From NCBI RefSeq assembly GCF_018499875.1, contig NZ_JAHBAY010000006.1:248001-312000 (forward strand): a stretch of DNA of 64,000 bases. Reading direction: 5' to 3'. This DNA comes from Kineosporia corallincola. Its GTDB lineage: Bacteria; Actinomycetota; Actinomycetes; Actinomycetales; Kineosporiaceae. Positions 1 to 64,000 of the stretch are shown here, in pieces. Both the position numbers and the translations under genes were made by a program. Under the pieces are notes generated by a model. The model did no database searches. It saw nothing but the letters and a program-made list of their open reading frames with translations, and was not told where the DNA came from. Each line of letters begins with the position of its first letter. The first letter of the stretch is position 1.

Positions 1-3
1 TCG

Positions 4-1728
4 ATGCGGGTACTGGCCGACCCGGACCCGCCGCCGCCGCAGAACCGGCTCAGCCGGCGCCGGCAGGGTGCCCTGGTGGTGGCCCTGCTGCTGCCCAACG
101 TGGCGCTGCTGACCGACGGTTTCAGCAGCGGGGCCCGGCACTGGCAGGTGATCGCGGCCGGGATGCTGCTGATCTGCATCCTCATGCTGGTGCGCATCCT
201 GCGGCTGATCTCCACCGTGCAGGAGCAGGCGATCAGCCTGGGCGACCTGGCCCGGGCCGACGGCCTGACCGGCGCCCCGAACCGGCGCACCTGGGACTAC
301 GAGGTGACCCGCGCCACCGACATGGCCCGTGAGCACGGCACCTCGCTCTGCGTCGCGATCATCGACCTGGACAAGTTCAAGGTCTACAACGACACCCACG
401 GGCACCAGGCCGGCGACAAGCTGCTCAAGGAGTCGGTGGCGGCGTGGACCGCCCAGCTGCGCCCGCCGGCCCTGCTCGCGCGGTACGGCGGCGAGGAGTT
501 CGCCCTGCTGGCGCCCGGTTTCACCCCGCTCCAGCTGGCCACGGTGCTGGAGCGGCTGCGCACGGTGACGCCGTACGGTCAGACCTTCTCGGCCGGGGTG
601 GCGCAGTGGGACCCGCTGACCGAGGCGACCAGTGCCACCAAGGCCGCCGACGCCGCGCTGTACGCGGCCAAGCGGGCCGGCCGCAACCGGGTGGTGATCG
701 CCGGGCAGGAGCCCCCGCCCGGCCCGCCGACCGGCTCGGTCGAGCTCACCTCGATCACCGTGAAGGCCGACCCGATCCGGCCGATCGACGAGGACAAGCC
801 ACCGCTGGCCTCCCGTCGTGGGCGCCGCCGGGTGCACCACATGCCCGCCTTCACGATGGTCACCCAGCCGATCGCCGACCTGCGCGCGCAGCAGGTCTGC
901 GCGCACGAGGCGCTGGCCCGCTTCGACATGCCGGGCACCCTGAACGACAACACGGCCGACGTGTTCCGGCAGGCCTACCGGGAGGGTTTCGGCGACCTGC
1001 TGGAGCTGGCCGCGATCCAGGCCGCGCTCGACCTGCCGGACCGGCCGGCCGACCACGACCTCTACGTCAACGCCTCGGCCCGGGCGCTGATGTCGGCCCG
1101 CATGCGCACCGGCCTGCCGGACGACCTGTCCGGCGTGATCGTCGAGCTCAGCGAGGACCCGGGCGACGTGGACATGGCCGACCTGGTGCGGGTGGTCAAC
1201 GACCTGCGCGACCGCGGCGCCGGGATCGCCCTGGACGACGTCGGTGCCGGGGCGCTGGAGTTCGCCCGCCTGGCCCAGATCCAGCCGGACATGGTGAAGA
1301 TCGACCGGTCGCTGGTGGTCGGCTGCGCGTCCGACCCGGGCCGCACCGCCGTGCTGCGCGGCCTGGTCACCTACGCCGAGGCGGTGGACGCCCTGCTCTG
1401 CGCCGAGGGTGCCGAGACCGCGGCCGACCTGAGCCACCTGATGTCGCTGGGCGTGACCCACGCGCAGGGCAACCTGCTCTCGCCGGCCCGCCCCGGCTGG
1501 ATGCCCACGCTGTACCGGCCGCCGTTCGTGACCGACGGGCAGCCGCCGGTGCAGACGACGGCCCGGACGCCGGTGCAGGCGACCGGTGCCACGCTGGGTG
1601 AGACGACCGGTGACACACCGGGCGAGGTGGCTTCCGAGATGGCGGACACCAACCCGCTGGGCTACCGGCCGGGCGGGTTCGAGGACCCGGACTCGACCAG
1701 CCCGATCTTCATCCGGCCCGAGCCGTAG
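4..1728 (+). CDS. Membrane GGDEF-EAL cyclic-di-GMP protein, probably 5' partial
   Basis: This protein probably makes and/or degrades the second messenger cyclic di-GMP at the membrane. Two hydrophobic segments lie near residues 23-40 and 46-68. A GGDEF domain follows (about 80-235) with the active-site motif RYGGEEFALL and DLDKFKVYNDTHGH upstream of it. An EAL domain covers about 280-505: HEALARF at the signature, VELSEDP, LDDVGAG, VKIDRSLV, and a late AEGAET/QGNLLSP block. The signature E and most metal and catalytic positions look conserved, with DDVG in place of the usual DDFG, so a working phosphodiesterase is possible. The C-terminal 60 residues are low-complexity and rich in Thr and Pro. 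The window opens three bases before the first ATG and family members often carry more membrane helices, so the true start may lie upstream. Domain identity is firm; direction of activity is not. Confidence 0.85.
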   Translation: MRVLADPDPPPPQNRLSRRRQGALVVALLLPNVALLTDGFSSGARHWQVIAAGMLLICILMLVRILRLISTVQEQAISLGDLARADGLTGAPNRRTWDYEVTRATDMAREHGTSLCVAIIDLDKFKVYNDTHGHQAGDKLLKESVAAWTAQLRPPALLARYGGEEFALLAPGFTPLQLATVLERLRTVTPYGQTFSAGVAQWDPLTEATSATKAADAALYAAKRAGRNRVVIAGQEPPPGPPTGSVELTSITVKADPIRPIDEDKPPLASRRGRRRVHHMPAFTMVTQPIADLRAQQVCAHEALARFDMPGTLNDNTADVFRQAYREGFGDLLELAAIQAALDLPDRPADHDLYVNASARALMSARMRTGLPDDLSGVIVELSEDPGDVDMADLVRVVNDLRDRGAGIALDDVGAGALEFARLAQIQPDMVKIDRSLVVGCASDPGRTAVLRGLVTYAEAVDALLCAEGAETAADLSHLMSLGVTHAQGNLLSPARPGWMPTLYRPPFVTDGQPPVQTTARTPVQATGATLGETTGDTPGEVASEMADTNPLGYRPGGFEDPDSTSPIFIRPEP

Positions 1729-1763
1729 GAGTGCGGACGTCGCGGCGTTGCCCATGAACTGGG

Positions 1764-1836
1764 TGCCCCCGACGGGATTCGAACCCGTACTGAAGCGCTT
1801 TTAAGGCGCCTGCCTCTGCCGTTGGGCTACGAGGGC
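1764..1836 (-). tRNA. tRNA with UAA anticodon (Leu-type D arm, short variable loop)
   Basis: A 73-nt cloverleaf folds on the minus strand. It has a 7-bp acceptor stem (one G-U pair), discriminator A73, a 5-bp anticodon stem, the loop CUUAAAA giving anticodon UAA, and a 5-bp T stem with loop UUCGAAU. CCA is not encoded. The anticodon reads the rare leucine codon UUA. The D arm has A14, A15, G18G19, then C-A-G-A and a 3-bp stem, which is the tRNA-Leu pattern. The variable region is only 5 nt (UCAGU), whereas bacterial tRNA-Leu normally has a long extra arm. It may be a leucine tRNA with a collapsed arm, a tRNA charged by another synthetase, or a non-translating copy. It lies just upstream of the divergent fdhD. 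Confidence 0.8.
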
Positions 1837-1937
1837 GTACGGTCCACAGATTATGCGGTCACCGACCGCCGATGTGTGCGGACCGGACCACAGGTCCGTC
1901 ACAGCGGGATCCGCGGGCCGGGCTTACGCTGCTCGGT

Positions 1938-2813
1938 ATGGGACATCTGGTGGATCGTCGCCGCGTCGTCCGGGTGCGCGCGGCGGGTAGCCCGCAGGTC
2001 GCGGTCTCGGCCCGCCCCGACCAGCTGGCGGTGGAGGCACCGCTCACCATCAAGCACGGCGAGCGCACCGTGGCCACCACCATGCGCACGCCCGGGCACG
2101 ACCTGGAGCTCGCGCTCGGCTGGCTGGTGGCCGAGGGAGTGGCCCGTTCACCGGCCGACGTCACCGAGCTGACCTCCTGCGACACCGACACCGTGCAGGT
2201 GCGGCTGGCTCCGGGGGTGCCCGAGCCGCAGTCCCGCCTGGGCGCCACCTCCAGCGCCTGCGGTGTCTGCGGCAGCGACTCGATCGCCGAAGTGCTGGCC
2301 CGCCGCCCGGTTCCGGGCCTGATCACGCTCCCGATGGTGGACGACGAGGAGCCCGCACGAAGCTCCTCGTCGTCCACCGTTGAGGCGCTGATCGACGCGG
2401 GCGTCCTGGTGGGACTGCCCGACCGGCTGCGGGAGGCGCAGCGCGCCTTCGACCGGACGGGCGGACTGCACGCGGCCGGGTTGTTCACCCCCGACGGCGA
2501 ACTGCTGTGCGTGCGCGAGGACGTGGGCCGGCACAACGCGGTGGACAAGGTGGTCGGCTGGGCCGCCACCCACGGGCTGCTGCCCGCCACGAACACCGTG
2601 CTCCAGGTCAGCGGGCGGGCCTCGTTCGAGCTCACGCAGAAGGCTACGATGGCCGGGATCCCGCTGCTGTCAGCGGTTTCCGCCCCCTCGACACTGGCCG
2701 TCGACCTGGCCGAGGAGGCGGGTGTGACGCTGGCCGGATTCGTGCGCGGCGACTCGATGAACCTCTACACGCACGCCTCGCGGGTTCGGGTGGAGGTTCC
2801 GGTGGGCGCCTGA
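1938..2813 (+). CDS. fdhD: FdhD sulfurtransferase for formate dehydrogenase
   Basis: FdhD passes sulfur from a cysteine desulfurase to the molybdenum cofactor of formate dehydrogenase and is needed for that enzyme's activity. The 291-residue product has the conserved CGVCGSDS cysteine motif near residue 110, the block REDVGRHNAVDKVVGW near 195, and VSGRASFELTQKA followed by GDSMNLYTHASR at the end. ATG 1938 is chosen because the reading frame upstream does not resemble the family. No formate dehydrogenase gene is in the window. The segment between the Cys motif and the GLPDRLREAQ block carries VDDEEPARSSSSST, which is encoded by a perfect 17-bp palindrome also found elsewhere in this window. 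It therefore looks like a palindromic element tolerated in a variable loop. Confidence 0.93.
   Translation: MGHLVDRRRVVRVRAAGSPQVAVSARPDQLAVEAPLTIKHGERTVATTMRTPGHDLELALGWLVAEGVARSPADVTELTSCDTDTVQVRLAPGVPEPQSRLGATSSACGVCGSDSIAEVLARRPVPGLITLPMVDDEEPARSSSSSTVEALIDAGVLVGLPDRLREAQRAFDRTGGLHAAGLFTPDGELLCVREDVGRHNAVDKVVGWAATHGLLPATNTVLQVSGRASFELTQKATMAGIPLLSAVSAPSTLAVDLAEEAGVTLAGFVRGDSMNLYTHASRVRVEVPVGA
2336..2378 (+). repeat. Palindromic element, copy 1, inside fdhD
   Basis: A perfect 17-bp inverted repeat (GGTGGACGACGAGGAGC and its complement) flanks a 9-nt loop. It is entirely inside the fdhD reading frame and encodes VDDEEPARSSSSST. The core GGACGACGAGGAGC recurs in intergenic hairpins at 16299-16349 and, with one change per arm, at 51333-51380. 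Confidence 0.85.
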
Positions 2814-2832
2814 CCGCCGAAAACCCGGTGAA

Positions 2833-3765
2833 CTAGGCCAGGCCCCAGGCCATCCCGTCGAGGATGTCGTGCTCGGAGGTGACCTGGCTGGTCAGCCGCC
2901 CGGTGGCCCCCATCCGCTCGGTGATCCGCCGCCACACCAGGGCACCGGCACCGATCACGTCGACCCGGCCGGGGTGCATATAGGGCAACGCGGCCCGCTG
3001 CTCGCGCGGCATCTCGATCAGCTCGGTGCAGGCGGCCACGACCTGGTCGAGCGTGAGCGTGGCGCCGTGGATGCGGGCCGGGTCGTAGCCGTCCAGGCCG
3101 AGGGCGTGGGCGGTCACCGTGGTGATCGAGCCGGCCACGCCGACCAGGGTGCGGGCCTGTTCCAGGTGAACCTTCTCGGCGACCTGGGCCAGGGCGGCGT
3201 CGATGTCGGCGGTGGCGGCGGCCACCTCGGAGGCGGTGGGCGGGTCGCCGCGCAGGTGCCGTTCGGTCATCCGCACGCAGCCGATGTTCACCGACAGCGC
3301 CGACTCGACGGTCTTCTCGCCGAGCACGAACTCGGTCGAGCCGCCGCCGAGATCGACCACCAGGAAAGGCTTCTCGTGCTGGTCGGCGAGGCCGCCGGTG
3401 GCCCCGGTGAACGACAGCTCGGCCTCTTCCGAGCCGGGGATCACCTCCGGCTCCACGCCCAGCGCCTCGCGGATGCCGTCCACGAAGATCTTGCGGTTAC
3501 GCGCGTCCCGGGTGGCCGAGGTGGCCACGAACCGGATGGCGTGCACCTCGTGCCGGTGACACAGCTCGGCGTACCGGCGGGCGGCGGCCAGGGTGCGTTC
3601 CATCGCCTCCGGCGCGATCTCGCCGGTCTGGTCGACCCCCTGCCCGAGCCGGACGATCTCCATCCGCCGCTCCACGTCGACCAGGGTGCCGCGGCTGCGG
3701 CTCATGTCGGCGATCAGGAGCCGGATCGAGTTGGTACCGCAGTCGATCGCCGCGACGCGTGTCAT
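2833..3765 (-). CDS. ppx: Exopolyphosphatase / guanosine pentaphosphate phosphohydrolase family
   Basis: This is a Ppx/GppA-type phosphatase of the ASKHA fold, which hydrolyses inorganic polyphosphate or pppGpp. The 310-residue protein shows AIDCGTNSIRLLIAD at the N-terminus (phosphate 1 motif), DLGGGSTEFVLG near 140 (phosphate 2) and GVAGSITTVTAHALGL near 215 (adenosine region). It has only the short two-domain form, without the C-terminal HD extension of E. coli Ppx. The ATG overlaps the stop of the upstream DUF501 gene as ATGA, so translation is probably coupled in the eno/FtsB-like/DUF501/ppx unit. The family call is firm; the preferred substrate cannot be read from sequence. Confidence 0.92.
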   Translation of the reverse strand: MTRVAAIDCGTNSIRLLIADMSRSRGTLVDVERRMEIVRLGQGVDQTGEIAPEAMERTLAAARRYAELCHRHEVHAIRFVATSATRDARNRKIFVDGIREALGVEPEVIPGSEEAELSFTGATGGLADQHEKPFLVVDLGGGSTEFVLGEKTVESALSVNIGCVRMTERHLRGDPPTASEVAAATADIDAALAQVAEKVHLEQARTLVGVAGSITTVTAHALGLDGYDPARIHGATLTLDQVVAACTELIEMPREQRAALPYMHPGRVDVIGAGALVWRRITERMGATGRLTSQVTSEHDILDGMAWGLA

Positions 3766-4306
3766 TTCGTCTCCACCGAGGCTCGTTCCTCCACTCCGCA
3801 GGGCCCTTTCTCCCACCAGCACGGCAGGGCGTCGAGGACCTCGTCCCCCAGAGGGTTCACACCGCGTCCGGCAGCCAGTGCGTGCGCCGCGTAGACGTGC
3901 AGGCACTTCACCCGGTCGGGCATGCCGCCGGCGCTGACGCCGGCGATCTCGGGCACCTCGGCGAGCTGTGCCCGCCGCTGGAGGTAGTCCTCGTGCGCCC
4001 GGCGCTGGGCTGCCGCCAGGTCCGGATCCTCGGCGATCCGGGCCGTCATCTGTTTCATCAACCCGGAGGCCTCCAGGGTGCCGATCGCACCGGCGGCCTT
4101 CGGGCAGGTCAGGTAGTACATCGTCGGGAAGGGCGTGCCGTCGTCCAGCCGCGGGGCGGTCTGCACCACGTCGGGCTGGCCGCAGGGGCAGCGGGCGCCG
4201 ACCGCGACGACGCCCCGGGGACGCCGCCCGAGCTGCCGCTGCACGGCGTCCAGGTCGTGCTCGGTCACCGGCGTGGGGCCGGTGTTCTTCTGGGCCTCGG
4301 CCGCGC

Positions 4307-4310
<4 letters not shown>
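3762..4310 (-). CDS. DUF501 family protein
   Basis: This 182-residue protein belongs to the DUF501 family, which is widespread in actinobacteria and of unknown biochemical role. Characteristic segments are LGRRPRGVVAVGARCPCG, FPTMYYLTCP, and a C-terminal VKCLHVYAAHALA block followed by NPLGDEV. CPCG, CP and VKCLH supply cysteines that could bind a metal; that is inference. There is no signal peptide or membrane segment. It overlaps its neighbours at both ends by 4 bp (ATGA), between the FtsB-like gene and ppx, an arrangement common in actinobacteria. Confidence 0.88.
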
Positions 4311-6468
<2,158 letters not shown>

Positions 6469-6556
6469 TTACGTCTACGGAACGGAGCCTATCGCCAGCA
6501 GGCCGGGCGACCCCTCACCCGGGGGCCGGTGTCCAGGGGGCCGAAGGTCCTGCTTG

Positions 6557-8230
6557 TCACTCTAGTTCGAGCAGCGCCCGCAGATGACGGGGAGGGGGTG
6601 CCCCGTGCGAGAGCAGCTGGTCGTGCACCTGGAGCGGGGGCAGGTCCGGGTTCTGCGCGTGCAGCCGCCCGGCCAGGTCGCGGATCTCCCGGTGCCCGAC
6701 GTAGTAGGTGGACAGCTGGGTGGAGGTGAGCAGCGCCCGCCGCCACTTGCCGGCCGCCTCACCCTCCTCCTGGTGACCGCGGGCCGTCATCAGCCGGACC
6801 GCCTCGTCCTCGGTCATCCCGCGGGCATGCACCCGCACGTCGAGGATGGCGTTGATGGTGCTGCGCAGGCTCATCTTCAGCCGCATCAGCCGGAGCCGGT
6901 CGTCGTCGTCCGGCCGCAGGCCGAGGCCCGCCCCGGCCATCAGCTCCTCGGCGTACACCGCCCAGCCCTCGATGAAGGTGCCGCTGCGCACGGCGGTGCG
7001 CACCGGGGTGGCGCCGCGGTAGCGGGCGGCATGCGCCAGCTGCACCGCGTGGCCCGGAAAAGCCTCGTGCACGGCCAGGTTCCGCAACATGTGCCCGTTG
7101 TACTCGCGGTGGAACGAGGCGGTGCGCGGCTCGTCCCAGTCGGCCGGGGCGGGCGCCACGGCGAAGAACGTGGGGTGCTCGCCCGGCTCCAGCGGACCCG
7201 GGGCGTCGCAGTAGGCCACCGCGATGCCGGCCCGCGACGGCGGCATCTCGATCACCCGCACCGCCTGGTCCGGCACGGTGACCAGACCGAGCTCCCGCAC
7301 CCGGGCGGCGAGCAGCTCCAGGGCCTCCTCGCAGAGCGGTCGCACGGTGGTGGCCGTCACCGGGGCCGCGGCCGCGGTCTCGTCCAGCACCTCGCGCACC
7401 AGCGTCTCGGACATCGGCCGGCCGCTGATCCGGCAGGCCAGCTCGGCGATCTCCTCCTCGATCGCCTGGAGGTCGCTCTCCGCGCGGGTGAGCAGCGCGT
7501 CCGGGCCGGTCTCGGTGTCGAGCGTGTACCAGAGCCGGGCGGCGTAGTTCAGCTCGCCCAGGCGCGGGTCGCCGTCGCTGACCGGCAGCCGCGACTCCAG
7601 CCAGCGGGCGTGGTCCTCCAGCGCGGCCAGGGCGGCGTCGCGGGCCTCGCGCACCGGCCCGGCCAGCGACGCGTCCTGCGCCAGCAGCGGTTCCAGGTCG
7701 CCGGTCAGCAGCGGAACCGTGCCCCGGGCCTGGGTGATCGCGGTCTGCACCGCCAGTCGCGGCATGGTGTTCAGCACCGACCGGGCCTGCTCCAGCCGCT
7801 CCGGCACCTGCTCCAGCCGGCTGGTCAGGGCCCGCAGCCGCTCCGGCAGGTCCGGCGCGGTGCGGGTGATCAGCGGGTACAGCCCGTCAGCGGGCAGGTG
7901 CATCAGCGGGTCGACCTCGAAGCGCCGCAGCTCGGTCTGTTCCCACAGCGTGCCGCTCACCCGGGTGCGCAGGATCTCCAGGTCCACCCGGTCGTCCGGG
8001 GTGAGGGCCGTGTCGTCCACGTCGTCGAGCGCCGACAACGCGTCCACCAGCATGGACGCCCGGCCGATGGTGGCCTCGACGGTCAGCTCGGTGGTGCGGT
8101 CGTCGTACCGGTGCTCCCCCAGCCCGGTGGCCTCCTCCGGCGCCGCGGCCAGGAGTGCGTCCAGCACCTTCGTGGCCGCGTCGCGAAACCTCGCCGTGAC
8201 GATCGGATCCTCACCCTGCTGCTCGCGCAT
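6557..8230 (-). CDS. DUF885 family, predicted metal-dependent hydrolase/peptidase
   Basis: This 557-residue protein belongs to the DUF885 family, found in many actinobacteria and proteobacteria and related to M32-like metallopeptidases. The hallmark is NLAVHEAFPGHAVQLAHA near residue 390, an HE...GH metal-binding helix, followed by RSGTFIEGWAVYAEELM with the third likely ligand (E). The N-terminal half is helical and rich in Leu, Arg and Glu. There is no signal peptide, so a cytosolic protein is expected. ATG 8230 is chosen over the ATG nine bases upstream because GGGG precedes it at good spacing. Substrate is unknown. Confidence 0.85.
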   Translation of the reverse strand: MREQQGEDPIVTARFRDAATKVLDALLAAAPEEATGLGEHRYDDRTTELTVEATIGRASMLVDALSALDDVDDTALTPDDRVDLEILRTRVSGTLWEQTELRRFEVDPLMHLPADGLYPLITRTAPDLPERLRALTSRLEQVPERLEQARSVLNTMPRLAVQTAITQARGTVPLLTGDLEPLLAQDASLAGPVREARDAALAALEDHARWLESRLPVSDGDPRLGELNYAARLWYTLDTETGPDALLTRAESDLQAIEEEIAELACRISGRPMSETLVREVLDETAAAAPVTATTVRPLCEEALELLAARVRELGLVTVPDQAVRVIEMPPSRAGIAVAYCDAPGPLEPGEHPTFFAVAPAPADWDEPRTASFHREYNGHMLRNLAVHEAFPGHAVQLAHAARYRGATPVRTAVRSGTFIEGWAVYAEELMAGAGLGLRPDDDDRLRLMRLKMSLRSTINAILDVRVHARGMTEDEAVRLMTARGHQEEGEAAGKWRRALLTSTQLSTYYVGHREIRDLAGRLHAQNPDLPPLQVHDQLLSHGAPPPRHLRALLELE

Positions 8231-8271
8231 GCACCCCATCGTGCCGCATTACGGGCCTCAGGACAGGGCCC

Positions 8272-9105
8272 CTACCATCGATTTCCGGTGATCCGCTCGT
8301 AGACGTCGATGTACAGATCCCGGGTCTTGGTGACGATCTCGTCCGGGATCTCCGGCCCGGGATAGGTCTTGTCCCAGCCGCTGCTCAGTGACCAGTCCCG
8401 GACGAACTGCTTGTCCCAGGACCGCTGCGGGCCGCCCGGCGTCCAGGTGTCGGCCGGCCAGAACCGGGAGGAGTCCGAGGTCAGCACCTCGTCGCCGAGC
8501 ACCAGCTCGCCGTCGGCGTCGAGGCCGAACTCCAGCTTGGTGTCGGCGATGATGACGCCGCTGCGGGCGGCGATCTCGGCGCCGCGGCCGTACACGGCCA
8601 GGGTCAGCTCACGCAGCCGGCCGGACAGGCCGGCGCCGTGCTCGGCCACCACGTCGTCGAAGGTGATGAACTCGTCGTGCCCCTCCGACTCCTTGGTGGT
8701 CGGGGTGAACACCGGCGAGGGCAGCTTCGAGCCCTCGACCAGGCCCTCGGGCAGAGCGACACCGGAGATCGCGCGGTCGCGCCGGTACTCCTCCAGGCCG
8801 AGCCCGGCCAGGTAGCCGCGGGCGATGCACTCCACCGGGACCATCGTCAGTTTCTTGCAGCGCACGGCCCGCCCGGCCCACTCCTCCGGGACGTCGGTGG
8901 CCGACACGATGTGGTTGGGCACAAGGTCTTTCAGCTGCTCGAACCACCAGAGCGAGAGCTGGGTGAGAATCTTGCCCTTGTCCGGGACCGGCGTCGGCAG
9001 GATGACGTCGTAGACCGAGACCCGGTCGGAGGCGACCAGGATGAGGTCGTCGCCGTCGGCGTAGACGTCGCGCACCTTGCCGGAGTGGAGCAACTGCGGG
9101 CTCAT
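8272..9105 (-). CDS. purC: SAICAR synthetase (purine biosynthesis)
   Basis: PurC joins CAIR and aspartate, with ATP, to give SAICAR, the eighth step of IMP synthesis. The 277-residue protein has HSGKVRDVYADGDDLILVAS, SDRVSVYDVI, KKLTMVPVECIARGYLAG, FTPTTKESEGHDE and IIADTKLEFGLD, all typical of the family. ATG 9105 is chosen because GAGGAAAGG lies about 10 bases upstream and the homologous region starts there; an ATG at 9141 would add 12 unrelated residues. No other pur genes are nearby. mazG ends 40 bp upstream in the same direction. Confidence 0.95.
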   Translation of the reverse strand: MSPQLLHSGKVRDVYADGDDLILVASDRVSVYDVILPTPVPDKGKILTQLSLWWFEQLKDLVPNHIVSATDVPEEWAGRAVRCKKLTMVPVECIARGYLAGLGLEEYRRDRAISGVALPEGLVEGSKLPSPVFTPTTKESEGHDEFITFDDVVAEHGAGLSGRLRELTLAVYGRGAEIAARSGVIIADTKLEFGLDADGELVLGDEVLTSDSSRFWPADTWTPGGPQRSWDKQFVRDWSLSSGWDKTYPGPEIPDEIVTKTRDLYIDVYERITGNRW

Positions 9106-9144
9106 TCGTGAACTGCCTTTCCTCATGCCTGGAGTGGGCACAAC

Positions 9145-10317
9145 CTACTCGCCCGGCGGATCCAGACGCCCCAGCGCCGCCCGCAGCACCGCCTCGGCGT
9201 CCTCGCCCGAGGCCCGGGCCAGCGCGACCACCCGCAGCAGGGCGGCGGCCAGCTGGTCACCGTCGGCGGCCTTCTCGACGGCGGCGTCGGTGTCGACGCC
9301 GGCCCGGGCCAGCCGCCCGAGCATCTTCTGTGCCCTGGCCAGCGCGGGCAACGTGGCCGGGATGCCCTCGAAACCCTGCCGGCCGGCCTTCTCGGCGGCC
9401 TTCAGCGTCTCCCACGACCGCTCGACGTCACCGGCCGTGGACGCGGTCGCGTCGCCGAACACGTGCGGGTGCCGCCGGATCAGCTTGGCCACGATGCCGC
9501 CGGCCACCTCGTCGATGCCGAAACTCTCGGCCACCCGGGCGTGGAACACCACTTGCAGCAGCAGGTCGCCGAGTTCCTCCTCGAGGTGCGCCGGGTCGCC
9601 GGACTCGACCGCCTCGATCACCTCGTGCGTCTCTTCCAGCAGGTAGGGCAGCAGCGAGGTGTGGGTCTGCTCGCCGTCCCAGGGGCAGCCGCCGGGCGAG
9701 CGCAGCGTGTCCATCACCGCGACCAGGTCGAGCAACCGGGCGCCGGGCAGGTCGAACGAGCCGGTCAGCACCTCGATCTCGGGCGGGGCGCCGGTGATCG
9801 CGCGCCGCGACAGGTGTTCAGCCAGGGCGTCGGTCAGCCCGGGATCGCCGTCCTCGCTGCCCCACCAGACCACCTCCCGGCCGGGCCGGTCGGATCGGCC
9901 GGGCCGGTCGGATCGGCCGGGGCGGTCGTCGGCGCCCGCGTCGTCGGCGCCCGCGTCGTCGACCAGCCGTCCCGCGCGTTCGGGAACCGGCAGCGCCGCA
10001 ACGTCTTCCACCACGATCCCGGCCAGGCCGAAGGCGTCGAGCCAGGCCGGGTCGGGGTCGGCGGCCAGCACCAGGTCGGCCTGCCGCAGCCGTTCCCAGG
10101 CCGGGAAGGTGAGCAGACCGGGGGCGGTGCGCGGCGTGGTCAGCAGCAGGGTGACCCGCCCGGTGACCGGAACCTCGACACCCGATGCCTGGCCACCCGA
10201 CACCGGGCCACCCGACACCTGGCCACCCGACACCTGGCCACCCGACACCTGGCCACCCAGCACCTGGCCACCCGGCGCCCCGGACGCCTGCCCGGGACCC
10301 GCCAGAGCGTCACTCAC
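9145..10317 (-). CDS. mazG: MazG nucleoside triphosphate pyrophosphohydrolase
   Basis: MazG hydrolyses (d)NTPs to monophosphates and pyrophosphate and helps clear aberrant nucleotides. The 390-residue product starts at GTG 10317, which overlaps the stop of the upstream SurA-like gene (TAGTG). The MazG domain lies about 195-330: a CPWDGEQTHTSLLPYLLEE block, then EETHEVIEAVESGDPAHLEE and ELGDLLLQVVFHARVAE with the metal-binding E-x2-E...E-x2-D pattern. The N-terminal region (45-175) resembles the degenerate extension seen in other actinobacterial MazG proteins. Two low-complexity inserts are odd: about five GGQVS repeats near residues 15-43 and DDAGADDAGADD/RPGRSD repeats near 120-150. Confidence 0.92.
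   Translation of the reverse strand: MSDALAGPGQASGAPGGQVLGGQVSGGQVSGGQVSGGPVSGGQASGVEVPVTGRVTLLLTTPRTAPGLLTFPAWERLRQADLVLAADPDPAWLDAFGLAGIVVEDVAALPVPERAGRLVDDAGADDAGADDRPGRSDRPGRSDRPGREVVWWGSEDGDPGLTDALAEHLSRRAITGAPPEIEVLTGSFDLPGARLLDLVAVMDTLRSPGGCPWDGEQTHTSLLPYLLEETHEVIEAVESGDPAHLEEELGDLLLQVVFHARVAESFGIDEVAGGIVAKLIRRHPHVFGDATASTAGDVERSWETLKAAEKAGRQGFEGIPATLPALARAQKMLGRLARAGVDTDAAVEKAADGDQLAAALLRVVALARASGEDAEAVLRAALGRLDPPGE
9881..9960. repeat. Tandem repeats within mazG
   Basis: Two adjacent short arrays. An 18-bp unit (CCGGGCCGGTCGGATCGG) occurs twice plus a diverged third copy, followed by a 15-bp unit (CGCCCGCGTCGTCGG type) about twice. They keep the mazG frame and encode RPGRSD and DDAGA repeats between the N-terminal region and the MazG domain. 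Confidence 0.8.
10188..10277. repeat. 15-bp tandem repeat at the 5' end of mazG
   Basis: Six consecutive copies of a 15-bp unit close to CCTGGCCACCCGACA. The array is in frame and encodes GGQVS pentapeptides near the MazG N-terminus. The unit length is a multiple of three, so copy-number change would lengthen or shorten the protein without a frameshift. Confidence 0.85.
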
Positions 10318-11012
10318 TACGGCGTCGCGGTCTCGTCCGGCGTGGCCGTGGCGTCGGGTGCGGCACCGGACGTGCTGTCGGGCGTGCCGTCGGGCGTGGG
10401 CGTGGTGGTGTCGTCGGGCACCGGCTGGGTGTCTTCCGGTTGCGGGGTGGTGACCTGGCCGGCCGCCGCGCTCTCGCTCTTCAGCCAGTTCGGCGAGGAC
10501 TGCGTGATGGTGAAGGTGGTGTAGTCGATGCCGTTGCCGTAGCGCGGGTTGATGTGCACCCCGTCGGCTTTCAGCTCGGCCTCGATACCGGTGTAGGTGC
10601 TGGTGATCTGCTCGCTGGTGCGGTCGGTCTGGAGCGCGCTGTTGGCCAGGTTGGCGCGCCACACCTCGACCGCGGCGTCGGTCAGGCCGGCGGCGTCGAC
10701 CGAGCCGGCCGAGGAGATGTCGAGCCGGGCGTCCTGCTCCGACACACCCACCCCGAGGTCGGAGGCGGCCTTGGTCAGATAGGGCTCCAGGATCAGCAGA
10801 TTCAGGATCTGGGCCTGGGTGACACCGGCGTTCTCGCCGACCAGCGGCATGATGTCGGTGTACCCGTCCTGCACCGAGGAGACCGGGATGCGACGGTCAC
10901 CGATGACGGCGGCGGCGCCGGCCTGACTCGCGCCGCAGCCGGAGAGCGTCACGGCGAGAACAGCGGAAGTACCTGCCACAAGAGCGCCCACCCGGCGCCG
11001 GGTCGCAATCAC
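10317..11012 (-). CDS. SurA-like N-terminal domain lipoprotein
   Basis: This is a predicted exported lipoprotein of 231 residues. A signal peptide (MIATRRRVGALVAGTSAVLAV) ends in the lipobox LSGC near residue 26. The mature part resembles the SurA N-terminal chaperone domain: IGDRRIPVSSVQDGYTDI, helices through residue 150, then INPRYGNGIDY, which actinobacterial homologues also have. The C-terminal 45 residues are Thr/Pro/Asp-rich and probably a wall-spanning tail. It lies between mfd and mazG, its conserved position in actinobacteria, and overlaps mazG by one base. A foldase role outside the membrane is inferred from the domain only. Confidence 0.87.
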   Translation of the reverse strand: MIATRRRVGALVAGTSAVLAVTLSGCGASQAGAAAVIGDRRIPVSSVQDGYTDIMPLVGENAGVTQAQILNLLILEPYLTKAASDLGVGVSEQDARLDISSAGSVDAAGLTDAAVEVWRANLANSALQTDRTSEQITSTYTGIEAELKADGVHINPRYGNGIDYTTFTITQSSPNWLKSESAAAGQVTTPQPEDTQPVPDDTTTPTPDGTPDSTSGAAPDATATPDETATP

Positions 11013-11079
11013 GAACGCGATGCTATCGCCCGCCTACCCGGTGTCGTGCGGCCAGGGTGACTTTTCACAGCAGACGACC

Positions 11080-11120
11080 GAGGACGACGACGAGCTCCGA
11101 CGGGGCTCATCGTCGTCCTC
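11080..11120 (-). terminator. mfd terminator hairpin, palindromic element copy 2
   Basis: An inverted repeat of 19 nt per arm (17 of 19 positions pair) begins six bases after the mfd stop codon. Its left arm, read on the minus strand, is GAGGACGACGATGAGCCCC, close to the GGACGACGAGGAGCCC core of the other copies. It probably stops transcription from mfd. Confidence 0.7.
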
Positions 11121-11125
11121 AATTT

Positions 11126-14100
11126 TCACCGGCGGGCCGAACCCACCGAGGCCGCCGCCCTGACCGAGGACAGCAACACCGACTCGATGAACTCCCGCGC
11201 CCAGGTCAGCACCGCGACGTCGCGCAGCGGACGGCCACCGATGCGCGCGGTGGTCGGGCCGGGCACCAGAACGGTCTTGGTGGCGGGCTTGTCCTGGGTG
11301 CCCGGGTAGAGACGGTGCAGCCGCATGCGGGCCGAGTCCGGCAGGTCGATCGGGCCGAACCGGATCGCCTTGCCCATCGTGCTGATCTCGGTGAGACCGG
11401 CCTGCCGGGCCAGGATCCGCAGCCGCGCCACCTCGAGCAGATGGTTGACGACGTCGGGCAGGGGGCCGTAACGGTCGACCAGCTCGGCCTTCACCGCGTC
11501 GAGCGCCTCGTCGGACGAGACCTCGGCCAGCTTGCGGTAGGCCTCCAGCCGCAGCCGCTCGTCGGGCAGGTAGTCGGTGGGCAGGTGCGCGTCCACCGGC
11601 AGGTCGATCTTGACCTCGTGGTTCTCCTGCTCGTTCTCGCCGCGGAACTCCGCGACCGCCTCGCCGACCAGCCGGATGTACAGGTCGAACCCGACGCCCG
11701 CGATGTGCCCGGACTGCTCGCCGCCGAGCAGGTTGCCGGCGCCGCGGATCTCCAGGTCTTTCATCGCCACGCGCATGCCGGCACCCAGGTCGGTGTTCGC
11801 CGCGATGGTCTGGAGCCGGTCGAGAGCCGTTTCGGTGAGCGGCTTCTCGCTCGGGTAGAGGAAGTAGGCGTAGGCCCGCTCGCGGCCCCGGCCGACCCGG
11901 CCGCGCAGCTGGTGCAGCTGCGAGAGGCCCATCATGTCGGCCCGTTCCAGGATCAGCGTGTTGGCGTTCGAGATGTCCAGGCCGGTTTCGATGATGGTGG
12001 TGCACACCAGCACGTCGAAACGCTTCTCCCAGAAGTCCACCATCACCTGCTCGAGCTGATGCTCGCCCATCTTGCCGTGGGCGGTGGCGATGCGGGCCTC
12101 GGGCACCAGCTCGTGCAGCCGGGCGGCGGTGCGGTCGATCGACTCCACCCGGTTGTGTATGAAGAACACCTGCCCCTCGCGCAGCAGCTCACGCCGGATC
12201 GCGGCGGAGATCTGCCGCTCGTCGTAGCCGCCGACGAAGGTCAGCACCGGGTGCCGCTCCTCGGGAGGCGTTGCCAGCGTGGACATCTCGCGGATGCCGG
12301 TGACCGCCAGCTCCAGGGTGCGCGGGATCGGGGTGGCGCTCATCGCCAGCACGTCGACGTTGGTGCGCAGCTGCTTCAGCCGCTCCTTGTGCTCGACACC
12401 GAAGCGCTGCTCCTCGTCGATCACCACCAGCCCCAGGTCTTTGAACTTGATCTCGCCGGTGAGCAGCCGGTGGGTACCGATGACCACGTCGACCGAGCCG
12501 TCGGTGATGCCCTCCTTGACCGCGCGGGCCTCGGCGTCGGTCGAGAACCGGGACAGGCCCCTGACATTCACCGGGAAGTTCACGTAGCGCTCGACGAAGG
12601 TGTCGAGGTGCTGCTGCACCAGCAGCGTGGTCGGCACCAGCACCGCCACCTGCTTGCCGTCCTGCACCGCCTTGAACGCCGCCCGCACCGCGATCTCGGT
12701 CTTGCCGTAGCCCACGTCGCCACAGATCAGCCGGTCCATCGGGACCGTCTTCTCCATGTCCTTCTTGACCTCTTCGATGGTCACCAGCTGGTCCGGCGTC
12801 TCCACGTAGGCGAACGCGTCTTCCAGCTCGCGCTGCCACGGCGTGTCCGGCCCGAAGGCGTGCCCGCTGGTGGCCATCCGCGCCGAGTACAGCTGGATCA
12901 GCTCACCGGCGATCTGCTTGACCGCCTTGCGGGCCCGGCCCTTGGTCTTGGCCCAGTCGGTGCCGCCGAGCTTGTTCAGCGTCGGCTGCTCGCCGCCCAC
13001 GTAGCGGGTGACCTGGTCGAGGGCGTCGGTCGGCACGAACAGCCGGTCGCCCGGCTGACCCCGCTTGCTGGCCGCGTACTCGATCACCAGGTACTCCCGG
13101 GTGGCCCCGCCGACGGTGCGCTGCACCAGCTCGACGAACCTGCCCACCCCGTGCTGCTCGTGCACCACGTTGTCGCCGGTGGTGAGCTGCATCGGGTCGA
13201 CCACGTTCTTGCGGCGCGCCGGCATCCGGCGCATGTCCTTCGTGGTCGAGCCGGGCGCCGTGCCGCCGGTCAGGTCGGCCTCGGTGAGCACGGCGAACTT
13301 CTGCCCCGGAGCGACGAATCCCTGCCCCAGTCGTCCCGTGCCGACCGCCGCGACCGACTCGGCCGGGGGCCGCGAGAGGTCGTCGACCAGGCTCGCGGCC
13401 AGGTCGGCCTCGGTCAGCATCTCGACCACACGCCGGGCCAGGCCGCTGCCCTCGGTGATCACCGCGACCCGCCAGCCCTCGCGCAGCCAGCCGCCGATGT
13501 CGGCGATGGCTCGCTCGCGGTCACCGCGGTAGGGCTCGGGGGCGCTGATCTCCGGCACCAGGACGACGGCTCCCTCGTCGCCCTCGTCGTGCGCCGCCTG
13601 CCCGGTCTCGTCCAGGCCGAACGGCGAGACGGTCCACCAGGGCAGGCCCTGCTTGAGGGCGTGCGCCCGCACGTCGGCCAGGGTCCAGAACGACCCGGTG
13701 CCGAGGACCGGCTCCAGGTCGACCGGCACAGCACTGCCCGCGGCCGCGCTGAGCCAGCTGGCCTGGAGGAACTCCTCGGAGGTGGCGACCAGGTCGTGGG
13801 CCCGGGCGCGGATCCGCTCCGGGTCGGCCAGCAGCACGTGGGTGTGCGGCGGCAAGACGTCCAGCACCGACTCCATGGCGTCGACCAGCACCGGCGTCAG
13901 GGACTCCATGCCCTCGACCGCGATCCCGGCGGCCACCTTGCCGAGCAGGTCGGCCACGCCCGGCAGCCGTTCGGCCAGCTCGGCCGCCCGCTCCCGGACC
14001 TCGTCGGTGAGCAGCAGCTCGCGGCACGGCGGGGCCCAGAGGCCGGTCTCGGCCACCTGGAGCGAGCGCTGGTCGGCGACCGCGAAGTAGCGGATCTCCT

Positions 14101-14722
14101 CCACCTCGTCGCCCCAGAACTCCACCCTCAGCGGGTGCTCCTCGGTGGGCGGGAACACGTCGAGGATGCCGCCGCGCACGGCGAACTCGCCCCGCCGCTC
14201 AACCAGGTCGGTGCGACTGTAGGCGGCCGCGGCCAGGCGCTCGACCACCTCGGTCAGCTCGGCCTCCTGCCCGGCGTGCAGGCTGACCGGCTCCAGGTCG
14301 CCCAGGCCGCGCACGACCGGCTGGAGCACGGCCCGCACCGGGGCCACGACCACCTGGACCGGCCCGTGCTCGGCGGTCTCCGGGTGAGCCAGGCGGCGCA
14401 GCACGGCGATGCGGCGGCCCACGGTGTCGCTACGCGGGCTGAGGCGCTCGTGCGGGAGTGTCTCCCAGGCGCCGAACTCGGCCACCGCGTGCTCGGGCAG
14501 GAAGCAGCGCAACGCCGCGGCCAGGTCTTCGGCCTCGCGGCCGGTGGCGGTGACGGCCAGCACGGTGCGGCCCTGGCCGGCCACGCCGGCCACGAGCGGG
14601 GCCCGCAGGCCGGGCGGTCCGGTGAGGTCGAGCAACGGCTCGCCGCCCTCTCGGGCGATCCGCAGCACGTCGCTCACGGCGCGATCGGCGCCGAGCAGGT
14701 CGAGGATTCCGGTGAGGCTCAT
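11126..14722 (-). CDS. mfd: Transcription-repair coupling factor Mfd
   Basis: Mfd is an ATP-driven translocase that removes RNA polymerase stalled at DNA lesions and recruits UvrA. The 1198-residue length is typical. The N-terminal UvrB-like region (1-370) is followed by the RNA-polymerase-interacting, CarD-like domain (GDNVVHEQHGVGRFVEL, then REYLVIEYA), the helicase motor with Walker A ICGDVGYGKTEIAVRAAF, the motif VVIDEEQRFGVEHKERLK, MSATPIPRTLELA and QLRGRVGRGRERAYAY, and a C-terminal TRCF domain (LPDERLRLEAYRKLAEV). ATG 14722 begins the homologous MSLTGILDLLG; an upstream in-frame ATG would add 13 unrelated residues. Confidence 0.97.
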   Translation of the reverse strand: MSLTGILDLLGADRAVSDVLRIAREGGEPLLDLTGPPGLRAPLVAGVAGQGRTVLAVTATGREAEDLAAALRCFLPEHAVAEFGAWETLPHERLSPRSDTVGRRIAVLRRLAHPETAEHGPVQVVVAPVRAVLQPVVRGLGDLEPVSLHAGQEAELTEVVERLAAAAYSRTDLVERRGEFAVRGGILDVFPPTEEHPLRVEFWGDEVEEIRYFAVADQRSLQVAETGLWAPPCRELLLTDEVRERAAELAERLPGVADLLGKVAAGIAVEGMESLTPVLVDAMESVLDVLPPHTHVLLADPERIRARAHDLVATSEEFLQASWLSAAAGSAVPVDLEPVLGTGSFWTLADVRAHALKQGLPWWTVSPFGLDETGQAAHDEGDEGAVVLVPEISAPEPYRGDRERAIADIGGWLREGWRVAVITEGSGLARRVVEMLTEADLAASLVDDLSRPPAESVAAVGTGRLGQGFVAPGQKFAVLTEADLTGGTAPGSTTKDMRRMPARRKNVVDPMQLTTGDNVVHEQHGVGRFVELVQRTVGGATREYLVIEYAASKRGQPGDRLFVPTDALDQVTRYVGGEQPTLNKLGGTDWAKTKGRARKAVKQIAGELIQLYSARMATSGHAFGPDTPWQRELEDAFAYVETPDQLVTIEEVKKDMEKTVPMDRLICGDVGYGKTEIAVRAAFKAVQDGKQVAVLVPTTLLVQQHLDTFVERYVNFPVNVRGLSRFSTDAEARAVKEGITDGSVDVVIGTHRLLTGEIKFKDLGLVVIDEEQRFGVEHKERLKQLRTNVDVLAMSATPIPRTLELAVTGIREMSTLATPPEERHPVLTFVGGYDERQISAAIRRELLREGQVFFIHNRVESIDRTAARLHELVPEARIATAHGKMGEHQLEQVMVDFWEKRFDVLVCTTIIETGLDISNANTLILERADMMGLSQLHQLRGRVGRGRERAYAYFLYPSEKPLTETALDRLQTIAANTDLGAGMRVAMKDLEIRGAGNLLGGEQSGHIAGVGFDLYIRLVGEAVAEFRGENEQENHEVKIDLPVDAHLPTDYLPDERLRLEAYRKLAEVSSDEALDAVKAELVDRYGPLPDVVNHLLEVARLRILARQAGLTEISTMGKAIRFGPIDLPDSARMRLHRLYPGTQDKPATKTVLVPGPTTARIGGRPLRDVAVLTWAREFIESVLLSSVRAAASVGSARR

Positions 14723-15102
14723 GGCTCCGCAGGGATTGGCACTAGTGTTCGAACAGCACAACGTGCCGGGCTGCCTGAACAGTCCGGGCCACTGTCAGCT
14801 TACGGCGAATTCCGGGCCGGGGCTCAGAGGTCGGGCCGCCGCGACGCCCGCACCGGCCTGCGACGATTTCCGCAGGCCGGGATCGGCCCGCCGATGATGA
14901 TCGGCCGGTTTTGAGCGACATCTGGCGGTCAAACCACCCCACGGACCCGGCACTCTTCCGGCCATAAGAATTCTGGGATCTGGCGCAAACCGGTGCGACT
15001 CATAAAATGATCCGGATCCGGAAACGCAACTCGGCACGGGGCCGGGATTCCGGCCGGTCGAATCCCCTCGCGGGAAACGCTGGGCATCAGTGGAGGGGGC
15101 AC
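14723..15102. other. Divergent intergenic region, 380 bp
   Basis: This gap separates the divergent mfd and transposase-like genes and should hold both promoters. It contains A/T-rich stretches at 14961-14974 (CATAAGAATTCTGG) and 15001-15010 (CATAAAATGA), but no convincing -35/-10 pair. I see no gene, no terminal inverted repeat and no target-site duplication in it. Confidence 0.5.
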
Positions 15103-16287
15103 GTGCACGATCCCGCGTACGAGAGATCGCTGAAGGTCGTCTACGATCGGATCGCACACAATTTCAGCCGCGCCGAACCGCGTAAGCGCGCCTGGAACTA
15201 TCTCGTCGACCTTCCCAAAGCTCATTCGGCCGGACTGCGGCGGGGCGAGACGGTCGGTCACTATTCCGGTGAAATCCGCGCCGACGGGGTGCAGCGCCTG
15301 CTCACGTCGGCCCGCTGGGACGAGTTCTCCGTGCGTGACGAACTGCGTGCCATCGCCATCCAGGCAGGTGGCCGTACCGGCGGGACACTGTTCCTGACCG
15401 AGATCGCCTTCCCGAAGAAGGGCCGCAACGCCGTCGCGGTCGAACGTCAGTACAGCCACGACACGCAACGGGTGGAGAACTGCCAGATCGGGCTGCTGCT
15501 GTTCTATTTGACCGCCGACCGGCAGGCATTCCTGATCGACTCCGAGTTGTATCTGCCGCCGTCCTGGGTGAGTGACCCCAAACGTCGCGACCAGGCACAG
15601 ATCCCGCCCGAAGTGGTTTACCGCAGCAAGTCCGCGATCGCCGCGGAGATGATTCGCCGGGCCTGGGAAAGCTCCATCCGGCCGGTCTGGGTGGCCTGCA
15701 ATCTCGTCTGCACCGAGAAGACCATTCTGCACCGTCTACTGCGGCGTTACGGAGTTCAGCACCTGATTGCCGGCAGCGCCGGGGAGATGCAGGCGGGCGG
15801 TGTGGGCGGTTTCGGCAAGGCGCTCACCGACGAGTCGGCCGGTCCCCCGGCCGGCGGAACGGTGCCGGGGCACGAGATGCTCCAGCTGCGCAACACCGTG
15901 CTGCACCGGTTCTCCACCCGCGGCAGCGATCCGGCCCGCATCGAGATGTCGTACCTGATGCTGTCCGGCACGACGCGCAACTCCCGCGCACGCTCCTACT
16001 ACACGGCTTACCTGCGTCCCCACGCGGGACTGGCCGAGGTGGTGCCGATCGTGCAGCTGATCGAGGGGGCCGCGGCCCACTGCCGGGCGGTCAAGCAGAA
16101 GACCGGGCTGGGTCACTACGAGGTGCGCAGCTGGCGGGGGTGGTACCGGCACGTCACGCTGGCCTCCGCCGCCCAGATGGCTCTGGAACTGGCCCGGCAC
16201 GACAACTCCGGAGACCTGCGTCCGCAGTACGTGGACCTGCGCGACGTGGCCTACTCCGGCACGGGCAAGGGGCAGACGGCGGTGTAG
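15103..16287 (+). CDS. IS701-family transposase homologue lacking catalytic acids
   Basis: This 394-residue protein is homologous along its length to IS701-type DDE transposases: SRAEPRKRAWNYLVDL near the start, ERQYSHDTQRVENCQIG in the middle, LIDSELYLPPSW, and the C-terminal GLGHYEVRSWRGWYRHVTLA. Where active enzymes read VVDETGF this protein reads FLTEIAF, and where they read WVTGDEVYG it reads WVACNLVC, so the first two catalytic aspartates are Thr and Asn. The glutamate in HYEVRSWRGW remains. The frame is intact with a good ribosome site (GGAGGGGG) before GTG 15103. No flanking terminal repeats were found, and the gene ends at its own terminator. It looks like an exapted DNA-binding protein rather than a mobile element; function unknown. 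Confidence 0.85.
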   Translation: MHDPAYERSLKVVYDRIAHNFSRAEPRKRAWNYLVDLPKAHSAGLRRGETVGHYSGEIRADGVQRLLTSARWDEFSVRDELRAIAIQAGGRTGGTLFLTEIAFPKKGRNAVAVERQYSHDTQRVENCQIGLLLFYLTADRQAFLIDSELYLPPSWVSDPKRRDQAQIPPEVVYRSKSAIAAEMIRRAWESSIRPVWVACNLVCTEKTILHRLLRRYGVQHLIAGSAGEMQAGGVGGFGKALTDESAGPPAGGTVPGHEMLQLRNTVLHRFSTRGSDPARIEMSYLMLSGTTRNSRARSYYTAYLRPHAGLAEVVPIVQLIEGAAAHCRAVKQKTGLGHYEVRSWRGWYRHVTLASAAQMALELARHDNSGDLRPQYVDLRDVAYSGTGKGQTAV

Positions 16288-16298
16288 GTGCTGTCAGA

Positions 16299-16349
16299 AA
16301 ATCATGGACGACGAGGAGCCCGTCACGGGCTCCTCGTCGTCCATGATTT
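16299..16349. terminator. Bidirectional terminator hairpin, palindromic element copy 3
   Basis: A perfect 25-bp inverted repeat (arm AAATCATGGACGACGAGGAGC extended by CCGT) with almost no loop. It lies between the transposase-like gene and the convergent reductase gene and can terminate both. It shares its arms with the elements at 51333 and inside fdhD. Confidence 0.88.
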
Positions 16350-16363
16350 CAGGCCTGTGCCGA

Positions 16364-17413
16364 TCAGGCCTGTGCCAGCGGCGTGTGGCCGGCCGCCACG
16401 CGCTCACCCTCCCGCACCGGCCCGGGCGGGGTGCCGTCGCCGAAGGGACGGCCGCCGAGCTGCTCCCGGTGGTGCGGGGTGAGCCAGTTGGACAGGTCGG
16501 GCCCGGCCGGCACGATCCGGGTCGGGTTGATGTCTTCGTGCACCACGTAGTAGTGCCGCTTGATCTGGTCGAAGTCGATCGTGTCGCCGAAACCCGGTGT
16601 CTGGAACAGGTCCCGGGCGTATCCCCAGAGGGCGGGGAACTCGATCAGCTTCTGCCGGTTGCACTTGAAGTGGCCGTGGTACACCGGGTCGAAGCGCACC
16701 AGCGTGGTGAACAGCCGCACGTCGGCCTCGGTGATCGTGTCGCCGACCAGGAACCGCTGCTTCGACAGCCGCTCCTCCAGCCAGTCCATGGCGCCGAACA
16801 GCCGGTGGTAGGCCCGCTCGTACGACTCCTGGCTGCCCGCGAAACCACAGCGGTAGACGCCGTTGTTGACGTCCTTGAACACCCTGAGGGCGACCTCGTC
16901 GATCTCGTCGCGCAGGTGCTCGGGGTAGAGCTGCGGGGCGCCCTCCCGGTGGTACCGCGCCCACTCGGTGGAGAGGTCGAGTGTGATCTGCGGGTAGTCG
17001 TTGGTGACGACGGCGCCGGTCGGGACGTCGACGATCGCCGGAACCGTGATGCCGCGCGGGTAGTCGGGGAACCGGGCGAAGTAGGCGTCCTGGATCCGCT
17101 CGATGCCCAGCACCGGGTCGACGCCGCCCGGGTCGAGGTCGAAGGTCCAGCTGCGGCGGTCGTGCGTGGGGCCGCAGACACCCATCGAGATCGCATCTTC
17201 CAGGCCCAGCAGACGCCGCACGATGATCGACCGGTTGGCCCAGGGACAGGCCCTCGACACCACGAGGCGGTAGCGGCCCGGCTCCACCGGATAGCCCTCC
17301 GCGCCGTCCCGGGTGATCCGGGTGGTGATGTAGTTCGTGTCGCGGTTGAACTCCTGGCCGGTGGTCACATAGGCGCCGGCGGTGGAGCGGGAGGCGCTGA
17401 GGTCGTTGCTCAC
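16364..17413 (-). CDS. Glutathionyl-hydroquinone reductase-like (Xi-class GST fold)
   Basis: This 349-residue protein belongs to the YqjG/PcpF-like family, which reduces thiol conjugates of hydroquinones. The N-terminal thioredoxin-fold half carries the catalytic motif VSRACPWANRSIIVRRLLGL with the nucleophilic cysteine in CPWA. FDLDPGGVDPVLGIERIQD and VPAIVD follow. The helical C-terminal half has NNGVYRCGFAGSQE, FLVGDTITEADVRLF, and the Xi-class block FKCNRQKLIEFPALWGYARDL. Actinobacteria make mycothiol rather than glutathione, so the true thiol partner may differ. GTG 17413 is used because an in-frame ATG is absent and the family similarity begins there. Confidence 0.9.
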   Translation of the reverse strand: MSNDLSASRSTAGAYVTTGQEFNRDTNYITTRITRDGAEGYPVEPGRYRLVVSRACPWANRSIIVRRLLGLEDAISMGVCGPTHDRRSWTFDLDPGGVDPVLGIERIQDAYFARFPDYPRGITVPAIVDVPTGAVVTNDYPQITLDLSTEWARYHREGAPQLYPEHLRDEIDEVALRVFKDVNNGVYRCGFAGSQESYERAYHRLFGAMDWLEERLSKQRFLVGDTITEADVRLFTTLVRFDPVYHGHFKCNRQKLIEFPALWGYARDLFQTPGFGDTIDFDQIKRHYYVVHEDINPTRIVPAGPDLSNWLTPHHREQLGGRPFGDGTPPGPVREGERVAAGHTPLAQA

Positions 17414-17530
17414 GCAACCATTCTGCCCTGCCGGTGACGATCGCGCACGCTCCGCTACGCAGCCTGGGAATTTCGTAACAGTCCCTTCACCGGTCTGTGC
17501 AGAATCTTCTCTACCTTCTATGGTCACCCG

Positions 17531-18511
17531 ATGGACTTTGATCCGTGGATGGCCCTGGCGGCGTTCGGCATCGGCATCGTGGTGGGCCTGACCGGCATGG
17601 GCGGCGGCGCGCTGATGACGCCGGTGCTGGTGCTGTTCTTCGGGGTCGCGCCCACGGCCGCGGTGTCGAGCGACCTGGTCGCGGCCGCGGTGATGAAGCC
17701 GGTCGGCTCGTTCGTGCACCTGCGCCGCGGCACCGTGAACCTTTCGCTGGTGCGCTGGCTGTGCGTGGGGTCGGTGCCGGCGGCGTTCTGCGGGGTGCTG
17801 ATCACCCGGGCCCTGGGCAGCGACGAGTCCGTGCAGCACGGCATCAAGATCGCGCTGGGCGTAGCCCTGCTGATCGCGGCCGGCGGGCTCGGCGTGCGGG
17901 CCTACCAGCGGCTGGTGGAGCGCGCCGCCCGGCGCGACGGACGGGCCCCGGCCCTGCCCACCGAGCGGCCCGAGGTGGTCGCCCGGCCCCTGCCCACCAT
18001 CGCGATCGGCGCGCTCGGTGGGCTGATCGTGGGCATCACCTCGGTCGGCTCCGGGTCGCTGATCATCATCGCGCTGATGGCCCTCTACCCCACCCTCAAG
18101 GCCAACCAGCTGGTCGGCACCGACCTGTTCCAGGCCGTGCCGCTGGTGTTCTCCGCGGCGCTGGGCCACATCCTGTTCGGCGACTTCCAGCTCGACCTCA
18201 CGCTGGCCCTGATCGTCGGCAGCGTGCCCGGGGCCTGGCTGGGGGCGCAGCTGTCCACCCGGCTGCCCGGCGGCCTGGTGCGCCGTGCCCTGGCCTTCGT
18301 GCTGCTGGCCTCGGCCCTGAAGATGTTCGGTGTGGGCAACACCGGCACCGCCGCGCTGCTGGCCGCCTTCCTGGTGATCACCCCCGCGGTGTGGATGCTG
18401 CTACGCCGCCGGCACGGGTTCCCGGCTCTGGCCCGGCCCGGTGAGGACGACGAGGAGGCTGCTGCGGCCGACCCGGGATCAGGCCGGCCGCAGCAGGTCT
18501 CAGCGTCCTGA
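17531..18511 (+). CDS. TSUP (TauE/SafE) family permease
   Basis: This is a membrane permease of the TauE/SafE family, which includes sulfite, sulfoacetate and other organic-anion exporters. Its 326 residues contain about eight hydrophobic helices in two repeats, each opening with the family glycine-rich motif: GMGGGALMTPVLVLFFGVAP near 18 and ITSVGSGSLIIIALMALYP near 165. The tail EDDEEAAAADPGS is acidic. The start is ATG 17531; an ATG at 17520 is out of frame. The 3' end overlaps the last 12 bp of the convergent gene. Substrate unknown; the cys operon is 17 kb away and gives no real link. Confidence 0.88.
   Translation: MDFDPWMALAAFGIGIVVGLTGMGGGALMTPVLVLFFGVAPTAAVSSDLVAAAVMKPVGSFVHLRRGTVNLSLVRWLCVGSVPAAFCGVLITRALGSDESVQHGIKIALGVALLIAAGGLGVRAYQRLVERAARRDGRAPALPTERPEVVARPLPTIAIGALGGLIVGITSVGSGSLIIIALMALYPTLKANQLVGTDLFQAVPLVFSAALGHILFGDFQLDLTLALIVGSVPGAWLGAQLSTRLPGGLVRRALAFVLLASALKMFGVGNTGTAALLAAFLVITPAVWMLLRRRHGFPALARPGEDDEEAAAADPGSGRPQQVSAS
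18459..18496. terminator. Hairpin at the 3' end of the TSUP gene
   Basis: A perfect 12-bp inverted repeat (CTGCTGCGGCCG and complement, 14-nt loop) lies inside the last codons of the TSUP gene, just past the end of the convergent propeller gene. The position suggests a terminator for the minus-strand gene. It is unrelated in sequence to the GGACGACGAGGAGC hairpins. Confidence 0.5.
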
Positions 18512-20767
18512 CGCGGTGAAGTGCGCGGCGACCGCCGCCGCGGACAGGGCCGTGGGGTACACCGCCACCTCGTCGATGCGCCCGTTCAGGTAACGGCTGG
18601 TGGGCTGGTTCGGCCAGCCGCCCAGACTGTCGCCGCCGACCCGCCAGAACCCGTTGTACACCTGGTTGTTCGTGGTCGTGTTCTGGCCTTGCAGCTGCCC
18701 GTCGACATACAGACGCATGCCGCCCGGCCCCTGGGTGCCGACCACGTGGTGCCACTGGTCGTCGTTGTACGACGCGGTGCTGGTGAGGGTGTAGAAGGTG
18801 CCCCAGTAGACGCCGAACACCAGACGGCCGTTGTCGGTCATGTACAGGTGCTTGTCGAACTGGCCGCTGACCGTGGCGTTGCCGTTGAAGTCGATGCCGC
18901 CCCGGTTGTTGCCGAAACCGATGATGCGGCCACCGGATCCGGTGCTCGTGCGGACCCAGGCCTCCACGCTGAACGTGCTCGGCGAGGACCGCGGTTTCTC
19001 GCTGCTCAGGTATCCGGTGCTGCCGTTGAAGGTGACGGCGGTGTCACCACTCACCGCCCCGGACTGGCCGTGGGTGACGCCCCCGGCGAAGGTACCGCCG
19101 TCGAGCGAGGCCGAGGTGTCGGGGGCCACCGGACCGGCCGCCTGCCCGAGACGCCAGTAGAGCGAGGGCGAATCGGCCTCCACCGCGGCCTGGTAGGCCG
19201 GAGCCGAGGTGGTCACCGTGACCGCCGCCGAGGTGGCCCGGGCGCTGACCCCGGTGCCGTTGGCCTGAGCCACCTCCACCCCGTAGGTGTGGCTGCTGCC
19301 GTCGGCCAGTCCGGCGTCCTCGAAGGCGGCCACCGGCTGACGCCAGAACAGTGAGTGCACGGCCGCGGTCGCGATCGGCGTGCTGCCGCCGTCGCGGTAC
19401 AGCCGCACCACCAGGTCGGTGTCGTCCAGGTCGAGCGGCGACTGCACGAACACCGAGACCCGCCCGTCGCCCCGGGCCACGGCCACCGGCGTGGCCGGCC
19501 GGGCCGGCACCGCCACCGGGCTGGCGGACGGCGAGAAGCGGGTGAAACCCTGCTGGGCAACGCCGTTCACGGTGGTGAACTCGCCGCCGACGAAGATCTG
19601 CGCACCGTCGGTGGCGAGCACCCTCGGCCCCAGACCGGCGCCGGTGCCGCCGTTCGTGTTCGGGTACCAGCTGCCGAGCGCGCCGGTGTCGGCCGACCGG
19701 GAGAGCAGGTGCCGGGAGAGCCCGACCGACCAGCCGCTCTCGGCGAAGGCGTTCGGGTCGAACGACGTGTCACCGCTGCAATCGTGCGTGTGCGAGCCGG
19801 TGTACAACAGCCCGTTGAGCACCGCGATGCCCTGCGTGGCCCCCAGGCAACGGCTCACCCACTTCAGCGAGCCGTCCGACTGGTTCGCCGCGAAGGTCCC
19901 GTCGAAGCATCCGCTGCCCGTGCCCTCGGCCCCGAAGAAGGCCGAGTCGTCGTCCACCGTGACAGCTTTGATCTGCACCGAGCAGGCGCTGCTGGCCGCC
20001 GGAATCACCGATCCGGCCGCGAACGGCTCCAGCGTGCCGTCGGTCGCGTCGACGACCCCGGCCCGGTCGTACGAGGTGTCGCCGTCCACACTGTCGAAAG
20101 CGCCTGCGAGGTAGAGCTTGCTCTCGTCGGTGGAGAGGTCGAGCCCGTACACCACGTTGTCGGCCGAGGCGCTGAACGCGGTGACGGTGGCACCGGTGGT
20201 GGTGTTCACCTTGGCCACCCGCACCCGGGCGACGTTGTTGACCCGCCCGAACCCGCCGCCGAGGTAGACCGCGGACGTGCCCGCGCTGACCGCGTAGACC
20301 CGGTAGTCGGCCACCGGGGCCCAGCTGGTGAGAGCTCCGGTCGACGTGCTGAACGCTGCCACACGACTGCGCGAGACACCGGCGACGGTGGTGAAATCGC
20401 CTGCGACGTAGACGGTCGAGCCGTCCGGGCTGACATCGAGCGAACGCACCACGGCGTTCGGCGCCGGGTTGAACGAGGTGATCAGCGCACCGGTGGAGGC
20501 ATCGAACGCGGCCAGGTAGTTCCGCGTGGTCTCGTTCGTGCCGGAGGCCGCGCCGGGCGGTCTCACCCTGGTGAAATCTCCTGCCACGTAGACAATTCCG
20601 TTGCCGGCGGCGATGGCCCGGACCATTCCGTTGGTCTGCCAGGCCGGAGCGGTGGAACCGGGGACGGATCCCTGGACCGCACCCGCCGGACCGGCCGGGA
20701 CGAGTGCGACGGCAGCCATGGCCATGAGCCCGGCGGCGAGCAGTGAGAAGCGTCGGAAGCCGTTCAT
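18500..20767 (-). CDS. Secreted beta-propeller protein with C-terminal LamG lectin-like domain
   Basis: This is a predicted secreted protein of 755 residues. GGAGG precedes ATG 20767. The signal peptide (MNGFRRFSLLAAGLMAMAAV) probably ends at AGPAGA. Residues 40-400 carry repeated blades: GNGIVYVAGDFTRV, STVYVAGDFTTVAG, SAVYLGGGFGRVNN and KLYLAGAFDSVDGD. A Fn3-like segment follows (430-520), then a LamG/concanavalin-like domain (540-750) with FSVEAWVRTSTGSGGRIIGFG, QWHHVVGTQGPGGMRLYVDG and RIDEVAVYPTALS. It has no catalytic motif I recognise. It closes one end of the polysaccharide locus, and the protein at 32816-35758 has a similar plan. A matrix or cell-surface carbohydrate-binding role is inferred. 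Confidence 0.85.
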   Translation of the reverse strand: MNGFRRFSLLAAGLMAMAAVALVPAGPAGAVQGSVPGSTAPAWQTNGMVRAIAAGNGIVYVAGDFTRVRPPGAASGTNETTRNYLAAFDASTGALITSFNPAPNAVVRSLDVSPDGSTVYVAGDFTTVAGVSRSRVAAFSTSTGALTSWAPVADYRVYAVSAGTSAVYLGGGFGRVNNVARVRVAKVNTTTGATVTAFSASADNVVYGLDLSTDESKLYLAGAFDSVDGDTSYDRAGVVDATDGTLEPFAAGSVIPAASSACSVQIKAVTVDDDSAFFGAEGTGSGCFDGTFAANQSDGSLKWVSRCLGATQGIAVLNGLLYTGSHTHDCSGDTSFDPNAFAESGWSVGLSRHLLSRSADTGALGSWYPNTNGGTGAGLGPRVLATDGAQIFVGGEFTTVNGVAQQGFTRFSPSASPVAVPARPATPVAVARGDGRVSVFVQSPLDLDDTDLVVRLYRDGGSTPIATAAVHSLFWRQPVAAFEDAGLADGSSHTYGVEVAQANGTGVSARATSAAVTVTTSAPAYQAAVEADSPSLYWRLGQAAGPVAPDTSASLDGGTFAGGVTHGQSGAVSGDTAVTFNGSTGYLSSEKPRSSPSTFSVEAWVRTSTGSGGRIIGFGNNRGGIDFNGNATVSGQFDKHLYMTDNGRLVFGVYWGTFYTLTSTASYNDDQWHHVVGTQGPGGMRLYVDGQLQGQNTTTNNQVYNGFWRVGGDSLGGWPNQPTSRYLNGRIDEVAVYPTALSAAAVAAHFTASGR

Positions 20768-20877
20768 CGAACCTCCAGTCCACCGGCCGGCGTCCAAGCA
20801 CGGCCTTCTGCTCGCCGAAGGTAACTCCTGCCGGGAGATCTCGAGTGCGCTTTGAATCATTTGCCCCGGAGGTTGTT

Positions 20878-21624
20878 TCAGGCGGGAGATCCGACGGCCG
20901 ACAGTTGCCGGAAGGTGCGCACGAGCAGCCGGATGTCGAAGAGCACATTGAGGACGGCGAGAACCCCGTAGACGGCGAGGAATACGCGGGGGGCGCCGAG
21001 CAGGGCGAAGGCCAGGCAGAGCGTGCCGTAGTCGACGGGCAGCAGCAGCACACCCCGCAGGACCGAGTCACTGCCACCCTCCGACCCGCCCGCACCCCGC
21101 GCCCGCAACAGCTGGTCGCGCAGCATCGAGGCGAAAGCCAGTGCGACGTAGGCAGTCAGGAACACCAGCGGAAGCAGCAGCACCGCGCCGGGCAGGTCCG
21201 GCTCGAAGCGGTAGACGCTGATCGCCACGGCGGAGTGCAACAGGCAGGACTTCACCGCGTCGACCACATGATCGAGCCACTCCCCCACCGGCGAACCACC
21301 CCCGCGCAACCGGGCCAGCTGCCCGTCGGCCGAGTCGAAGGCGAAGCCGGCCAGCAGCGCCAGGGCCACCAGTACGCCGAGCCACCAGGAAGGCCGCACG
21401 AGCGCCAGCGCCACGACGCCGACGAGCGACAGCCCGGCGCTGACGGCCGTCAGCCGGTTCGGCGTCCAGCCACGCACGAAGGCCGCGGCGGCCAGGTAGC
21501 CCCCCAGCCTGCGGTTGACGAACCGCAGGTAGGCGGGCGTCTGGGCCTTGGGCTTCTGGGCGAACCGGAGCCGGGCGACGGTGGCCGACCAGGTCGGGGC
21601 TGCTTGCTCTACGGAGACAACCAC
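20878..21624 (-). CDS. CDP-alcohol phosphotransferase family membrane protein
   Basis: This integral membrane enzyme of 248 residues transfers a phospho-alcohol, or phosphatidyl group, from a CDP-linked donor. The family signature D-x2-DG-x2-AR-x8-G-x3-D-x3-D is complete as DSADGQLAR, then VGEWLDHVVD (about 92-118). About six hydrophobic segments follow the usual layout. It starts with GTG. It is divergent from the TagD-like gene (21908), whose product could make CDP-glycerol, so this protein may place glycerol phosphate on a lipid-linked sugar rather than build a phospholipid. That coupling is inference from adjacency. Confidence 0.87.
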   Translation of the reverse strand: MVVSVEQAAPTWSATVARLRFAQKPKAQTPAYLRFVNRRLGGYLAAAAFVRGWTPNRLTAVSAGLSLVGVVALALVRPSWWLGVLVALALLAGFAFDSADGQLARLRGGGSPVGEWLDHVVDAVKSCLLHSAVAISVYRFEPDLPGAVLLLPLVFLTAYVALAFASMLRDQLLRARGAGGSEGGSDSVLRGVLLLPVDYGTLCLAFALLGAPRVFLAVYGVLAVLNVLFDIRLLVRTFRQLSAVGSPA

Positions 21625-21907
21625 GGGACCCCCTGCGGGTCGTCGGCGGGCACCAGGAGGGCCGCCGGAATGAACGGGACCAACCGCACATAATGACTAG
21701 ATCATGAAATAGCCGTTGACAGGTTACGAATACCTGATCTTCTCTTAAACCAGCCCACTGGGGCACACGGGGTTCCGACGCGGGGAGTCATCGCCGACTC
21801 AAGAGAGTGTTACGTCAGAGCATGACAAACTTTGACAAAACATCCTCAAGCCCTCACAGAAACGCTTACAGTCAGTTCGGCACCGGACACTGTCTTTGGG
21901 GATGCAG
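21625..21907. promoter_or_regulatory. Divergent promoter region of the glycopolymer locus
   Basis: This 283-bp gap is clearly less GC-rich than its surroundings and lies between the divergent CDP-alcohol phosphotransferase and TagD-like genes. It contains TTGACA at 21716-21721 and 21834-21839, both on the plus strand. The second is 69 bp from the TagD-like start and could be its -35 box, though no good -10 follows at 17 bp. CAGGT-7-ACCTG is a small inverted repeat at 21720-21736. Confidence 0.4.
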
Positions 21908-22366
21908 ATGGCTCTGCGGGTCGGCTACGCGCCAGGTGTGTACGACATGTTTCACATCGGGCATCTCAACATCCTGCGGCATGCGGCCGCGCGCTGTGAC
22001 CGGCTGATCGCCGGCGTGGTGTCGGACGACATGGCGTTCCGGGCCAAGGGCCGGAAACCGGTGGTTCCGCTGATCGAGCGCCTGGAGATCGTCGCCAGCA
22101 TCGGGTTCGTCGACCGCGCCGTGGCCGAGACCAAGCCCGAAAAGATCGACACCTGGCGAGATCTCGGCTTCGACATCCTGTTCAAGGGTGATGACTGGCG
22201 GGGCACCCCGAAGGGCGACAAACTGGAGCGCGACTTCGCCGAGGTGGGGGTCGAGATCGTCTACTTCCCCTACACCATGCACACTTCCAGCACCCTGTTG
22301 CGAAAAGCCCTGGAAACGCTCCAGACTCCGGCCGTCACCGCCACCACCGCATCGTCGGAGAGCTGA
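21908..22366 (+). CDS. tagD: Glycerol-3-phosphate cytidylyltransferase-like protein
   Basis: This is a small nucleotidyltransferase of the TagD/CCT family that activates a phospho-alcohol with CTP, in TagD giving CDP-glycerol. The 152-residue protein has VGYAPGVYDMFHIGHLNIL with the HxGH motif, AGVVSDDMAF, KPVVPLIERLEIV, ILFKGDDWRGTPKG and the ending FPYTMHTSSTLLRK, in place of the RTxGISTS loop. ATG 21908 follows GGGGATG; ATG 21902 is also possible. It starts the plus-strand glycopolymer operon, 7 bp before the co-polymerase gene. Other substrates in the family (ethanolamine, inositol or heptose phosphates) cannot be excluded. Confidence 0.85.
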   Translation: MALRVGYAPGVYDMFHIGHLNILRHAAARCDRLIAGVVSDDMAFRAKGRKPVVPLIERLEIVASIGFVDRAVAETKPEKIDTWRDLGFDILFKGDDWRGTPKGDKLERDFAEVGVEIVYFPYTMHTSSTLLRKALETLQTPAVTATTASSES

Positions 22367-22372
22367 TTCCGG

Positions 22373-24139
22373 GTGAGCGACATCCACACGCCGTCGGGCG
22401 GTCCTGTGCCGATGACAGGCCACCATCTGGCGGCAGGGCAGAACGTGATGACGGAGCAGACCGTGACGGTGGGGCAGATCGTGCGCGCCTGGCGCCGGCG
22501 GTTCGTCATCGTGCTGCTCTGCGCGCTGGCGGGTGGGCTGCTGGCGGCCGGGTACGCCTCGCTCGGCAGCCCGTCGTACACCGCCACCGCGGTGGTGAAA
22601 CTCGCTTCCCTGCCCGACAATCCGCTGACCACCAGCACAGCCGCGGTCCGGGCGGTGAACCCGGCGACCGAGTCCCAGGTGGTCACCTCCAGTTCGGTGG
22701 CCGCCCGGGCCGCCGAACTGATGAAGAGCGACGACTCGCCGGCCGCGCTGAGCCGGCGGGTCACGGTGACCAACCCGCTCGACAGCCAGGTGCTGCGCAT
22801 CGACTACTCGGCCGCCTCGGCCCGGCGGGCCGCCGACGGCGCGAACGCCTTCGCCCAGGCATATCTCGACTTCCGGTCCGAGGCCGTGCAGGCCCAGATC
22901 GACTCGCTGGACAAGGAACTCGGTGACCAGGCCGCAGCTCTGGTGAAGCAGCAGGAGAAGGCGCAGAAGCTGGCGATCACCAGTTCCGACGAGGTGACCC
23001 GGGCGAACGCCGAGACCCAGGTGGCCTCGCTGACCGGCGTGCTGGAGCAGGTGCGGGGGCAACGCGCCCAGCTGGCCGCCGCCTCCCGGCAGGCGGGTGA
23101 GCAGGTGGGGTCGGCGCAGCCGCCGACCGGTGCCTCGGGCATCACCCCGCCGGTGATGGTGGCCGCCGGGCTGGCGGCGGGCCTGGTCGGTGGGCTGGTG
23201 CTGGCCCTCCTGCGCGACCGCACCGACCAGCGGGTGCGCAGCCGGGAGCAGATCGAGTCCGTCTTCGGGCTGGCCGTGATCGCCGACGTGCCGGTGCGCC
23301 GGGGCAGGTCCACCCCGGAGTCCGAAGACGCCGTGCTGCGCCGGCTGGGTGCCGTGATCGCCTCACCACCGAATGCCCCCCGGATCAGCCCGCTGCTGCT
23401 CATGCCCGCGTACCGCACCGGCTCGTCCGACCTCCCCGCCCGGCTCGCCGCCGCGGTCGGCGCCCACATCGGCACGGCCCTGCTCTGCTCGGCCGACGCG
23501 GCGGCGCTGAACCTGACCACGCTGGAGGTGTCGTCGCTGCGCCGGGGCACCGTGCCGGTGCGCTCGTTCGGCGAGGAGAGCACGGTGAAGGCGGGACCCG
23601 ACCTGACCGCCCTGGCCGATGCCGAGGTGCTGGTGGTGGACGGGCTCAACGTGTCCGACCCGAGCACGCCGCTCATGCTCGCGCCCTCCAGCGCCGCCGT
23701 GCTGCTCGTGGTGCGACGCCGGGCCACCCGGCTGCCGGAGATCGCCGACGCGCTGCGCGAGTTGCGCAACGTCGGCAGCGAGGTGCACGGCGTGGTGCTG
23801 ATCGGGCCGAAACCGGTTCGCCGGCAGCGCCATCCGGCCGGAGCACACGCCGGGCCGATGTCGCTCAGCGACATCCCGGTGCACGGCAGCGGCCCGGTGG
23901 ACGACGAGGAACCGGCTCGCGACGGGGTTCCGGTTCGCGACGGTGCATCCGGGCCAGGCGGGGCGATCGCGAGCGAGCGAGCGTCGTCCATCGGTAACAA
24001 CGGATGGCCGACCGGAACCGTGACCCCACCGCGGAGGCCGGGCAAGCGGGACGGCGCCTCGGAAGACACCAGACCCCAGCCGGTCGTCGGACGGGTGCCT
24101 GCTGTCAGCGAGAAGCGTTCCGTGGGAAGGGATTCGTGA
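22373..24139 (+). CDS. Wzz-like polysaccharide co-polymerase with degenerate kinase domain
   Basis: This inner-membrane protein of 588 residues probably controls chain length or export of the polymer. The Wzz layout is clear: helix 1 (FVIVLLCALAGGLLAAGYASL, about 44-64), an extracellular region with Ala/Gln-rich coiled coils (160-245), and helix 2 (VMVAAGLAAGLVGGLVLALL, 259-278). The cytosolic domain (300-480) resembles a BY-kinase or ParA fold in strand pattern, with DAEVLVVDGLNVSDPST like a Walker B. There is no Walker A (GxxxxGKT), so ATP-dependent kinase activity is unlikely. The tail is disordered and includes VDDEEPAR, encoded by a decayed copy of the palindromic element. The stop overlaps the next start (TGATG). 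Confidence 0.82.
   Translation: MSDIHTPSGGPVPMTGHHLAAGQNVMTEQTVTVGQIVRAWRRRFVIVLLCALAGGLLAAGYASLGSPSYTATAVVKLASLPDNPLTTSTAAVRAVNPATESQVVTSSSVAARAAELMKSDDSPAALSRRVTVTNPLDSQVLRIDYSAASARRAADGANAFAQAYLDFRSEAVQAQIDSLDKELGDQAAALVKQQEKAQKLAITSSDEVTRANAETQVASLTGVLEQVRGQRAQLAAASRQAGEQVGSAQPPTGASGITPPVMVAAGLAAGLVGGLVLALLRDRTDQRVRSREQIESVFGLAVIADVPVRRGRSTPESEDAVLRRLGAVIASPPNAPRISPLLLMPAYRTGSSDLPARLAAAVGAHIGTALLCSADAAALNLTTLEVSSLRRGTVPVRSFGEESTVKAGPDLTALADAEVLVVDGLNVSDPSTPLMLAPSSAAVLLVVRRRATRLPEIADALRELRNVGSEVHGVVLIGPKPVRRQRHPAGAHAGPMSLSDIPVHGSGPVDDEEPARDGVPVRDGASGPGGAIASERASSIGNNGWPTGTVTPPRRPGKRDGASEDTRPQPVVGRVPAVSEKRSVGRDS
23895..23994 (+). repeat. Palindromic element, copy 4 (decayed), inside the co-polymerase gene
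   Basis: The outer arms TGGACGACG (23898-23906) and CGTCGTCCA (23982-23990) match the ends of the palindromic family. The left arm reads in the same frame as in fdhD and gives the same octapeptide, VDDEEPAR. The centre is expanded, with an 18-bp direct duplication (CCGGCTCGCGACGGGGTT and its variant). Confidence 0.6.
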
Positions 24140-24588
24140 TGCGGGTGCTCATGGTCTGTTCCAGCGGTGGCCATCTGACCCAGCTCTACGTGCTGAAGGA
24201 CTGGTGGGAGCAGCACGACACGCACTGGGTCACCTTCGACACCGAGCACGCCCGTTCACTGCTCGCGGACCGCCCGACCACCTGGGCGCACCACCCGACC
24301 ACCCGCAACATCCCGAACCTGATCCGCAATTTCGGCGTCGCGCTGGGCACGTTCCTGCGCCGTCGGCCCGACGTGGTGGTGAGCACCGGGGCCGGGGTGG
24401 CGGTGCCGTTCTTCCTGCTGGCCAGGCTCTTCCGGGTGCCCACGGCCTATCTGGAGGTGTACGACCGGATCACCACCCCCACCCTGACCGGCCGGATCTG
24501 CGCCCCTGTGAGCGACGTGTTCATGGTGCAGTGGCCGGAACAGCAGTCGCTGTACCGCAACGGCGTGGTGGTCGGCCGGGTCTTCTGA
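24139..24588 (+). CDS. ALG14-like glycosyltransferase subunit (PssD/EpsE type)
   Basis: This 149-residue protein resembles ALG14, the membrane-anchoring, lipid-acceptor subunit of a two-part glycosyltransferase. It opens with MRVLMVCSSGGHLTQLYVLKDWW, with the glycine-rich SSGGHL loop. DVVVSTGAGVAVPFFLLARL follows near 75, likely the membrane-associated helix, then TAYLEVYDRITTPTLTGR and a C-terminal DVFMVQWPEQQ. The start ATG overlaps the co-polymerase stop. Its partner, the ALG13-like gene, begins 59 bp downstream. Together they should add a second sugar, often glucuronate or GlcNAc in known pairs, to a lipid-linked primer. Confidence 0.87.
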   Translation: MRVLMVCSSGGHLTQLYVLKDWWEQHDTHWVTFDTEHARSLLADRPTTWAHHPTTRNIPNLIRNFGVALGTFLRRRPDVVVSTGAGVAVPFFLLARLFRVPTAYLEVYDRITTPTLTGRICAPVSDVFMVQWPEQQSLYRNGVVVGRVF

Positions 24589-24647
24589 CCACCGATCAGC
24601 ACGCCAGGCCGGCGGAAACGGATTCCCGCAGACCGGAGGCGCGACCG

Positions 24648-25232
24648 ATGAGCACCGACACGCCCGCGGCGGAATTCTCCGCCGGAGCCAGGACGGCACC
24701 AGGACCGGACGTCTTCGTCACGGTCGGCACCGATCACCATCCCTTCGACCGGCTCGTGGCCTGGGCCGACTCGTGGGCCCGCGCGCATCCCGAGGCCGGG
24801 GTCACCATCCAGTACGGGCAGGCCTCGGCACCGGTCGTGGCCACCGGCCTGGTCTCGCTCCCGGCCACCGCGGTGCACTCCCGGATGGCGGCGGCCGACG
24901 TCGTCATCACCCAGGGCGGCCCGGGCGGCATCATCGACTGTCGTTCGGTGGGCCGACTGCCCATCGTCGTGCCCCGGCGGCACGACCTGGGCGAACACGT
25001 CGACGACCACCAGCTGGCCTTCGCCCGCTACATGGCCGGGGTCGGGCGGATCGCCCTGGCCGACGACGAGGACACGTTCCGCGAGCTGATCGACCGGGCC
25101 GTGGCCGACCCGGATGCCTTCAGCATCCGGCCGGATCCCTCGCCGACGGCGTCGACGGTGGCGGCCATCGACGCCCAGATCAACCGGATCGCCCGGCGTC
25201 GCAGAGGTTTACGAGCCTTGCGCCGCCGCTGA
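24648..25232 (+). CDS. ALG13-like glycosyltransferase subunit (PssE/EpsF type), with a TTA codon
   Basis: This 194-residue protein is the nucleotide-sugar-binding partner of the preceding ALG14-like subunit. It has DVFVTVGTDHHPFDRLVAW, YGQASAP, AADVVITQGGPGGIIDC (the GT28-type donor-binding loop) and LPIVVPRRHDLGEHVDDHQ. GGAGG lies at 24635-24639 before ATG 24648. The seventh codon from the end (25209-25211) is TTA, rare in this genome and readable by the UAA-anticodon tRNA at 1764-1836. A bldA-like dependence is possible, though a late TTA in a basic tail may have little effect. Confidence 0.87.
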   Translation: MSTDTPAAEFSAGARTAPGPDVFVTVGTDHHPFDRLVAWADSWARAHPEAGVTIQYGQASAPVVATGLVSLPATAVHSRMAAADVVITQGGPGGIIDCRSVGRLPIVVPRRHDLGEHVDDHQLAFARYMAGVGRIALADDEDTFRELIDRAVADPDAFSIRPDPSPTASTVAAIDAQINRIARRRRGLRALRRR

Positions 25233-25236
25233 GTCC

Positions 25237-25259
25237 GATGGGCGGCGCCGGCCGCCATC
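25237..25259. terminator. Possible bidirectional terminator
   Basis: An imperfect GC-rich inverted repeat (GATGGGCGGC / GGCCGCCATC) lies in the 119-bp gap between the ALG13-like gene and the convergent flippase gene. There is no U-tract. The rest of the gap shows nothing I recognise. Confidence 0.35.
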
Positions 25260-25351
25260 CGTCCGGACAGCCTGACAGCCAGGCGGCTGCGGCGGGCCCG
25301 GGCTTTCAGGCGGATGCGGCGGGCCTGGCTGCCCGACGGGCACAGCGGCTC

Positions 25352-26929
25352 TTACCTCCCGGCCGACGAGCGGGCGGCGCCGACTCGGCCACGCCCCGGC
25401 AGCACCCCGCGCATCGGCTCGACATCGAGGTGCCGGCTGTTCGTCACGACCAGCACCCCGAACACCACCACCCCGAGCGCGGCGCACGGCACCGCCGCCA
25501 CGGTGCCGCCGTCGGTGAGCAGGCGGTAGACCAGACCGGTGGGGACGAAGGCCACAGCCGCCATCGTCATCGCCGGAACCACCCGTCGCCAGGTGCGTTT
25601 CAGACCGATCGCGTAGCGCACCTCAAGCATCACCAGCAGCGCGTCGGCCACCCAGGTGACCGACCAGGCCACGGCGGCGCCGTTCATGCCCCAGGCCGGC
25701 ACCAGCAGGAAGTTCATCACCAGGTTGCCGGACAGGGCGACGGCGCGGTTGATCATCTGGAGGCCGCTGCGGCCGCCCATCAGCAGGATGGTCTGGTTGT
25801 TGCCGGCCGCCATCACCGCGAGCATGGCCACCGACAGCAGGGTCAGCGCGTTCGATCCGTCGTCGAAGCCGGGGCCGAACACCGAGAGCACCGCCGGCGA
25901 GTACAGCGCGAGCACCAGGTACAGGGGCCAGGAGAGCAAGACCGTCCACTGGGTGACGACGGACGACAGCCGGGCCGCCCCGTCCAGGTCACGCAGGGCC
26001 AGCAGCCGGCTGATCTCGGGCGCCATGGCCACCCGCATCGCGCCCTCGGCCAGGGTGCCGGTGAGGATGAATCTGCTGGCGGCGGCGTATATTCCGGCGT
26101 CGCGCGGGGTGGCCAGCGCGGCCACCACCAGCACGTCGGCCCAGACGATGGCCACCTCCAGGGCCGCGGTGACCGCGCGCGGGCCGCTGAACCGCCAGAA
26201 CTCGGCGGCCACATCACGCGGGGGCCGGGCCGGCGCGGCGTCCGGGTGTGCCTGCTCGATCGCCCGGGTGCGCCGCGCGACCAGGAACACCGCGACGACG
26301 AGACCGGCCACGAACGGCAGGTTCCAGGTCAGGATGGCCGCGCCCAGCCCGAGTCCGGCCGCCAGCGTGAGTCCGGCCAGCACCGGCCGAAGCCCGGGAA
26401 CGATCACGTTCTGCACGGCGGTATAGCCGAAAATGCTTCCGGAGCCGCGCAGACCGGCCGTGAGCACCAGGGCCGGGCCGGCGATCAGCACGAACGGGGC
26501 GCTCTGCCGGAACAGCCGCGCCTGCTCGGCCCCGCCCCCGGTGAGCCCGGCCAGCCAGGGGGCGAGCAGGAACAGCAGCACGGCCAGCAGCACCCCGGCC
26601 ACGATTGAGGGCAGCACGGCCACGCGCAGGGTGGTGCGCACGTCGCGCTGCCGCCCGAGTGCGCGGGCCCGGGCCACCGCCCAGACCAGGCCGGTGTCGG
26701 CGCCGAGCTTGCCGATCGTGGTGATGACGGTGAGAACGGCGACCACCACGAAGAACTCGCCCGATGCGGCCGGGCCGAAGCCCCGGCCGATCACGACGTT
26801 GAGGAGCAGGCCGGTGACCGCCGCGACGCCGGATCCGGCCAGGGCGATCGCGCCGTTGCGGGCGGCGCCCCCCAGATCGGCCCGGGGACCGGCGACGCCT
26901 TGCTCCGCCGGAGCGCTGTCGCGGCTCAT
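25352..26929 (-). CDS. Wzx-like polysaccharide flippase (MOP superfamily)
   Basis: This 525-residue membrane protein is predicted to flip lipid-linked polysaccharide repeat units across the membrane. It has about 14 hydrophobic helices, starting with GAIALAGSGVAAVTGLLLNVV. Family-like segments include RGFGPAASGEFFVVVAVLTV, LRGSGSIFGYTAVQNVIVPG, ALATPRDAGIYAAASRF in the middle and MNGAAVAWSVTWVADALLVM near the C-terminus. The start overlaps the polymerase stop as ATGA, and the polymerase in turn overlaps the GT2 gene, so the three form one minus-strand operon. It could also be called a polysaccharide biosynthesis C-terminal domain protein; substrate unknown. Confidence 0.85.
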   Translation of the reverse strand: MSRDSAPAEQGVAGPRADLGGAARNGAIALAGSGVAAVTGLLLNVVIGRGFGPAASGEFFVVVAVLTVITTIGKLGADTGLVWAVARARALGRQRDVRTTLRVAVLPSIVAGVLLAVLLFLLAPWLAGLTGGGAEQARLFRQSAPFVLIAGPALVLTAGLRGSGSIFGYTAVQNVIVPGLRPVLAGLTLAAGLGLGAAILTWNLPFVAGLVVAVFLVARRTRAIEQAHPDAAPARPPRDVAAEFWRFSGPRAVTAALEVAIVWADVLVVAALATPRDAGIYAAASRFILTGTLAEGAMRVAMAPEISRLLALRDLDGAARLSSVVTQWTVLLSWPLYLVLALYSPAVLSVFGPGFDDGSNALTLLSVAMLAVMAAGNNQTILLMGGRSGLQMINRAVALSGNLVMNFLLVPAWGMNGAAVAWSVTWVADALLVMLEVRYAIGLKRTWRRVVPAMTMAAVAFVPTGLVYRLLTDGGTVAAVPCAALGVVVFGVLVVTNSRHLDVEPMRGVLPGRGRVGAARSSAGR

Positions 26930-28350
26930 CGCGCCACCCCGAGCGCATTGCGCTGCCCCACCGGCGGGCGTAGCCGCCGTAGCACCAGAGCGGCGACCAG
27001 CATGACCACCACCAGCTGCATGCCGTCGTAGCCGTAGTAGACCATCGTCACCAGTGAGACCACCAGGCAGACGTGCAGCCACAGATCACTGCTGCGACGC
27101 CAGCGTCGAGACACCACGGCCAGCCAGGTGAACCAGCCGAGGAACAGGAACAGGCCGACGAAACCGAAGCTGAACATGATGTTCCAGATCTGCCCCTGGG
27201 TGCCGACCGAGATCTCCAGCGTGGCGGACGGGCGCGGGGCGCCGTTGCCGATCAGCGGTGAGCGCAGCGTGCCCTCGAACGCCTCGGCGTAGATGGTGGC
27301 GCGGCTGACGTTGGTGGCGCTGTATTCGAGCCGCTGCGACAGACCGCCGAGCAGGCCCACCGCATCGGCCGCGACCACGATGACGACACCGGCGACGCCC
27401 AGCCCCACGAGGGGGACGACGCGGCCGTGGAAGGCGAAACGAGCCACCGCGTAGACCAGTCCGAGCACCACCGCGATGTACAGCCCCCGGTTCAGCGTGG
27501 CGAACGCCGGCACCAGGGCGAGCAGCAGCAGCGTCACGGTGAGCAGCCTGACCCGACGGCCGGCCAGCGCGACCAGGGCCAGCATGCACGGCACCAGCAG
27601 CGCCACGTTGCAGCCCCAGCTGTTGGTGTAGGCGAAGGGGGCGCTGGGCCGGGTGAACGGCTGCGGTGCGCCCCACGGGTGCTGGACCTCGGCGAACCGG
27701 GGACGCACCAGCGCCCCGACGTACTCGTTGCTCGCGATCGAGCCGGGCAGGAGCAGGGACATCGGCGTGTGCAGCCGGACGTCGGGCAGCAGCACCCCGA
27801 GCCAGCCGCCCAGCACCACGAAGGCGAAGAAGGCCAGCAGCACGGTCAGGGCCCGGCGGTCGCCGAACCGCCGGGTGTTCAGGTTGTACACGTAGACGAA
27901 AGTGACGGTGGCACCCAGGAAATTGCCCAGCCGCATGCCGTAGCCGACCAGCCGCATGGCATTGTCGAGCGCGAGTGCGGCCACCCCGACCCAGAGCAGG
28001 AAGAAGCCCCAGTACGCGAAACCGAGCGGCAGCACCACGTCGCGGCGGGCCCAGAGCAGAGCCACCATGGGGACAGCGCAGAGCACCGGTGCGAACGAGG
28101 CCAGGCCGAGCACCCAGAACACCGGAAACCCGGCCAGCAACAGCACGACCGGCCACACCGGCAGTTCGGAGGGCGGCTGGACCGGGCGCACCCGGCCCAG
28201 CGGGAACCGGCCAGGCGCCGGGATCCCGCGACGGCCGGACTCACCACCGCTGTGCGCGTCACGGTCAGCCGCGTCATGCTCGGCCGTGCCACGCCCGGCG
28301 GCGGCCCTCGACACCCCAGCCGCAGCCCCGGCTCCAGCAGTCTCAGACAC
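26926..28350 (-). CDS. Wzy/O-antigen-ligase-like polymerase
   Basis: This is a 474-residue integral membrane protein with a disordered N-terminal 60 residues, about 11 helices, and a large extracellular loop between helices in the middle (about 200-245, with SNEYVGALVRPRFAEV and PFAYTNSWGCNVALL). This layout and the FATLNRGLYIAVVLGLVYAV segment match O-antigen ligase or polymerase (Wzy_C) proteins. It likely joins lipid-linked repeat units outside the membrane. It overlaps the GT2 gene by 8 bp and the flippase by 4 bp. Polymerase rather than ligase is favoured by the flippase and co-polymerase nearby. Confidence 0.82.
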   Translation of the reverse strand: MSETAGAGAAAGVSRAAAGRGTAEHDAADRDAHSGGESGRRGIPAPGRFPLGRVRPVQPPSELPVWPVVLLLAGFPVFWVLGLASFAPVLCAVPMVALLWARRDVVLPLGFAYWGFFLLWVGVAALALDNAMRLVGYGMRLGNFLGATVTFVYVYNLNTRRFGDRRALTVLLAFFAFVVLGGWLGVLLPDVRLHTPMSLLLPGSIASNEYVGALVRPRFAEVQHPWGAPQPFTRPSAPFAYTNSWGCNVALLVPCMLALVALAGRRVRLLTVTLLLLALVPAFATLNRGLYIAVVLGLVYAVARFAFHGRVVPLVGLGVAGVVIVVAADAVGLLGGLSQRLEYSATNVSRATIYAEAFEGTLRSPLIGNGAPRPSATLEISVGTQGQIWNIMFSFGFVGLFLFLGWFTWLAVVSRRWRRSSDLWLHVCLVVSLVTMVYYGYDGMQLVVVMLVAALVLRRLRPPVGQRNALGVAR

Positions 28351-29290
28351 CGCGGCCGATCCGGCGGCCGAAGCCGATCACCTGGTCGGGCGTGACGCAC
28401 CGGGAGAGCACCAGCAACGCCGCCCAGGCCTGACGGTTGGTGGGATGACGCAGCAACGCCGCCCGGGCCAGCCCCAGCGCCCGCCGCCGGCGCCCCAGCG
28501 CCGCGTTGGCGAACGCCAGCTGCCCCTGGAGTCGCCCGAGACCGCGCCGCTCACCGGCAAATTCGGGGAAGCGGGCGATGAGCCAGGTGAGCGCCTGGTC
28601 GATCATCTCCCAGCGGCTGGTGAAGAACGAGCCGTCGTGCCAGTTCACCCGCACCAGGCTCTGCCGCACGCAGACCACCGGACCGGTGCGGGCCGCCCGC
28701 AGCAGCCAGTCGTAGTCCTCGGCGTAGCCGCCCGGAATCTCCTCCTCCACCAGGCCGAACCCGTTCACCACGGCGTCGCGCCGGGCCAGGTAGGTGGACG
28801 GATGCACCTCCATGCGACGGTCTCGCAGGAAGTCGTGGAAGGTGAGCACCTCGTCGGCGCTGACCCGGGGGATGTCGCGCCCGGCGAAGCGCACCACGAT
28901 GCCGGTGGCCACGATGCTGGCCTCCGGATGCCCTGCCAGCAGCGCGGTCTGGGCGACGAGCTTGCCGGGCAGCCACTCGTCGTCGTCGTCGCAGGCCGCC
29001 ACCACCGGGTGGGACGCCGCCAGGTAGCCGGTGTTGCGGGACCCGGCCAGGCCGGGCGTGCGCGTATTGCGCAGCACCCGCAGGGTGCGCAGCGGACCGG
29101 TGGGCACGTCGGGGATGTGGGTGTCGGACTGGTCGAACACCACGATGCACTCGATCGCCCCGGCGTACTGCTGGGCCAGGACCGCCCGCACCGCCCGGGC
29201 CAGCAGCTCCGGCCGGTCCCTGGTGGGCACGACGACGCTGACACCCACCGCACTGCCTGTCGGAACACTTTCTGCTGTAACGGCATTCAC
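28343..29290 (-). CDS. Family 2 glycosyltransferase
   Basis: This is a cytosolic or membrane-associated GT-A fold transferase of 315 residues. It has VGVSVVVPTRDRPELLARAV at the N-terminus, GLAGSRNTGYLAA, the metal-binding VAACDDDDEW (DxD), and EIPGGYAEDYDWLLRAARTG, which contains the likely catalytic acidic pair. The last 60 residues are Arg/Ala-rich helices. It starts with GTG, and a conserved motif shared with the GH16 upstream region lies about 100 bp before the start. It probably adds one sugar of the repeat unit; donor and acceptor cannot be assigned. It is the first gene of the GT2-polymerase-flippase operon. Confidence 0.88.
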   Translation of the reverse strand: MNAVTAESVPTGSAVGVSVVVPTRDRPELLARAVRAVLAQQYAGAIECIVVFDQSDTHIPDVPTGPLRTLRVLRNTRTPGLAGSRNTGYLAASHPVVAACDDDDEWLPGKLVAQTALLAGHPEASIVATGIVVRFAGRDIPRVSADEVLTFHDFLRDRRMEVHPSTYLARRDAVVNGFGLVEEEIPGGYAEDYDWLLRAARTGPVVCVRQSLVRVNWHDGSFFTSRWEMIDQALTWLIARFPEFAGERRGLGRLQGQLAFANAALGRRRRALGLARAALLRHPTNRQAWAALLVLSRCVTPDQVIGFGRRIGRGV

Positions 29291-29386
29291 CAGATCACGC
29301 CCCCGCCGATGAAGTGTGCACCCGTGGCATCATCGCGGGACGGGCCGACCCCGACCATCGTAAGCCGACCTTTCCGACCATGGGGG

Positions 29387-29416
29387 CGATACTGTGCATT
29401 CAGTTCGAATTCACCC
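29387..29416 (-). promoter_or_regulatory. Shared upstream motif, copy A (before GT2 operon)
   Basis: On the plus strand this reads CGATA-12 nt-TTCGAAT-1 nt-CACCC. The same 17 bases with identical spacing occur at 32701-32730. Both copies lie about 100 bp upstream of minus-strand genes, the GT2 operon here and the secreted GH16 gene there. A regulator or sigma-factor site is inferred. Confidence 0.5.
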
Positions 29417-29446
29417 GGCCGCCACCGATTCCATCCGGGAGTCCGC

Positions 29447-29992
29447 ATGACGCCGACCGCATGGCTGCGCACCTGTCGCACCGACCTGCGCGCCAACACC
29501 GGATACCCGAAGAGCCAGCTGGTACTGCTGCTCCTGCGCACCGCCCAGGCACTGCGCGCATCACGCCGCCCCTGGGCTCGGGCGGCCTACCCGCCGGTGG
29601 CCGTGCTGTACAAGGTGGTGAGCGAATGGGTGCTGGGCATCGAGCTGCCGCCGAGCACACCGGTGGGCCCTGGCCTGCGGCTGCGGCACGGCGTGGGCAC
29701 GGTGGTGAACCCGCACGCCACCATCGGCGCGGGCGTGATGCTGCGGCACGGCGTGACCATCGGCAACCGCCGTTCCACCCACGACTGCCCGGTGATCGAG
29801 GACGAGGTGGAGATCGGGGCCAACGCCATCGTGATCGGCGCCGTGCGCATCGGGGCGCGCAGCCAGATCGCCGCGGGCACGGTGGTGCTGCAAGACGTCC
29901 CCCCTGACTCGGTGGTGCACACGGTGCAGCAGCTCGCCGTCCGCCCCCGCCGCCTGCCCGGCACACCTCAGGCCGACACATCTCAGGCATGA
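29447..29992 (+). CDS. Serine-acetyltransferase-like hexapeptide acyltransferase
   Basis: This 181-residue transferase has a left-handed beta-helix and probably acetylates a sugar of the polymer. The N-terminal 65 residues are helical (LRTCRTDLRANTGYPKSQLV). The hexapeptide repeats run from GVGTVVNPHATIGAGVMLRH through GVTIGN, IEDEVEIGANAIVIGAVRIG and SQIAAGTVVLQDVPPDS. The histidine in LRHGVTIGN matches the catalytic position of serine acetyltransferases. GGGAG precedes ATG 29447. It resembles EPS acetyltransferases such as WcaB more than CysE by context. The stop is one base from the end of the convergent GH16 gene, with no terminator between them. Confidence 0.83.
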   Translation: MTPTAWLRTCRTDLRANTGYPKSQLVLLLLRTAQALRASRRPWARAAYPPVAVLYKVVSEWVLGIELPPSTPVGPGLRLRHGVGTVVNPHATIGAGVMLRHGVTIGNRRSTHDCPVIEDEVEIGANAIVIGAVRIGARSQIAAGTVVLQDVPPDSVVHTVQQLAVRPRRLPGTPQADTSQA

Positions 29993-29993
29993 A

Positions 29994-30878
29994 TCAGGAG
30001 CGCTGGTACACGCGCACGTAGTCGATGTCGTACGAGCTGGGGAACTCGGTGTCTGCGGTCGGGTCTCCCGGCCAGCTGCCCCCGACGGCCAGGTTCAGGC
30101 GCAGGTAGAACGGTTTGGAGAAGGCCGAGCCCAGCCAGCCGGTGGTCTCTCCGGTGCGCTCGTACACCTGCTGCCCGTCGATGGACCAGACGATCGACGT
30201 GGGCGACCAGTCGACGGCGTAGGTGTGCATGCCCTCGCCGGGCCCCTCCCCCGCCGGAAAGCTGTACGCGTTGGCCTGTTTCTCGTGCGTGCCCACGTAG
30301 TCGTACCAGATGGTCTGATAGGCCTTGTCGAACTCCTGGTCACCGGACCCGCTGCCGACGGCCTCCAGCACGTCGATCTCACCGGTGCCGCCCGCGGTCG
30401 GCCGGGCCCAGAACGCCGGCCACATGCCCTTCGAAATGCCTTTTCGCACCGGCAGTTCGGCCCGCATCTCGAACCGGGCGTAGGTCCACTCGTGCAGCCC
30501 CTTGGTGGAGAGGTGGGCCGAGCTGTAGGCACGCCCCTGCGGAAACCGGTCGTCGGTGCCGGAACCACAGGGCAGCGGATCGCCCTCCCGGCGGGCGGTG
30601 AGCCGTAGCACCCCGTCGGCCACGGTGACGTTCTCCGGCCGGTTCATCAGGCAGGCGATCTGCCCGCCGCCGTCGCCGTAGGTGGACTCGTGCTCGACCA
30701 CCCAGTTCGCCGGATCGACCGTGCTGCCCTGGAACTCGTCGGCCCACACCAGCTTCCACGCAGCGCGTTCCGGTGTGCCGTGGTGTTCGAGGACGACGAA
30801 AACCCCCGCCCCGACGGCGAAGAGCAGCACCACCAGCGCCGCCCCGGCCCGTCGCCACGTGCGTGCATCGCCGTTCAT
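29994..30878 (-). CDS. Membrane-anchored GH16 family glycoside hydrolase
   Basis: This is a GH16 enzyme (beta-glucanase/laminarinase fold) of 294 residues. An N-terminal helix (AALVVLLFAVGAGVFVVLEHH) without a clear cleavage site suggests a membrane anchor. The GH16 domain (40-292) has the catalytic motif GEIDVLEAVG with its two glutamates, SSAHLSTKGLHEWTYARFE, WPAFWARP and the ending YDIDYVRVYQRS. The next minus-strand gene upstream (30999) encodes a close paralogue with an added binding module. In polysaccharide loci such enzymes trim or release the polymer, so the polymer may contain beta-linked glucose or galactose; that is inference. Confidence 0.9.
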   Translation of the reverse strand: MNGDARTWRRAGAALVVLLFAVGAGVFVVLEHHGTPERAAWKLVWADEFQGSTVDPANWVVEHESTYGDGGGQIACLMNRPENVTVADGVLRLTARREGDPLPCGSGTDDRFPQGRAYSSAHLSTKGLHEWTYARFEMRAELPVRKGISKGMWPAFWARPTAGGTGEIDVLEAVGSGSGDQEFDKAYQTIWYDYVGTHEKQANAYSFPAGEGPGEGMHTYAVDWSPTSIVWSIDGQQVYERTGETTGWLGSAFSKPFYLRLNLAVGGSWPGDPTADTEFPSSYDIDYVRVYQRS

Positions 30879-30940
30879 GCCGCCCCCTCCGCCCCGGTTT
30901 GCCGCCTGGAATCAGGGTAACCGGCACCACCGACAAAAAC

Positions 30941-30978
30941 GCCGGAACCGGCAGGGGCCGCACCCCGCCGGCTCCGGC
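30941..30978 (-). terminator. Terminator downstream of the secreted GH16 gene
   Basis: A 12-bp inverted repeat with one mismatch (GCCGGAACCGGC / GCCGGCTCCGGC, 14-nt loop) lies 21 bp past the stop of the GH16 gene at 30999 and is followed by a short T-rich run on the minus strand. Confidence 0.6.
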
Positions 30979-30998
30979 AGCACTCGGAGGAACTCAGA

Positions 30999-32609
30999 TC
31001 AGCGCTGGTACACCCGCACGTAGTCGACCACGTAGTCGGCCGGGAACGTGGTGCTCGCGTCCGGGGTGCCCGGCCAGTTCCCGCCCACGGCCAGGTTCAG
31101 CCGGATGTAGAAGGGCTTGTTGAAGGCCTGGTCGATCCACGGGGTGTTGGACTTGTTCCGGGTGATGGTCAGCTTGCCGTCCACGTAGAACCGGATCTCG
31201 CCCTTCTCCCACTCGGTCGCGAAGGTGTGCCAGCCGTCGCCGAGATTGCCCGCCGGCAACGGGTACTCGTAACCGACCTGGGGATGCGTGCCGACGTAGT
31301 CGTAGTGCAGCGTCTGGTAGACCTTGTTGCTGGTGGTACCGCCCGAGGCACTGCCGATGGCCTCCAGCACGTCGAGCTCACCGGTGCCGCCGTTGGTCGG
31401 GCGGAGCCAGAAGGCGGGCCACAGACCCTTCGACTTACCCGGCGTCATCGGCAGTTTGGCCCGGATCTCGAAGCGACCGTAGGTCCAGTCCTTCAGTCCC
31501 TTGGTGCTCAGGTGGGCGGAGCTGTACGAGCGGCCGTTCGGGAACCGGGCGTCGCTGCTACCGCACTTCAAGGGGGTGCTCTCGCGCCGGGCACTGAGGG
31601 TGAGCACGCCCTGGGCCACCTTGAGGTTCTCCGGCCGGTCCATCAGGCAGGGCAGTTCCTTGTTGCCCTCGCCGTAGGTGGAGTAGTTCTCGGCCTTCCA
31701 GACGGACCGGTTCAGCGAGCCGCCGTTGAACTCGTCGGACCAGACCTGCCGCCAGCCGGCCGGTGCCGCGGGTGCCGTGGTGGTGGACGTGCTGGTGGAC
31801 GCCGGTGGCTTGGTCGCGGTGACCGGCGCCTGGGTGGTGGTCGTGGTGGCCGGCGGCTTGGTCGCGCTCGGCTGCGCCGTGGCGGTGGCCGTCACCGGGG
31901 GCTTGGTGGTGGCCGGAGGCTTGGTCACGGTGGCCGAGGGCTGGGTGACCACGCCGCCGGACGTGCCGTCGCTCATCACCACGTCGTCGATCACGATGCC
32001 GGTGTTGGCCGGGACGCGGTTGCCCACCACGTTGAGGTCGAGCGTGGCGCCGCTGGTGGCGGCCCGGTAGGTGGTGCTGACCGGGTGCCAGGCGGTGTCG
32101 GTCAGCCAGAGCGAGGCCTTGTTCTGGCCGCGCAGCGTGCGGCCGCCGTACTCCATGATGCGCAGTGACACGGAGACGTTGGGCCTGGTCGCGCGGACCC
32201 AGGCGTCGGCCCGGTAGCTCGCACCGGCCTTGGTCGAGGCGATCGTGTTCACGCTGTCGTTCAGCACGATCGTCTTGACCCCGGGTCCGGCGTGCGAGAT
32301 CTCGGCCCCCTTGCCGGAGTGCCCCGCCACCAGGGCCAGCCGGGTGCCCGACCCGACGAACCAGCCGGCCAGGCCGTCGTCGAACGTCGAGTTCTTCACC
32401 ACGTTGTTCGTGCCGGACGCCGTGGTGGTGACCACCACGCCGAGCACGGCCGCGACCGCACCGGCCGTGGCGACCGCCAGCACCGGACGCCGGCGCAGAC
32501 CCCGTCGGCCGGGCCCGCGCCCGCCCGGGGCGGCGTGCCGGGTGACGCCGCCCTCCCCGTAGCTCCTTCCCGCCGGGAACCTGGTTCCCGTCGAAGCACC
32601 TCGCACCAT
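30999..32609 (-). CDS. Secreted GH16 glycoside hydrolase with N-terminal carbohydrate-binding module
   Basis: This is a 536-residue exported enzyme. ATG 32609 follows GGGAGA. The Arg-rich start and the helix PVLAVATAGAVAAVLGVVVT act as signal peptide or anchor. Residues 68-215 form a carbohydrate-binding, CBM4/9-like jelly roll (NNVVKNSTFDDGLAGWF near its start, IVIDDVVMSD at its end). A Thr/Pro/Lys linker (220-290) leads to the GH16 domain with GELDVLEAIG (catalytic E-x-D-x-x-E), SSAHLSTKGLKDWTYGRFE and a C-terminal ADYVVDYVRVYQR. Similarity to the anchored enzyme at 29994 indicates duplication. A likely job is processing of the polymer made by this locus. Confidence 0.91.
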   Translation of the reverse strand: MVRGASTGTRFPAGRSYGEGGVTRHAAPGGRGPGRRGLRRRPVLAVATAGAVAAVLGVVVTTTASGTNNVVKNSTFDDGLAGWFVGSGTRLALVAGHSGKGAEISHAGPGVKTIVLNDSVNTIASTKAGASYRADAWVRATRPNVSVSLRIMEYGGRTLRGQNKASLWLTDTAWHPVSTTYRAATSGATLDLNVVGNRVPANTGIVIDDVVMSDGTSGGVVTQPSATVTKPPATTKPPVTATATAQPSATKPPATTTTTQAPVTATKPPASTSTSTTTAPAAPAGWRQVWSDEFNGGSLNRSVWKAENYSTYGEGNKELPCLMDRPENLKVAQGVLTLSARRESTPLKCGSSDARFPNGRSYSSAHLSTKGLKDWTYGRFEIRAKLPMTPGKSKGLWPAFWLRPTNGGTGELDVLEAIGSASGGTTSNKVYQTLHYDYVGTHPQVGYEYPLPAGNLGDGWHTFATEWEKGEIRFYVDGKLTITRNKSNTPWIDQAFNKPFYIRLNLAVGGNWPGTPDASTTFPADYVVDYVRVYQR

Positions 32610-32700
32610 TTCAAATTCTCCCGTGTGTCGCCGTTCGAAGTGTTGCGTTCGAATCTGGGCTCGAATACCGACCGGATCATTTCCCACCGTGCCGATCGGA

Positions 32701-32730
32701 CGATATTTGGTACCGAATTCGAATGCACCC
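32701..32730 (-). promoter_or_regulatory. Shared upstream motif, copy B (before secreted GH16 gene)
   Basis: CGATA-12 nt-TTCGAAT-1 nt-CACCC, the same bases and spacing as at 29387-29416. It lies about 95-120 bp upstream of the GH16 start in the 206-bp gap 32610-32815, which is unusually A/T-rich for this genome and holds several other TTCGAA-like hexamers. Confidence 0.5.
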
Positions 32731-32815
32731 ACGCAACCAATGGGGAGACGTTCGGAGAGATTTTGGGTTCACTTAGCGGTATTTGCGGAACAGACGTTTT
32801 CGCGTCCGGATCACG

Positions 32816-35758
32816 CTAGAAACCGGTCAGCCTCACGTCGTCCAGGAGCACGGTTTTGGCACCCACGTTGGACGAGGACCGATTCAGTGACACAAATACC
32901 TGCCCCTCCGAAGTGACACCAGAATCTGTCACTGTCGAATTCCAGGTGATCGGTTCCGGATCCCCGTCCGCCCAGATCCGGAACCGGATCGTAGAACCTT
33001 CCACCTGAATCCGCAGCCATTGTTTTCCGGTGCCCACGGTCTGCGCCCCGGTGGCCGTCGCCAGCGTGGTGGTGACCCCGTCCACCGACCTGACCACGTA
33101 GACCGTGCCGGTGGTCGGCGACAGCTGCACCCCGTAGCCGTTCTTCGGCCGGTAGGAGTTCTGCCAGCCGCCGGAACCGCGCAGGAACACCGACAGGAAC
33201 GAGCTCGCCGTGCTCTCGTTCCACCGGAACGAGGTGAGCAGCTCGGCGTCGGCGGTCGCGGCCGGCCCGCTCAGCTGGGCCCGGGCGTACGAGCCGGAGA
33301 CGTCGGTGAACGACAGGGCACCGGCGCCGGAGAGGGTCGTGACACTCCCGCTGCCCGCGGAGGTGGTCCAGCCGGCCGGCCAGGCATCCCCGTCGGCACC
33401 CGGGAAGTCGTTCTCGTACAGCACTTCCCCGGTCGCCGGCCCGTCCGGCTCGGCCACCTCGGCGACGGCGGTGGACGCGGACCGGTTGCCGGTCGCGTCG
33501 ATCGCCCGCACCCAGTAGCGCGATCCGGCGGCGCCGTCGGGATCGGTCCAGCTGGTGCCGGTGGCGGTCGCCACCACCCGGTCGTCACGCAGCACCTCGT
33601 AGCCGGACGGCGAGCCGGTGGAAGCCGACCAGGTCAGCTGGGCACCGGAGGTGACCAGCGAGGCGCTGAGGTCACCCGGTGACCCGGGTGCGGTGGTGTC
33701 ACGGGGACAGAGCTTGCCGAAGCCACCGAGCCACTGCTGCGTGGTGCCGGTGTACGACCCGCCGGTGAAATCCCCTCCGAACCAGAGACATCCGTCCGGG
33801 CCGTTCTTCAGCGCCCAGGGGCCCATGTCGTTGCGCGCCGACAGGCTGGACACGTAGAACTGCGGGATGAAGTCGCCGGTGGTGGCGTCCCAGGCACCGA
33901 TGAAGCGAACACTGTTGACGTCCGAGGCGTTCGGGATCGGCGAGCTGTAACTGGTGGTGCCCGAATAGCTGAAATTCAGGCAGTGGCAGGCACCGTAGAT
34001 CACCCCGTCCTTCTCGGCCAGGGCCTGGAAGTCGCCTCCGTTGCGGGTGATGTTGCCGCTCCGGAACTGGTACGTGTCACGGCCGTACCGGGCCAGAATG
34101 TGCTGCGACCCGCCCTGCCACACGTCGTCCCCGGTTTCGAGGATCGTCTGCTGATAGGTACTGCTGCCCGACCCGGCCGCCACCACCGGCGGCGACAGCC
34201 CCTCCACGTTGGCCGCGCCGCTCGCCGTGGACACCACGCCCTGCATCGGCGACGAGATGAAGTTGACGTTGTTGAAATTGCCCACCAGATAGACGCGATC
34301 GCCTTGCGCGGAGGCGTCCAGCTCGAACACCGTGCCGTCCACGTGCGGCTTCCAGTTCGGGTCGGGCGTGCCGTCGGCCACGCTGACCCGCGACATGCTG
34401 CGCAGCGTCAGCGGCGCGGCGATCGTGCTGCCGCCGGCCACCCGGTTGAACCGGCCGCCCAGGTAGAGCCAGCCGTCCTGGATGTCGATCGACCGCACGT
34501 TGTGCGTGTCGTCCCCCTCGTAGGCGGCGTACGCCCGCCAGCCCGTCACCGGGGCCCCGGTGACCGGGTCGAGCGCCGCCACCCCGGCCGTGTCCGCCAC
34601 CCCGTCGACGTTCGAGAACTCGCCGGAGACGAAGAGTTTCGACCCGTCCGGGCTGGCGGCGAGGCTCCAGGCGGTGGCGTCGAGCGTGGGCCGGAACCCG
34701 GATCTCCACTCCCCGGTGTTCACATCGAAGGCCGCGAGATAGGACTGCTCGGTCTGCGCCCCGCCGGCTCCCTCCTTCACGTACCTGAATTTGCCCGCCA
34801 CGTAGGCGGTGTCGCCGATGAACGCGAAGTCCTCCACCTCCGTCACCTCGCCGGCCGCACCACCGGTGGCCAGACCGGTGACGCCCCAGGGCGTGGCGTC
34901 CGAGGTCTTGTTCGCCAGCAGCGCCCGCACCGTGTCGGCCTCGGTGCCGTCGTCCGCGATCGCCGGATAGGCCGGTGTGGTGATCCGCGGGCGCACGAAG
35001 ACCTGGGTGAACGGCAGCGCCGCCCGCTCGGTGGTGTAGGTCCACAGGTAGCTGGTGGAGTTGTTCTGCCCGCTGATGTTCGACCCGTACGCGAAACCCG
35101 CACGGTAGTTGTGGGTCTGGAGCGTGGTGGTGGTCAGCCGGGAGTAGTTCTGGTCGGTGCCCCAGCTCTGTGTGTTGGCCCCGGTGTAGCTGTTGCTGCC
35201 GACCCGGATCGAGGTCAGGTTGATGCCGCCGCCGAAGGCCCAGGTCCAGTTGGCCCGGTTCTTGGCCAGCAGCCGCACCTCCTGCCAGGTGGTGCCGGCC
35301 GTGTTGGTGGCCCGGCGCAACCGGACGCCGTCGGTCAGGGCGTCCACCCGGGTGTCACCGAGCAGACCCTGCACGGTGTCGCCGGGGAGCGTCGCGACCG
35401 CGAAAGCCCCTGTGCCGTCCGGAGTATTACGCACGGCGGCCAGGCTGCCCTGCCCGTTGGGCAGCCACTGCCAGCCGTCCCGGCCCCGGCCGAGCAGTAC
35501 CCAGCCCCCGCCGTCCGTGGTCTGGTCGCAGTAGAACTGCTGCGGCGCCACCAGCTGCGGCGTCTGGAGCCAGTAGATCCCGTCCGCAGCCGACGGGTCG
35601 TTCTGCCTGATCTCCCAGCACGAGGCCGCGGCCCGGCCCGAGCTGCTGCCGTCCCGGGTCACCGCCACCGCGCGGGCCGGGGACGGTGCCACGAAGGCGA
35701 GAGCGGTTGCTGCGACCAGACCCACGAGCAGACTGCCGATGGTGCGCCTCAGACTCAT
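32816..35758 (-). CDS. Large secreted multidomain propeller/lectin protein
   Basis: This is a 980-residue exported protein. GGAGG precedes ATG 35758 and a signal peptide ends near PSPARA. Residues 35-255 contain a fibrinogen-C-like segment (SCWEIRQNDPSAADGIYWL, FYCDQTTDGGGWVLLGRG). Residues 280-680 form a beta-propeller with blades such as DTAYVAGKFRYVKE, KLFVSGEFSNVDG, WLYLGGRFNRVAGG and RVYLVGNFNNVN. A fibronectin III domain (685-770) and a concanavalin-like domain (785-980; ending KTVLLDDVRLTGF) complete it. It has no recognised catalytic site. The similar plan of the 18500-20767 protein at the other side of the locus suggests related matrix or surface roles. Confidence 0.85.
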   Translation of the reverse strand: MSLRRTIGSLLVGLVAATALAFVAPSPARAVAVTRDGSSSGRAAASCWEIRQNDPSAADGIYWLQTPQLVAPQQFYCDQTTDGGGWVLLGRGRDGWQWLPNGQGSLAAVRNTPDGTGAFAVATLPGDTVQGLLGDTRVDALTDGVRLRRATNTAGTTWQEVRLLAKNRANWTWAFGGGINLTSIRVGSNSYTGANTQSWGTDQNYSRLTTTTLQTHNYRAGFAYGSNISGQNNSTSYLWTYTTERAALPFTQVFVRPRITTPAYPAIADDGTEADTVRALLANKTSDATPWGVTGLATGGAAGEVTEVEDFAFIGDTAYVAGKFRYVKEGAGGAQTEQSYLAAFDVNTGEWRSGFRPTLDATAWSLAASPDGSKLFVSGEFSNVDGVADTAGVAALDPVTGAPVTGWRAYAAYEGDDTHNVRSIDIQDGWLYLGGRFNRVAGGSTIAAPLTLRSMSRVSVADGTPDPNWKPHVDGTVFELDASAQGDRVYLVGNFNNVNFISSPMQGVVSTASGAANVEGLSPPVVAAGSGSSTYQQTILETGDDVWQGGSQHILARYGRDTYQFRSGNITRNGGDFQALAEKDGVIYGACHCLNFSYSGTTSYSSPIPNASDVNSVRFIGAWDATTGDFIPQFYVSSLSARNDMGPWALKNGPDGCLWFGGDFTGGSYTGTTQQWLGGFGKLCPRDTTAPGSPGDLSASLVTSGAQLTWSASTGSPSGYEVLRDDRVVATATGTSWTDPDGAAGSRYWVRAIDATGNRSASTAVAEVAEPDGPATGEVLYENDFPGADGDAWPAGWTTSAGSGSVTTLSGAGALSFTDVSGSYARAQLSGPAATADAELLTSFRWNESTASSFLSVFLRGSGGWQNSYRPKNGYGVQLSPTTGTVYVVRSVDGVTTTLATATGAQTVGTGKQWLRIQVEGSTIRFRIWADGDPEPITWNSTVTDSGVTSEGQVFVSLNRSSSNVGAKTVLLDDVRLTGF

Positions 35759-35912
35759 CACTGCTCTGCCTCCGTCGCTCTGCGACACCGGGGAGATGTG
35801 ACTTCCGGCAGTCAGAGTAAGTGGACATAAGGGGACACGGAGGCATATTTCGTAAATTCGACTTTGAGGCTTGTTAAGAATGTTTTGGCCGAGCCACCTG
35901 TGGACAAACGCG

Positions 35913-35946
35913 AGGCGCCCTCCGTGCCGGAGCACGGAGGGCGCCT
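35913..35946 (-). terminator. Terminator of the cys operon
   Basis: A perfect 15-bp inverted repeat (AGGCGCCCTCCGTGC, 4-nt loop CGGA) starts 14 bp past the cysN stop codon. The remaining gap to 35758 should hold the promoter of the propeller gene and is A/T-rich. Confidence 0.85.
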
Positions 35947-35960
35947 GGGGTACTGCCCGC

Positions 35961-37223
35961 TCAGTCGGCCGAGGTGATCATCCCGGCGGCGACCGTGCGG
36001 TTGGTGTTCTCGTCGATCAGGATGAAGCCACCGGTCTCCCGGTTGCGCGCGTAGTCGTCGCACAGCAGCGGCTGGGTGGTGCGCAGACGCACCCGGCCGA
36101 TGTCGTTGAGGTTGAGCTCCTGCGCGTCCTGGTCGCGGTGCAGGGTGTTGACGTCGAGCCGGTAGTCCAGCTCCTTCACCATCACCCGGGCGCTGCGCGA
36201 GGTGTGCTTGATGCCCAGCTTGCGGCCGGGGCGCAGGGCGTCCTCGGCCATCCAGCAGATCATCGCGTCGAGGTTCTGCGCGGCCTTGGGCGCGTTCTGC
36301 GGCCGGCAGATCATGTCACCGCGCGAGATGTCGATCTCGTCGTTCAGCCGCACCGTGACGGCCATCGGCGGAAAGGCCTCGGCCACCGGCCCGTCGGCGG
36401 TCTCGACGGCGGCGATGGTGCTGGTGAAACCCGAGGGCAGCACCATGATCTCGTCGCCGGCCTTGAGCGTGCCGCTGGCCACCGTGCCGGCGTAGCCCCG
36501 GTAGTCCGGGTACTGCGACGACTGCGGGCGGATCACGTACTGCACCGGGAACCGCACGTCGATCAGGTTGCGGTCGCTGGAGACGTGCACGTGCTCCAGG
36601 TGGTGCAGCAGCGAAGGTCCTTCGTACCAGGGCATGTTCGCGGACCGGGTGACGATGTTGTCACCCTTCAGCGCGGACAGCGGGATCACCGTCAGGTCGG
36701 CGATGTTGAGCTTGTCGGCGAAGCGCGTGAACTCCTCGCTGATCTCCTCGTACACCTCCTGCGAGTAGTCCACGAGGTCCATCTTGTTCACCGCGAGCAC
36801 CAGGTGCGGCACCCGCAGCAGGCTGGCCAGGAAGGCATGCCGGCGGCTCTGCTCGACCAGGCCCTTACGGGCGTCCACCAGAATGATGGCCAGGTCGGCG
36901 GTGGAGGCGCCGGTGACCATGTTCCGGGTGTACTGGATGTGCCCGGGGGTGTCGGCGATGATGAACTTGCGCCGCGGGGTGGCGAAGTAGCGGTAGGCCA
37001 CGTCGATCGTGATGCCCTGCTCGCGCTCGGCCCGCAGGCCGTCGGTCAGCAGAGCCAGGTTCACGTAGTCGTCGCCCTTGGCCGTACTGGCCGCCTCGAC
37101 CGCGCTGAGCTGGTCCTCGAAGATCGACTTCGAGTCGTAGAGCAGACGGCCGATCAGCGTGCTCTTACCGTCGTCCACCGATCCGGCGGTGGCGAAGCGC
37201 AGCATGTCCATGGTCGGAGGCAT
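35961..37223 (-). CDS. cysN: Sulfate adenylyltransferase subunit 1 (GTPase)
   Basis: CysN is the GTPase subunit that drives ATP sulfurylase: sulfate plus ATP gives adenylylsulfate, coupled to GTP hydrolysis. The 420-residue protein has the G motifs SVDDGKSTLIGRLL, the switch region EREQGITIDVAYRYF, ADTPGHIQY and VNKMDLV, followed by two EF-Tu-like beta-barrel domains. It lacks the C-terminal APS kinase (CysC) fusion found in many actinobacteria, and no separate cysC is in the window. ATG 37223 is one base after the cysD stop; the upstream in-frame ATG overlaps cysD and adds unrelated residues. Confidence 0.95.
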   Translation of the reverse strand: MPPTMDMLRFATAGSVDDGKSTLIGRLLYDSKSIFEDQLSAVEAASTAKGDDYVNLALLTDGLRAEREQGITIDVAYRYFATPRRKFIIADTPGHIQYTRNMVTGASTADLAIILVDARKGLVEQSRRHAFLASLLRVPHLVLAVNKMDLVDYSQEVYEEISEEFTRFADKLNIADLTVIPLSALKGDNIVTRSANMPWYEGPSLLHHLEHVHVSSDRNLIDVRFPVQYVIRPQSSQYPDYRGYAGTVASGTLKAGDEIMVLPSGFTSTIAAVETADGPVAEAFPPMAVTVRLNDEIDISRGDMICRPQNAPKAAQNLDAMICWMAEDALRPGRKLGIKHTSRSARVMVKELDYRLDVNTLHRDQDAQELNLNDIGRVRLRTTQPLLCDDYARNRETGGFILIDENTNRTVAAGMITSAD

Positions 37224-37224
37224 G

Positions 37225-38133
37225 TCAGAAATACCCTTCCCGCTTGCGGTCTTCCATCGCGGCCTCGCTGAACTTGTCGTCACCGCGGGTGGCGCCGCGC
37301 TCGGTGATGCGGGTGGAGGCGACCTCTTCGATGATCTTGTCGAGCGTGTCGGCGTCGCTCCGGACGGCGGCGGTCAGGCTGGCGTCGCCGACGGTGCGGT
37401 AACGCACGGTCTCGGTGAAGACCTTCTCGTTCGCCTTCGGCCGGCAGACGTCGTGCACGCCGTAGAGCATGCCGCCCCGGTCGAACACCTCACGCTGGTG
37501 CGCGAAGTAGATCGACGGCAGCGCGATGTTCTCCTTCTGGACGTACTGCCAGATGTCCAGCTCGGTCCAGTTGGACAGCGGGAAGACCCGGATGTTCTCG
37601 CCCATCTGGATCCGGCCGTTGTAGATGTTCCACAGCTCGGGGCGCTGGTTCTTCGGGTCCCACTGGCCGAACTCGTCGCGGAACGAGAACACCCGCTCCT
37701 TGGCCCGCGCCTTGTCCTCGTCGCGCCGGGCACCACCGAAAGCGGCGGTGAACCGGTACTTCTCCAGGGCGTCGAGCAGGACGGGGGTCTGGATCCGGTT
37801 GCGCGTGCCGTCCGGCGGCTCGCTGACCAGGCCGCGGTCCAGGGCCTCCGGAACGCTGGCCACGATCAGCTGGACGCCGAGCTCGGCCACCCGGCGGTCG
37901 CGGAAGTCCAGGACCTCCTGGAAGTTGTGGCCGGTGTCGACGTGCATCACCGGGAACGGGATACGCGCGGGGAAGAAGGCCTTCTCGGCCAGGCGGAGCA
38001 TGACGATCGAGTCCTTGCCACCGCTGAACAGCAGGACGGGACGCTCCAGCTCGGCCACCACCTCCCGGATGATGTGGATGGACTCGGCCTCCAGCGTTTC
38101 CAGCTGGGTGAGCCGGTACTCCGACGCGGTCAT
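37225..38133 (-). CDS. cysD: Sulfate adenylyltransferase subunit 2
   Basis: CysD is the catalytic ATP-pyrophosphatase-type subunit that makes adenylylsulfate together with CysN. Its 302 residues match the family length and include the PP-loop LLFSGGKDSIVML, FPVMHVDTGHNFQEV, AFGGARRDEDKARAKERVFS and NWTELDIWQYV. Start and stop overlap or abut the neighbours in cysQ-cysD-cysN (4-bp ATGA overlap with cysQ, 1-bp gap to cysN), which implies one transcript. Confidence 0.96.
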   Translation of the reverse strand: MTASEYRLTQLETLEAESIHIIREVVAELERPVLLFSGGKDSIVMLRLAEKAFFPARIPFPVMHVDTGHNFQEVLDFRDRRVAELGVQLIVASVPEALDRGLVSEPPDGTRNRIQTPVLLDALEKYRFTAAFGGARRDEDKARAKERVFSFRDEFGQWDPKNQRPELWNIYNGRIQMGENIRVFPLSNWTELDIWQYVQKENIALPSIYFAHQREVFDRGGMLYGVHDVCRPKANEKVFTETVRYRTVGDASLTAAVRSDADTLDKIIEEVASTRITERGATRGDDKFSEAAMEDRKREGYF

Positions 38134-38915
38134 CGGGTGATCACCTCAGGAATGTGACGGGCAACGGTGGCCAGGATCTTCTCAGCGAACTCTGTGCGGC
38201 ACACAAGAAGGTCCGGCAGCTTCGGGCTGACGCGGTTGTAGATCAGCGGGGAGCCGTCGATGCGGCTGGTGTGCAGCCCCACGGACTGCGCCACCGCGAC
38301 CGGCGCGGCGCTGTCCCACTCGAACTGGCCGCCGGCGTGCAGGTAGGCGTCGGCCTCATTGGTCCAGACGCTCGAGCACTTGACCCCGGCCGAGCCCATC
38401 GGCACCAGCTCGGCGCCGAGCTCCTCGGCGACCTGGGTGACGAATGCCGGTGGGCGGGAACGACTCACGGCCAGGCGGATCGGCCCGTCGGGTCGGGGCG
38501 GCAGCACCGGCGGATCGTCGGTGCCGTAGGTGATGTCGCGGGCGGGCAGGGCGATCGCGCCGTCGGTCAGGCGGCCGCCGTACTCCCGGCCACGCTGCCA
38601 CAACGCCACGTGCACGGCCCAGTCGCTGCGCGGTCTCTCGGAGAACTCCCGGGTGCCGTCCAGCGGGTCGATGATCCAGACCCGTTCGGCACTGAGCCGG
38701 GCGGCCGAGTCCGCCGCTTCCTCGCTGAGTACGGCGTCGTCGGGCCGATACTCCGCCAGCAGCTTGGCGAGCACTTCCTGTGCCCGCGCATCCCCGGCGT
38801 CCTTCAGTTCCTTACCCTCTGCTGAACCGGTCCGTACCTCGAGCAGTGCCAGACCCGCCGCATGAGCCAGGGTGCGGGCGAGACGCGCATCGTCACCACC
38901 GGGCTCGATCGTCAT
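38130..38915 (-). CDS. cysQ: 3'(2'),5'-bisphosphate nucleotidase
   Basis: CysQ dephosphorylates PAP or PAPS and keeps sulfate-assimilation intermediates in balance. The 261-residue protein belongs to the inositol-monophosphatase fold: VLSEEAADS (first metal ligands), WIIDPLDGTREFSE (the DPxDGT metal site) and a C-terminal FEWDSAAPVAVAQ. ATG 38915 is preceded by GAAGGGAA; a longer upstream frame runs into the sugar-transferase gene and is not coding. It heads the cys operon, which suggests its substrate comes from the same pathway. Confidence 0.92.
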   Translation of the reverse strand: MTIEPGGDDARLARTLAHAAGLALLEVRTGSAEGKELKDAGDARAQEVLAKLLAEYRPDDAVLSEEAADSAARLSAERVWIIDPLDGTREFSERPRSDWAVHVALWQRGREYGGRLTDGAIALPARDITYGTDDPPVLPPRPDGPIRLAVSRSRPPAFVTQVAEELGAELVPMGSAGVKCSSVWTNEADAYLHAGGQFEWDSAAPVAVAQSVGLHTSRIDGSPLIYNRVSPKLPDLLVCRTEFAEKILATVARHIPEVITR

Positions 38916-38986
38916 CACAAAGTTCCCTTCGCAGGAGCCGAAGCGGCATTGTCTCAGCTGGCGCCTGCTGCTTTTACCACCGCGAC

Positions 38987-40513
38987 TCAGTAAGCACCCG
39001 ATCCCTTCACCACGGCGCGCAGGGTGCGCCAGAGGATCGAGACATCGAGGGCGATCGACCAGTTGTCGGTGTACCGCAGATCGAGTCGCAGCGACTCCTC
39101 CCAATTCAGGTCGCTGCGCCCGCTGACCTGCCAGAGCCCGGTCAGGCCCGGCTTCACCTTCAGCCGGCGGGCCGCGTCGGCGGTGTAGCCGGCCACCTCC
39201 TCGGGCAGCGGCGGCCGCGGCCCGACCAGCGACATGTCCCCGCGCACCACGTTGAGCAACTGCGGCAGCTCGTCCAGCGAGAACCGGCGCAGCACACCGC
39301 CGAACCGGGTGACGCGCGGATCCTTACGGAGTTTGAACAGCACCCCGTTGCCGTCGCTGATCGCCATCAGCGCGGCCCGGCGGTGATCGGCGTCCACCAC
39401 CATCGAGCGGAACTTGAACATGGTGAACTCGCGGCCGCCCGCCCCCACCCGGACCTGGCGGTAGAACACCGGCCCGCGGCTGGTGAGCCGCACCCCGAGC
39501 GCCACGGCCAGCAGCACCGGCGCGGCCGCGGCGGTGAGCAGGATGCCGCCGACCCGGTCGAACACCATCTTGCCGAGCATGCGGCCGCCGCTGGCGACCG
39601 GTCGTTCCAGATGCAGCAGTGACAGCCCGGCGACCGGGCGGATCGAGAGCCTGGGCCCGGCCACCTCGATGATGCCCGGGGAGACGATCAGTTCCACCCC
39701 GCGCTCCTCCAGTGCCCACGACAGGCGGCGCAGTGCCTGGCCGGACAGGTCCGGGTGGGAGACCACCGCGACCACGTGGGCACCGGTGTCGGCCACGGCT
39801 TCCAGCACCCGGCCCGGGTCGCCGACCACCGGTACGTCGTGCACGTGCGACACCTCGACGCCGACGAACGGCACGCAGGCCCCGACCGGCACCAGCCCGT
39901 GCTGCGGCTCGCGATCGAGCTTCTCGATCACCGACACCACCACGTCGGCCCGGCCCACCACGAGCACCCGCTGGAGGGCGAGGCCGCGCTCGCGCAGCCG
40001 GTAGATCCAGGTGCGCAGCCGCCGCCGGGAGAGCAGGGTGAGCAGCAGGGTGGCCGGGATCGCCAGGAACACGTAGCCGCGGGCGACCTCGCTGCGCAGG
40101 GCGTACGACACCACGGCGATGACGCAGAACATCACCAGCCCGGCCTGGAGGATGCGGCGGTACTCCTCCGGCCCGGTGCCGAGGAACCGGCGCTCGTAGC
40201 CACGCTGCGCGGCGATGATGGTGACCCAGAGCAACGGCAGCGAGAGGGTGAGCACCAGGTAGGCCGCGCCGGGGGCACCGAAGCGGGCCACGGCGGCCAG
40301 ACCACCCGCGGCCAGCGAGGCCAGGAAGTCTCCGGCCAGGGCCTGGCGCTGGTAGCGCCGCATCAGCGAGTCGGGTTCGGCACTGCCCGGGCCGACGTGC
40401 CGTCCGGTGGTGAAAACCGGTCTGGAGGTGCGGGAAACGGGCGTATCACCGGCCAGCGGGACCACCGCGTCCAGCTGATCCACTTCCCTGCCGCGCGGCT
40501 CCATGACGGCCAT
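38987..40513 (-). CDS. WbaP-type undecaprenyl-phosphate sugar phosphotransferase
   Basis: This priming enzyme transfers a sugar phosphate to undecaprenyl phosphate and starts repeat-unit assembly. The 508-residue protein has four hydrophobic helices in the N-terminal half, a central nucleotide-binding-like domain (VLVVGRADVVVSVIEKL), a fifth helix (GGILLTAAAAPVLLAVALGV), and the catalytic bacterial sugar transferase domain: FTMFKFRSMVVDAD, SLDELPQLLNVVRGDMSLVG, PRPPLP and KPGLTGLWQVSGR. GGGAGGGCGG precedes ATG 40513. It marks one end of the glycopolymer locus. Glucose- or galactose-1-phosphate are usual donors; which one is used here is not visible. Confidence 0.93.
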   Translation of the reverse strand: MAVMEPRGREVDQLDAVVPLAGDTPVSRTSRPVFTTGRHVGPGSAEPDSLMRRYQRQALAGDFLASLAAGGLAAVARFGAPGAAYLVLTLSLPLLWVTIIAAQRGYERRFLGTGPEEYRRILQAGLVMFCVIAVVSYALRSEVARGYVFLAIPATLLLTLLSRRRLRTWIYRLRERGLALQRVLVVGRADVVVSVIEKLDREPQHGLVPVGACVPFVGVEVSHVHDVPVVGDPGRVLEAVADTGAHVVAVVSHPDLSGQALRRLSWALEERGVELIVSPGIIEVAGPRLSIRPVAGLSLLHLERPVASGGRMLGKMVFDRVGGILLTAAAAPVLLAVALGVRLTSRGPVFYRQVRVGAGGREFTMFKFRSMVVDADHRRAALMAISDGNGVLFKLRKDPRVTRFGGVLRRFSLDELPQLLNVVRGDMSLVGPRPPLPEEVAGYTADAARRLKVKPGLTGLWQVSGRSDLNWEESLRLDLRYTDNWSIALDVSILWRTLRAVVKGSGAY

Positions 40514-40710
40514 CCGCCCTCCCCCGTGACTTAACAATCGCTTGATATCCGACCACACAGCGACAGCCAGCTCCGAGATCGGCGTCGACCCGTGAGGCTT
40601 AGGTGAATATAAGGCGATCAATCCCCTTTCATCTCAGAGTTGCCCATAGTTCACGAAACGCCACCTTAAACGGTAACTTAAATTGGGGTCGACACAACGC
40701 TGAGTGAGTG
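40514..40710 (-). promoter_or_regulatory. Upstream region of the priming glycosyltransferase gene
   Basis: This 197-bp gap is markedly A/T-rich between 40595 and 40690 (for example GAATATAAGG at 40604-40613, TTAAACGGTAACTTAAATTGG at 40666-40686). It likely holds the promoter for the sugar transferase. I could not place a firm -35/-10 pair, and no strong terminator for pth is visible. Confidence 0.4.
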
Positions 40711-41334
40711 CTACCTGCCGACGGTGTTGTGCACTCCCTGAACGCGGGCAAAAGTGCTCCGCGAGAGGTCCTGAACCGCTTCAGCCGCCTGTCCGAGCAT
40801 GAGGGCGACCTCTTCTCCCTGGGCCGACGCGAAATCGCGCAGAACGTAGTCCGCCGGGTCCATCCGGCCAGGCGGACGCCCGACCCCCAGGCGGATGCGG
40901 CCGTAGTCTTTACTTCCAATTGACTTACTGATGGAGCGCAGGCCGTTGTGGCCGCCCTCGCCCCCGCCCCACTTCATCCGCACGTCACCGAACGGGATGT
41001 CGAGCTCGTCGTGCACCACGATCAGCCGGGTCGGCGGCAGCTTGAAGAACTTCAGCAGGCCCGCCACCGGTCCGCCCGACTCGTTCATGTAGGTGCTCGG
41101 CTTGCCCACGATCATCCGGGCCCCGGGGGCGCCCCCCGTCGGTGCCCAGCGGCCGTCGTGGACCTGCGCCCGGGCCCGGTGGGTGCTGAACCGCCCGCCC
41201 ATGGCGGACACCACCTCGTCCGCCACCCGGTGCCCGACGTTGTGCCGGTTGCGGGCGTACCTGTCACCGGGGTTCCCGAGACCGACCACCAGCCAGGGCA
41301 GGTCGGTCTCGTCGGTGGTGGGGTCGGTGGGCAT
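40711..41334 (-). CDS. pth: Peptidyl-tRNA hydrolase
   Basis: Pth cleaves peptidyl-tRNA released from stalled ribosomes and recycles tRNA. The 207-residue protein shows LVVGLGNPGDRYARNRHNVG with the catalytic histidine region, KPSTYMNESGGPV, LIVVHDELDIPFGDVRMK and GGGEGGHNGLRSI, and RIRLGVGRPPG. It lies downstream of rplY, as is common in actinobacteria, but a strong terminator separates the two here, so it may have its own promoter. Confidence 0.96.
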   Translation of the reverse strand: MPTDPTTDETDLPWLVVGLGNPGDRYARNRHNVGHRVADEVVSAMGGRFSTHRARAQVHDGRWAPTGGAPGARMIVGKPSTYMNESGGPVAGLLKFFKLPPTRLIVVHDELDIPFGDVRMKWGGGEGGHNGLRSISKSIGSKDYGRIRLGVGRPPGRMDPADYVLRDFASAQGEEVALMLGQAAEAVQDLSRSTFARVQGVHNTVGR

Positions 41335-41432
41335 CGGGGCTCCGGTTTCGTGGTGGCCGAACAGGGGACGACGGAAAGACCGGCCTCCATTGTCCCCGTG
41401 CGGTGGCCCGCTACCGACCGGGGGCGCGGACA

Positions 41433-41478
41433 GACCTCAGGGCCGGTCCCGCCTTGCGGTGGGACCGGCCCTGAGGTC
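41433..41478 (-). terminator. Terminator after rplY
   Basis: A perfect 18-bp inverted repeat (GACCTCAGGGCCGGTCCC, 10-nt loop) starts 28 bp past the rplY stop and before pth. It is the longest simple hairpin in this part of the window. Confidence 0.88.
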
Positions 41479-41505
41479 GGTGACTCAGCTGTGTGCGACC
41501 GGGAC

Positions 41506-42099
41506 TCAGGCCTCGGCCGGAGCCTCGGCGTCGCCCTCGGCCGGGGCGTCTTCGGAGGAGCGGCTGGCGTCGGAGACGACCAGGACGATGGCCTCGGCGT
41601 CGCCGGCCAGGCTGGCGCCGCTCGGCAGGGTGATCTGGCCGGCGAGCACCTGGGTGCCGGGCGCGAGACCCTCGATGCTGTGCTCGACACCGTCGGGAAT
41701 GGCGGTGGCCTCGACCTCGAGGCTCAGCGAGTTGGTCTCGATCTGGGCCAGGCCACCGGGGGCCGGGTCACCGGTGAAGTGCACCGGAACCTCGACGGTG
41801 ACCTTCTCGCCACGGCGGACGATGAGCAGGTCGACGTGCTCGATGGTGCCCTTGAGGGGGTGACGCTGCACGTCCTTGGGCAGGGCCAGCTGGCTCTTGC
41901 CCTCGATCTCGATGGTCAGCAGGGCGTTCGCGTTGCCCTTGAGCGCCAGCATGGTCGCGTGGCCCGGGAGGGCGACGTGGACCGGGTCGGTGCCGTGTCC
42001 GTAGAGCACGGCGGGCACCTGGTGGTCGCGGCGCAGCCGACGCGCAGCACCCTTGCCGAAGTCGTTACGCGGCGTGGCGCTGAGCTTTACCTCGGACAC
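41506..42099 (-). CDS. rplY: Ribosomal protein bL25 (Ctc/TL5 form)
   Basis: bL25 binds 5S rRNA in the large ribosomal subunit. The 197-residue protein is the long Ctc type: an N-terminal 5S-binding domain (SATPRNDFGKGAARRLRRDH, VPAVLYGHG) and a C-terminal TL5 beta domain (VEVPVHFTGDPAPGG, IPDGVEHSIEGL), then an acidic Glu/Ala-rich tail. GTG 42099 is preceded by AGGAGA at 42106-42111. In many actinobacteria prs lies directly upstream; here the upstream 362 bp hold no gene. Confidence 0.93.
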   Translation of the reverse strand: MSEVKLSATPRNDFGKGAARRLRRDHQVPAVLYGHGTDPVHVALPGHATMLALKGNANALLTIEIEGKSQLALPKDVQRHPLKGTIEHVDLLIVRRGEKVTVEVPVHFTGDPAPGGLAQIETNSLSLEVEATAIPDGVEHSIEGLAPGTQVLAGQITLPSGASLAGDAEAIVLVVSDASRSSEDAPAEGDAEAPAEA

Positions 42100-42461
42100 A
42101 ACAGATCTCCTCAATCACGGGCGCGACCGAGGCCGCGCGCAGATTCAGCTGACGAAACGATATGACGGCACGCCCGGCAGAGTCACAGGCGGAAAACACG
42201 TAGTGAGTCCGCGTCGATCACGGTTGCTCGTATCACTGCAACCCTCGCCGAGGTAACCGGACCACTGTACATGACCGGCCGGGGCCCAGATTCGCCCATA
42301 CACCCGACCCGACCTCCTCTTTCTTGATGATCATGCGTGACGCGCCGCTGAGGGCGGGCGAAACGTGCCTGATCACGCGAGGGGACGGCGGGCCGGGCGC
42401 GGCGGCACGACGGTTGTGGCGGGCAGCGCGGGTGCGCCACCCGATCGGGCGACGGGCGGAC
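42100..42461 (-). promoter_or_regulatory. Intergenic region between glmU and rplY (no prs)
   Basis: This 362-bp gap should carry the rplY promoter. TGTACAGT at 42265-42272 (minus strand) is a possible extended -10. GGTTGC-10-GCAACC at 42223-42244 can form a small hairpin in the leader. No reading frame resembling ribose-phosphate pyrophosphokinase, whole or broken, is present. Confidence 0.45.
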
Positions 42462-43928
42462 TTACTGCTCCGTGCCGGGCTCCGCGACAGGCTCTGCGAC
42501 GGGTTCGGCGAGGGCCGCCTCGGCCGCCCGGGCGGAGGGGGTGCCCGCACGACGCCGCGACACCCAGCCCTCGCTGTTGTGCTGCCGGCCGCGAGCCACG
42601 GCCAGGGCGCCCGCGGGCACATCCTGGGTGATCGTGGAGCCGGCCGCGGTGTAGGCGCCGTCGCCGACGGTCACCGGGGCCACCAGCACGGTGTCGCTGC
42701 CCACCCGGGCGTGCGCCCCCACCGTGGTGTGATGCTTGTTCACCCCGTCGTAGTTGGCGAAGATCGTGGCGGCGCCGATGTTGGCCCCCTCGCCGATCGT
42801 CGCGTCGCCGGCGTAGGTCAGGTGCGGCACCTTCGCCCCGGCGCCGATCGTGGCGTTCTTGGTCTCGACGAAGGCGCCGATCTTGCCGTCCGGACCCAGA
42901 ACGGTGCCCGCCCTCAGGTAGCTGAACGGCCCGACCCCGGCGCCGGCCTCGATCCGGGCCCCGCTGCCGTGGGTGCGCACCACCGTGGCGCCCTCGCCCA
43001 CCACGCAGCCGGACAGCGTGGTGTCGGGGCCGATGGTGGCGCCGGTCTCGACCGTGGTGCCGGCGTGCAGCTGGGTGCCGGGCAGCAGGGTGACGTCGGG
43101 GGCCAGGCGCACGTCGACGTCCAGCCAGGTGCTGGCCGGGTCGACCACGGTGACGCCGGCCCGCATGTGCGCGACCAGCACCCGCCGGTTCAGCTCGGCC
43201 CCGAGCGTGGCCAGCTGCACCCGGTCGTTGACGCCCTCGACCTGCCAGAGATCGTGGGTGGCCACGGCGCGCACCCGCAGGCCGTCGGCGTGGGCGATGC
43301 CCAGCACGTCGGTCAGGTACAGCTCGTTCTGGTCGTTGTCCGCGCCGATGCGGCCGAGCGCGTCGGACAGCACCTTGGCGTCGAAGGCATAGATGCCGGA
43401 GTTGATCTCCCGGATCGCCTGCTGCTGCGGGGTGGCGTCGCGCTGCTCGACGATGCCGGTGACCGCGCCGGTGGCGTCGCGCAGCACCCGGCCGTAGCCG
43501 GTCGGGTCGCCCACCTCGGCGGTCAGCACGGTGACCGCGGCCTGCTCGGCGCGGTGCGCCTCGACCAGGGCGGCCAGGGTCTCGCCGGACAGCAGCGGCA
43601 CGTCGGCGTAGGTGACCACCACCACACCGTCGACCTCGCCCACGGCACGCAGCCCGGCGGCCACGGCGCTACCGGTGCCGGGCACCTCGTCCTGGTCGGC
43701 GATCACCGCCTGCGGGGCGATCTCGGCTACGTGCCCGGCGACCTGCTCGCGCTGGTGACGCACCACCACGACCAGGTGGGACGGCCGGAGACCGCCGGCC
43801 GCGGCCAGCGCGTGCCCGACCAGGGAGCGCCCCCCGATCCGGTGCAGCACCTTGGGGGTGCGCGAGCGCATCCGCTTGCCCTCGCCGGCGGCCAGGACGA
43901 TGACGGCAGCCGGCTGCTGTGTACTCAC
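42462..43928 (-). CDS. glmU: Bifunctional GlmU (UDP-GlcNAc synthesis)
   Basis: GlmU acetylates glucosamine-1-phosphate and then uridylylates it to UDP-GlcNAc, for peptidoglycan and other polymers. The 488-residue protein has the uridyltransferase signature AAVIVLAAGEGKRMRS, then DQDEVPGTGSAVAAG, VVTYADVPLL and EINSGIYAFD, followed by left-handed beta-helix repeats with FSYLRAGTVL, FVETKNATIG and FANYDGVNKHHTTVG (acetyltransferase site). The tail is low-complexity. GTG 43928 follows GGAGGGG. A tRNA-Gln gene lies 32 bp upstream, the usual actinobacterial order. Confidence 0.95.
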   Translation of the reverse strand: MSTQQPAAVIVLAAGEGKRMRSRTPKVLHRIGGRSLVGHALAAAGGLRPSHLVVVVRHQREQVAGHVAEIAPQAVIADQDEVPGTGSAVAAGLRAVGEVDGVVVVTYADVPLLSGETLAALVEAHRAEQAAVTVLTAEVGDPTGYGRVLRDATGAVTGIVEQRDATPQQQAIREINSGIYAFDAKVLSDALGRIGADNDQNELYLTDVLGIAHADGLRVRAVATHDLWQVEGVNDRVQLATLGAELNRRVLVAHMRAGVTVVDPASTWLDVDVRLAPDVTLLPGTQLHAGTTVETGATIGPDTTLSGCVVGEGATVVRTHGSGARIEAGAGVGPFSYLRAGTVLGPDGKIGAFVETKNATIGAGAKVPHLTYAGDATIGEGANIGAATIFANYDGVNKHHTTVGAHARVGSDTVLVAPVTVGDGAYTAAGSTITQDVPAGALAVARGRQHNSEGWVSRRRAGTPSARAAEAALAEPVAEPVAEPGTEQ

Positions 43929-43960
43929 GGACGAACCCCTCCAGAACGCGATGCCACGAG

Positions 43961-44032
43961 CTCCCCCCACCTGATTCGAACAGGTACCTCAAGGCTCCAA
44001 AGGCCTGTGTGCTGCCGTTACACCAGGGGGGA
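43961..44032 (-). tRNA. tRNA-Gln (UUG)
   Basis: A 72-nt cloverleaf on the minus strand has a 7-bp acceptor stem with U1-A72 and discriminator G73, both glutamine identity features. The anticodon loop is CUUUGGA (anticodon UUG), with a 5-bp T stem and loop UUCGAAU. The outermost anticodon-stem pair (27-43) is a C-U mismatch. CCA is not encoded. It probably shares a promoter region with glmU. Confidence 0.92.
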
Positions 44033-44159
44033 AGGCCGCCCGCGGACGTTTCGCGCAACGATCCGTCGCGAGGGCCGGGGGCCAGTCTGCCAAGTCCGGG
44101 GCGTTCTCGTCGCATCGGTGCGGTTCGCGCGTCCGGATCGTTGCCTGAATCGTTGCCGG

Positions 44160-44210
44160 AACGACCACCCGAACGACCGCCCGAACGTCCACCGGATCGA
44201 CCACCCGAGC
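44160..44210. repeat. 12-bp tandem repeat upstream of the desaturase gene
   Basis: About four diverged copies of a 12-bp unit (GAACGACCACCC type) in the 384-bp gap between tRNA-Gln and the desaturase gene. It has no coding function that I can support. The rest of this gap holds the operator-like cluster at 44315-44342. Confidence 0.6.
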
Positions 44211-44314
44211 ACGACCGGACGACCGTGCGGACGGGTGACGGGAACGTCCGGACGAACGCCGGGCGGCCTGCCGAGAACGTCGGCCCGACCTCTGCCCAGT
44301 CCGGGGATCTCGGG

Positions 44315-44342
44315 TTACGCTTTCGTAAGTTACGGAACGTAG
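44315..44342 (+). promoter_or_regulatory. Clustered TTACG half-sites upstream of the desaturase gene
   Basis: Alternating inverted half-sites read TTACG-4-CGTAA-1-TTACG-3-CGTAG, giving two overlapping palindromes (TTACGCTTTCGTAA and CGTAAGTTACG). The cluster lies 75-100 bp before the desaturase start. The TetR-family regulator encoded just downstream is the obvious candidate to bind it. Confidence 0.6.
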
Positions 44343-44416
44343 GTTGCCCGTCGCAGGCAAGCAGAGCCCGGCAGCGCAGCCATCCCCGGCAGACACCCGG
44401 CAGATGGGATTCCACC

Positions 44417-45493
44417 GTGAGCTCTCCGGCAGCCACCCCCGTTCCCCCCGGCCCCGTTCCCCCCGGCCCCGGACCGGGTGTGCCGGCGCCGGGCACCCCC
44501 GCCGACGGCCAGGGCACCCCCGCCGACCGCCAGGGCAATCCCGCCGATGGCCCGGGCACCCGCACCAGCCAGCCGGCCCGCCCGGCCCGGGGGGAACCGC
44601 ATGTCGACCCGAACCCGAAGCGGCGCGGCGAGCACATCGCGCTGGCCCTGTTCATCGCGGTCCCGTTCGTGGCCCTGCTGGCCGCGGTCCCGATGGCCTG
44701 GGGTCGCCTGCTGCACTGGCACGACCTGGTCATCGCGTTCGTCCTCTACATGATCTCCGGCCTCGGCATCACGGTCGGCTTCCACCGGTTCTTCACCCAC
44801 GGCTCGTTCCGGGCCAACCGCCCGCTCACCGTGGCGCTGGCGGTGGCCGGTTCCCTGGCGATCGAGGGACCGGTGCTGCGCTGGGTCGCCGACCACCGGC
44901 GTCACCACGCGTTCAGCGACCGGGAGGGCGACCCGCACTCGCCCTGGCGCTACGGCGAGACGCTGCCGGCCTTGCTCAAGGGCCTCTGGTACGCGCACAT
45001 GGGGTGGCTGTTCGACCCGGAGAACACCAACCCGCGCCGCTACGCCCCCGACCTGATGCGCGACCGCGCCGTGATGTTCGTGTCCCGGTCCTTCGCCGCG
45101 CTGGTGATCGTGTCGCTCGGCCTGCCCGCGCTGCTCGGGTTCGTGATCACCGGCACCTGGCAGGGCGCGGCCACGGCCTTCTTCTGGGGCTCGCTGGTGC
45201 GGGTCGGTCTGCTGCACCACGTCACCTGGTCGATCAACTCGATCTGCCACGCGATGGGCGAGCGGCCGTTCCGCAGCCGCGACCGGTCGGGCAACGTGTG
45301 GTGGCTGGCCGTGCTGTCGTTCGGTGAGTCGTGGCACAACCTGCACCACGCCGACCCGACCTGCGCGCGGCACGGGGTGCTGCGGGGGCAGATCGACTCC
45401 AGCGCACGGGTGATCTGGTTCTTCGAGAAGCTGGGCTGGGCCACCGCCGTGCGCTGGCCGGACACCGCCCGGCTGGCCTCGCGGCGGGTCTGA
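44417..45493 (+). CDS. Acyl-CoA/fatty acid desaturase (delta-9 type)
   Basis: This membrane di-iron desaturase introduces a double bond into acyl chains. The 358-residue protein starts with about 65 Pro/Gly-rich residues, then has four hydrophobic helices and the three histidine boxes: GFHRFFTHGSF (H-x4-H), ADHRRHHAFSD (HxxHH) and SWHNLHHADPT (HxxHH). GTG 44417 is the first start after the tRNA and has only a weak ribosome site; a later start is possible because the N-terminal extension is not part of the fold. A TetR gene follows 60 bp downstream, and an operator-like cluster lies upstream. No ferredoxin reductase partner is nearby. Confidence 0.9.
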   Translation: MSSPAATPVPPGPVPPGPGPGVPAPGTPADGQGTPADRQGNPADGPGTRTSQPARPARGEPHVDPNPKRRGEHIALALFIAVPFVALLAAVPMAWGRLLHWHDLVIAFVLYMISGLGITVGFHRFFTHGSFRANRPLTVALAVAGSLAIEGPVLRWVADHRRHHAFSDREGDPHSPWRYGETLPALLKGLWYAHMGWLFDPENTNPRRYAPDLMRDRAVMFVSRSFAALVIVSLGLPALLGFVITGTWQGAATAFFWGSLVRVGLLHHVTWSINSICHAMGERPFRSRDRSGNVWWLAVLSFGESWHNLHHADPTCARHGVLRGQIDSSARVIWFFEKLGWATAVRWPDTARLASRRV

Positions 45494-45553
45494 CGGCCTC
45501 GCCGGGCATGGGCGACTTCCACACCGGACGCGTGAGTTGGGCATGATAGCCGT

Positions 45554-46252
45554 GTGAGCACAGGCCCCCAGTCCCCGACGCCCGACCGACCGCGCGCGTC
45601 CAGGAGTGGCGGCAGGGCCCGCATGACCGGGGCCCAACGGCGCGAGCAACTGCTCGAGATCGGCCGCGGGCTGTTCGCCGAGAAGGGCTTCGAAGGCACC
45701 AGCGTGGAGGAGATCGCCGCCACCGCCGGTGTCTCCAAGCCGGTGGTGTACGAGCACTTCGGCGGCAAGGACGGGCTCTACGCCGCGGTGGTCGAGCTGG
45801 AGACGCGCAAGCTGCTCGACGCCATGACCGTGGCGCTGACCCTGCCGAACGCCCCCCGCCAGGTGCTCGAGATCGCCGCGGTGACGCTGCTCGACTACAT
45901 CGAGGAGGAGACCGACGGTTTCCGCATCCTGGTGCGGGACTCGCCGATCACCAAGTCGGACGGCGGTTTCGCCAGCCTGCTCAGCGATGTCGCCGGTCAC
46001 GTCGAGTACATCCTCGGTGAGCAGTTCGCCTCGCGCGGTTTCGATCCGCAGATGGCGCCGCTGTACTCGCAGATGCTGGTCGGGATGGTCGCCTTCACCG
46101 GGCAGTTCTGGCTCGACCACCGCAAGCCGGAGAAGGCCGTGGTGGCGGCCCATATCGTGAACCTGGCCTGGAACGGCCTGACCGGCCTGGAGGCTCAGCC
46201 GCAGCTGCGCTCCAAGCCACGGCGCACGGGCGGCGAAACCTCGCATGGATGA
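45554..46252 (+). CDS. TetR-family regulator
   Basis: This is a 232-residue repressor-type regulator. The N-terminal 24 residues are disordered. The helix-turn-helix lies about 25-75 (RREQLLEIGRGLFAEKGFEG, then TSVEEIAATAGVSKPVVYEH, FGGKDGLYAAVV). The all-helical C-terminal domain (80-215) should bind a ligand, perhaps an acyl-CoA given the desaturase upstream. It starts with GTG and overlaps the MarR gene by 8 bp. Control of the desaturase through the TTACG cluster is inference. Confidence 0.92.
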   Translation: MSTGPQSPTPDRPRASRSGGRARMTGAQRREQLLEIGRGLFAEKGFEGTSVEEIAATAGVSKPVVYEHFGGKDGLYAAVVELETRKLLDAMTVALTLPNAPRQVLEIAAVTLLDYIEEETDGFRILVRDSPITKSDGGFASLLSDVAGHVEYILGEQFASRGFDPQMAPLYSQMLVGMVAFTGQFWLDHRKPEKAVVAAHIVNLAWNGLTGLEAQPQLRSKPRRTGGETSHG

Positions 46253-46733
46253 GGTGGACCGGATCGTCGCGGCCTGGCGTCGCGAACGACCCGACCTGGA
46301 TGTCGCTCCGCTGGAAGTGCTTTCACGGGTCAGCCGGCTCTCCCGCCTGCTCGACAAGGCACGTTCGGCGGCGTTCGCCCGGCACGGCCTCGAGACCTGG
46401 GAGTTCGACGTGCTTTCCGCGCTGCGCCGGGCCGGGGCGCCGTACCAGCTCTCCCCCGGGCAGCTGGTCGGGGCCACCATGGTCACCAGCGGCACCATGA
46501 CCAACCGCATCGACCGGCTCACCGCGCGCGGTTTCGTGCGCCGGCTGCCCGACCCGGCCGACGGCCGCGGGGTGATGGTGCGCCTGGAGGAGAACGGCCG
46601 GGCCGTCACCGACGCCGCCCTGGCCGACCTGCTGGAGGTGGAGCGCTCGGTACTGGTGGCGCTCGACAGCGGCGAGCACGACCAGCTGTCCCGGCTGCTG
46701 CGCGACCTGCTGACGGCCTTCGACCCGGCCTGA
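46245..46733 (+). CDS. MarR-family regulator
   Basis: This 162-residue winged-helix protein has the MarR layout: N-terminal dimerisation helices, FARHGLETWEFDVLSALRRAG, the recognition helix region QLVGATMVTSGTMTNRIDRL, and the wing GFVRRLPDPADGRGVMVRL, then C-terminal helices. It overlaps the TetR gene by 8 bp, so the two are translated from one message. Its target is not evident; the desaturase/TetR unit is the nearest candidate. Confidence 0.92.
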   Translation: MDEVDRIVAAWRRERPDLDVAPLEVLSRVSRLSRLLDKARSAAFARHGLETWEFDVLSALRRAGAPYQLSPGQLVGATMVTSGTMTNRIDRLTARGFVRRLPDPADGRGVMVRLEENGRAVTDAALADLLEVERSVLVALDSGEHDQLSRLLRDLLTAFDPA

Positions 46734-46750
46734 CACCCGACCCAGCCTGG

Positions 46751-46888
46751 CCACCCACCCCGGCAACCCGGCCCAGTGCCACCCCCACCCGAACCAGCCA
46801 CCCACCCCGGCAACCCGGCCCAGCGCCTCCCCACCCGAACCGGCCACCACCCCGGCAACCCGGCCCAGGGCGTCCCCACCCGAACCAG
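46751..46888. repeat. Three 46-bp tandem repeats in an intergenic region
   Basis: Three consecutive copies of a 45-47-bp unit beginning CCACCCACCCCGGCAACCC and ending CCCACCCGAACCAG lie just after the MarR stop. The rest of the 406-bp gap (46734-47139) holds an A/T-richer stretch at 46970-47035, a plausible promoter for the DeoR gene. No gene is supported here. Confidence 0.85.
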
Positions 46889-47139
46889 CCGCAGGCCCCT
46901 CGACCCGACCACCGGGCCGTTGGGCCCTTGCCCGCAGCCGTTGCCACCGAGCACCGTTCTCATACCCGCGACCTATCATCAAACGGACATAAGTCATCCG
47001 TTCGGACGCCCGGTTCTTTCTGTTTGGCCCAAGATGCTGCCCGTTTCTGCTCACCCCCTTGTGGAGTGGCTGTGCCTGAGGTTTACATCACAGACACATG
47101 CACCGGGCCGGTTCGGCCACGGACGGGCGGAGGCGGGCA

Positions 47140-47907
47140 ATGGAGCTCTATGCCTACGAGCGACGGCGCTGGCTGGTCGATCAGGCACGGCAGGCTGGAC
47201 GGATCGATGTGGCGGAAGTGGCACGTGAACTCACGGTGGCCAAGGAGACGGTGAGGCGGGACCTGACGGCCCTGGAGGCGGAGGGACTGCTGCGGCGGGT
47301 GCACGGAGGCGCGATCCCGGTGGAACGACTCGGGTTCGAGGGCACGCTGGCGCTGCGCAACACCTCGCGCACCGACGAGAAGGGCCGGATCGCCGACCAC
47401 GCCGTCGGGCTGGTCGGCACCGCCGAGTCGATCTACATCGACGAGGGTTCCACCACACAGGCTTTCGCGGAACGGCTGACGCCTCGTCGCCCGCTCACCG
47501 TCGTCACCAATTCGCTGCCGATCGCGCTGGTGATGGCACCGCGCGAAGCGGTGAGCGTGGTGCTGATCGGCGGCCGGGTGCGCGGCAAGACGCTGGGCAC
47601 GATCGACCACTGGGCCCTGCGCATGCTGGAGGACTTCGTCTTCGACCTGAGCGTGCTGGGCACCAACGGGCTCACCCTGGAGCGCGGCGCGACCTGCCCG
47701 GACGCCGCGGTGGCGGCGGTCAAGGCGCGCGCCGTGGGGTCGAGCCGGCGCACCGTTCTGGTCACCGACTCCTCAAAACTGGGCTCCGACTCGTCCTATC
47801 GCTTCGCCCAGGTGCGCGACTTCTCCACCGTCGTCACCGACCGCTCGGCGAACGAGGGCCAGATCCGGCGCCTTCGGGCCATCGGCGTGGAGGCGGTGAT
47901 GGTGTGA
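47140..47907 (+). CDS. DeoR-family sugar/polyol operon regulator
   Basis: This 255-residue DeoR-type regulator is likely to control the ABC importer that follows 142 bp downstream. The N-terminal HTH reads YERRRWLVDQARQAGRIDVA, then ELTVAKETVRRDLTALEAEG and LLRRVHGGAIPV (DeoR signature). The C-terminal sugar-phosphate-binding domain has IYIDEGSTTQAFAERL, TVVTNSLPIAL, DLSVLGTNGLTLERG and VLVTDSSKLG. ATG 47140 follows GGAGGCGGG; the upstream in-frame ATG lacks a ribosome site. Most DeoR regulators are repressors released by a phosphorylated sugar. Confidence 0.92.
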   Translation: MELYAYERRRWLVDQARQAGRIDVAEVARELTVAKETVRRDLTALEAEGLLRRVHGGAIPVERLGFEGTLALRNTSRTDEKGRIADHAVGLVGTAESIYIDEGSTTQAFAERLTPRRPLTVVTNSLPIALVMAPREAVSVVLIGGRVRGKTLGTIDHWALRMLEDFVFDLSVLGTNGLTLERGATCPDAAVAAVKARAVGSSRRTVLVTDSSKLGSDSSYRFAQVRDFSTVVTDRSANEGQIRRLRAIGVEAVMV

Positions 47908-47969
47908 GCCGTCGGGCAGGCCGCTCGAACGACGTCGGCCGGGCTGAACGCCAGCCGGTTCTGACAACC

Positions 47970-47981
47970 TTGTCATGACAA
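47970..47981 (+). promoter_or_regulatory. Palindrome upstream of the ABC importer operon
   Basis: TTGTCATGACAA is a perfect 12-bp palindrome 69 bp before the start of the substrate-binding gene and 63 bp after the DeoR stop. Its position suits an operator for the DeoR-family regulator. No second copy was found nearby. Confidence 0.45.
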
Positions 47982-48049
47982 TCAGTAACTAGAACTCACT
48001 ATTGCGAAGCAACACCCAGCAAGTGGTCCCGCACAGTCAAGGAGGATTC

Positions 48050-49417
48050 GTGACCAGGACGAAGAAGAGCTGGCAGATCGGGGTGACGGCAGGTGCCGTC
48101 GCGACCGTTCTGATCACCACGGCGTGCGCCGGGGCGGGCGCCGGTGGTGGCGGGGGTGACGGTGACGGCGGTTCCATCAACGTGCTGATGGTCGCCAACC
48201 CACAGATGACCGACATCCAGGAACTCACCGCCGACACCTTCACCAAGGACACCGGCATCAAGGTGAACTTCACCGTGCTGCCGGAGAACGAGCTGCGCGA
48301 CAAGGTGACCCAGGACGTGGCCAGCCAGGCCGGCCAGTACGACCTGGCCACGGTGGGTGCCTACGAGACGCAGCTGTGGAAGGACAACGACTGGCTGCAC
48401 GAACTCAGCTCGTACGCCGAGGCGGACAGCGAGTACGCCGTGGACGACCTGCTCAAGCCGGTGGCCGAGAGCCTCTCCGGTGACGACGGAAAGCTCTACG
48501 CCCTGCCGTTCTACGGCGAGTCCTCCTTCCTGATGTACCGCAAGGACATCTTCGAGAAGGAGGGCCTGGAGATGCCCGAGCACCCGACCTGGGACCAGGT
48601 GGCCGACCTGGCCGCGAAGGTGGACGGCGCCGAGTCCGGGATGAAAGGCATCTGCCTGCGCGGCCTTCCGGGCTGGGGCGAGATGTTCGCACCGCTCACC
48701 ACGGTGGTGAACACGTTCGGCGGCACCTGGTTCGACAAGGACTGGAACGCCCAGGTGAACGCCCCCGAGTTCACCGATGCCGTCGACTTCTACGTGAACC
48801 TGATCAAGGAGCACGGCGAACCGGGCGCTGCCCAGGCCGGTTTCACCGAGTGCCTGAACGCCCTGAGCCAGGGCAAGGTCGCGATGTGGTACGACGCCAC
48901 CTCGGCCGCCGGCTCGCTGGAGGACGAGGCGAGCAGCAAGGTGGTGGGCAAGATCGGCTACGCCTACGCCCCGGTGAAGGAGACCGAGTACAGCGGCTGG
49001 CTCTGGTCGTGGAACTGGGCCATGCCCAAGACCACCAAGAACGCCGACGCCGCAGCCAAGTTCGCGCTGTGGGCCACCAGCAAGCAGTACGAGGAGACGG
49101 TCGGCGAGAAGCTCGGCTGGGCCCGCGTTCCGTCGGGCAAGCGCGCCAGCACCTACGAAATCCCGGAGTACAAGGAGGCTTCCGGTGACTTCGGGCAGCT
49201 GACACTGGAGTCGATCGAGCACGCCGACCCGACGAACCCGGGCACCCAGGAACGCCCGACCGTGGGCATTCAGTACGTCACCATCCCGGAGTTCGCCGAC
49301 CTGGGAACCAAGGTGTCGCAGTCGATCAGCGGGGCGCTGACCGGCAAGGGAAGCGTGAAGGACGCACTGGACGAGGGCCAGAAGCTCGCCGAGGAAGCCG
49401 CGGCCAACCACAAGTGA
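48050..49417 (+). CDS. Substrate-binding lipoprotein of a polyol/sugar ABC importer
   Basis: This extracellular solute-binding protein of 455 residues belongs to family 1, most like the sorbitol/mannitol (SmoE-type) group. A signal peptide ends at ITTAC, a weak lipobox. Mature landmarks are INVLMVANPQMTDIQELT, YDLATVGAYETQLWKDNDWL, YALPFYGESSFLMYRKDIF, GRGLPGWGE-like CLRGLPGWGEMFAPL, and KVAMWYDATSAAGSLE. GGAGG precedes GTG 48050. It is the first gene of the importer operon, followed by two permeases. Polyol specificity is inferred from family resemblance only. Confidence 0.9.
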   Translation: MTRTKKSWQIGVTAGAVATVLITTACAGAGAGGGGGDGDGGSINVLMVANPQMTDIQELTADTFTKDTGIKVNFTVLPENELRDKVTQDVASQAGQYDLATVGAYETQLWKDNDWLHELSSYAEADSEYAVDDLLKPVAESLSGDDGKLYALPFYGESSFLMYRKDIFEKEGLEMPEHPTWDQVADLAAKVDGAESGMKGICLRGLPGWGEMFAPLTTVVNTFGGTWFDKDWNAQVNAPEFTDAVDFYVNLIKEHGEPGAAQAGFTECLNALSQGKVAMWYDATSAAGSLEDEASSKVVGKIGYAYAPVKETEYSGWLWSWNWAMPKTTKNADAAAKFALWATSKQYEETVGEKLGWARVPSGKRASTYEIPEYKEASGDFGQLTLESIEHADPTNPGTQERPTVGIQYVTIPEFADLGTKVSQSISGALTGKGSVKDALDEGQKLAEEAAANHK

Positions 49418-49446
49418 TCCCGACGTCTCACCCCTGAGGAGTGGCA

Positions 49447-50439
49447 ATGTCCACCGTTGCCGAAGCACAGGAAGAGAACGCCGCCCCACCGGTACGCCGC
49501 CCCACCGGGACCTCCGCCAGGTCCCGGTGGGTGCGGCGGGCCCCGCTGCTGCCGGCGCTCGTCTTCACCATCGTCATCACCCAGGTCCCGTTCCTCGTCA
49601 CCCTGGTCATCTCGTCGCTGCACTGGAGCGCGCTGACCCCCGGCGACAAGAGCTTCCTGGGTCTGGGCAACTACAACGAGTTCGTCGGCCTCGACAACTA
49701 CGCCACCGTCTTCACCGACAACCGGCTGCGCAGCGCGGTTCTCAACACGGTCACGCTGACCGTGGGCACCGTGCTGATCAGCCTGCTGCTCGGGCTCGGC
49801 CTGGCGATCCTGCTGGACCGCAGGTTCCCCGGCCGCGGACTGGCCCGCACCCTGCTGATCGCACCGTTCCTGGTGATGCCGGTGGCTTCGGCCCTGCTCT
49901 GGAAGCACGCGCTCTACAACCCGACCTACGGCCTGCTGAACGGCACGCTCAACGGCATCTGGAAGCTGTTCGGCGCCGACCACGGCCCCACGGTCGACTT
50001 CGTCTCCAGCTACCCGATGCCCTCGGTGATCGCCGCCCTGGTCTGGCAGTGGACGCCGTTCATGATGCTGATCCTGCTGGCCGGGCTCCAGGCCCAGCCG
50101 ACGGACATCCTGGAGGCCGCCCGGGTGGACGGTGCGAGCAGCACCAAGATCTTCCGCTACATCACGCTGCCGCACCTGCGGCAGTACATCGAGCTGTCCA
50201 CGCTGCTCGGGGCGATCTACATCGTGCAGCACTTCGACGCGGTCTTCTCGATCACCCAGGGCGGGCCGGGCAGCGCCACCACCAACCTGCCCTACGAGAT
50301 CTACCTGACCACGTTCCGGAAGTTCGAGTACGGCGAGGCCGCGGCGGCCGGGGTGGTCACCGTGATCGGCACGATCGTCGTGGCCACCTTCGCCCTGCGC
50401 GTGGTGAGTTCCCTATTCCGGGAGGAGCAGGCCCGATGA
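49447..50439 (+). CDS. ABC importer permease 1
   Basis: This is a MalF-type inner-membrane permease of 330 residues with six predicted helices after a disordered 30-residue start. The EAA loop that contacts the ATPase is visible as DILEAARVDGASSTKIFRYI followed by TLPHLR. GAGGAG precedes ATG 49447. It overlaps the next permease gene by ATGA. It pairs with the SBP at 48050 and the permease at 50436. Confidence 0.93.
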   Translation: MSTVAEAQEENAAPPVRRPTGTSARSRWVRRAPLLPALVFTIVITQVPFLVTLVISSLHWSALTPGDKSFLGLGNYNEFVGLDNYATVFTDNRLRSAVLNTVTLTVGTVLISLLLGLGLAILLDRRFPGRGLARTLLIAPFLVMPVASALLWKHALYNPTYGLLNGTLNGIWKLFGADHGPTVDFVSSYPMPSVIAALVWQWTPFMMLILLAGLQAQPTDILEAARVDGASSTKIFRYITLPHLRQYIELSTLLGAIYIVQHFDAVFSITQGGPGSATTNLPYEIYLTTFRKFEYGEAAAAGVVTVIGTIVVATFALRVVSSLFREEQAR

Positions 50440-51323
50440 GCACCGGAACCGTCGAGAGGACGGGCACTTTCCTGAACCGCCGCAAGAAGAAGGCCCGGGG
50501 GGAGGGCGATCTCGCCGAGAGCGGCGGGTTCGTCTGGACCACCACGGCCTGGGTGGCCACGCTGATCTTCTTCGCCCCGGTCGCCTGGATGGTGCTGACC
50601 TCGTTCCACACCGAGGCCGACGCCGCCACCAACCCGCCCACCCTGTTCGCCGGGCTGACCTTCGAGAACTACTCGGCCCTGTTCGACCGCGGGGTCACGC
50701 CGTTCCTGATCAACTCGGCCACCGCCAGCATCGTGAGCACGCTGCTGGTGCTGGCCCTGGCGATCCCGGCGGCGTACGCGCTGTCGATCAAGCCGGTGGA
50801 GAAGTGGACGGACGTGATGTTCTTCTTCCTCTCCACCAAGTTCCTGCCCGCGATCGCCGCACTGCTGCCGATCTATCTGCTGGTCAAGCGAATTGGCGGG
50901 CTGGACAACATCTGGGTGCTGGTGATCCTTTACACCGCGATGAACCTGCCGATCGCGGTCTGGATGCTCCAGTCGTTCCTGGCCGAGGTGCCGAAGGAGA
51001 TCATGGAGGCCGCCGAGGTCGACGGGGCCGGCACGCTGCGGGTGATCTGGAGCGTGATCGTGCCGATCATCACCCCGGGCATCGCGGCGACCAGCCTGAT
51101 CTGTTTCATCTTCAGCTGGAACGAGTTCCTGCTCGCGGTGAACCTGACCGCCACCGCGGCGTCCACCTCACCGGTGTTCCTGGTCGGCTTCATCACCAGT
51201 GAGGGGCTGTTCCTGGCCAAGCTCTGCGCGGCCGCCACGCTCGTGTCGCTGCCGGTGCTGATCGCCGGTTTCGCGGCGCAGGACAAGCTGGTGCGCGGCC
51301 TCTCGCTGGGTGCCGTGAAGTAA
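50436..51323 (+). CDS. ABC importer permease 2
   Basis: This is a MalG-type permease of 295 residues with six helices. The EAA motif is EIMEAAEVDGAGTLRVIWSV, followed by IVPIITPGIA. It starts inside the previous stop codon and is the last gene of the operon, closed by the palindromic terminator at 51333. No ATPase gene is present, so a shared MsiK/UgpC-type ATPase encoded elsewhere probably powers the system, as in Streptomyces sugar importers. No polyol dehydrogenase or kinase accompanies it. Confidence 0.93.
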   Translation: MSTGTVERTGTFLNRRKKKARGEGDLAESGGFVWTTTAWVATLIFFAPVAWMVLTSFHTEADAATNPPTLFAGLTFENYSALFDRGVTPFLINSATASIVSTLLVLALAIPAAYALSIKPVEKWTDVMFFFLSTKFLPAIAALLPIYLLVKRIGGLDNIWVLVILYTAMNLPIAVWMLQSFLAEVPKEIMEAAEVDGAGTLRVIWSVIVPIITPGIAATSLICFIFSWNEFLLAVNLTATAASTSPVFLVGFITSEGLFLAKLCAAATLVSLPVLIAGFAAQDKLVRGLSLGAVK

Positions 51324-51332
51324 CCAACCTTC

Positions 51333-51380
51333 AATCATGGACGACGCGGAGCCCACGAAAGCTCCGCGTCGTCCATGATT
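51333..51380. terminator. Bidirectional terminator hairpin, palindromic element copy 5
   Basis: A perfect 20-bp inverted repeat (AATCATGGACGACGCGGAGC, 8-nt loop CCACGAAA) lies between the convergent importer and ABC-F genes. Compared with copy 3, one A-T pair of the stem is replaced by C-G on both arms, a compensatory change. The loop resembles that of the fdhD copy (CCGCACGAA). Confidence 0.9.
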
Positions 51381-51389
51381 TCGGCCTTG

Positions 51390-53213
51390 TCAGCCGGCCG
51401 CCTCGGCGGCCTCCAGCCAGTCCTCCTCGAGCTGGTCCTTCTCCGCCGTGATCTCGCGCAGCTCGGCGTCGAGCTTGGCGATCGCCGTGTGGTCGGTGGC
51501 CTTCTCGGCCATCTGGGCATGCAGTTTCTCGGCCCGCGAGCCGAGTTTCGCGATCTGCCGCTCGATCCGGGCCATCTCCTTGCGCGCCGCACGGGCGTCG
51601 GCGGCGGAGACACCGCTGCTCTCCGGGGTTTCCACGGCGGAGGACGCCGAGGAGGCCGCGCCCTCCTCCTGCTGGGCCCGCAGCCGCAGGTACTCCTCGA
51701 CCCCGCCGGGCAGGTCCCGGATCTGCCGGTCGCCGAGCAGGGCCACCTGCCGGTCGCAGAGCCGCTCCAGCAGGTACCGGTCGTGCGAGACCACGATCAG
51801 CGTGCCCGGCCACTCGTCGAGGGTGTCCTCGATCGCGGCCAGGGTGTCGGTGTCCAGGTCGTTCGTCGGCTCGTCGAGCAGCAGCACGTTCGGCTCGGCC
51901 ATCAGCAGGCGCAGCAGCTGGAGGCGCCGCCGCTCACCGCCGGACAGGTCGCCGACCCGGGTCCAGATCTTGTCCTTCGTGAAGCCCAGGCGCTCCAGCA
52001 GCTGGCCGGCGGTGACGTCCTTGTTGCCGATCCGCACGGTGCCGCGGACCTTCTCGACCGCCTCCTGCACCTTCTGGTCGGCCACGGCGTCCAGCTCGCG
52101 CACGTCCTGGCTGAGGGTGACGGCCTGCACGGTCTTGCCGCGTTTCACCCGCCCGGCCGCGGGCACCGGCGCGTCCGGGCCACCCAGCATCAGCCGCATC
52201 AGGGTGGTCTTGCCCGAGCCGTTGACCCCGACCACGCCGATCCGGTCACCCGGGCCGAGCCGCCAGGTCACATGCTCCAGAAGGGTTTTCGCGTCGTCCC
52301 CAGAACCGACCGTGAGGGTCACGTCCTCCAGGTCGACCACGTCCTTGCCCAGCCGGGCGGTGGCCATCTTGGCCAGGTTCATCTGGTCGCGCGGCGGCGG
52401 CTCGTCGGCGATCAGCGACTCGGCGGCGTCGATCCGGAAGCGCGGCTTGCTGGTGCGGGCGGGGGCGCCGCGCTGCAACCAGGCCAGCTCCTTGCGCAGG
52501 GTGTTCTGGCGGCGCTCCTCGGTGACCGCGGCCACCCGGGCGCGCTCGGCGCGGGTCAGCACGTAGGCGGCGTAGCCGCCCTCGTAACTGTCCACCACGC
52601 CGTCGTGGACCTCCCAGATGCTCCCGCAGACGGCGTCCAGGAACCAGCGGTCGTGGGTGACCACGAGCAGGCCGCCGCGACCGGCCGGCCAGCGCTCGTT
52701 CAGGTGCCGGGCCAGCCAGGCCACACCCTCCACGTCCAGGTGGTTGGTCGGCTCGTCGAGCATCACCAGGTCGTGGTCACCGATCAGCAGCGCGGCCAGA
52801 CCGACCCGGCGCCGCTGACCGCCGGACAGCCGGCCGAACTTCGCGTCCAGGCCACCGACCGCCGGGGCCTCCAGACCGCCCAGGATGCCGCCGAGCACGT
52901 CGCGCACCCGGGCGTCGCCGGCCCACTCGTGCGCGGCCATCTGCCCCATGACCGCTTCCCGCACGGTCATCTCCGGGTCGAGCCGGTCTTCCTGCCAGAG
53001 GGCGCCGAGCCGCACGTCACGGCCCTGGGTGACCCGGCCGCCGTCCGGTTCCTGGCGGCGTGCCAGCACCCGCAGCAGCGTGGACTTGCCCTCGCCGTTA
53101 CGGCCGACGACACCGATCCGGTCGCCGTCGTCGAGTCCGAGGGAGACGGCGTCGAGGAGCGTTCTGGAACCGTGAACGACCGTCACGGACTCCGCGTTCA
53201 GAAGATGGGCCAC
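51390..53213 (-). CDS. ABC-F family ATPase
   Basis: This is a soluble protein of 607 residues with two ABC domains and no membrane segments, of the ABC-F family that acts on ribosomes (translation factors or antibiotic-resistance proteins). Domain 1 has GVVGRNGEGKSTLLRVL and LSGGQRRRVGLAAL with VMLDEPTNHLD. Domain 2 has GVVGVNGSGKTTLMRLML and LSGGERRRLQLLRLL with LLLDEPTNDLD. The linker between them is Arg/Lys-rich. The C-terminal 90 residues form a coiled coil (ARAARKEMARIERQIAKLG). It starts with GTG 9 bp after ispE. It lacks features that would assign it to a named resistance class. Confidence 0.92.
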   Translation of the reverse strand: MAHLLNAESVTVVHGSRTLLDAVSLGLDDGDRIGVVGRNGEGKSTLLRVLARRQEPDGGRVTQGRDVRLGALWQEDRLDPEMTVREAVMGQMAAHEWAGDARVRDVLGGILGGLEAPAVGGLDAKFGRLSGGQRRRVGLAALLIGDHDLVMLDEPTNHLDVEGVAWLARHLNERWPAGRGGLLVVTHDRWFLDAVCGSIWEVHDGVVDSYEGGYAAYVLTRAERARVAAVTEERRQNTLRKELAWLQRGAPARTSKPRFRIDAAESLIADEPPPRDQMNLAKMATARLGKDVVDLEDVTLTVGSGDDAKTLLEHVTWRLGPGDRIGVVGVNGSGKTTLMRLMLGGPDAPVPAAGRVKRGKTVQAVTLSQDVRELDAVADQKVQEAVEKVRGTVRIGNKDVTAGQLLERLGFTKDKIWTRVGDLSGGERRRLQLLRLLMAEPNVLLLDEPTNDLDTDTLAAIEDTLDEWPGTLIVVSHDRYLLERLCDRQVALLGDRQIRDLPGGVEEYLRLRAQQEEGAASSASSAVETPESSGVSAADARAARKEMARIERQIAKLGSRAEKLHAQMAEKATDHTAIAKLDAELREITAEKDQLEEDWLEAAEAAG

Positions 53214-53221
53214 GCTCTAAC

Positions 53222-54166
53222 TTATCCACGCACCGATTCGACGAGTCGAGCGCCGGGTACCGGGCCGTGCGCGCGCCGCACGTCGGCCGCCGCACCGGAG
53301 GCGGTCAGGGCGACCGCCAGGTCGAGGGCATGACTGGAGTCGCGGGCCAGGAACACCGTGGTCGGGCCGGACCCGGACACGATGCCGCCGAGCGCGCCGA
53401 CCTTGCGGCCGATCTCCAGGGCCTTCTCCAGGTGCGGGGCCTGGGCCAGGGCGGCGGGCTGGAGGTCGTTGCTCAGGGTGGCCCCGAGCGCCTCGGCGTC
53501 ACCGGCCCGCAGCGCCGCCATCAGGTCGTCGTTGATCTCCGGCACCGGCGTGGGCTGCGGCGCCTCGCCGGCCTCGCGCATCGCGTCGATCTTGCCGTAG
53601 ACCCCGGGGGTGGACAGGCCGTGGTCGGCCAGCGCGATCACCCAGATGTACTCGCCGCGGGCCAGCACCGGGGTGAGCAGCTCGCCCCGGCCGCTGCCGA
53701 TCGCAGTGCCGCCGAGCAGGCTGAACGGCACGTCGGAGCCCAGCTCCGCGGCCATCTCGAGCAGCTGCTCCCGGTCCAGCCCGGCGTGCCAGAGCGCGTC
53801 GCAGGCCACCAGCGCGGCAGCGGCGTCGGCCGACCCCCCGGCCATGCCGCCCGCCACCGGGATGCCCTTGCGCAGCTCGAACGCCACGTCCGGGGAGTCC
53901 AGCCCGATCCGCTCGGCGACCAGCCGGGCCGCCTTCACCGCCAGGTTGGAGTCGTCGGTGGGCACGTCCTCGGCCTGGATGCCGTCGACCGTGATCGACA
54001 CCCCGGCACCGGGCTCGGTGGCCCGGGCCGTCAGGTCGTCGAACAGGCCGACGGCGTGGAACACCGTGGCCAGCTCGTGATATCCGTCGTCCCGGACCGG
54101 GCCCACCCGCAGCTCAAGATTGATCTTGGCGGGCGCACGCACGATCACAGCTTCCGTCGCCGCCAT
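53222..54166 (-). CDS. ispE: 4-diphosphocytidyl-2-C-methyl-D-erythritol kinase
   Basis: IspE phosphorylates CDP-methylerythritol in the MEP pathway to isoprenoids, including undecaprenol carriers used by the polysaccharide locus. The 314-residue GHMP kinase has VRAPAKINLELRVG, TDDSNLAVKAARLV, the ATP loop PVAGGMAGGSADAAAALVA and LGGIVSGSGPTTVFL. In many actinobacteria it follows ksgA directly; here the fused exporter and a small peptide gene intervene. Confidence 0.95.
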   Translation of the reverse strand: MAATEAVIVRAPAKINLELRVGPVRDDGYHELATVFHAVGLFDDLTARATEPGAGVSITVDGIQAEDVPTDDSNLAVKAARLVAERIGLDSPDVAFELRKGIPVAGGMAGGSADAAAALVACDALWHAGLDREQLLEMAAELGSDVPFSLLGGTAIGSGRGELLTPVLARGEYIWVIALADHGLSTPGVYGKIDAMREAGEAPQPTPVPEINDDLMAALRAGDAEALGATLSNDLQPAALAQAPHLEKALEIGRKVGALGGIVSGSGPTTVFLARDSSHALDLAVALTASGAAADVRRAHGPVPGARLVESVRG

Positions 54167-54226
54167 GCGATCACTCTATTCACTGTTGCCGGTGGCACCT
54201 CACACAGGCACCCCCGCACCCCCGTC

Positions 54227-57200
54227 TCACCCCGCCAGATGCCCCCACGCGGCGTCCAGCTCGGGCCACCGGCCCTGGGCCGCCACCCGGCCGTTGATCA
54301 TCACGACCACCCGGTCGGCCCGCTCCAGGGCCGCCCGCTTCGATGTGGACCCGACCACCGTGACCCCGTGCTCGCGCAGCGCGTGCCAGAGGTCCAGCTC
54401 GGTGGCGACGTCGAGGGCCGAGGACACGTCGTCGGCCACCAGCAGCTCGGTGCGCGGGGCCAGCGCCCGGGCCAGGGCCAGGCGCTGGAGCTGGCCGCCG
54501 GACAGCCGGGTGCCCTTGTGCCCGATCAGCAGGCCGAGACCGGCCCCCGACTCGGTCAGGTCGCGTTCCAGCTGGGCGGTGGCCACGGCCGTGCGCATGT
54601 CCACGTCGTGGCCGAGCGAGATGTTGTCGGCGATCGTGCCGGACAGCACCCGGGGCACCTGCCCCACGTAGCCCACCTGGTTCGGCCGCAGGAACCGCTC
54701 CGGCTCGGTCACCTCGGTGCCGTTCCAGGTCAGCGAGCCGGTGTGGTGCACGATCCCGGCCAGGGCCCGCAACAGGGACGACTTGCCCGCCCCGACCGGC
54801 CCGACCACGAGCACCAGCTCGCCGCGGTTCACCGTGAGGTCCACGTCGCGGGCCCCGACGATGCCGTCTTCGTGCACGGCGGTGAAGCCGGACAGGGTGA
54901 GCTCGCGCAGTGGCTCCCGGCCGGGCAGCTGCGGGGCCGGGGCGGTGCCGGCCAGCAGGTCCACCTGGTCGAGCTGACGGGAGTAGTTGCTCTCACCGAT
55001 CATCGCGTGGGTGCGCCGGGTCCAGACCCGGGCCGAGGGCAGCTGCGACACGAACGAGGCCGTGGTCCAGGCGAACCAGCGGGCCGACCCGAGCGTGGAC
55101 ACCGCGATCAGCACGGCCGCCGGGGTGAGGCCGCCGGACAGGTACAGCGCCCAGGCCCCGATCGGCAGCAGCCCCGCGGTCAGTGCCGGGGTGGAACGCG
55201 ACCAGACCTGGATCATGATCTCGTGCCGTTGCAGGTGACTGCGGGTGCGGTCGAGGGCGGCCAGGTGGTTCAGCACCGGCTGGGTGGCACCGCTCAGCTT
55301 CACCGTGCGGGCGGCCGACAGCGACGACACCAGTGCGGTGGCGAACGCCGCCCGGGCGGTGACCGTGCGCGCCGCCGCCCTCTCCAGCCGCGGTCCGAAG
55401 AGCGTTGCCGCGAAACCGGACAGCAGCATGGTGGCGGCGAAGAACAGGGCCGGCACCAGCGACCCGGAGATCGCCGTCATGGTGACCATCACCAGCACGG
55501 CGGTGATGTTGTCCACCACGTTGTCGGCCAGCTGCACCACCCGCTCGGTGTCGCCGGACTGGGCGATCACCGCGGCCGGGGTGTGGTTGCTGACCCGCCG
55601 GTCGCCGGTCTGGCCGTGGGTGAGGCGCAGGTAGATGCGCAGGGTCTGGCGCACCCACCACTCCGGGAACCAGCGGTCGGTGAACCAGGACAGCGGCGCC
55701 GTCATGGCCAGGGCGGTGACGATGCCGGCGGTGGGCCAGAGCAGACCGCCGTCGCCGTCCACCAGGTCGGCCCACAGCCAGGGCAGCACCGAGCCGTCCA
55801 GGCCGAGCAGCACCAGCAGCATGAACACGCCGACCGCGGCCAGACCGTACTGCGGGTCGTTGCGCACCAGCTGGACGATCTCGCCCACGGTGGAGGCGTT
55901 CTCGGGCTCGGCGACCGGCGGCGGAGCGGTCCGGCCCGGGGGCTCATCGGCCGGCAGCGAGCGGGCGACCGGTGTTTCGCCGTCTTCCACCGGTGTTTCG
56001 CCGTCTTCCAGCAGATCCGCCCCGGCGAGCCGCTGCTGCGGAAGATGACCGGCGGTGGACGCCGTGGCCAGGGCCGGCCGGCGCAGGCCGCTGCTGGCGG
56101 CCAGCCGGGCGAACCGCTCGGACCGCTCCAGCGGTCCGGCCTCGATCACCCGGCCCCCTTCCAGCACGACCACCTCGTCGCAGTCGGCCACCGACGACAG
56201 CCGGTGCGCGATCACGATGCCGATGCGGCCCTCCAGCAGCCGTGCCGAGGCGTGCTGCACCTGGAGCTCGGTGACCGGGTCCATCCGCGCGGTGGCCTCG
56301 TCGAGGATCACCAGGTGCGGGTCGCGCACCAGGATCCGGCCGAACGCGACCAGCTGCTCCTGCCCGGCCGACAGCACGTAACCGTCGTCGCCGAGGCGGG
56401 TGTCCAGGCCGTCGGGCAGCCCGGCCACCCAGGCGCCCAGCCCGAGCTCCTCCATCACCCGGCCGGCCGAGCCGACCAGCTCCGGGTCGAACAGCGCGAT
56501 GTTCTCGGCCAGGGTGCCGGCCAGGATCTCGGTGCGCTGCGGCACCACGGCCACCCAGCGGCGCAACAGTTCCAGGTCGATGTGGTTCAGGTCGGTGCCG
56601 CCCAGGTCGACCGTGCCGGCCGGGACGTCGACCGACCGGGTGAGCACCTTGGCCAGGGTGGACTTGCCCGAGCCGGTGCGGCCGATCAGCGCGTAGGACC
56701 GGCCGGGCACGAAGGTGAGCGACACGTCGTGCAGCACCGGGCCGCGCTCGGACTCCCCCGGATAGGCGAAAGTCAGCCCGCTGATCACCAGTTCGCCGTC
56801 GGCGGGGGCCTGGCCGCCGACCGGCTCGATCGGTGAGGAGGCCAGCTGCTGCACCCGGTTCCAGGCGCCGAGTGCCTGCTGGAGGTGCGGCACCATCCGG
56901 GTGATGTGGTCGACGGTGGCGCCGAAAGCCAGTGCCAGCAGCCAGGTCGAGGTGAGCCGCGCGGCGTCGAGGTGGCCGGACTGGAGGGCCCAGACCCCGC
57001 CGATCACCACGGCGGCTATGGAGCCGCGCACGATGGTGGACGCCGCGACCGCGAGTTTGGCGCTCAGCCGCCACACCTCACGTCCCCGCGCCAGCACCCG
57101 GCTGGACCGGCTGACGAAAAGCCGCATGACGTAAGGGCGGGCCAGGGTGGTGCGGACGTCGTCCTGGCCGTGGATCGACTCCTCCATCACCGCCGCGAGA

Positions 57201-57745
57201 TCGGACCAGGCCTCCTCCTCGCGCACCCGGGCCGGGTTGATCCGCCGGATCGGCCGGGCCAGCGACCAGACCATCAGCGCGACCACGACCAGCATTCCGG
57301 CACCGGCCGGCCACCAGACGAAGAGTGCGGTGACGATGGAGACGGCGGCGACCGCCAGGTACTGGAAGATGCGCAGACCGCTGTTCCGCAGCTCGCTGGC
57401 GACCTGGTAGATGTCCTGGTCGATGCGGTCGAGCAGCTCGCCGACCGGCGTGCCCTCCAGCGCCTGCAACGGCTGGGCGAAGGCCACGCGGCACAGCCGG
57501 CGGCGCAGGTCGGCCGCCCAGTCCGCGGTGAGCCGGGCCGCCACCAGGTTGACCACCAGATCACCGGCCACGTAGAACCCGAGACCGAGGGCCAGCAGGG
57601 CGAACATCGTCCAGGAGCGATCGAGCAGCACGGGTCCGGACAACGCCGCCGCCATCGCCTGACCGGCGCCCGCGAAGACCACCAGCACGACGACCAGCGC
57701 GCACTGACGGGGCGAGGTCTGCCACAGATCTCGGAGCAGGCGCAT
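54227..57745 (-). CDS. One-chain ABC exporter with two TMD-NBD halves
   Basis: This 1172-residue protein is a complete ABC exporter fused in one chain. Half 1 has six helices (about 15-310) and an NBD with ALIGRTGSGKSTLAKVL, a modified signature LSAGQEQLVAFGR, VILDEATARMD and the switch histidine in VIAHRLSSV. A disordered linker (about 560-630) includes the repeat EDGETPV. Half 2 has its own helices and an NBD with VVGPVGAGKSSLLRAL and LSGGQLQRLALARALAP, but its Walker B reads LLVADDVSSALD (Asp for the catalytic Glu) and the switch histidine is missing (VVGSTSKRAAL). One active and one degenerate ATP site is typical of asymmetric exporters. It lies between ispE and a small peptide gene; cargo unknown. 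Confidence 0.9.
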   Translation of the reverse strand: MRLLRDLWQTSPRQCALVVVLVVFAGAGQAMAAALSGPVLLDRSWTMFALLALGLGFYVAGDLVVNLVAARLTADWAADLRRRLCRVAFAQPLQALEGTPVGELLDRIDQDIYQVASELRNSGLRIFQYLAVAAVSIVTALFVWWPAGAGMLVVVALMVWSLARPIRRINPARVREEEAWSDLAAVMEESIHGQDDVRTTLARPYVMRLFVSRSSRVLARGREVWRLSAKLAVAASTIVRGSIAAVVIGGVWALQSGHLDAARLTSTWLLALAFGATVDHITRMVPHLQQALGAWNRVQQLASSPIEPVGGQAPADGELVISGLTFAYPGESERGPVLHDVSLTFVPGRSYALIGRTGSGKSTLAKVLTRSVDVPAGTVDLGGTDLNHIDLELLRRWVAVVPQRTEILAGTLAENIALFDPELVGSAGRVMEELGLGAWVAGLPDGLDTRLGDDGYVLSAGQEQLVAFGRILVRDPHLVILDEATARMDPVTELQVQHASARLLEGRIGIVIAHRLSSVADCDEVVVLEGGRVIEAGPLERSERFARLAASSGLRRPALATASTAGHLPQQRLAGADLLEDGETPVEDGETPVARSLPADEPPGRTAPPPVAEPENASTVGEIVQLVRNDPQYGLAAVGVFMLLVLLGLDGSVLPWLWADLVDGDGGLLWPTAGIVTALAMTAPLSWFTDRWFPEWWVRQTLRIYLRLTHGQTGDRRVSNHTPAAVIAQSGDTERVVQLADNVVDNITAVLVMVTMTAISGSLVPALFFAATMLLSGFAATLFGPRLERAAARTVTARAAFATALVSSLSAARTVKLSGATQPVLNHLAALDRTRSHLQRHEIMIQVWSRSTPALTAGLLPIGAWALYLSGGLTPAAVLIAVSTLGSARWFAWTTASFVSQLPSARVWTRRTHAMIGESNYSRQLDQVDLLAGTAPAPQLPGREPLRELTLSGFTAVHEDGIVGARDVDLTVNRGELVLVVGPVGAGKSSLLRALAGIVHHTGSLTWNGTEVTEPERFLRPNQVGYVGQVPRVLSGTIADNISLGHDVDMRTAVATAQLERDLTESGAGLGLLIGHKGTRLSGGQLQRLALARALAPRTELLVADDVSSALDVATELDLWHALREHGVTVVGSTSKRAALERADRVVVMINGRVAAQGRWPELDAAWGHLAG

Positions 57746-57844
57746 GGCAGAAAGATCCTTTGCGGGAGGCGGGGGCGGCCCACCCACATTGCCGTTATCC
57801 GGCCCCGAAACTCAATGGATTTTCTGTGTGGCGAAACCGCCCTC

Positions 57845-57994
57845 TCAGAGCGGGGCGCTCTCCCCGGTGCCGTCGCCCGGGCGGTTCTGCCGCGGCAGCG
57901 TGGCCACCCCCGCCTCCAGGTCGATGCTGATCGCGCTCATCGTGGCGACACTGATGGTCGGCGAGCCCGTGGTGTCGTTGTCGATCGTCGGCAT
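57845..57994 (-). CDS. Candidate 49-residue peptide upstream of the ABC exporter
   Basis: A short frame on the minus strand runs from ATG 57994 to TGA 57845, 99 bp before the exporter start and in the same direction. All sense codons but one end in G or C, as in true genes here. The product opens MPTIDNDTTGSPTISVATMS and ends GDGTGESAPL. It is Thr/Ser/Asp-rich, has no Cys or Trp and no signal peptide. A TAG stop lies four codons before the ATG, so the start is fixed, but the ribosome site is weak. It might be an exported peptide precursor or a leader peptide; I do not recognise a family. An overlapping plus-strand frame is also GC3-rich, which limits confidence. Confidence 0.45.
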   Translation of the reverse strand: MPTIDNDTTGSPTISVATMSAISIDLEAGVATLPRQNRPGDGTGESAPL

Positions 57995-58129
57995 GGACCG
58001 ACGCTACGACCCCGGAACGGGCCGCGCCTCCCGGCAACACGGACTTATCGTCACTTCCTCAAGAAGATCCGCCGTAATACCGTGCCACGCCCGCCGAAAC
58101 GGCTGAAGGAGATTCCGGACACGCCGGTC

Positions 58130-58978
58130 TCAGCGGGCCGCCGCCAGCTCGGCGAACTCCTGCACGGTGAGCCGCTCGCCCCGGGTCCTCGGGTCGATCC
58201 CGGCCTTGCGCAGGGCGGCCTCGGCGGCGTCGGCCGAGCCGGCCCAGCCGGCCAGGGCCGCGCGCAGGGTCTTGCGGCGCTGGGCGAAGGCCGCGTCCAC
58301 GCAGGCGAACACCTCCTGCCGGGTGACGCCGGTGACCGGGTGCGGGCGGGCGGTGAACTGCACCAGCCCGGACTCAACGTTGGGCACCGGCCAGAACACC
58401 TGCCGTGACACCGCCCCGGCCCGGCGCACGTCGGCGTACCAGGCGGCCTTCACCGAGGGCACGCCGTACTCCTTGTCGCCCGGGCGGGCGGCCAGCCGGT
58501 CGGCCACCTCGGCCTGCACCATCACCAGGCCGCTGCGCAGGGTGGGAATCCGCTCCAGGAGGGTGAGCAGCACCGGCACGGCCACGTTGTAGGGCAAATT
58601 CGCCACCAGGGCGTCGGGAGTGCGTCCCGCGACCTCCAGCTGCGCCGCCTGCACCAGCAGGGCGTCCGAGCCGACCACCTGGAACCGGGCGGCGGCCTCG
58701 GGAGCCCGCTGCGCCACGGTGGCGGGCAGCTCGGCCGCCAGCTTGGGGTCGATCTCCACCGCGATCACGTCGGCGCCGGTCTCCAGCAGTGCCAGGGTCA
58801 GCGAGCCCAGGCCGGGACCGATCTCGGTGACCAGGTCGCCCTCACCGACCTCGGCGAGGCGGGCGATGCGGCGCACGGTGTTCGCGTCGACCACGAAGTT
58901 CTGGCCGAGCTGTTTGGTGGGGCGCACGCCGAGCCGTTCGGCCAGCTGCCGGATGTCGGCGGGGCCGAGCAGGGACAT
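58130..58978 (-). CDS. ksgA: 16S rRNA dimethyladenosine transferase
   Basis: KsgA (RsmA) dimethylates two adjacent adenosines near the 3' end of 16S rRNA during 30S maturation. The 282-residue protein has [20 protein letters not shown], the SAM-binding [32 protein letters not shown] and the catalytic [15 protein letters not shown] 58978 begins the conserved region. An ATG at 59005 has a better ribosome site (GAGGGG) and would add nine residues; it may be the true start. Confidence 0.94.
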
Positions 58979-59071
58979 GGACACAGCCGTCGACGATACA
59001 TGCACCCCTCACGCGGTCGTGCACGATCCGCCCGGAGGCGAACCGTGCACGACGCGTCGGGGAGGCCGCTG

Positions 59072-60226
59072 CTAGAGCTTGGCCCCGCAGACCGGCCAGC
59101 TGCCGGCCCCGGTCTTCTTGTAGAGCAGCTTGGCCCGGTAGGTCTGCTCCGAGGAGGAGGCGTTGATCGGGTTGCCCGACCCGCCCACCGAGGCCCAGGT
59201 GCTCACGCTGAACTGGTACAGCCCGTAGTACCCGGCCGAGTTCACGGCCTTGGGGTTCCCCCCGGACTCGCACTCGGCCAGCGCGGACCAGTTCAGCGAG
59301 TCCACGCCACCGCCCACGCTGCCGCCGGACGAGCCCGAACCGGAGTCCGAGCCGCCGCCGGAGGAGGAGGACGGCCTGGCCTTGGTGCCGACCTGGACCA
59401 CCTCGGTCACCGGCTTGCGGGTGACCTCGCTGTCGATCTGCTTGCGCTTGGTGATCTTCCCGTCGGTGCGGGTGATCTGCCAGGTGGTCTTCTCGACCCC
59501 GTCCCTGCCCTCGGTGACGACCTTGGTCTCGCCCTTGTAGAGCTTGCCGGTCTCGGTGCGGGTGGTCTTGTGGTCGACCGCCTGCGTCTTGGTCACCTGT
59601 TTCTGGGTGACCCGGGCCAGCTTGACGGTGAGGCCGTCGCGCAGCGGGGTGCTCGGCACCTGGGAGAGCTTGTCCAGCTCGCCGACCTTGACCTTCTCGT
59701 CGGTCAGCAGCTCGGACACGGTGGCGGCGGTGGACGTGATCTTGTCCTTGTCGCCGTCCGCGATCAGGGTGACCGTCTTCGGTGTGGTCAGCGACATGGT
59801 CATGCCGGCCCGGTCGATGCGGGCGGAGCGGGACGCGGACAGCTCCGCGCCCTCGGACCGCACACCCAGCGCGAGCAGGGCCTTGTCGACCGAGAGCTCG
59901 GTGGTCCAGTAGGTGCGCTCGGTGCCGTCCACCGTGAGGTTCAGGGGCCGGGCATAGCGGACGACCACGGTGTCTCCCTCACCGAGCTTGCTGCCGGTGG
60001 CGGGGGCGACCAGGTCGCGATCCTTGACGGAGATGTTCTCGTCGTCCAGGAAGTCCGCGACGTCGGAGGCGAAGGAGTGGACCTCGGTCGTACGACCGTC
60101 CACGGAGAGGGTGATGGTCTTGTTCGCCTGGGAGTACCAGACGCTGCCACCGACGGCGGCGGCGAGTACGGCGGCCTGTGCGATGTAACGCACGGGTCTG
60201 CTGTGGAGACGGACGAGCGGGCGCAT
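59072..60226 (-). CDS. rpfB: Resuscitation-promoting factor RpfB
   Basis: RpfB is a secreted or anchored muralytic enzyme that promotes growth resumption. The 384-residue protein has an N-terminal helix (YIAQAAVLAAAVGGSVWY), three DUF348 repeats (such as ITLSVDGRTTEVHSFASDV), a G5 domain with KTTRTETGKLYKGETKVV, a Ser/Gly-rich linker, and the C-terminal Rpf lysozyme-like domain: LNWSALAECESGGNPKA with the catalytic glutamate, YYGLYQFSVSTWASVGG. AGGAG precedes ATG 60226. The tatD-rpfB-ksgA order is conserved in actinobacteria. The 387-bp leader may carry regulation (see separate entry). Confidence 0.95.
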   Translation of the reverse strand: MRPLVRLHSRPVRYIAQAAVLAAAVGGSVWYSQANKTITLSVDGRTTEVHSFASDVADFLDDENISVKDRDLVAPATGSKLGEGDTVVVRYARPLNLTVDGTERTYWTTELSVDKALLALGVRSEGAELSASRSARIDRAGMTMSLTTPKTVTLIADGDKDKITSTAATVSELLTDEKVKVGELDKLSQVPSTPLRDGLTVKLARVTQKQVTKTQAVDHKTTRTETGKLYKGETKVVTEGRDGVEKTTWQITRTDGKITKRKQIDSEVTRKPVTEVVQVGTKARPSSSSGGGSDSGSGSSGGSVGGGVDSLNWSALAECESGGNPKAVNSAGYYGLYQFSVSTWASVGGSGNPINASSSEQTYRAKLLYKKTGAGSWPVCGAKL

Positions 60227-60613
60227 GGTGCTCCTACCCTGGTACTCCCCGGGCACGGCGCGGCGAATGCGATCCGGAGGGTGATCGCCAAGGCCCGATG
60301 CACCACCCGTTCAGGGTGTTGCGGGCATCCGCCGGGAGGGTCCGATCCGGCTGTCGACCGCACACCGTAATCGAACCGAAACCAGATCCCAAGCCGAAAC
60401 CTCGCCGAAAGATCTTGCGACAGACCCTCAAGCCCGATATCAACGCAGGTCAGCGTGCGAACTGCGAGGTTGTGAAGAGTGCGAAAATTAGTGCTGTCCA
60501 AGTGTTTCGACACGCCGGAAATCGGGACATCCCCGAGTGCGGCAGAAGTCACCGCACCGTCCCCCGAATGAGGTTCTACTACGGTTAAGTCAACCTCAAG
60601 GTTGACTCGCGGG
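60227..60613 (-). promoter_or_regulatory. Long leader region of rpfB
   Basis: This 387-bp gap on the minus strand precedes rpfB. GTCAACCTCAAGGTTGAC is a perfect 18-bp palindrome at 60589-60606, just after tatD, and may be a terminator or operator. GCGATC-8-GATCGC at 60268-60287 can form a hairpin close to the rpfB start. Cyclic-di-AMP (ydaO-type) riboswitches precede some actinobacterial rpf genes, but I could not recognise the conserved core here. No protein gene is supported. Confidence 0.45.
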
Positions 60614-61480
60614 TCACCAGGGCCCGTAAACCGTTTCGGTGGTGGAACTGAGGACGGCGCACACCTCGGACAGATCACGCCCCAGTTCCCCGGCCATCGC
60701 CCGGACCGTCAGCGGCACCAGATAACTCGCGTTCGGCCGCCCGCGGTAGGGCATCGGGGTCAGATAGGGCGCATCGGTCTCGACCATGACCTGCTCCAGC
60801 GGCACCGCGGCCAGCGCCTCGCGCAGCCCGGCGGCGTTCCGGAACGTCACGGTGCCGGCGAAGCTGAGGTACCACCCCCGGTCGGCGGCCAGCCGGGCCA
60901 TCGCGGCGTCACCCGAGAAGCAGTGGAACACGGTCTTTTCCGGCGCTCCCTCGGAGTCCAGCACGCGGATCACGTCGTCGTGGGCGTCCCGGTCGTGGAT
61001 CTGGAGGGCCTTGCCCAGCCGCTTGGCCAGGTCGATGTGCCACCGGAAGGACTCCTCCTGGGCGGCTTTCCCGGCAGAATCGTCCACCCAGTAGTGATCC
61101 AGGCCGGTTTCGCCCACCACCCGCACCCGGGGATGCGCGGCGAGCTTCTCGATCTCCTCGAAGGCCTGCGACAGTTCGCCTGCCGCAGCATGTTTCGTGG
61201 CCTCGGTGGGATGCAGCGCGACCCCGCCGAGCAGCTGCGGGAACCGCTCGACCGCTCCCACCGTCCAGCGCGCGGCCGGCAGGTCGCAGCCGATCTGCAC
61301 CATCCGCGTCACGTTCACCGAAACCGCCTGGGCGATCAGGTTTTCCACGGACGAGTCGTCGACGAGATCACCGACACCGGTGCCCCGCACGTGGTCCAGG
61401 TGCGTGTGGTTGTCGACCACGGGCAGCGGGAGCGCCTCCGGAACGGGAACCGGACCGGTGTCCTTCTGCTTCTTGCTCAT
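60614..61480 (-). CDS. tatD: TatD-family metal-dependent deoxyribonuclease
   Basis: TatD-family enzymes are TIM-barrel nucleases with two metal ions. This 288-residue protein shows the ligand motifs DNHTHLDHV, VVGETGLDHY, LQIHDRDAHDDV, VFHCFSGD and MVETDAPYLTP, and ends with a family-typical NASYLVPLTVRAMA. ATG 61480 is preferred; a GTG three codons upstream is an alternative. It lies between metG and rpfB, the normal actinobacterial order. Confidence 0.94.
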   Translation of the reverse strand: MSKKQKDTGPVPVPEALPLPVVDNHTHLDHVRGTGVGDLVDDSSVENLIAQAVSVNVTRMVQIGCDLPAARWTVGAVERFPQLLGGVALHPTEATKHAAAGELSQAFEEIEKLAAHPRVRVVGETGLDHYWVDDSAGKAAQEESFRWHIDLAKRLGKALQIHDRDAHDDVIRVLDSEGAPEKTVFHCFSGDAAMARLAADRGWYLSFAGTVTFRNAAGLREALAAVPLEQVMVETDAPYLTPMPYRGRPNASYLVPLTVRAMAGELGRDLSEVCAVLSSTTETVYGPW

Positions 61481-61514
61481 TTCAGCCACTCAATCCTCTG
61501 ACGAACAGAACAGA

Positions 61515-61549
61515 GGGACGCCCGTGGTCGTGGTGACCACGGGCGTCCC
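61515..61549 (-). terminator. Terminator after metG
   Basis: A perfect 15-bp inverted repeat (GGGACGCCCGTGGTC, 5-nt loop) lies 15 bp past the metG stop and is followed on the minus strand by TCTGTTCTGTTCG. It would separate metG from tatD transcription. Confidence 0.85.
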
Positions 61550-61563
61550 CCATCGGTTTTCGG

Positions 61564-63354
61564 TTACCGGGCGAGCCGCGCGAGCTCCTCCTCGATCACC
61601 GACTCGTCGAGCTTGCGGAAGATCGGCGTGGGCGCCGGCACCGGGGTGCCCGGCACGATCGGCGCCGACTCCCAGGCCGCCACCGTCTCGCCGAGCGTGT
61701 AGTTGCCCATCAGGACCGGGTAGCCCGGGCCGCCGTCCAGGTCTTCGACCTCACGGATCTCCGGCAGCGGGGCGACGGTGCCGGTGCCGCCGAACGCCTC
61801 GTGCACCTTCTGCGAGCTGTGCGGCAGGAACGGCGACAGCAGCACCCGGCAGTCGCTGATCGCCTGCGCGGCCACGTGCAGTACCGTCTTCATCCGCTCG
61901 AAGTCGGTCTTCTTCAGCTTCCACGGCTCGGTGTCGGAGAGGTACTTGTTGGCCTCACCGACCACCCGCATGGCCTCGGCCAGCGCGGCCTTCTGCTTGT
62001 GCCCGGCCAGCAGCTCGCCGACCGTGCCGAACCCGGCCCGGGTGGTCTCCAGCAGCTGCGTGTCGATCGGCTGGAGCTCCCCGGCCTCGGGGATCTCGCC
62101 CAGGTTCTTGTTGATCAGCGAGGCGGTGCGGTTGACCAGGTTGCCCCAGCCCGCGACCAGCTCGTCGTTGGTGCGGCGGACGAACTCGGCCCAGGTGAAG
62201 TCGGTGTCCTGGTTCTCCGGGCCGGCCGCGCAGATGAAGTAGCGCAGCGCGTCGGGCTGGTAGCGGCTCAGGATGTCGCGGACGTAGATGACCACGCCGC
62301 GGCTGGACGAGAACTGCTTGCCCTCCATGGTCAGGAACTCGCTGCTGACCACCTCGGTGGGCAGGTTCAGCTCGCCGTAGGGGCCCGGCTCACCACCCTT
62401 GGCGCCCTTGCCCGCGTAGGCCAGCAGCTCGGCCGGCCAGATCTGCGAGTGGAAGGTGATGTTGTCTTTCCCCATGAAGTAGTTGGAGACGGCTTCGGGG
62501 TCGTTCCACCACTTGCGCCACTGCTCCGGGTCGTCGGTGCGGCGGGCCCACTCGATGGACGCCGACAGGTAGCCGACCACCGCGTCGAACCAGACGTACA
62601 GACGCTTGTTCTTGTTGTCTTCCCAGCCCTCCAGCGGCACCGGGATGCCCCAGTCGATGTCGCGGGTCATGGCCCGCGGCCGGAGGTCTTCGAGCAGGTT
62701 GAGCGAGAACTTCAGGACGTTGGGACGCCAGCCCTCACGCGTCTTCAGCCACTCGCCGAGCGCCTCGGCGAGCGCGGGCAGGTCGAGGAAGAAGTGCGTG
62801 GTCTCGACGAACTCCGGGGTCTCGCCGTTCACCCGGCTCTTCGGGTCGATCAGGTCGGCCGGGTCGAGCTGGTTGCCGCAGTTGTCGCACTGGTCGCCGC
62901 GGGCGCTCTCGTAGCCGCAGATCGGGCAGGTGCCCTCGATGTAGCGGTCGGGCAGGGTGCGGCCGGTGGACGGGGAGACCGCCCCGGTCGTGGTCTGCTC
63001 GATCATGTAGCCGTTGGCGTGGTCGGTGCGGAACAGTTCCTGGGCCACGGAGTAGTGGTTGACCGTGGTGGTGCGGGTGAACAGGTCGTAGGAGAGGCCG
63101 AGGGAGTGCAGGTCCTCGACGATCATCCGGTTGTAGCGGTCGGCCAGCTCGCGCGGCGTGACGCCCTCCTGCTCCGCCTGCACCAGGATCGGCGTGCCGT
63201 GCTCGTCGGTGCCACTCACCATCAGCACGTCGTGGCCGGCCATTCGCATGTAGCGGCTGTAGACGTCGGAGGGCACGCCGAAGCCGGCGACATGGCCGAT
63301 GTGACGAGGGCCGTTGGCATAAGGCCAAGCGACCGCGGTGAGGATCCTGGTCAT
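61564..63354 (-). CDS. metG: Methionyl-tRNA synthetase
   Basis: MetRS charges methionine onto tRNA-Met. The 596-residue class I synthetase has the HIGH motif in [14 protein letters not shown], a full zinc-binding knuckle ([18 protein letters not shown]) and the KMSKS-equivalent GKQFSSSRG, and ends with an anticodon-binding helical domain without the C-terminal dimer (Trbp111-like) domain. ATG 63354 begins [12 protein letters not shown]; earlier in-frame codons overlap the neighbouring aminotransferase gene. It is 32 bp from that gene. Confidence 0.96.
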
Positions 63355-63386
63355 GTCGTGAATCTTTCCACGTCCCGCAACCCGGA

Positions 63387-64000
63387 TTACGCAAGCCCCG
63401 GCAACCCCCGCCGGATCCCGCGCACCGCCTGGGCGATCCGGTGCTCGTTCTCGATCAGCGCGAACCGCACGTGCCCGTCGCCGTCCGGCCCGAACCCGAC
63501 GCCCGGCGACACCGCCACGTCGCACTCCCGCACCAGCCGGGTGGCGAAGCCGATGGAGCCCTCGGACCGGAACTGCTCCGGGATGCGCGCCCAGACGAAC
63601 ATCGTGCCCCTGGGCCGGGGCACCTCCCAGCCGATCCGGGTCAGCCCGTCGCACAGCGCGTCGCGTCGCGCCTCGTACACCGCGTTGACCTCCGCCGGGT
63701 AGTCCGCGGCCTCGTTCAGGGTCACCGTGGCCGCGATCTGCACCGGCTGGAACGAGCCGTAGTCGAGGTAGCTCTTCAGCTTGGCCAGGGCCCCGACCAC
63801 CTCGGCGTTGCCGAGCAGGAAGGCCATCCGCCAGCCGGCCATCGAGAACGACTTGGTCATCGAGTACAGCTCGACCGCGCACTCCAGGGCGCCCTCGCAC
63901 TCCAGGATCGAGGGCGGGCGCTCACCGTCGAACCAGACGTCGGCGTAGGCGAAGTCGTGCACCAGCACCACGTCACGCTCGCGTGCCCAGTCGACCAGGC
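63387..64000 (-). CDS. Class I/II PLP aminotransferase, 5' partial
   Basis: This is the C-terminal 204 residues of a fold-type I aminotransferase; the start is beyond the window. The PLP-lysine motif is [21 protein letters not shown], the conserved aromatic and aspartate region is [15 protein letters not shown], and the C-terminal substrate-binding arginine is in [15 protein letters not shown]. It resembles AlaC/YfdZ-type alanine or LL-diaminopimelate aminotransferases. The exact substrate cannot be fixed from this part. Confidence 0.9.

Follow-up and report, generated by a model that had tools for sequence, protein, structure and literature searches.

The fdhD locus and its palindrome

We analysed a window of 64 kb (G000:C6:248001-312000) from the 8.2-Mb genome, in 53 contigs, of a soil bacterium, here called G000. 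The nearest named relatives of its fdhD gene are those of Kineosporia babensis, K. mesophila and K. rhizophila, which places the genome in Kineosporia. The fdhD product belongs to the FdhD/NarQ family (Table 1) and also matches E. coli FdhD (4pde, E 3.9e-30), with some of the palindrome-encoded residues lying opposite a gap. A perfect inverted repeat had been described in the initial annotation as lying wholly within this ORF, and its position proved exact to the nucleotide. It reads GGTGGACGACGAGGAGC-ccgcacgaa-GCTCCTCGTCGTCCACC and is translated as ...LPM-VDDEEPARSSSSST-VEAL....

This palindrome is far from chance. Folded as RNA, positions 2329-2385 reach -43.6 kcal/mol, where 200 shuffles average -18.0 (z -9.35, 0 shuffles as good). 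The pairing reaches a few bp outside the palindrome itself. The segment scores 65.5 bits (E 2.3e-17) in a whole-genome search with a covariance model built without it. Each arm holds one copy of the word GGACGACGA, the left one in the extended form GGACGACGAGGAGC (2339-2352) and the right one on the opposite strand. The fdhD copy has no U-rich tail and is probably a poor terminator.

Table 1. Features of the window discussed in the text.
Feature	Position	Strand	Remark
fdhD (FdhD/NarQ family), host of the palindrome	1938..2813	+	ORF and translation; Pfam PF02634 FdhD-NarQ, E 9.3e-65
Perfect inverted repeat in frame in fdhD	2336..2378	none	17-bp arms, 9-nt loop
Left copy of GGACGACGA in fdhD	2339..2347	+	
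Right copy of GGACGACGA in fdhD	2367..2375	-	
Lone GGACGACGA	4548..4556	-	conserved in 5/5 congeners
Lone GGACGACGA	6903..6911	-	variable coding stretch
Intergenic family hairpin, imperfect arms	11072..11128	none	by 3' end of minus-strand gene 11126-14721
Intergenic family hairpin between convergent genes	16299..16349	none	24-bp arms
Lone GGACGACGA	18445..18453	+	shared with G005, sole congener aligned there
Lone GGACGACGA	19947..19955	-	substitutions only vs G005 and G002 (two aligned there)
Lone GGACGACGA	23899..23907	+	no congener aligned
Lone GGACGACGA, antisense to predicted gene (TTCGAGGACGACGAAAACCCCC)	30791..30799	+	
Intergenic family hairpin between convergent genes	51333..51380	none	20-bp arms
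Lone GGACGACGA	60039..60047	-	substitutions only vs all 5 congeners

fdhD was compared in five congeners (G001-G005) and in other actinobacteria; the protein alignment omits ten minus-strand rows, and L030 was included in a later comparison. The segment from the CxxC motif to GLPDRLREAQ is variable, as had been suggested, its length differing among relatives: from CxxC to REAQRAFD it measures 195 nt here and 183, 216, 141, 147 and 147 nt in the five congeners. No comparable palindrome occurs in fdhD of these five, the longest perfect arms in their stretch being only 7 bp. The palindrome had been likened to the Rickettsia palindromic elements, and an alignment of relatives was expected to show a precise gap at an inserted segment. 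There is none; linker length varies without a clean gap. Because the linker is hypervariable, an in-frame insertion of the Rickettsia type is unsupported, and we rejected it. G000 is roughly equidistant from all five congeners (87.6-88.5% identity), so the event that gave rise to the fdhD palindrome cannot be dated from them.

A hairpin family behind genes

The initial annotation named two findings that would speak against its reading, FdhD orthologues with the same segment and a core absent from the rest of the genome. Neither was seen, and the palindrome is a member of a dispersed family whose core recurs across the genome. The pattern GACGACGNNGAGC-N3..15-GCTCNNCGTCGTC has 65 matches in G000 and none in any of the five congeners, and its reversed control gives 0. 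A covariance model from 23 copies (fdhD copy left out; its E-values are rough) recovers at least 79 distinct places in the 8.2-Mb genome, with 150 candidates scored. Conservation of the core in this set is by construction, the model copies having been picked by pattern; pairs outside the core and at its variable positions covary, with a score of 0.219 vs 0.087 for shuffles and at most 0.047 for a slid alignment (per-position pairing was counted on 58 equally long rows among the 79). The stems are about 20-24 bp with compensatory changes, and A/T tracts flank many of them on the outside. Loops resemble one another more than shuffles do (36 pairs vs 10), and variants of the outer and inner arm show no linked inheritance (p 0.94).

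In the congeners the best match to the model has E 3.4e-13, the hairpins there mostly having a different core; single ones with a nearly identical stem start occur in G002 (L085) and G005 (L086). The best match among 12 non-Kineosporia genomes has E 2.6e-4. Rfam at the gathering threshold returned nothing but two tRNAs from the 64-kb window.

Genes were predicted with a simple gene finder. Reading 94 of the 97 candidate places gave 63 flanked by convergent genes, 16 by minus-minus and 8 by plus-plus genes, 1 at an edge, 0 flanked by divergent genes and 6 inside gene predictions. In 85 of the 88 intergenic places no more than 50 nt separate the hairpin centre from a predicted stop codon, so that a GC-rich stem stands right after the gene end, as in intrinsic terminators. 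The same bias appears in a 704-kb sample chosen blind to the family (G000 stretches L229-L248 and L269-L280 plus the window), where, among gaps of 30 nt or more, paired words occupy 12/72 convergent, 7/182 minus-minus, 0/89 plus-plus and 0/104 divergent ones. From their convergent placement and closeness to stop codons the hairpins look like bidirectional terminators, and we infer that the intergenic pairs would act as bidirectional intrinsic terminators.

Three such hairpins stand in the window. The initial annotation had matched the fdhD arms to stand-alone intergenic hairpins there; the two with long arms do belong to the same family, as does the imperfect one. The orthologous site of the imperfect hairpin has different sequences in congeners. 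At 16299-16349, G001, G003 and G002 have hairpins of different sequence; at 51333-51380 this holds for G003, and the alignment places another palindrome in G002 and G005 and none in G001 and G004. Such turnover is what fast-changing terminators should look like. Other palindromes were noted along the way. A second long family, CGTGATCATGCAAAA...TTTTGCATGATCACG, with arms of up to 36 bp with mismatches, occurs in G005 and G002 (L115:5480-5562, L117:5987-6069, L119:3835-3917), and a palindrome with similar ends sits at the convergent site of the 51333 hairpin. The window also holds intergenic hairpins outside the family at 41433-41478 and 61515-61549, whose stems resemble congener ones (CAGGGCCGG..., GGGACGCCCGTGG...).

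A genome-wide count of palindromes inside genes, recommended with the Rickettsia comparison, gave the 6 in-gene places among the 94, of which 2 to 4 are credible. They are fdhD, a gene that we take to be TetR-like (L177), two gene ends (L014, presumably GNAT-like, and L156) and two others (L062, L195) whose matches are probably chance. In L177 the copy is imperfect and sits in a linker that varies; over the stretch compared, G000 has 77 residues and the five congeners 77, 77, 74, 72 and 72, and no element-sized precise gap was seen against them. L014 and L156 terminate within a copy or just past one. In fdhD, L177, L014 and L156 alike the left arm reads Asp-Asp-(Glu/Asp)-Glu (Asp-Asp-Asp-Glu in L156).

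A word in excess

The repeated unit is the single arm. GGACGACGA occurs 1,789 times in the genome (901+888 on the two strands) vs 609, 683, 525, 670 and 586 times in the five congeners, and the reversed pattern 894 times vs 683-859. This is 218 vs 63-88 per Mb, a 2.5- to 3.5-fold excess, or about 1,070-1,270 extra copies after genome-size scaling. In a 464-kb sample GGACGACGA outranks every other 9-mer in the comparison with congeners (z 25), at 269 vs 38 per Mb, a figure that overstates the genome-wide fold excess. The word GGACGACGANGAGC is found 264 times vs 8-13 in congeners (reversed control 36 vs 21-25), and about 90-100 of these copies fall within listed palindromes. One-mismatch variants of GGACGACGA are mostly at congener level, with milder rises where position 1, 6 or 9 is changed.

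Many copies stand alone. In the 464-kb sample 19 lone copies (41 per Mb) are antisense, vs 1 in G001 and 2 in the other congeners, and another 19 (41 per Mb) are intergenic, vs 3 and 2. The largest share of lone words is in the main sense frame, where they encode Asp-Asp-Glu/Asp (123 per Mb vs 23 in G001 and 26 in the other congeners); protein-level causes may contribute to this part of the excess. Across 704 kb, the 64 lone copies in antisense or intergenic position are preceded by A/T and followed by C, giving a consensus of about AATNGWGGACGACGARRNSCC, by which the core GGACGACGA is weakly extended. When a partner was sought on the downstream side, 22 of 59 intergenic copies had an exact one and the other 37 were near random; a near-partner (8-9 of 9 matching) was seen for 8 of 35 antisense copies vs about 4% at random. 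The word has no strand polarity on two contiguous stretches (58/54 and 24/28). Its spacing is even at 20- and 40-kb bins only (p 0.04 and 0.02), not at 5- and 10-kb bins. The fdhD segment is an inverted pair of a species-specific word that is over-represented genome-wide.

The word in G000 and in G001

The lone copies in the window have various histories (Table 1). That at 4548..4556, being conserved in all five congeners, is ancestral coding sequence and no recent gain. Over 232 kb of DNA aligned with G001 the word occurs 38 times in G000 and 10 times in G001, with 5 copies in common, hence 33 G000-only vs 5 G001-only copies; these figures, from two genomes, count gain in one and loss in the other alike. 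Part of the asymmetry is general, since the control word AGCAGCAGG gives 24 G000-only copies vs 9 in the same alignment.

Of 24 lone G000-only copies, 12 differ from G001 by 1-2 substitutions, 9 by at least 3 without a gap and 3 with a gap, so that 21 align gap-free. Paired copies behave differently: 5 of 9 G000-only ones coincide with a gap. Judged from this alignment, lone words look substituted and some whole pairs look inserted. Among all gap-free G000-only copies, the left fdhD arm included, 11 of 25 differ at three or more of the nine positions, and those may not be simple substitutions. One orthologous lone site has a different version in each genome (AATTGTGGACGACGAGAAGCACCGGC in G000, AATTGCGGACGTCGGTGGGCACCGGC in G001). 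Between convergent gene ends at L274:12405 a palindrome has been cleanly gained relative to G001, about 40 nt in all. This gain and the similarity of the loops hint at copying of whole elements; together with the gaps at paired copies they speak against a picture of pure substitution.

A possible uptake signal and other explanations

Over-representation, occurrence in and between genes and inverted pairing at gene ends recall the uptake signals for which Neisseria and Haemophilus are best known. The DUS and USS words, in the sections cited of PMC3630211 and PMC1852404, are short and over-represented, both intra- and intergenic, frequently form inverted-pair terminator stem-loops, and have versions that differ between related species. 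GGACGACGA likewise has about a thousand copies beyond expectation, lies in genes as well as between them on either strand, and forms terminator-like hairpins as inverted pairs. We lean, at a little short of even confidence and by analogy with DUS and USS, toward the reading that a bias for word-carrying DNA, likeliest the preferential uptake of own-species DNA during natural transformation, maintains and spreads the word. Point mutations creating the word would then be fixed through recombination of incoming DNA, inverted pairs would come to serve as terminators, and a permissive site, like the linker in fdhD, would tolerate a pair in a stop-free DDEE...SSSS frame. Mutation and uptake bias are argued to be sufficient for uptake-sequence accumulation in the part cited of PMC1939737. 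The fuller proposal, that this Kineosporia species marks its own DNA with GGACGACGA in natural transformation, that many of its terminators and one stretch of FdhD are built from pairs of it, and that relatives use other versions, is a possibility that we think less likely than not. All five congeners carry hairpins of different sequence, but the k-mer lists of G001, the one genome in which another version was sought, gave no lone word of comparable strength; they are dominated by CTGCAG, with AGGACGTCGG mildly raised.

An observation on CTGCAG, the PstI site, is added here for its own sake. It occurs 0 times in the G000 DNA counted (704 kb and further loci), where 195 are expected from shorter words, and is the sole absent palindromic hexamer among those with an expected count above 1; G001 has 416 in 640 kb, one strand, and the other congeners 145 in 311 kb. 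Its absence suggests very strong restriction avoidance in G000.

Of competence genes, comEA (SLBB and HHH) adjoins comEC (Competence and lactamase B) at locus L291. A comEA-comEC pair is also described, in the portion cited of PMC6370729, for the naturally transformable actinobacterium Micrococcus luteus. comEC is found in all five congeners too, which lack the word excess, and it is therefore non-discriminating. Among the matches listed from the open-access literature there was no uptake sequence in an actinobacterium, and Kineosporia was not named for natural transformation.

The hairpins may instead be a terminator family and nothing else: strong bidirectional terminators would be selected, gene conversion or copying over short distances would spread a preferred stem, and the palindrome in fdhD would be a by-product, as would the lone arms. 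Their position at 3' ends and between convergent genes agrees with this, as do the outer A/T tracts, the length and compensatory changes of the stems, and the different sequences of congener hairpins at the window's three intergenic sites. The excess of partnerless antisense and intergenic copies is left unexplained, however, as are the sense copies 1-2 substitutions away from G001 and the pairs in the middle of fdhD and of the TetR-like gene, and we judge this account rather unlikely. A mobile palindrome resembling an RPE, REP or MITE, which transposes beside stop codons and rarely into genes and leaves lone arms as its remains, would account for a dispersed family with a strict core in one of six genomes of the genus, for the alike loops, for the clean gain at L274:12405 and for the gaps at paired copies. 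We consider it unlikely: most lone G000-only copies are gap-free, the fdhD and TetR linkers have no element-sized precise gap, outer and inner arm variants are unlinked, and no Y1-type REP transposase was found in G000 (PF01797 search). The arm is moreover over-represented alone, which counts against a palindromic insertion element, since such an element predicts no such excess. Each of these two accounts leaves the lone copies unexplained.

The word could also be the binding site of a chromosome-processing protein, such as a Chi-like recombination site or the site of a nucleoid or segregation protein, for it is over-represented, species-specific and spread over genes and intergenic DNA. Chi and KOPS show strand polarity. 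This was looked for on the two contiguous stretches and not seen, and we know of no chromosome-processing protein whose sites are concentrated as inverted pairs at gene ends; such a role seems very improbable.

Relation to known systems

DUS of Neisseriaceae and USS of Pasteurellaceae are the closest parallel: a word of about 9-12 nt in large excess, in genes and intergenic, with paired hairpins. The receptor of the Neisseria DUS is the pilin-type ComP. Here the host is a high-GC actinobacterium, the uptake role is a proposal, and the strong excess is confined to one of the six genomes compared. Several DUS dialects have 2,245-3,603 copies per genome (from the part cited of PMC3630211), and the word here, with its smaller excess spread over 8.2 Mb, is sparser.

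Several hairpin systems are also comparable in part. Gardner et al. 2011 (RNIE), cited in PMC3526491, reportedly described TRIT and other sequence-similar terminator families of actinobacteria, hairpins behind genes whose sequence is common within a lineage. The Kineosporia hairpins share this lineage-specific sequence and placement, but their stem word is also abundant alone, within genes and antisense. The Rickettsia palindromic elements lie in frame in protein genes, where they add a hydrophilic stretch at a permissive place, and a large share of them is in genes. The fdhD palindrome resembles them in being in frame and in encoding such a stretch at such a place; copies in genes are exceptional here, however, no clean insertion is seen, and the unit is half a palindrome. 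REP and BIME are dispersed extragenic palindromes near gene ends, as are those of Kineosporia, but the REP/RAYT system was rejected for G000 on the PF01797 result and the mostly gap-free lone arms. A Y1-type transposase match was seen in one of the six genomes, G004 (L197, G004:C23:303160-303417).

Significance

Uptake sequences are treated as special to Neisseriaceae and Pasteurellaceae in the parts cited of PMC3630211, PMC1939737 and PMC7811141. If the uptake reading is true, the word would be a third origin of uptake signals, in a distant phylum, and self-marking of DNA would be something that evolves repeatedly; Kineosporia would be suggested to be naturally transformable, and its species would offer a simple test of how uptake words shift between sister species. 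Even without uptake, the genome shows one species-specific word recurring in many terminator-like hairpins and at about a thousand extra sites, and FdhD is an example of how an over-represented word can end as a palindrome encoding part of a protein.
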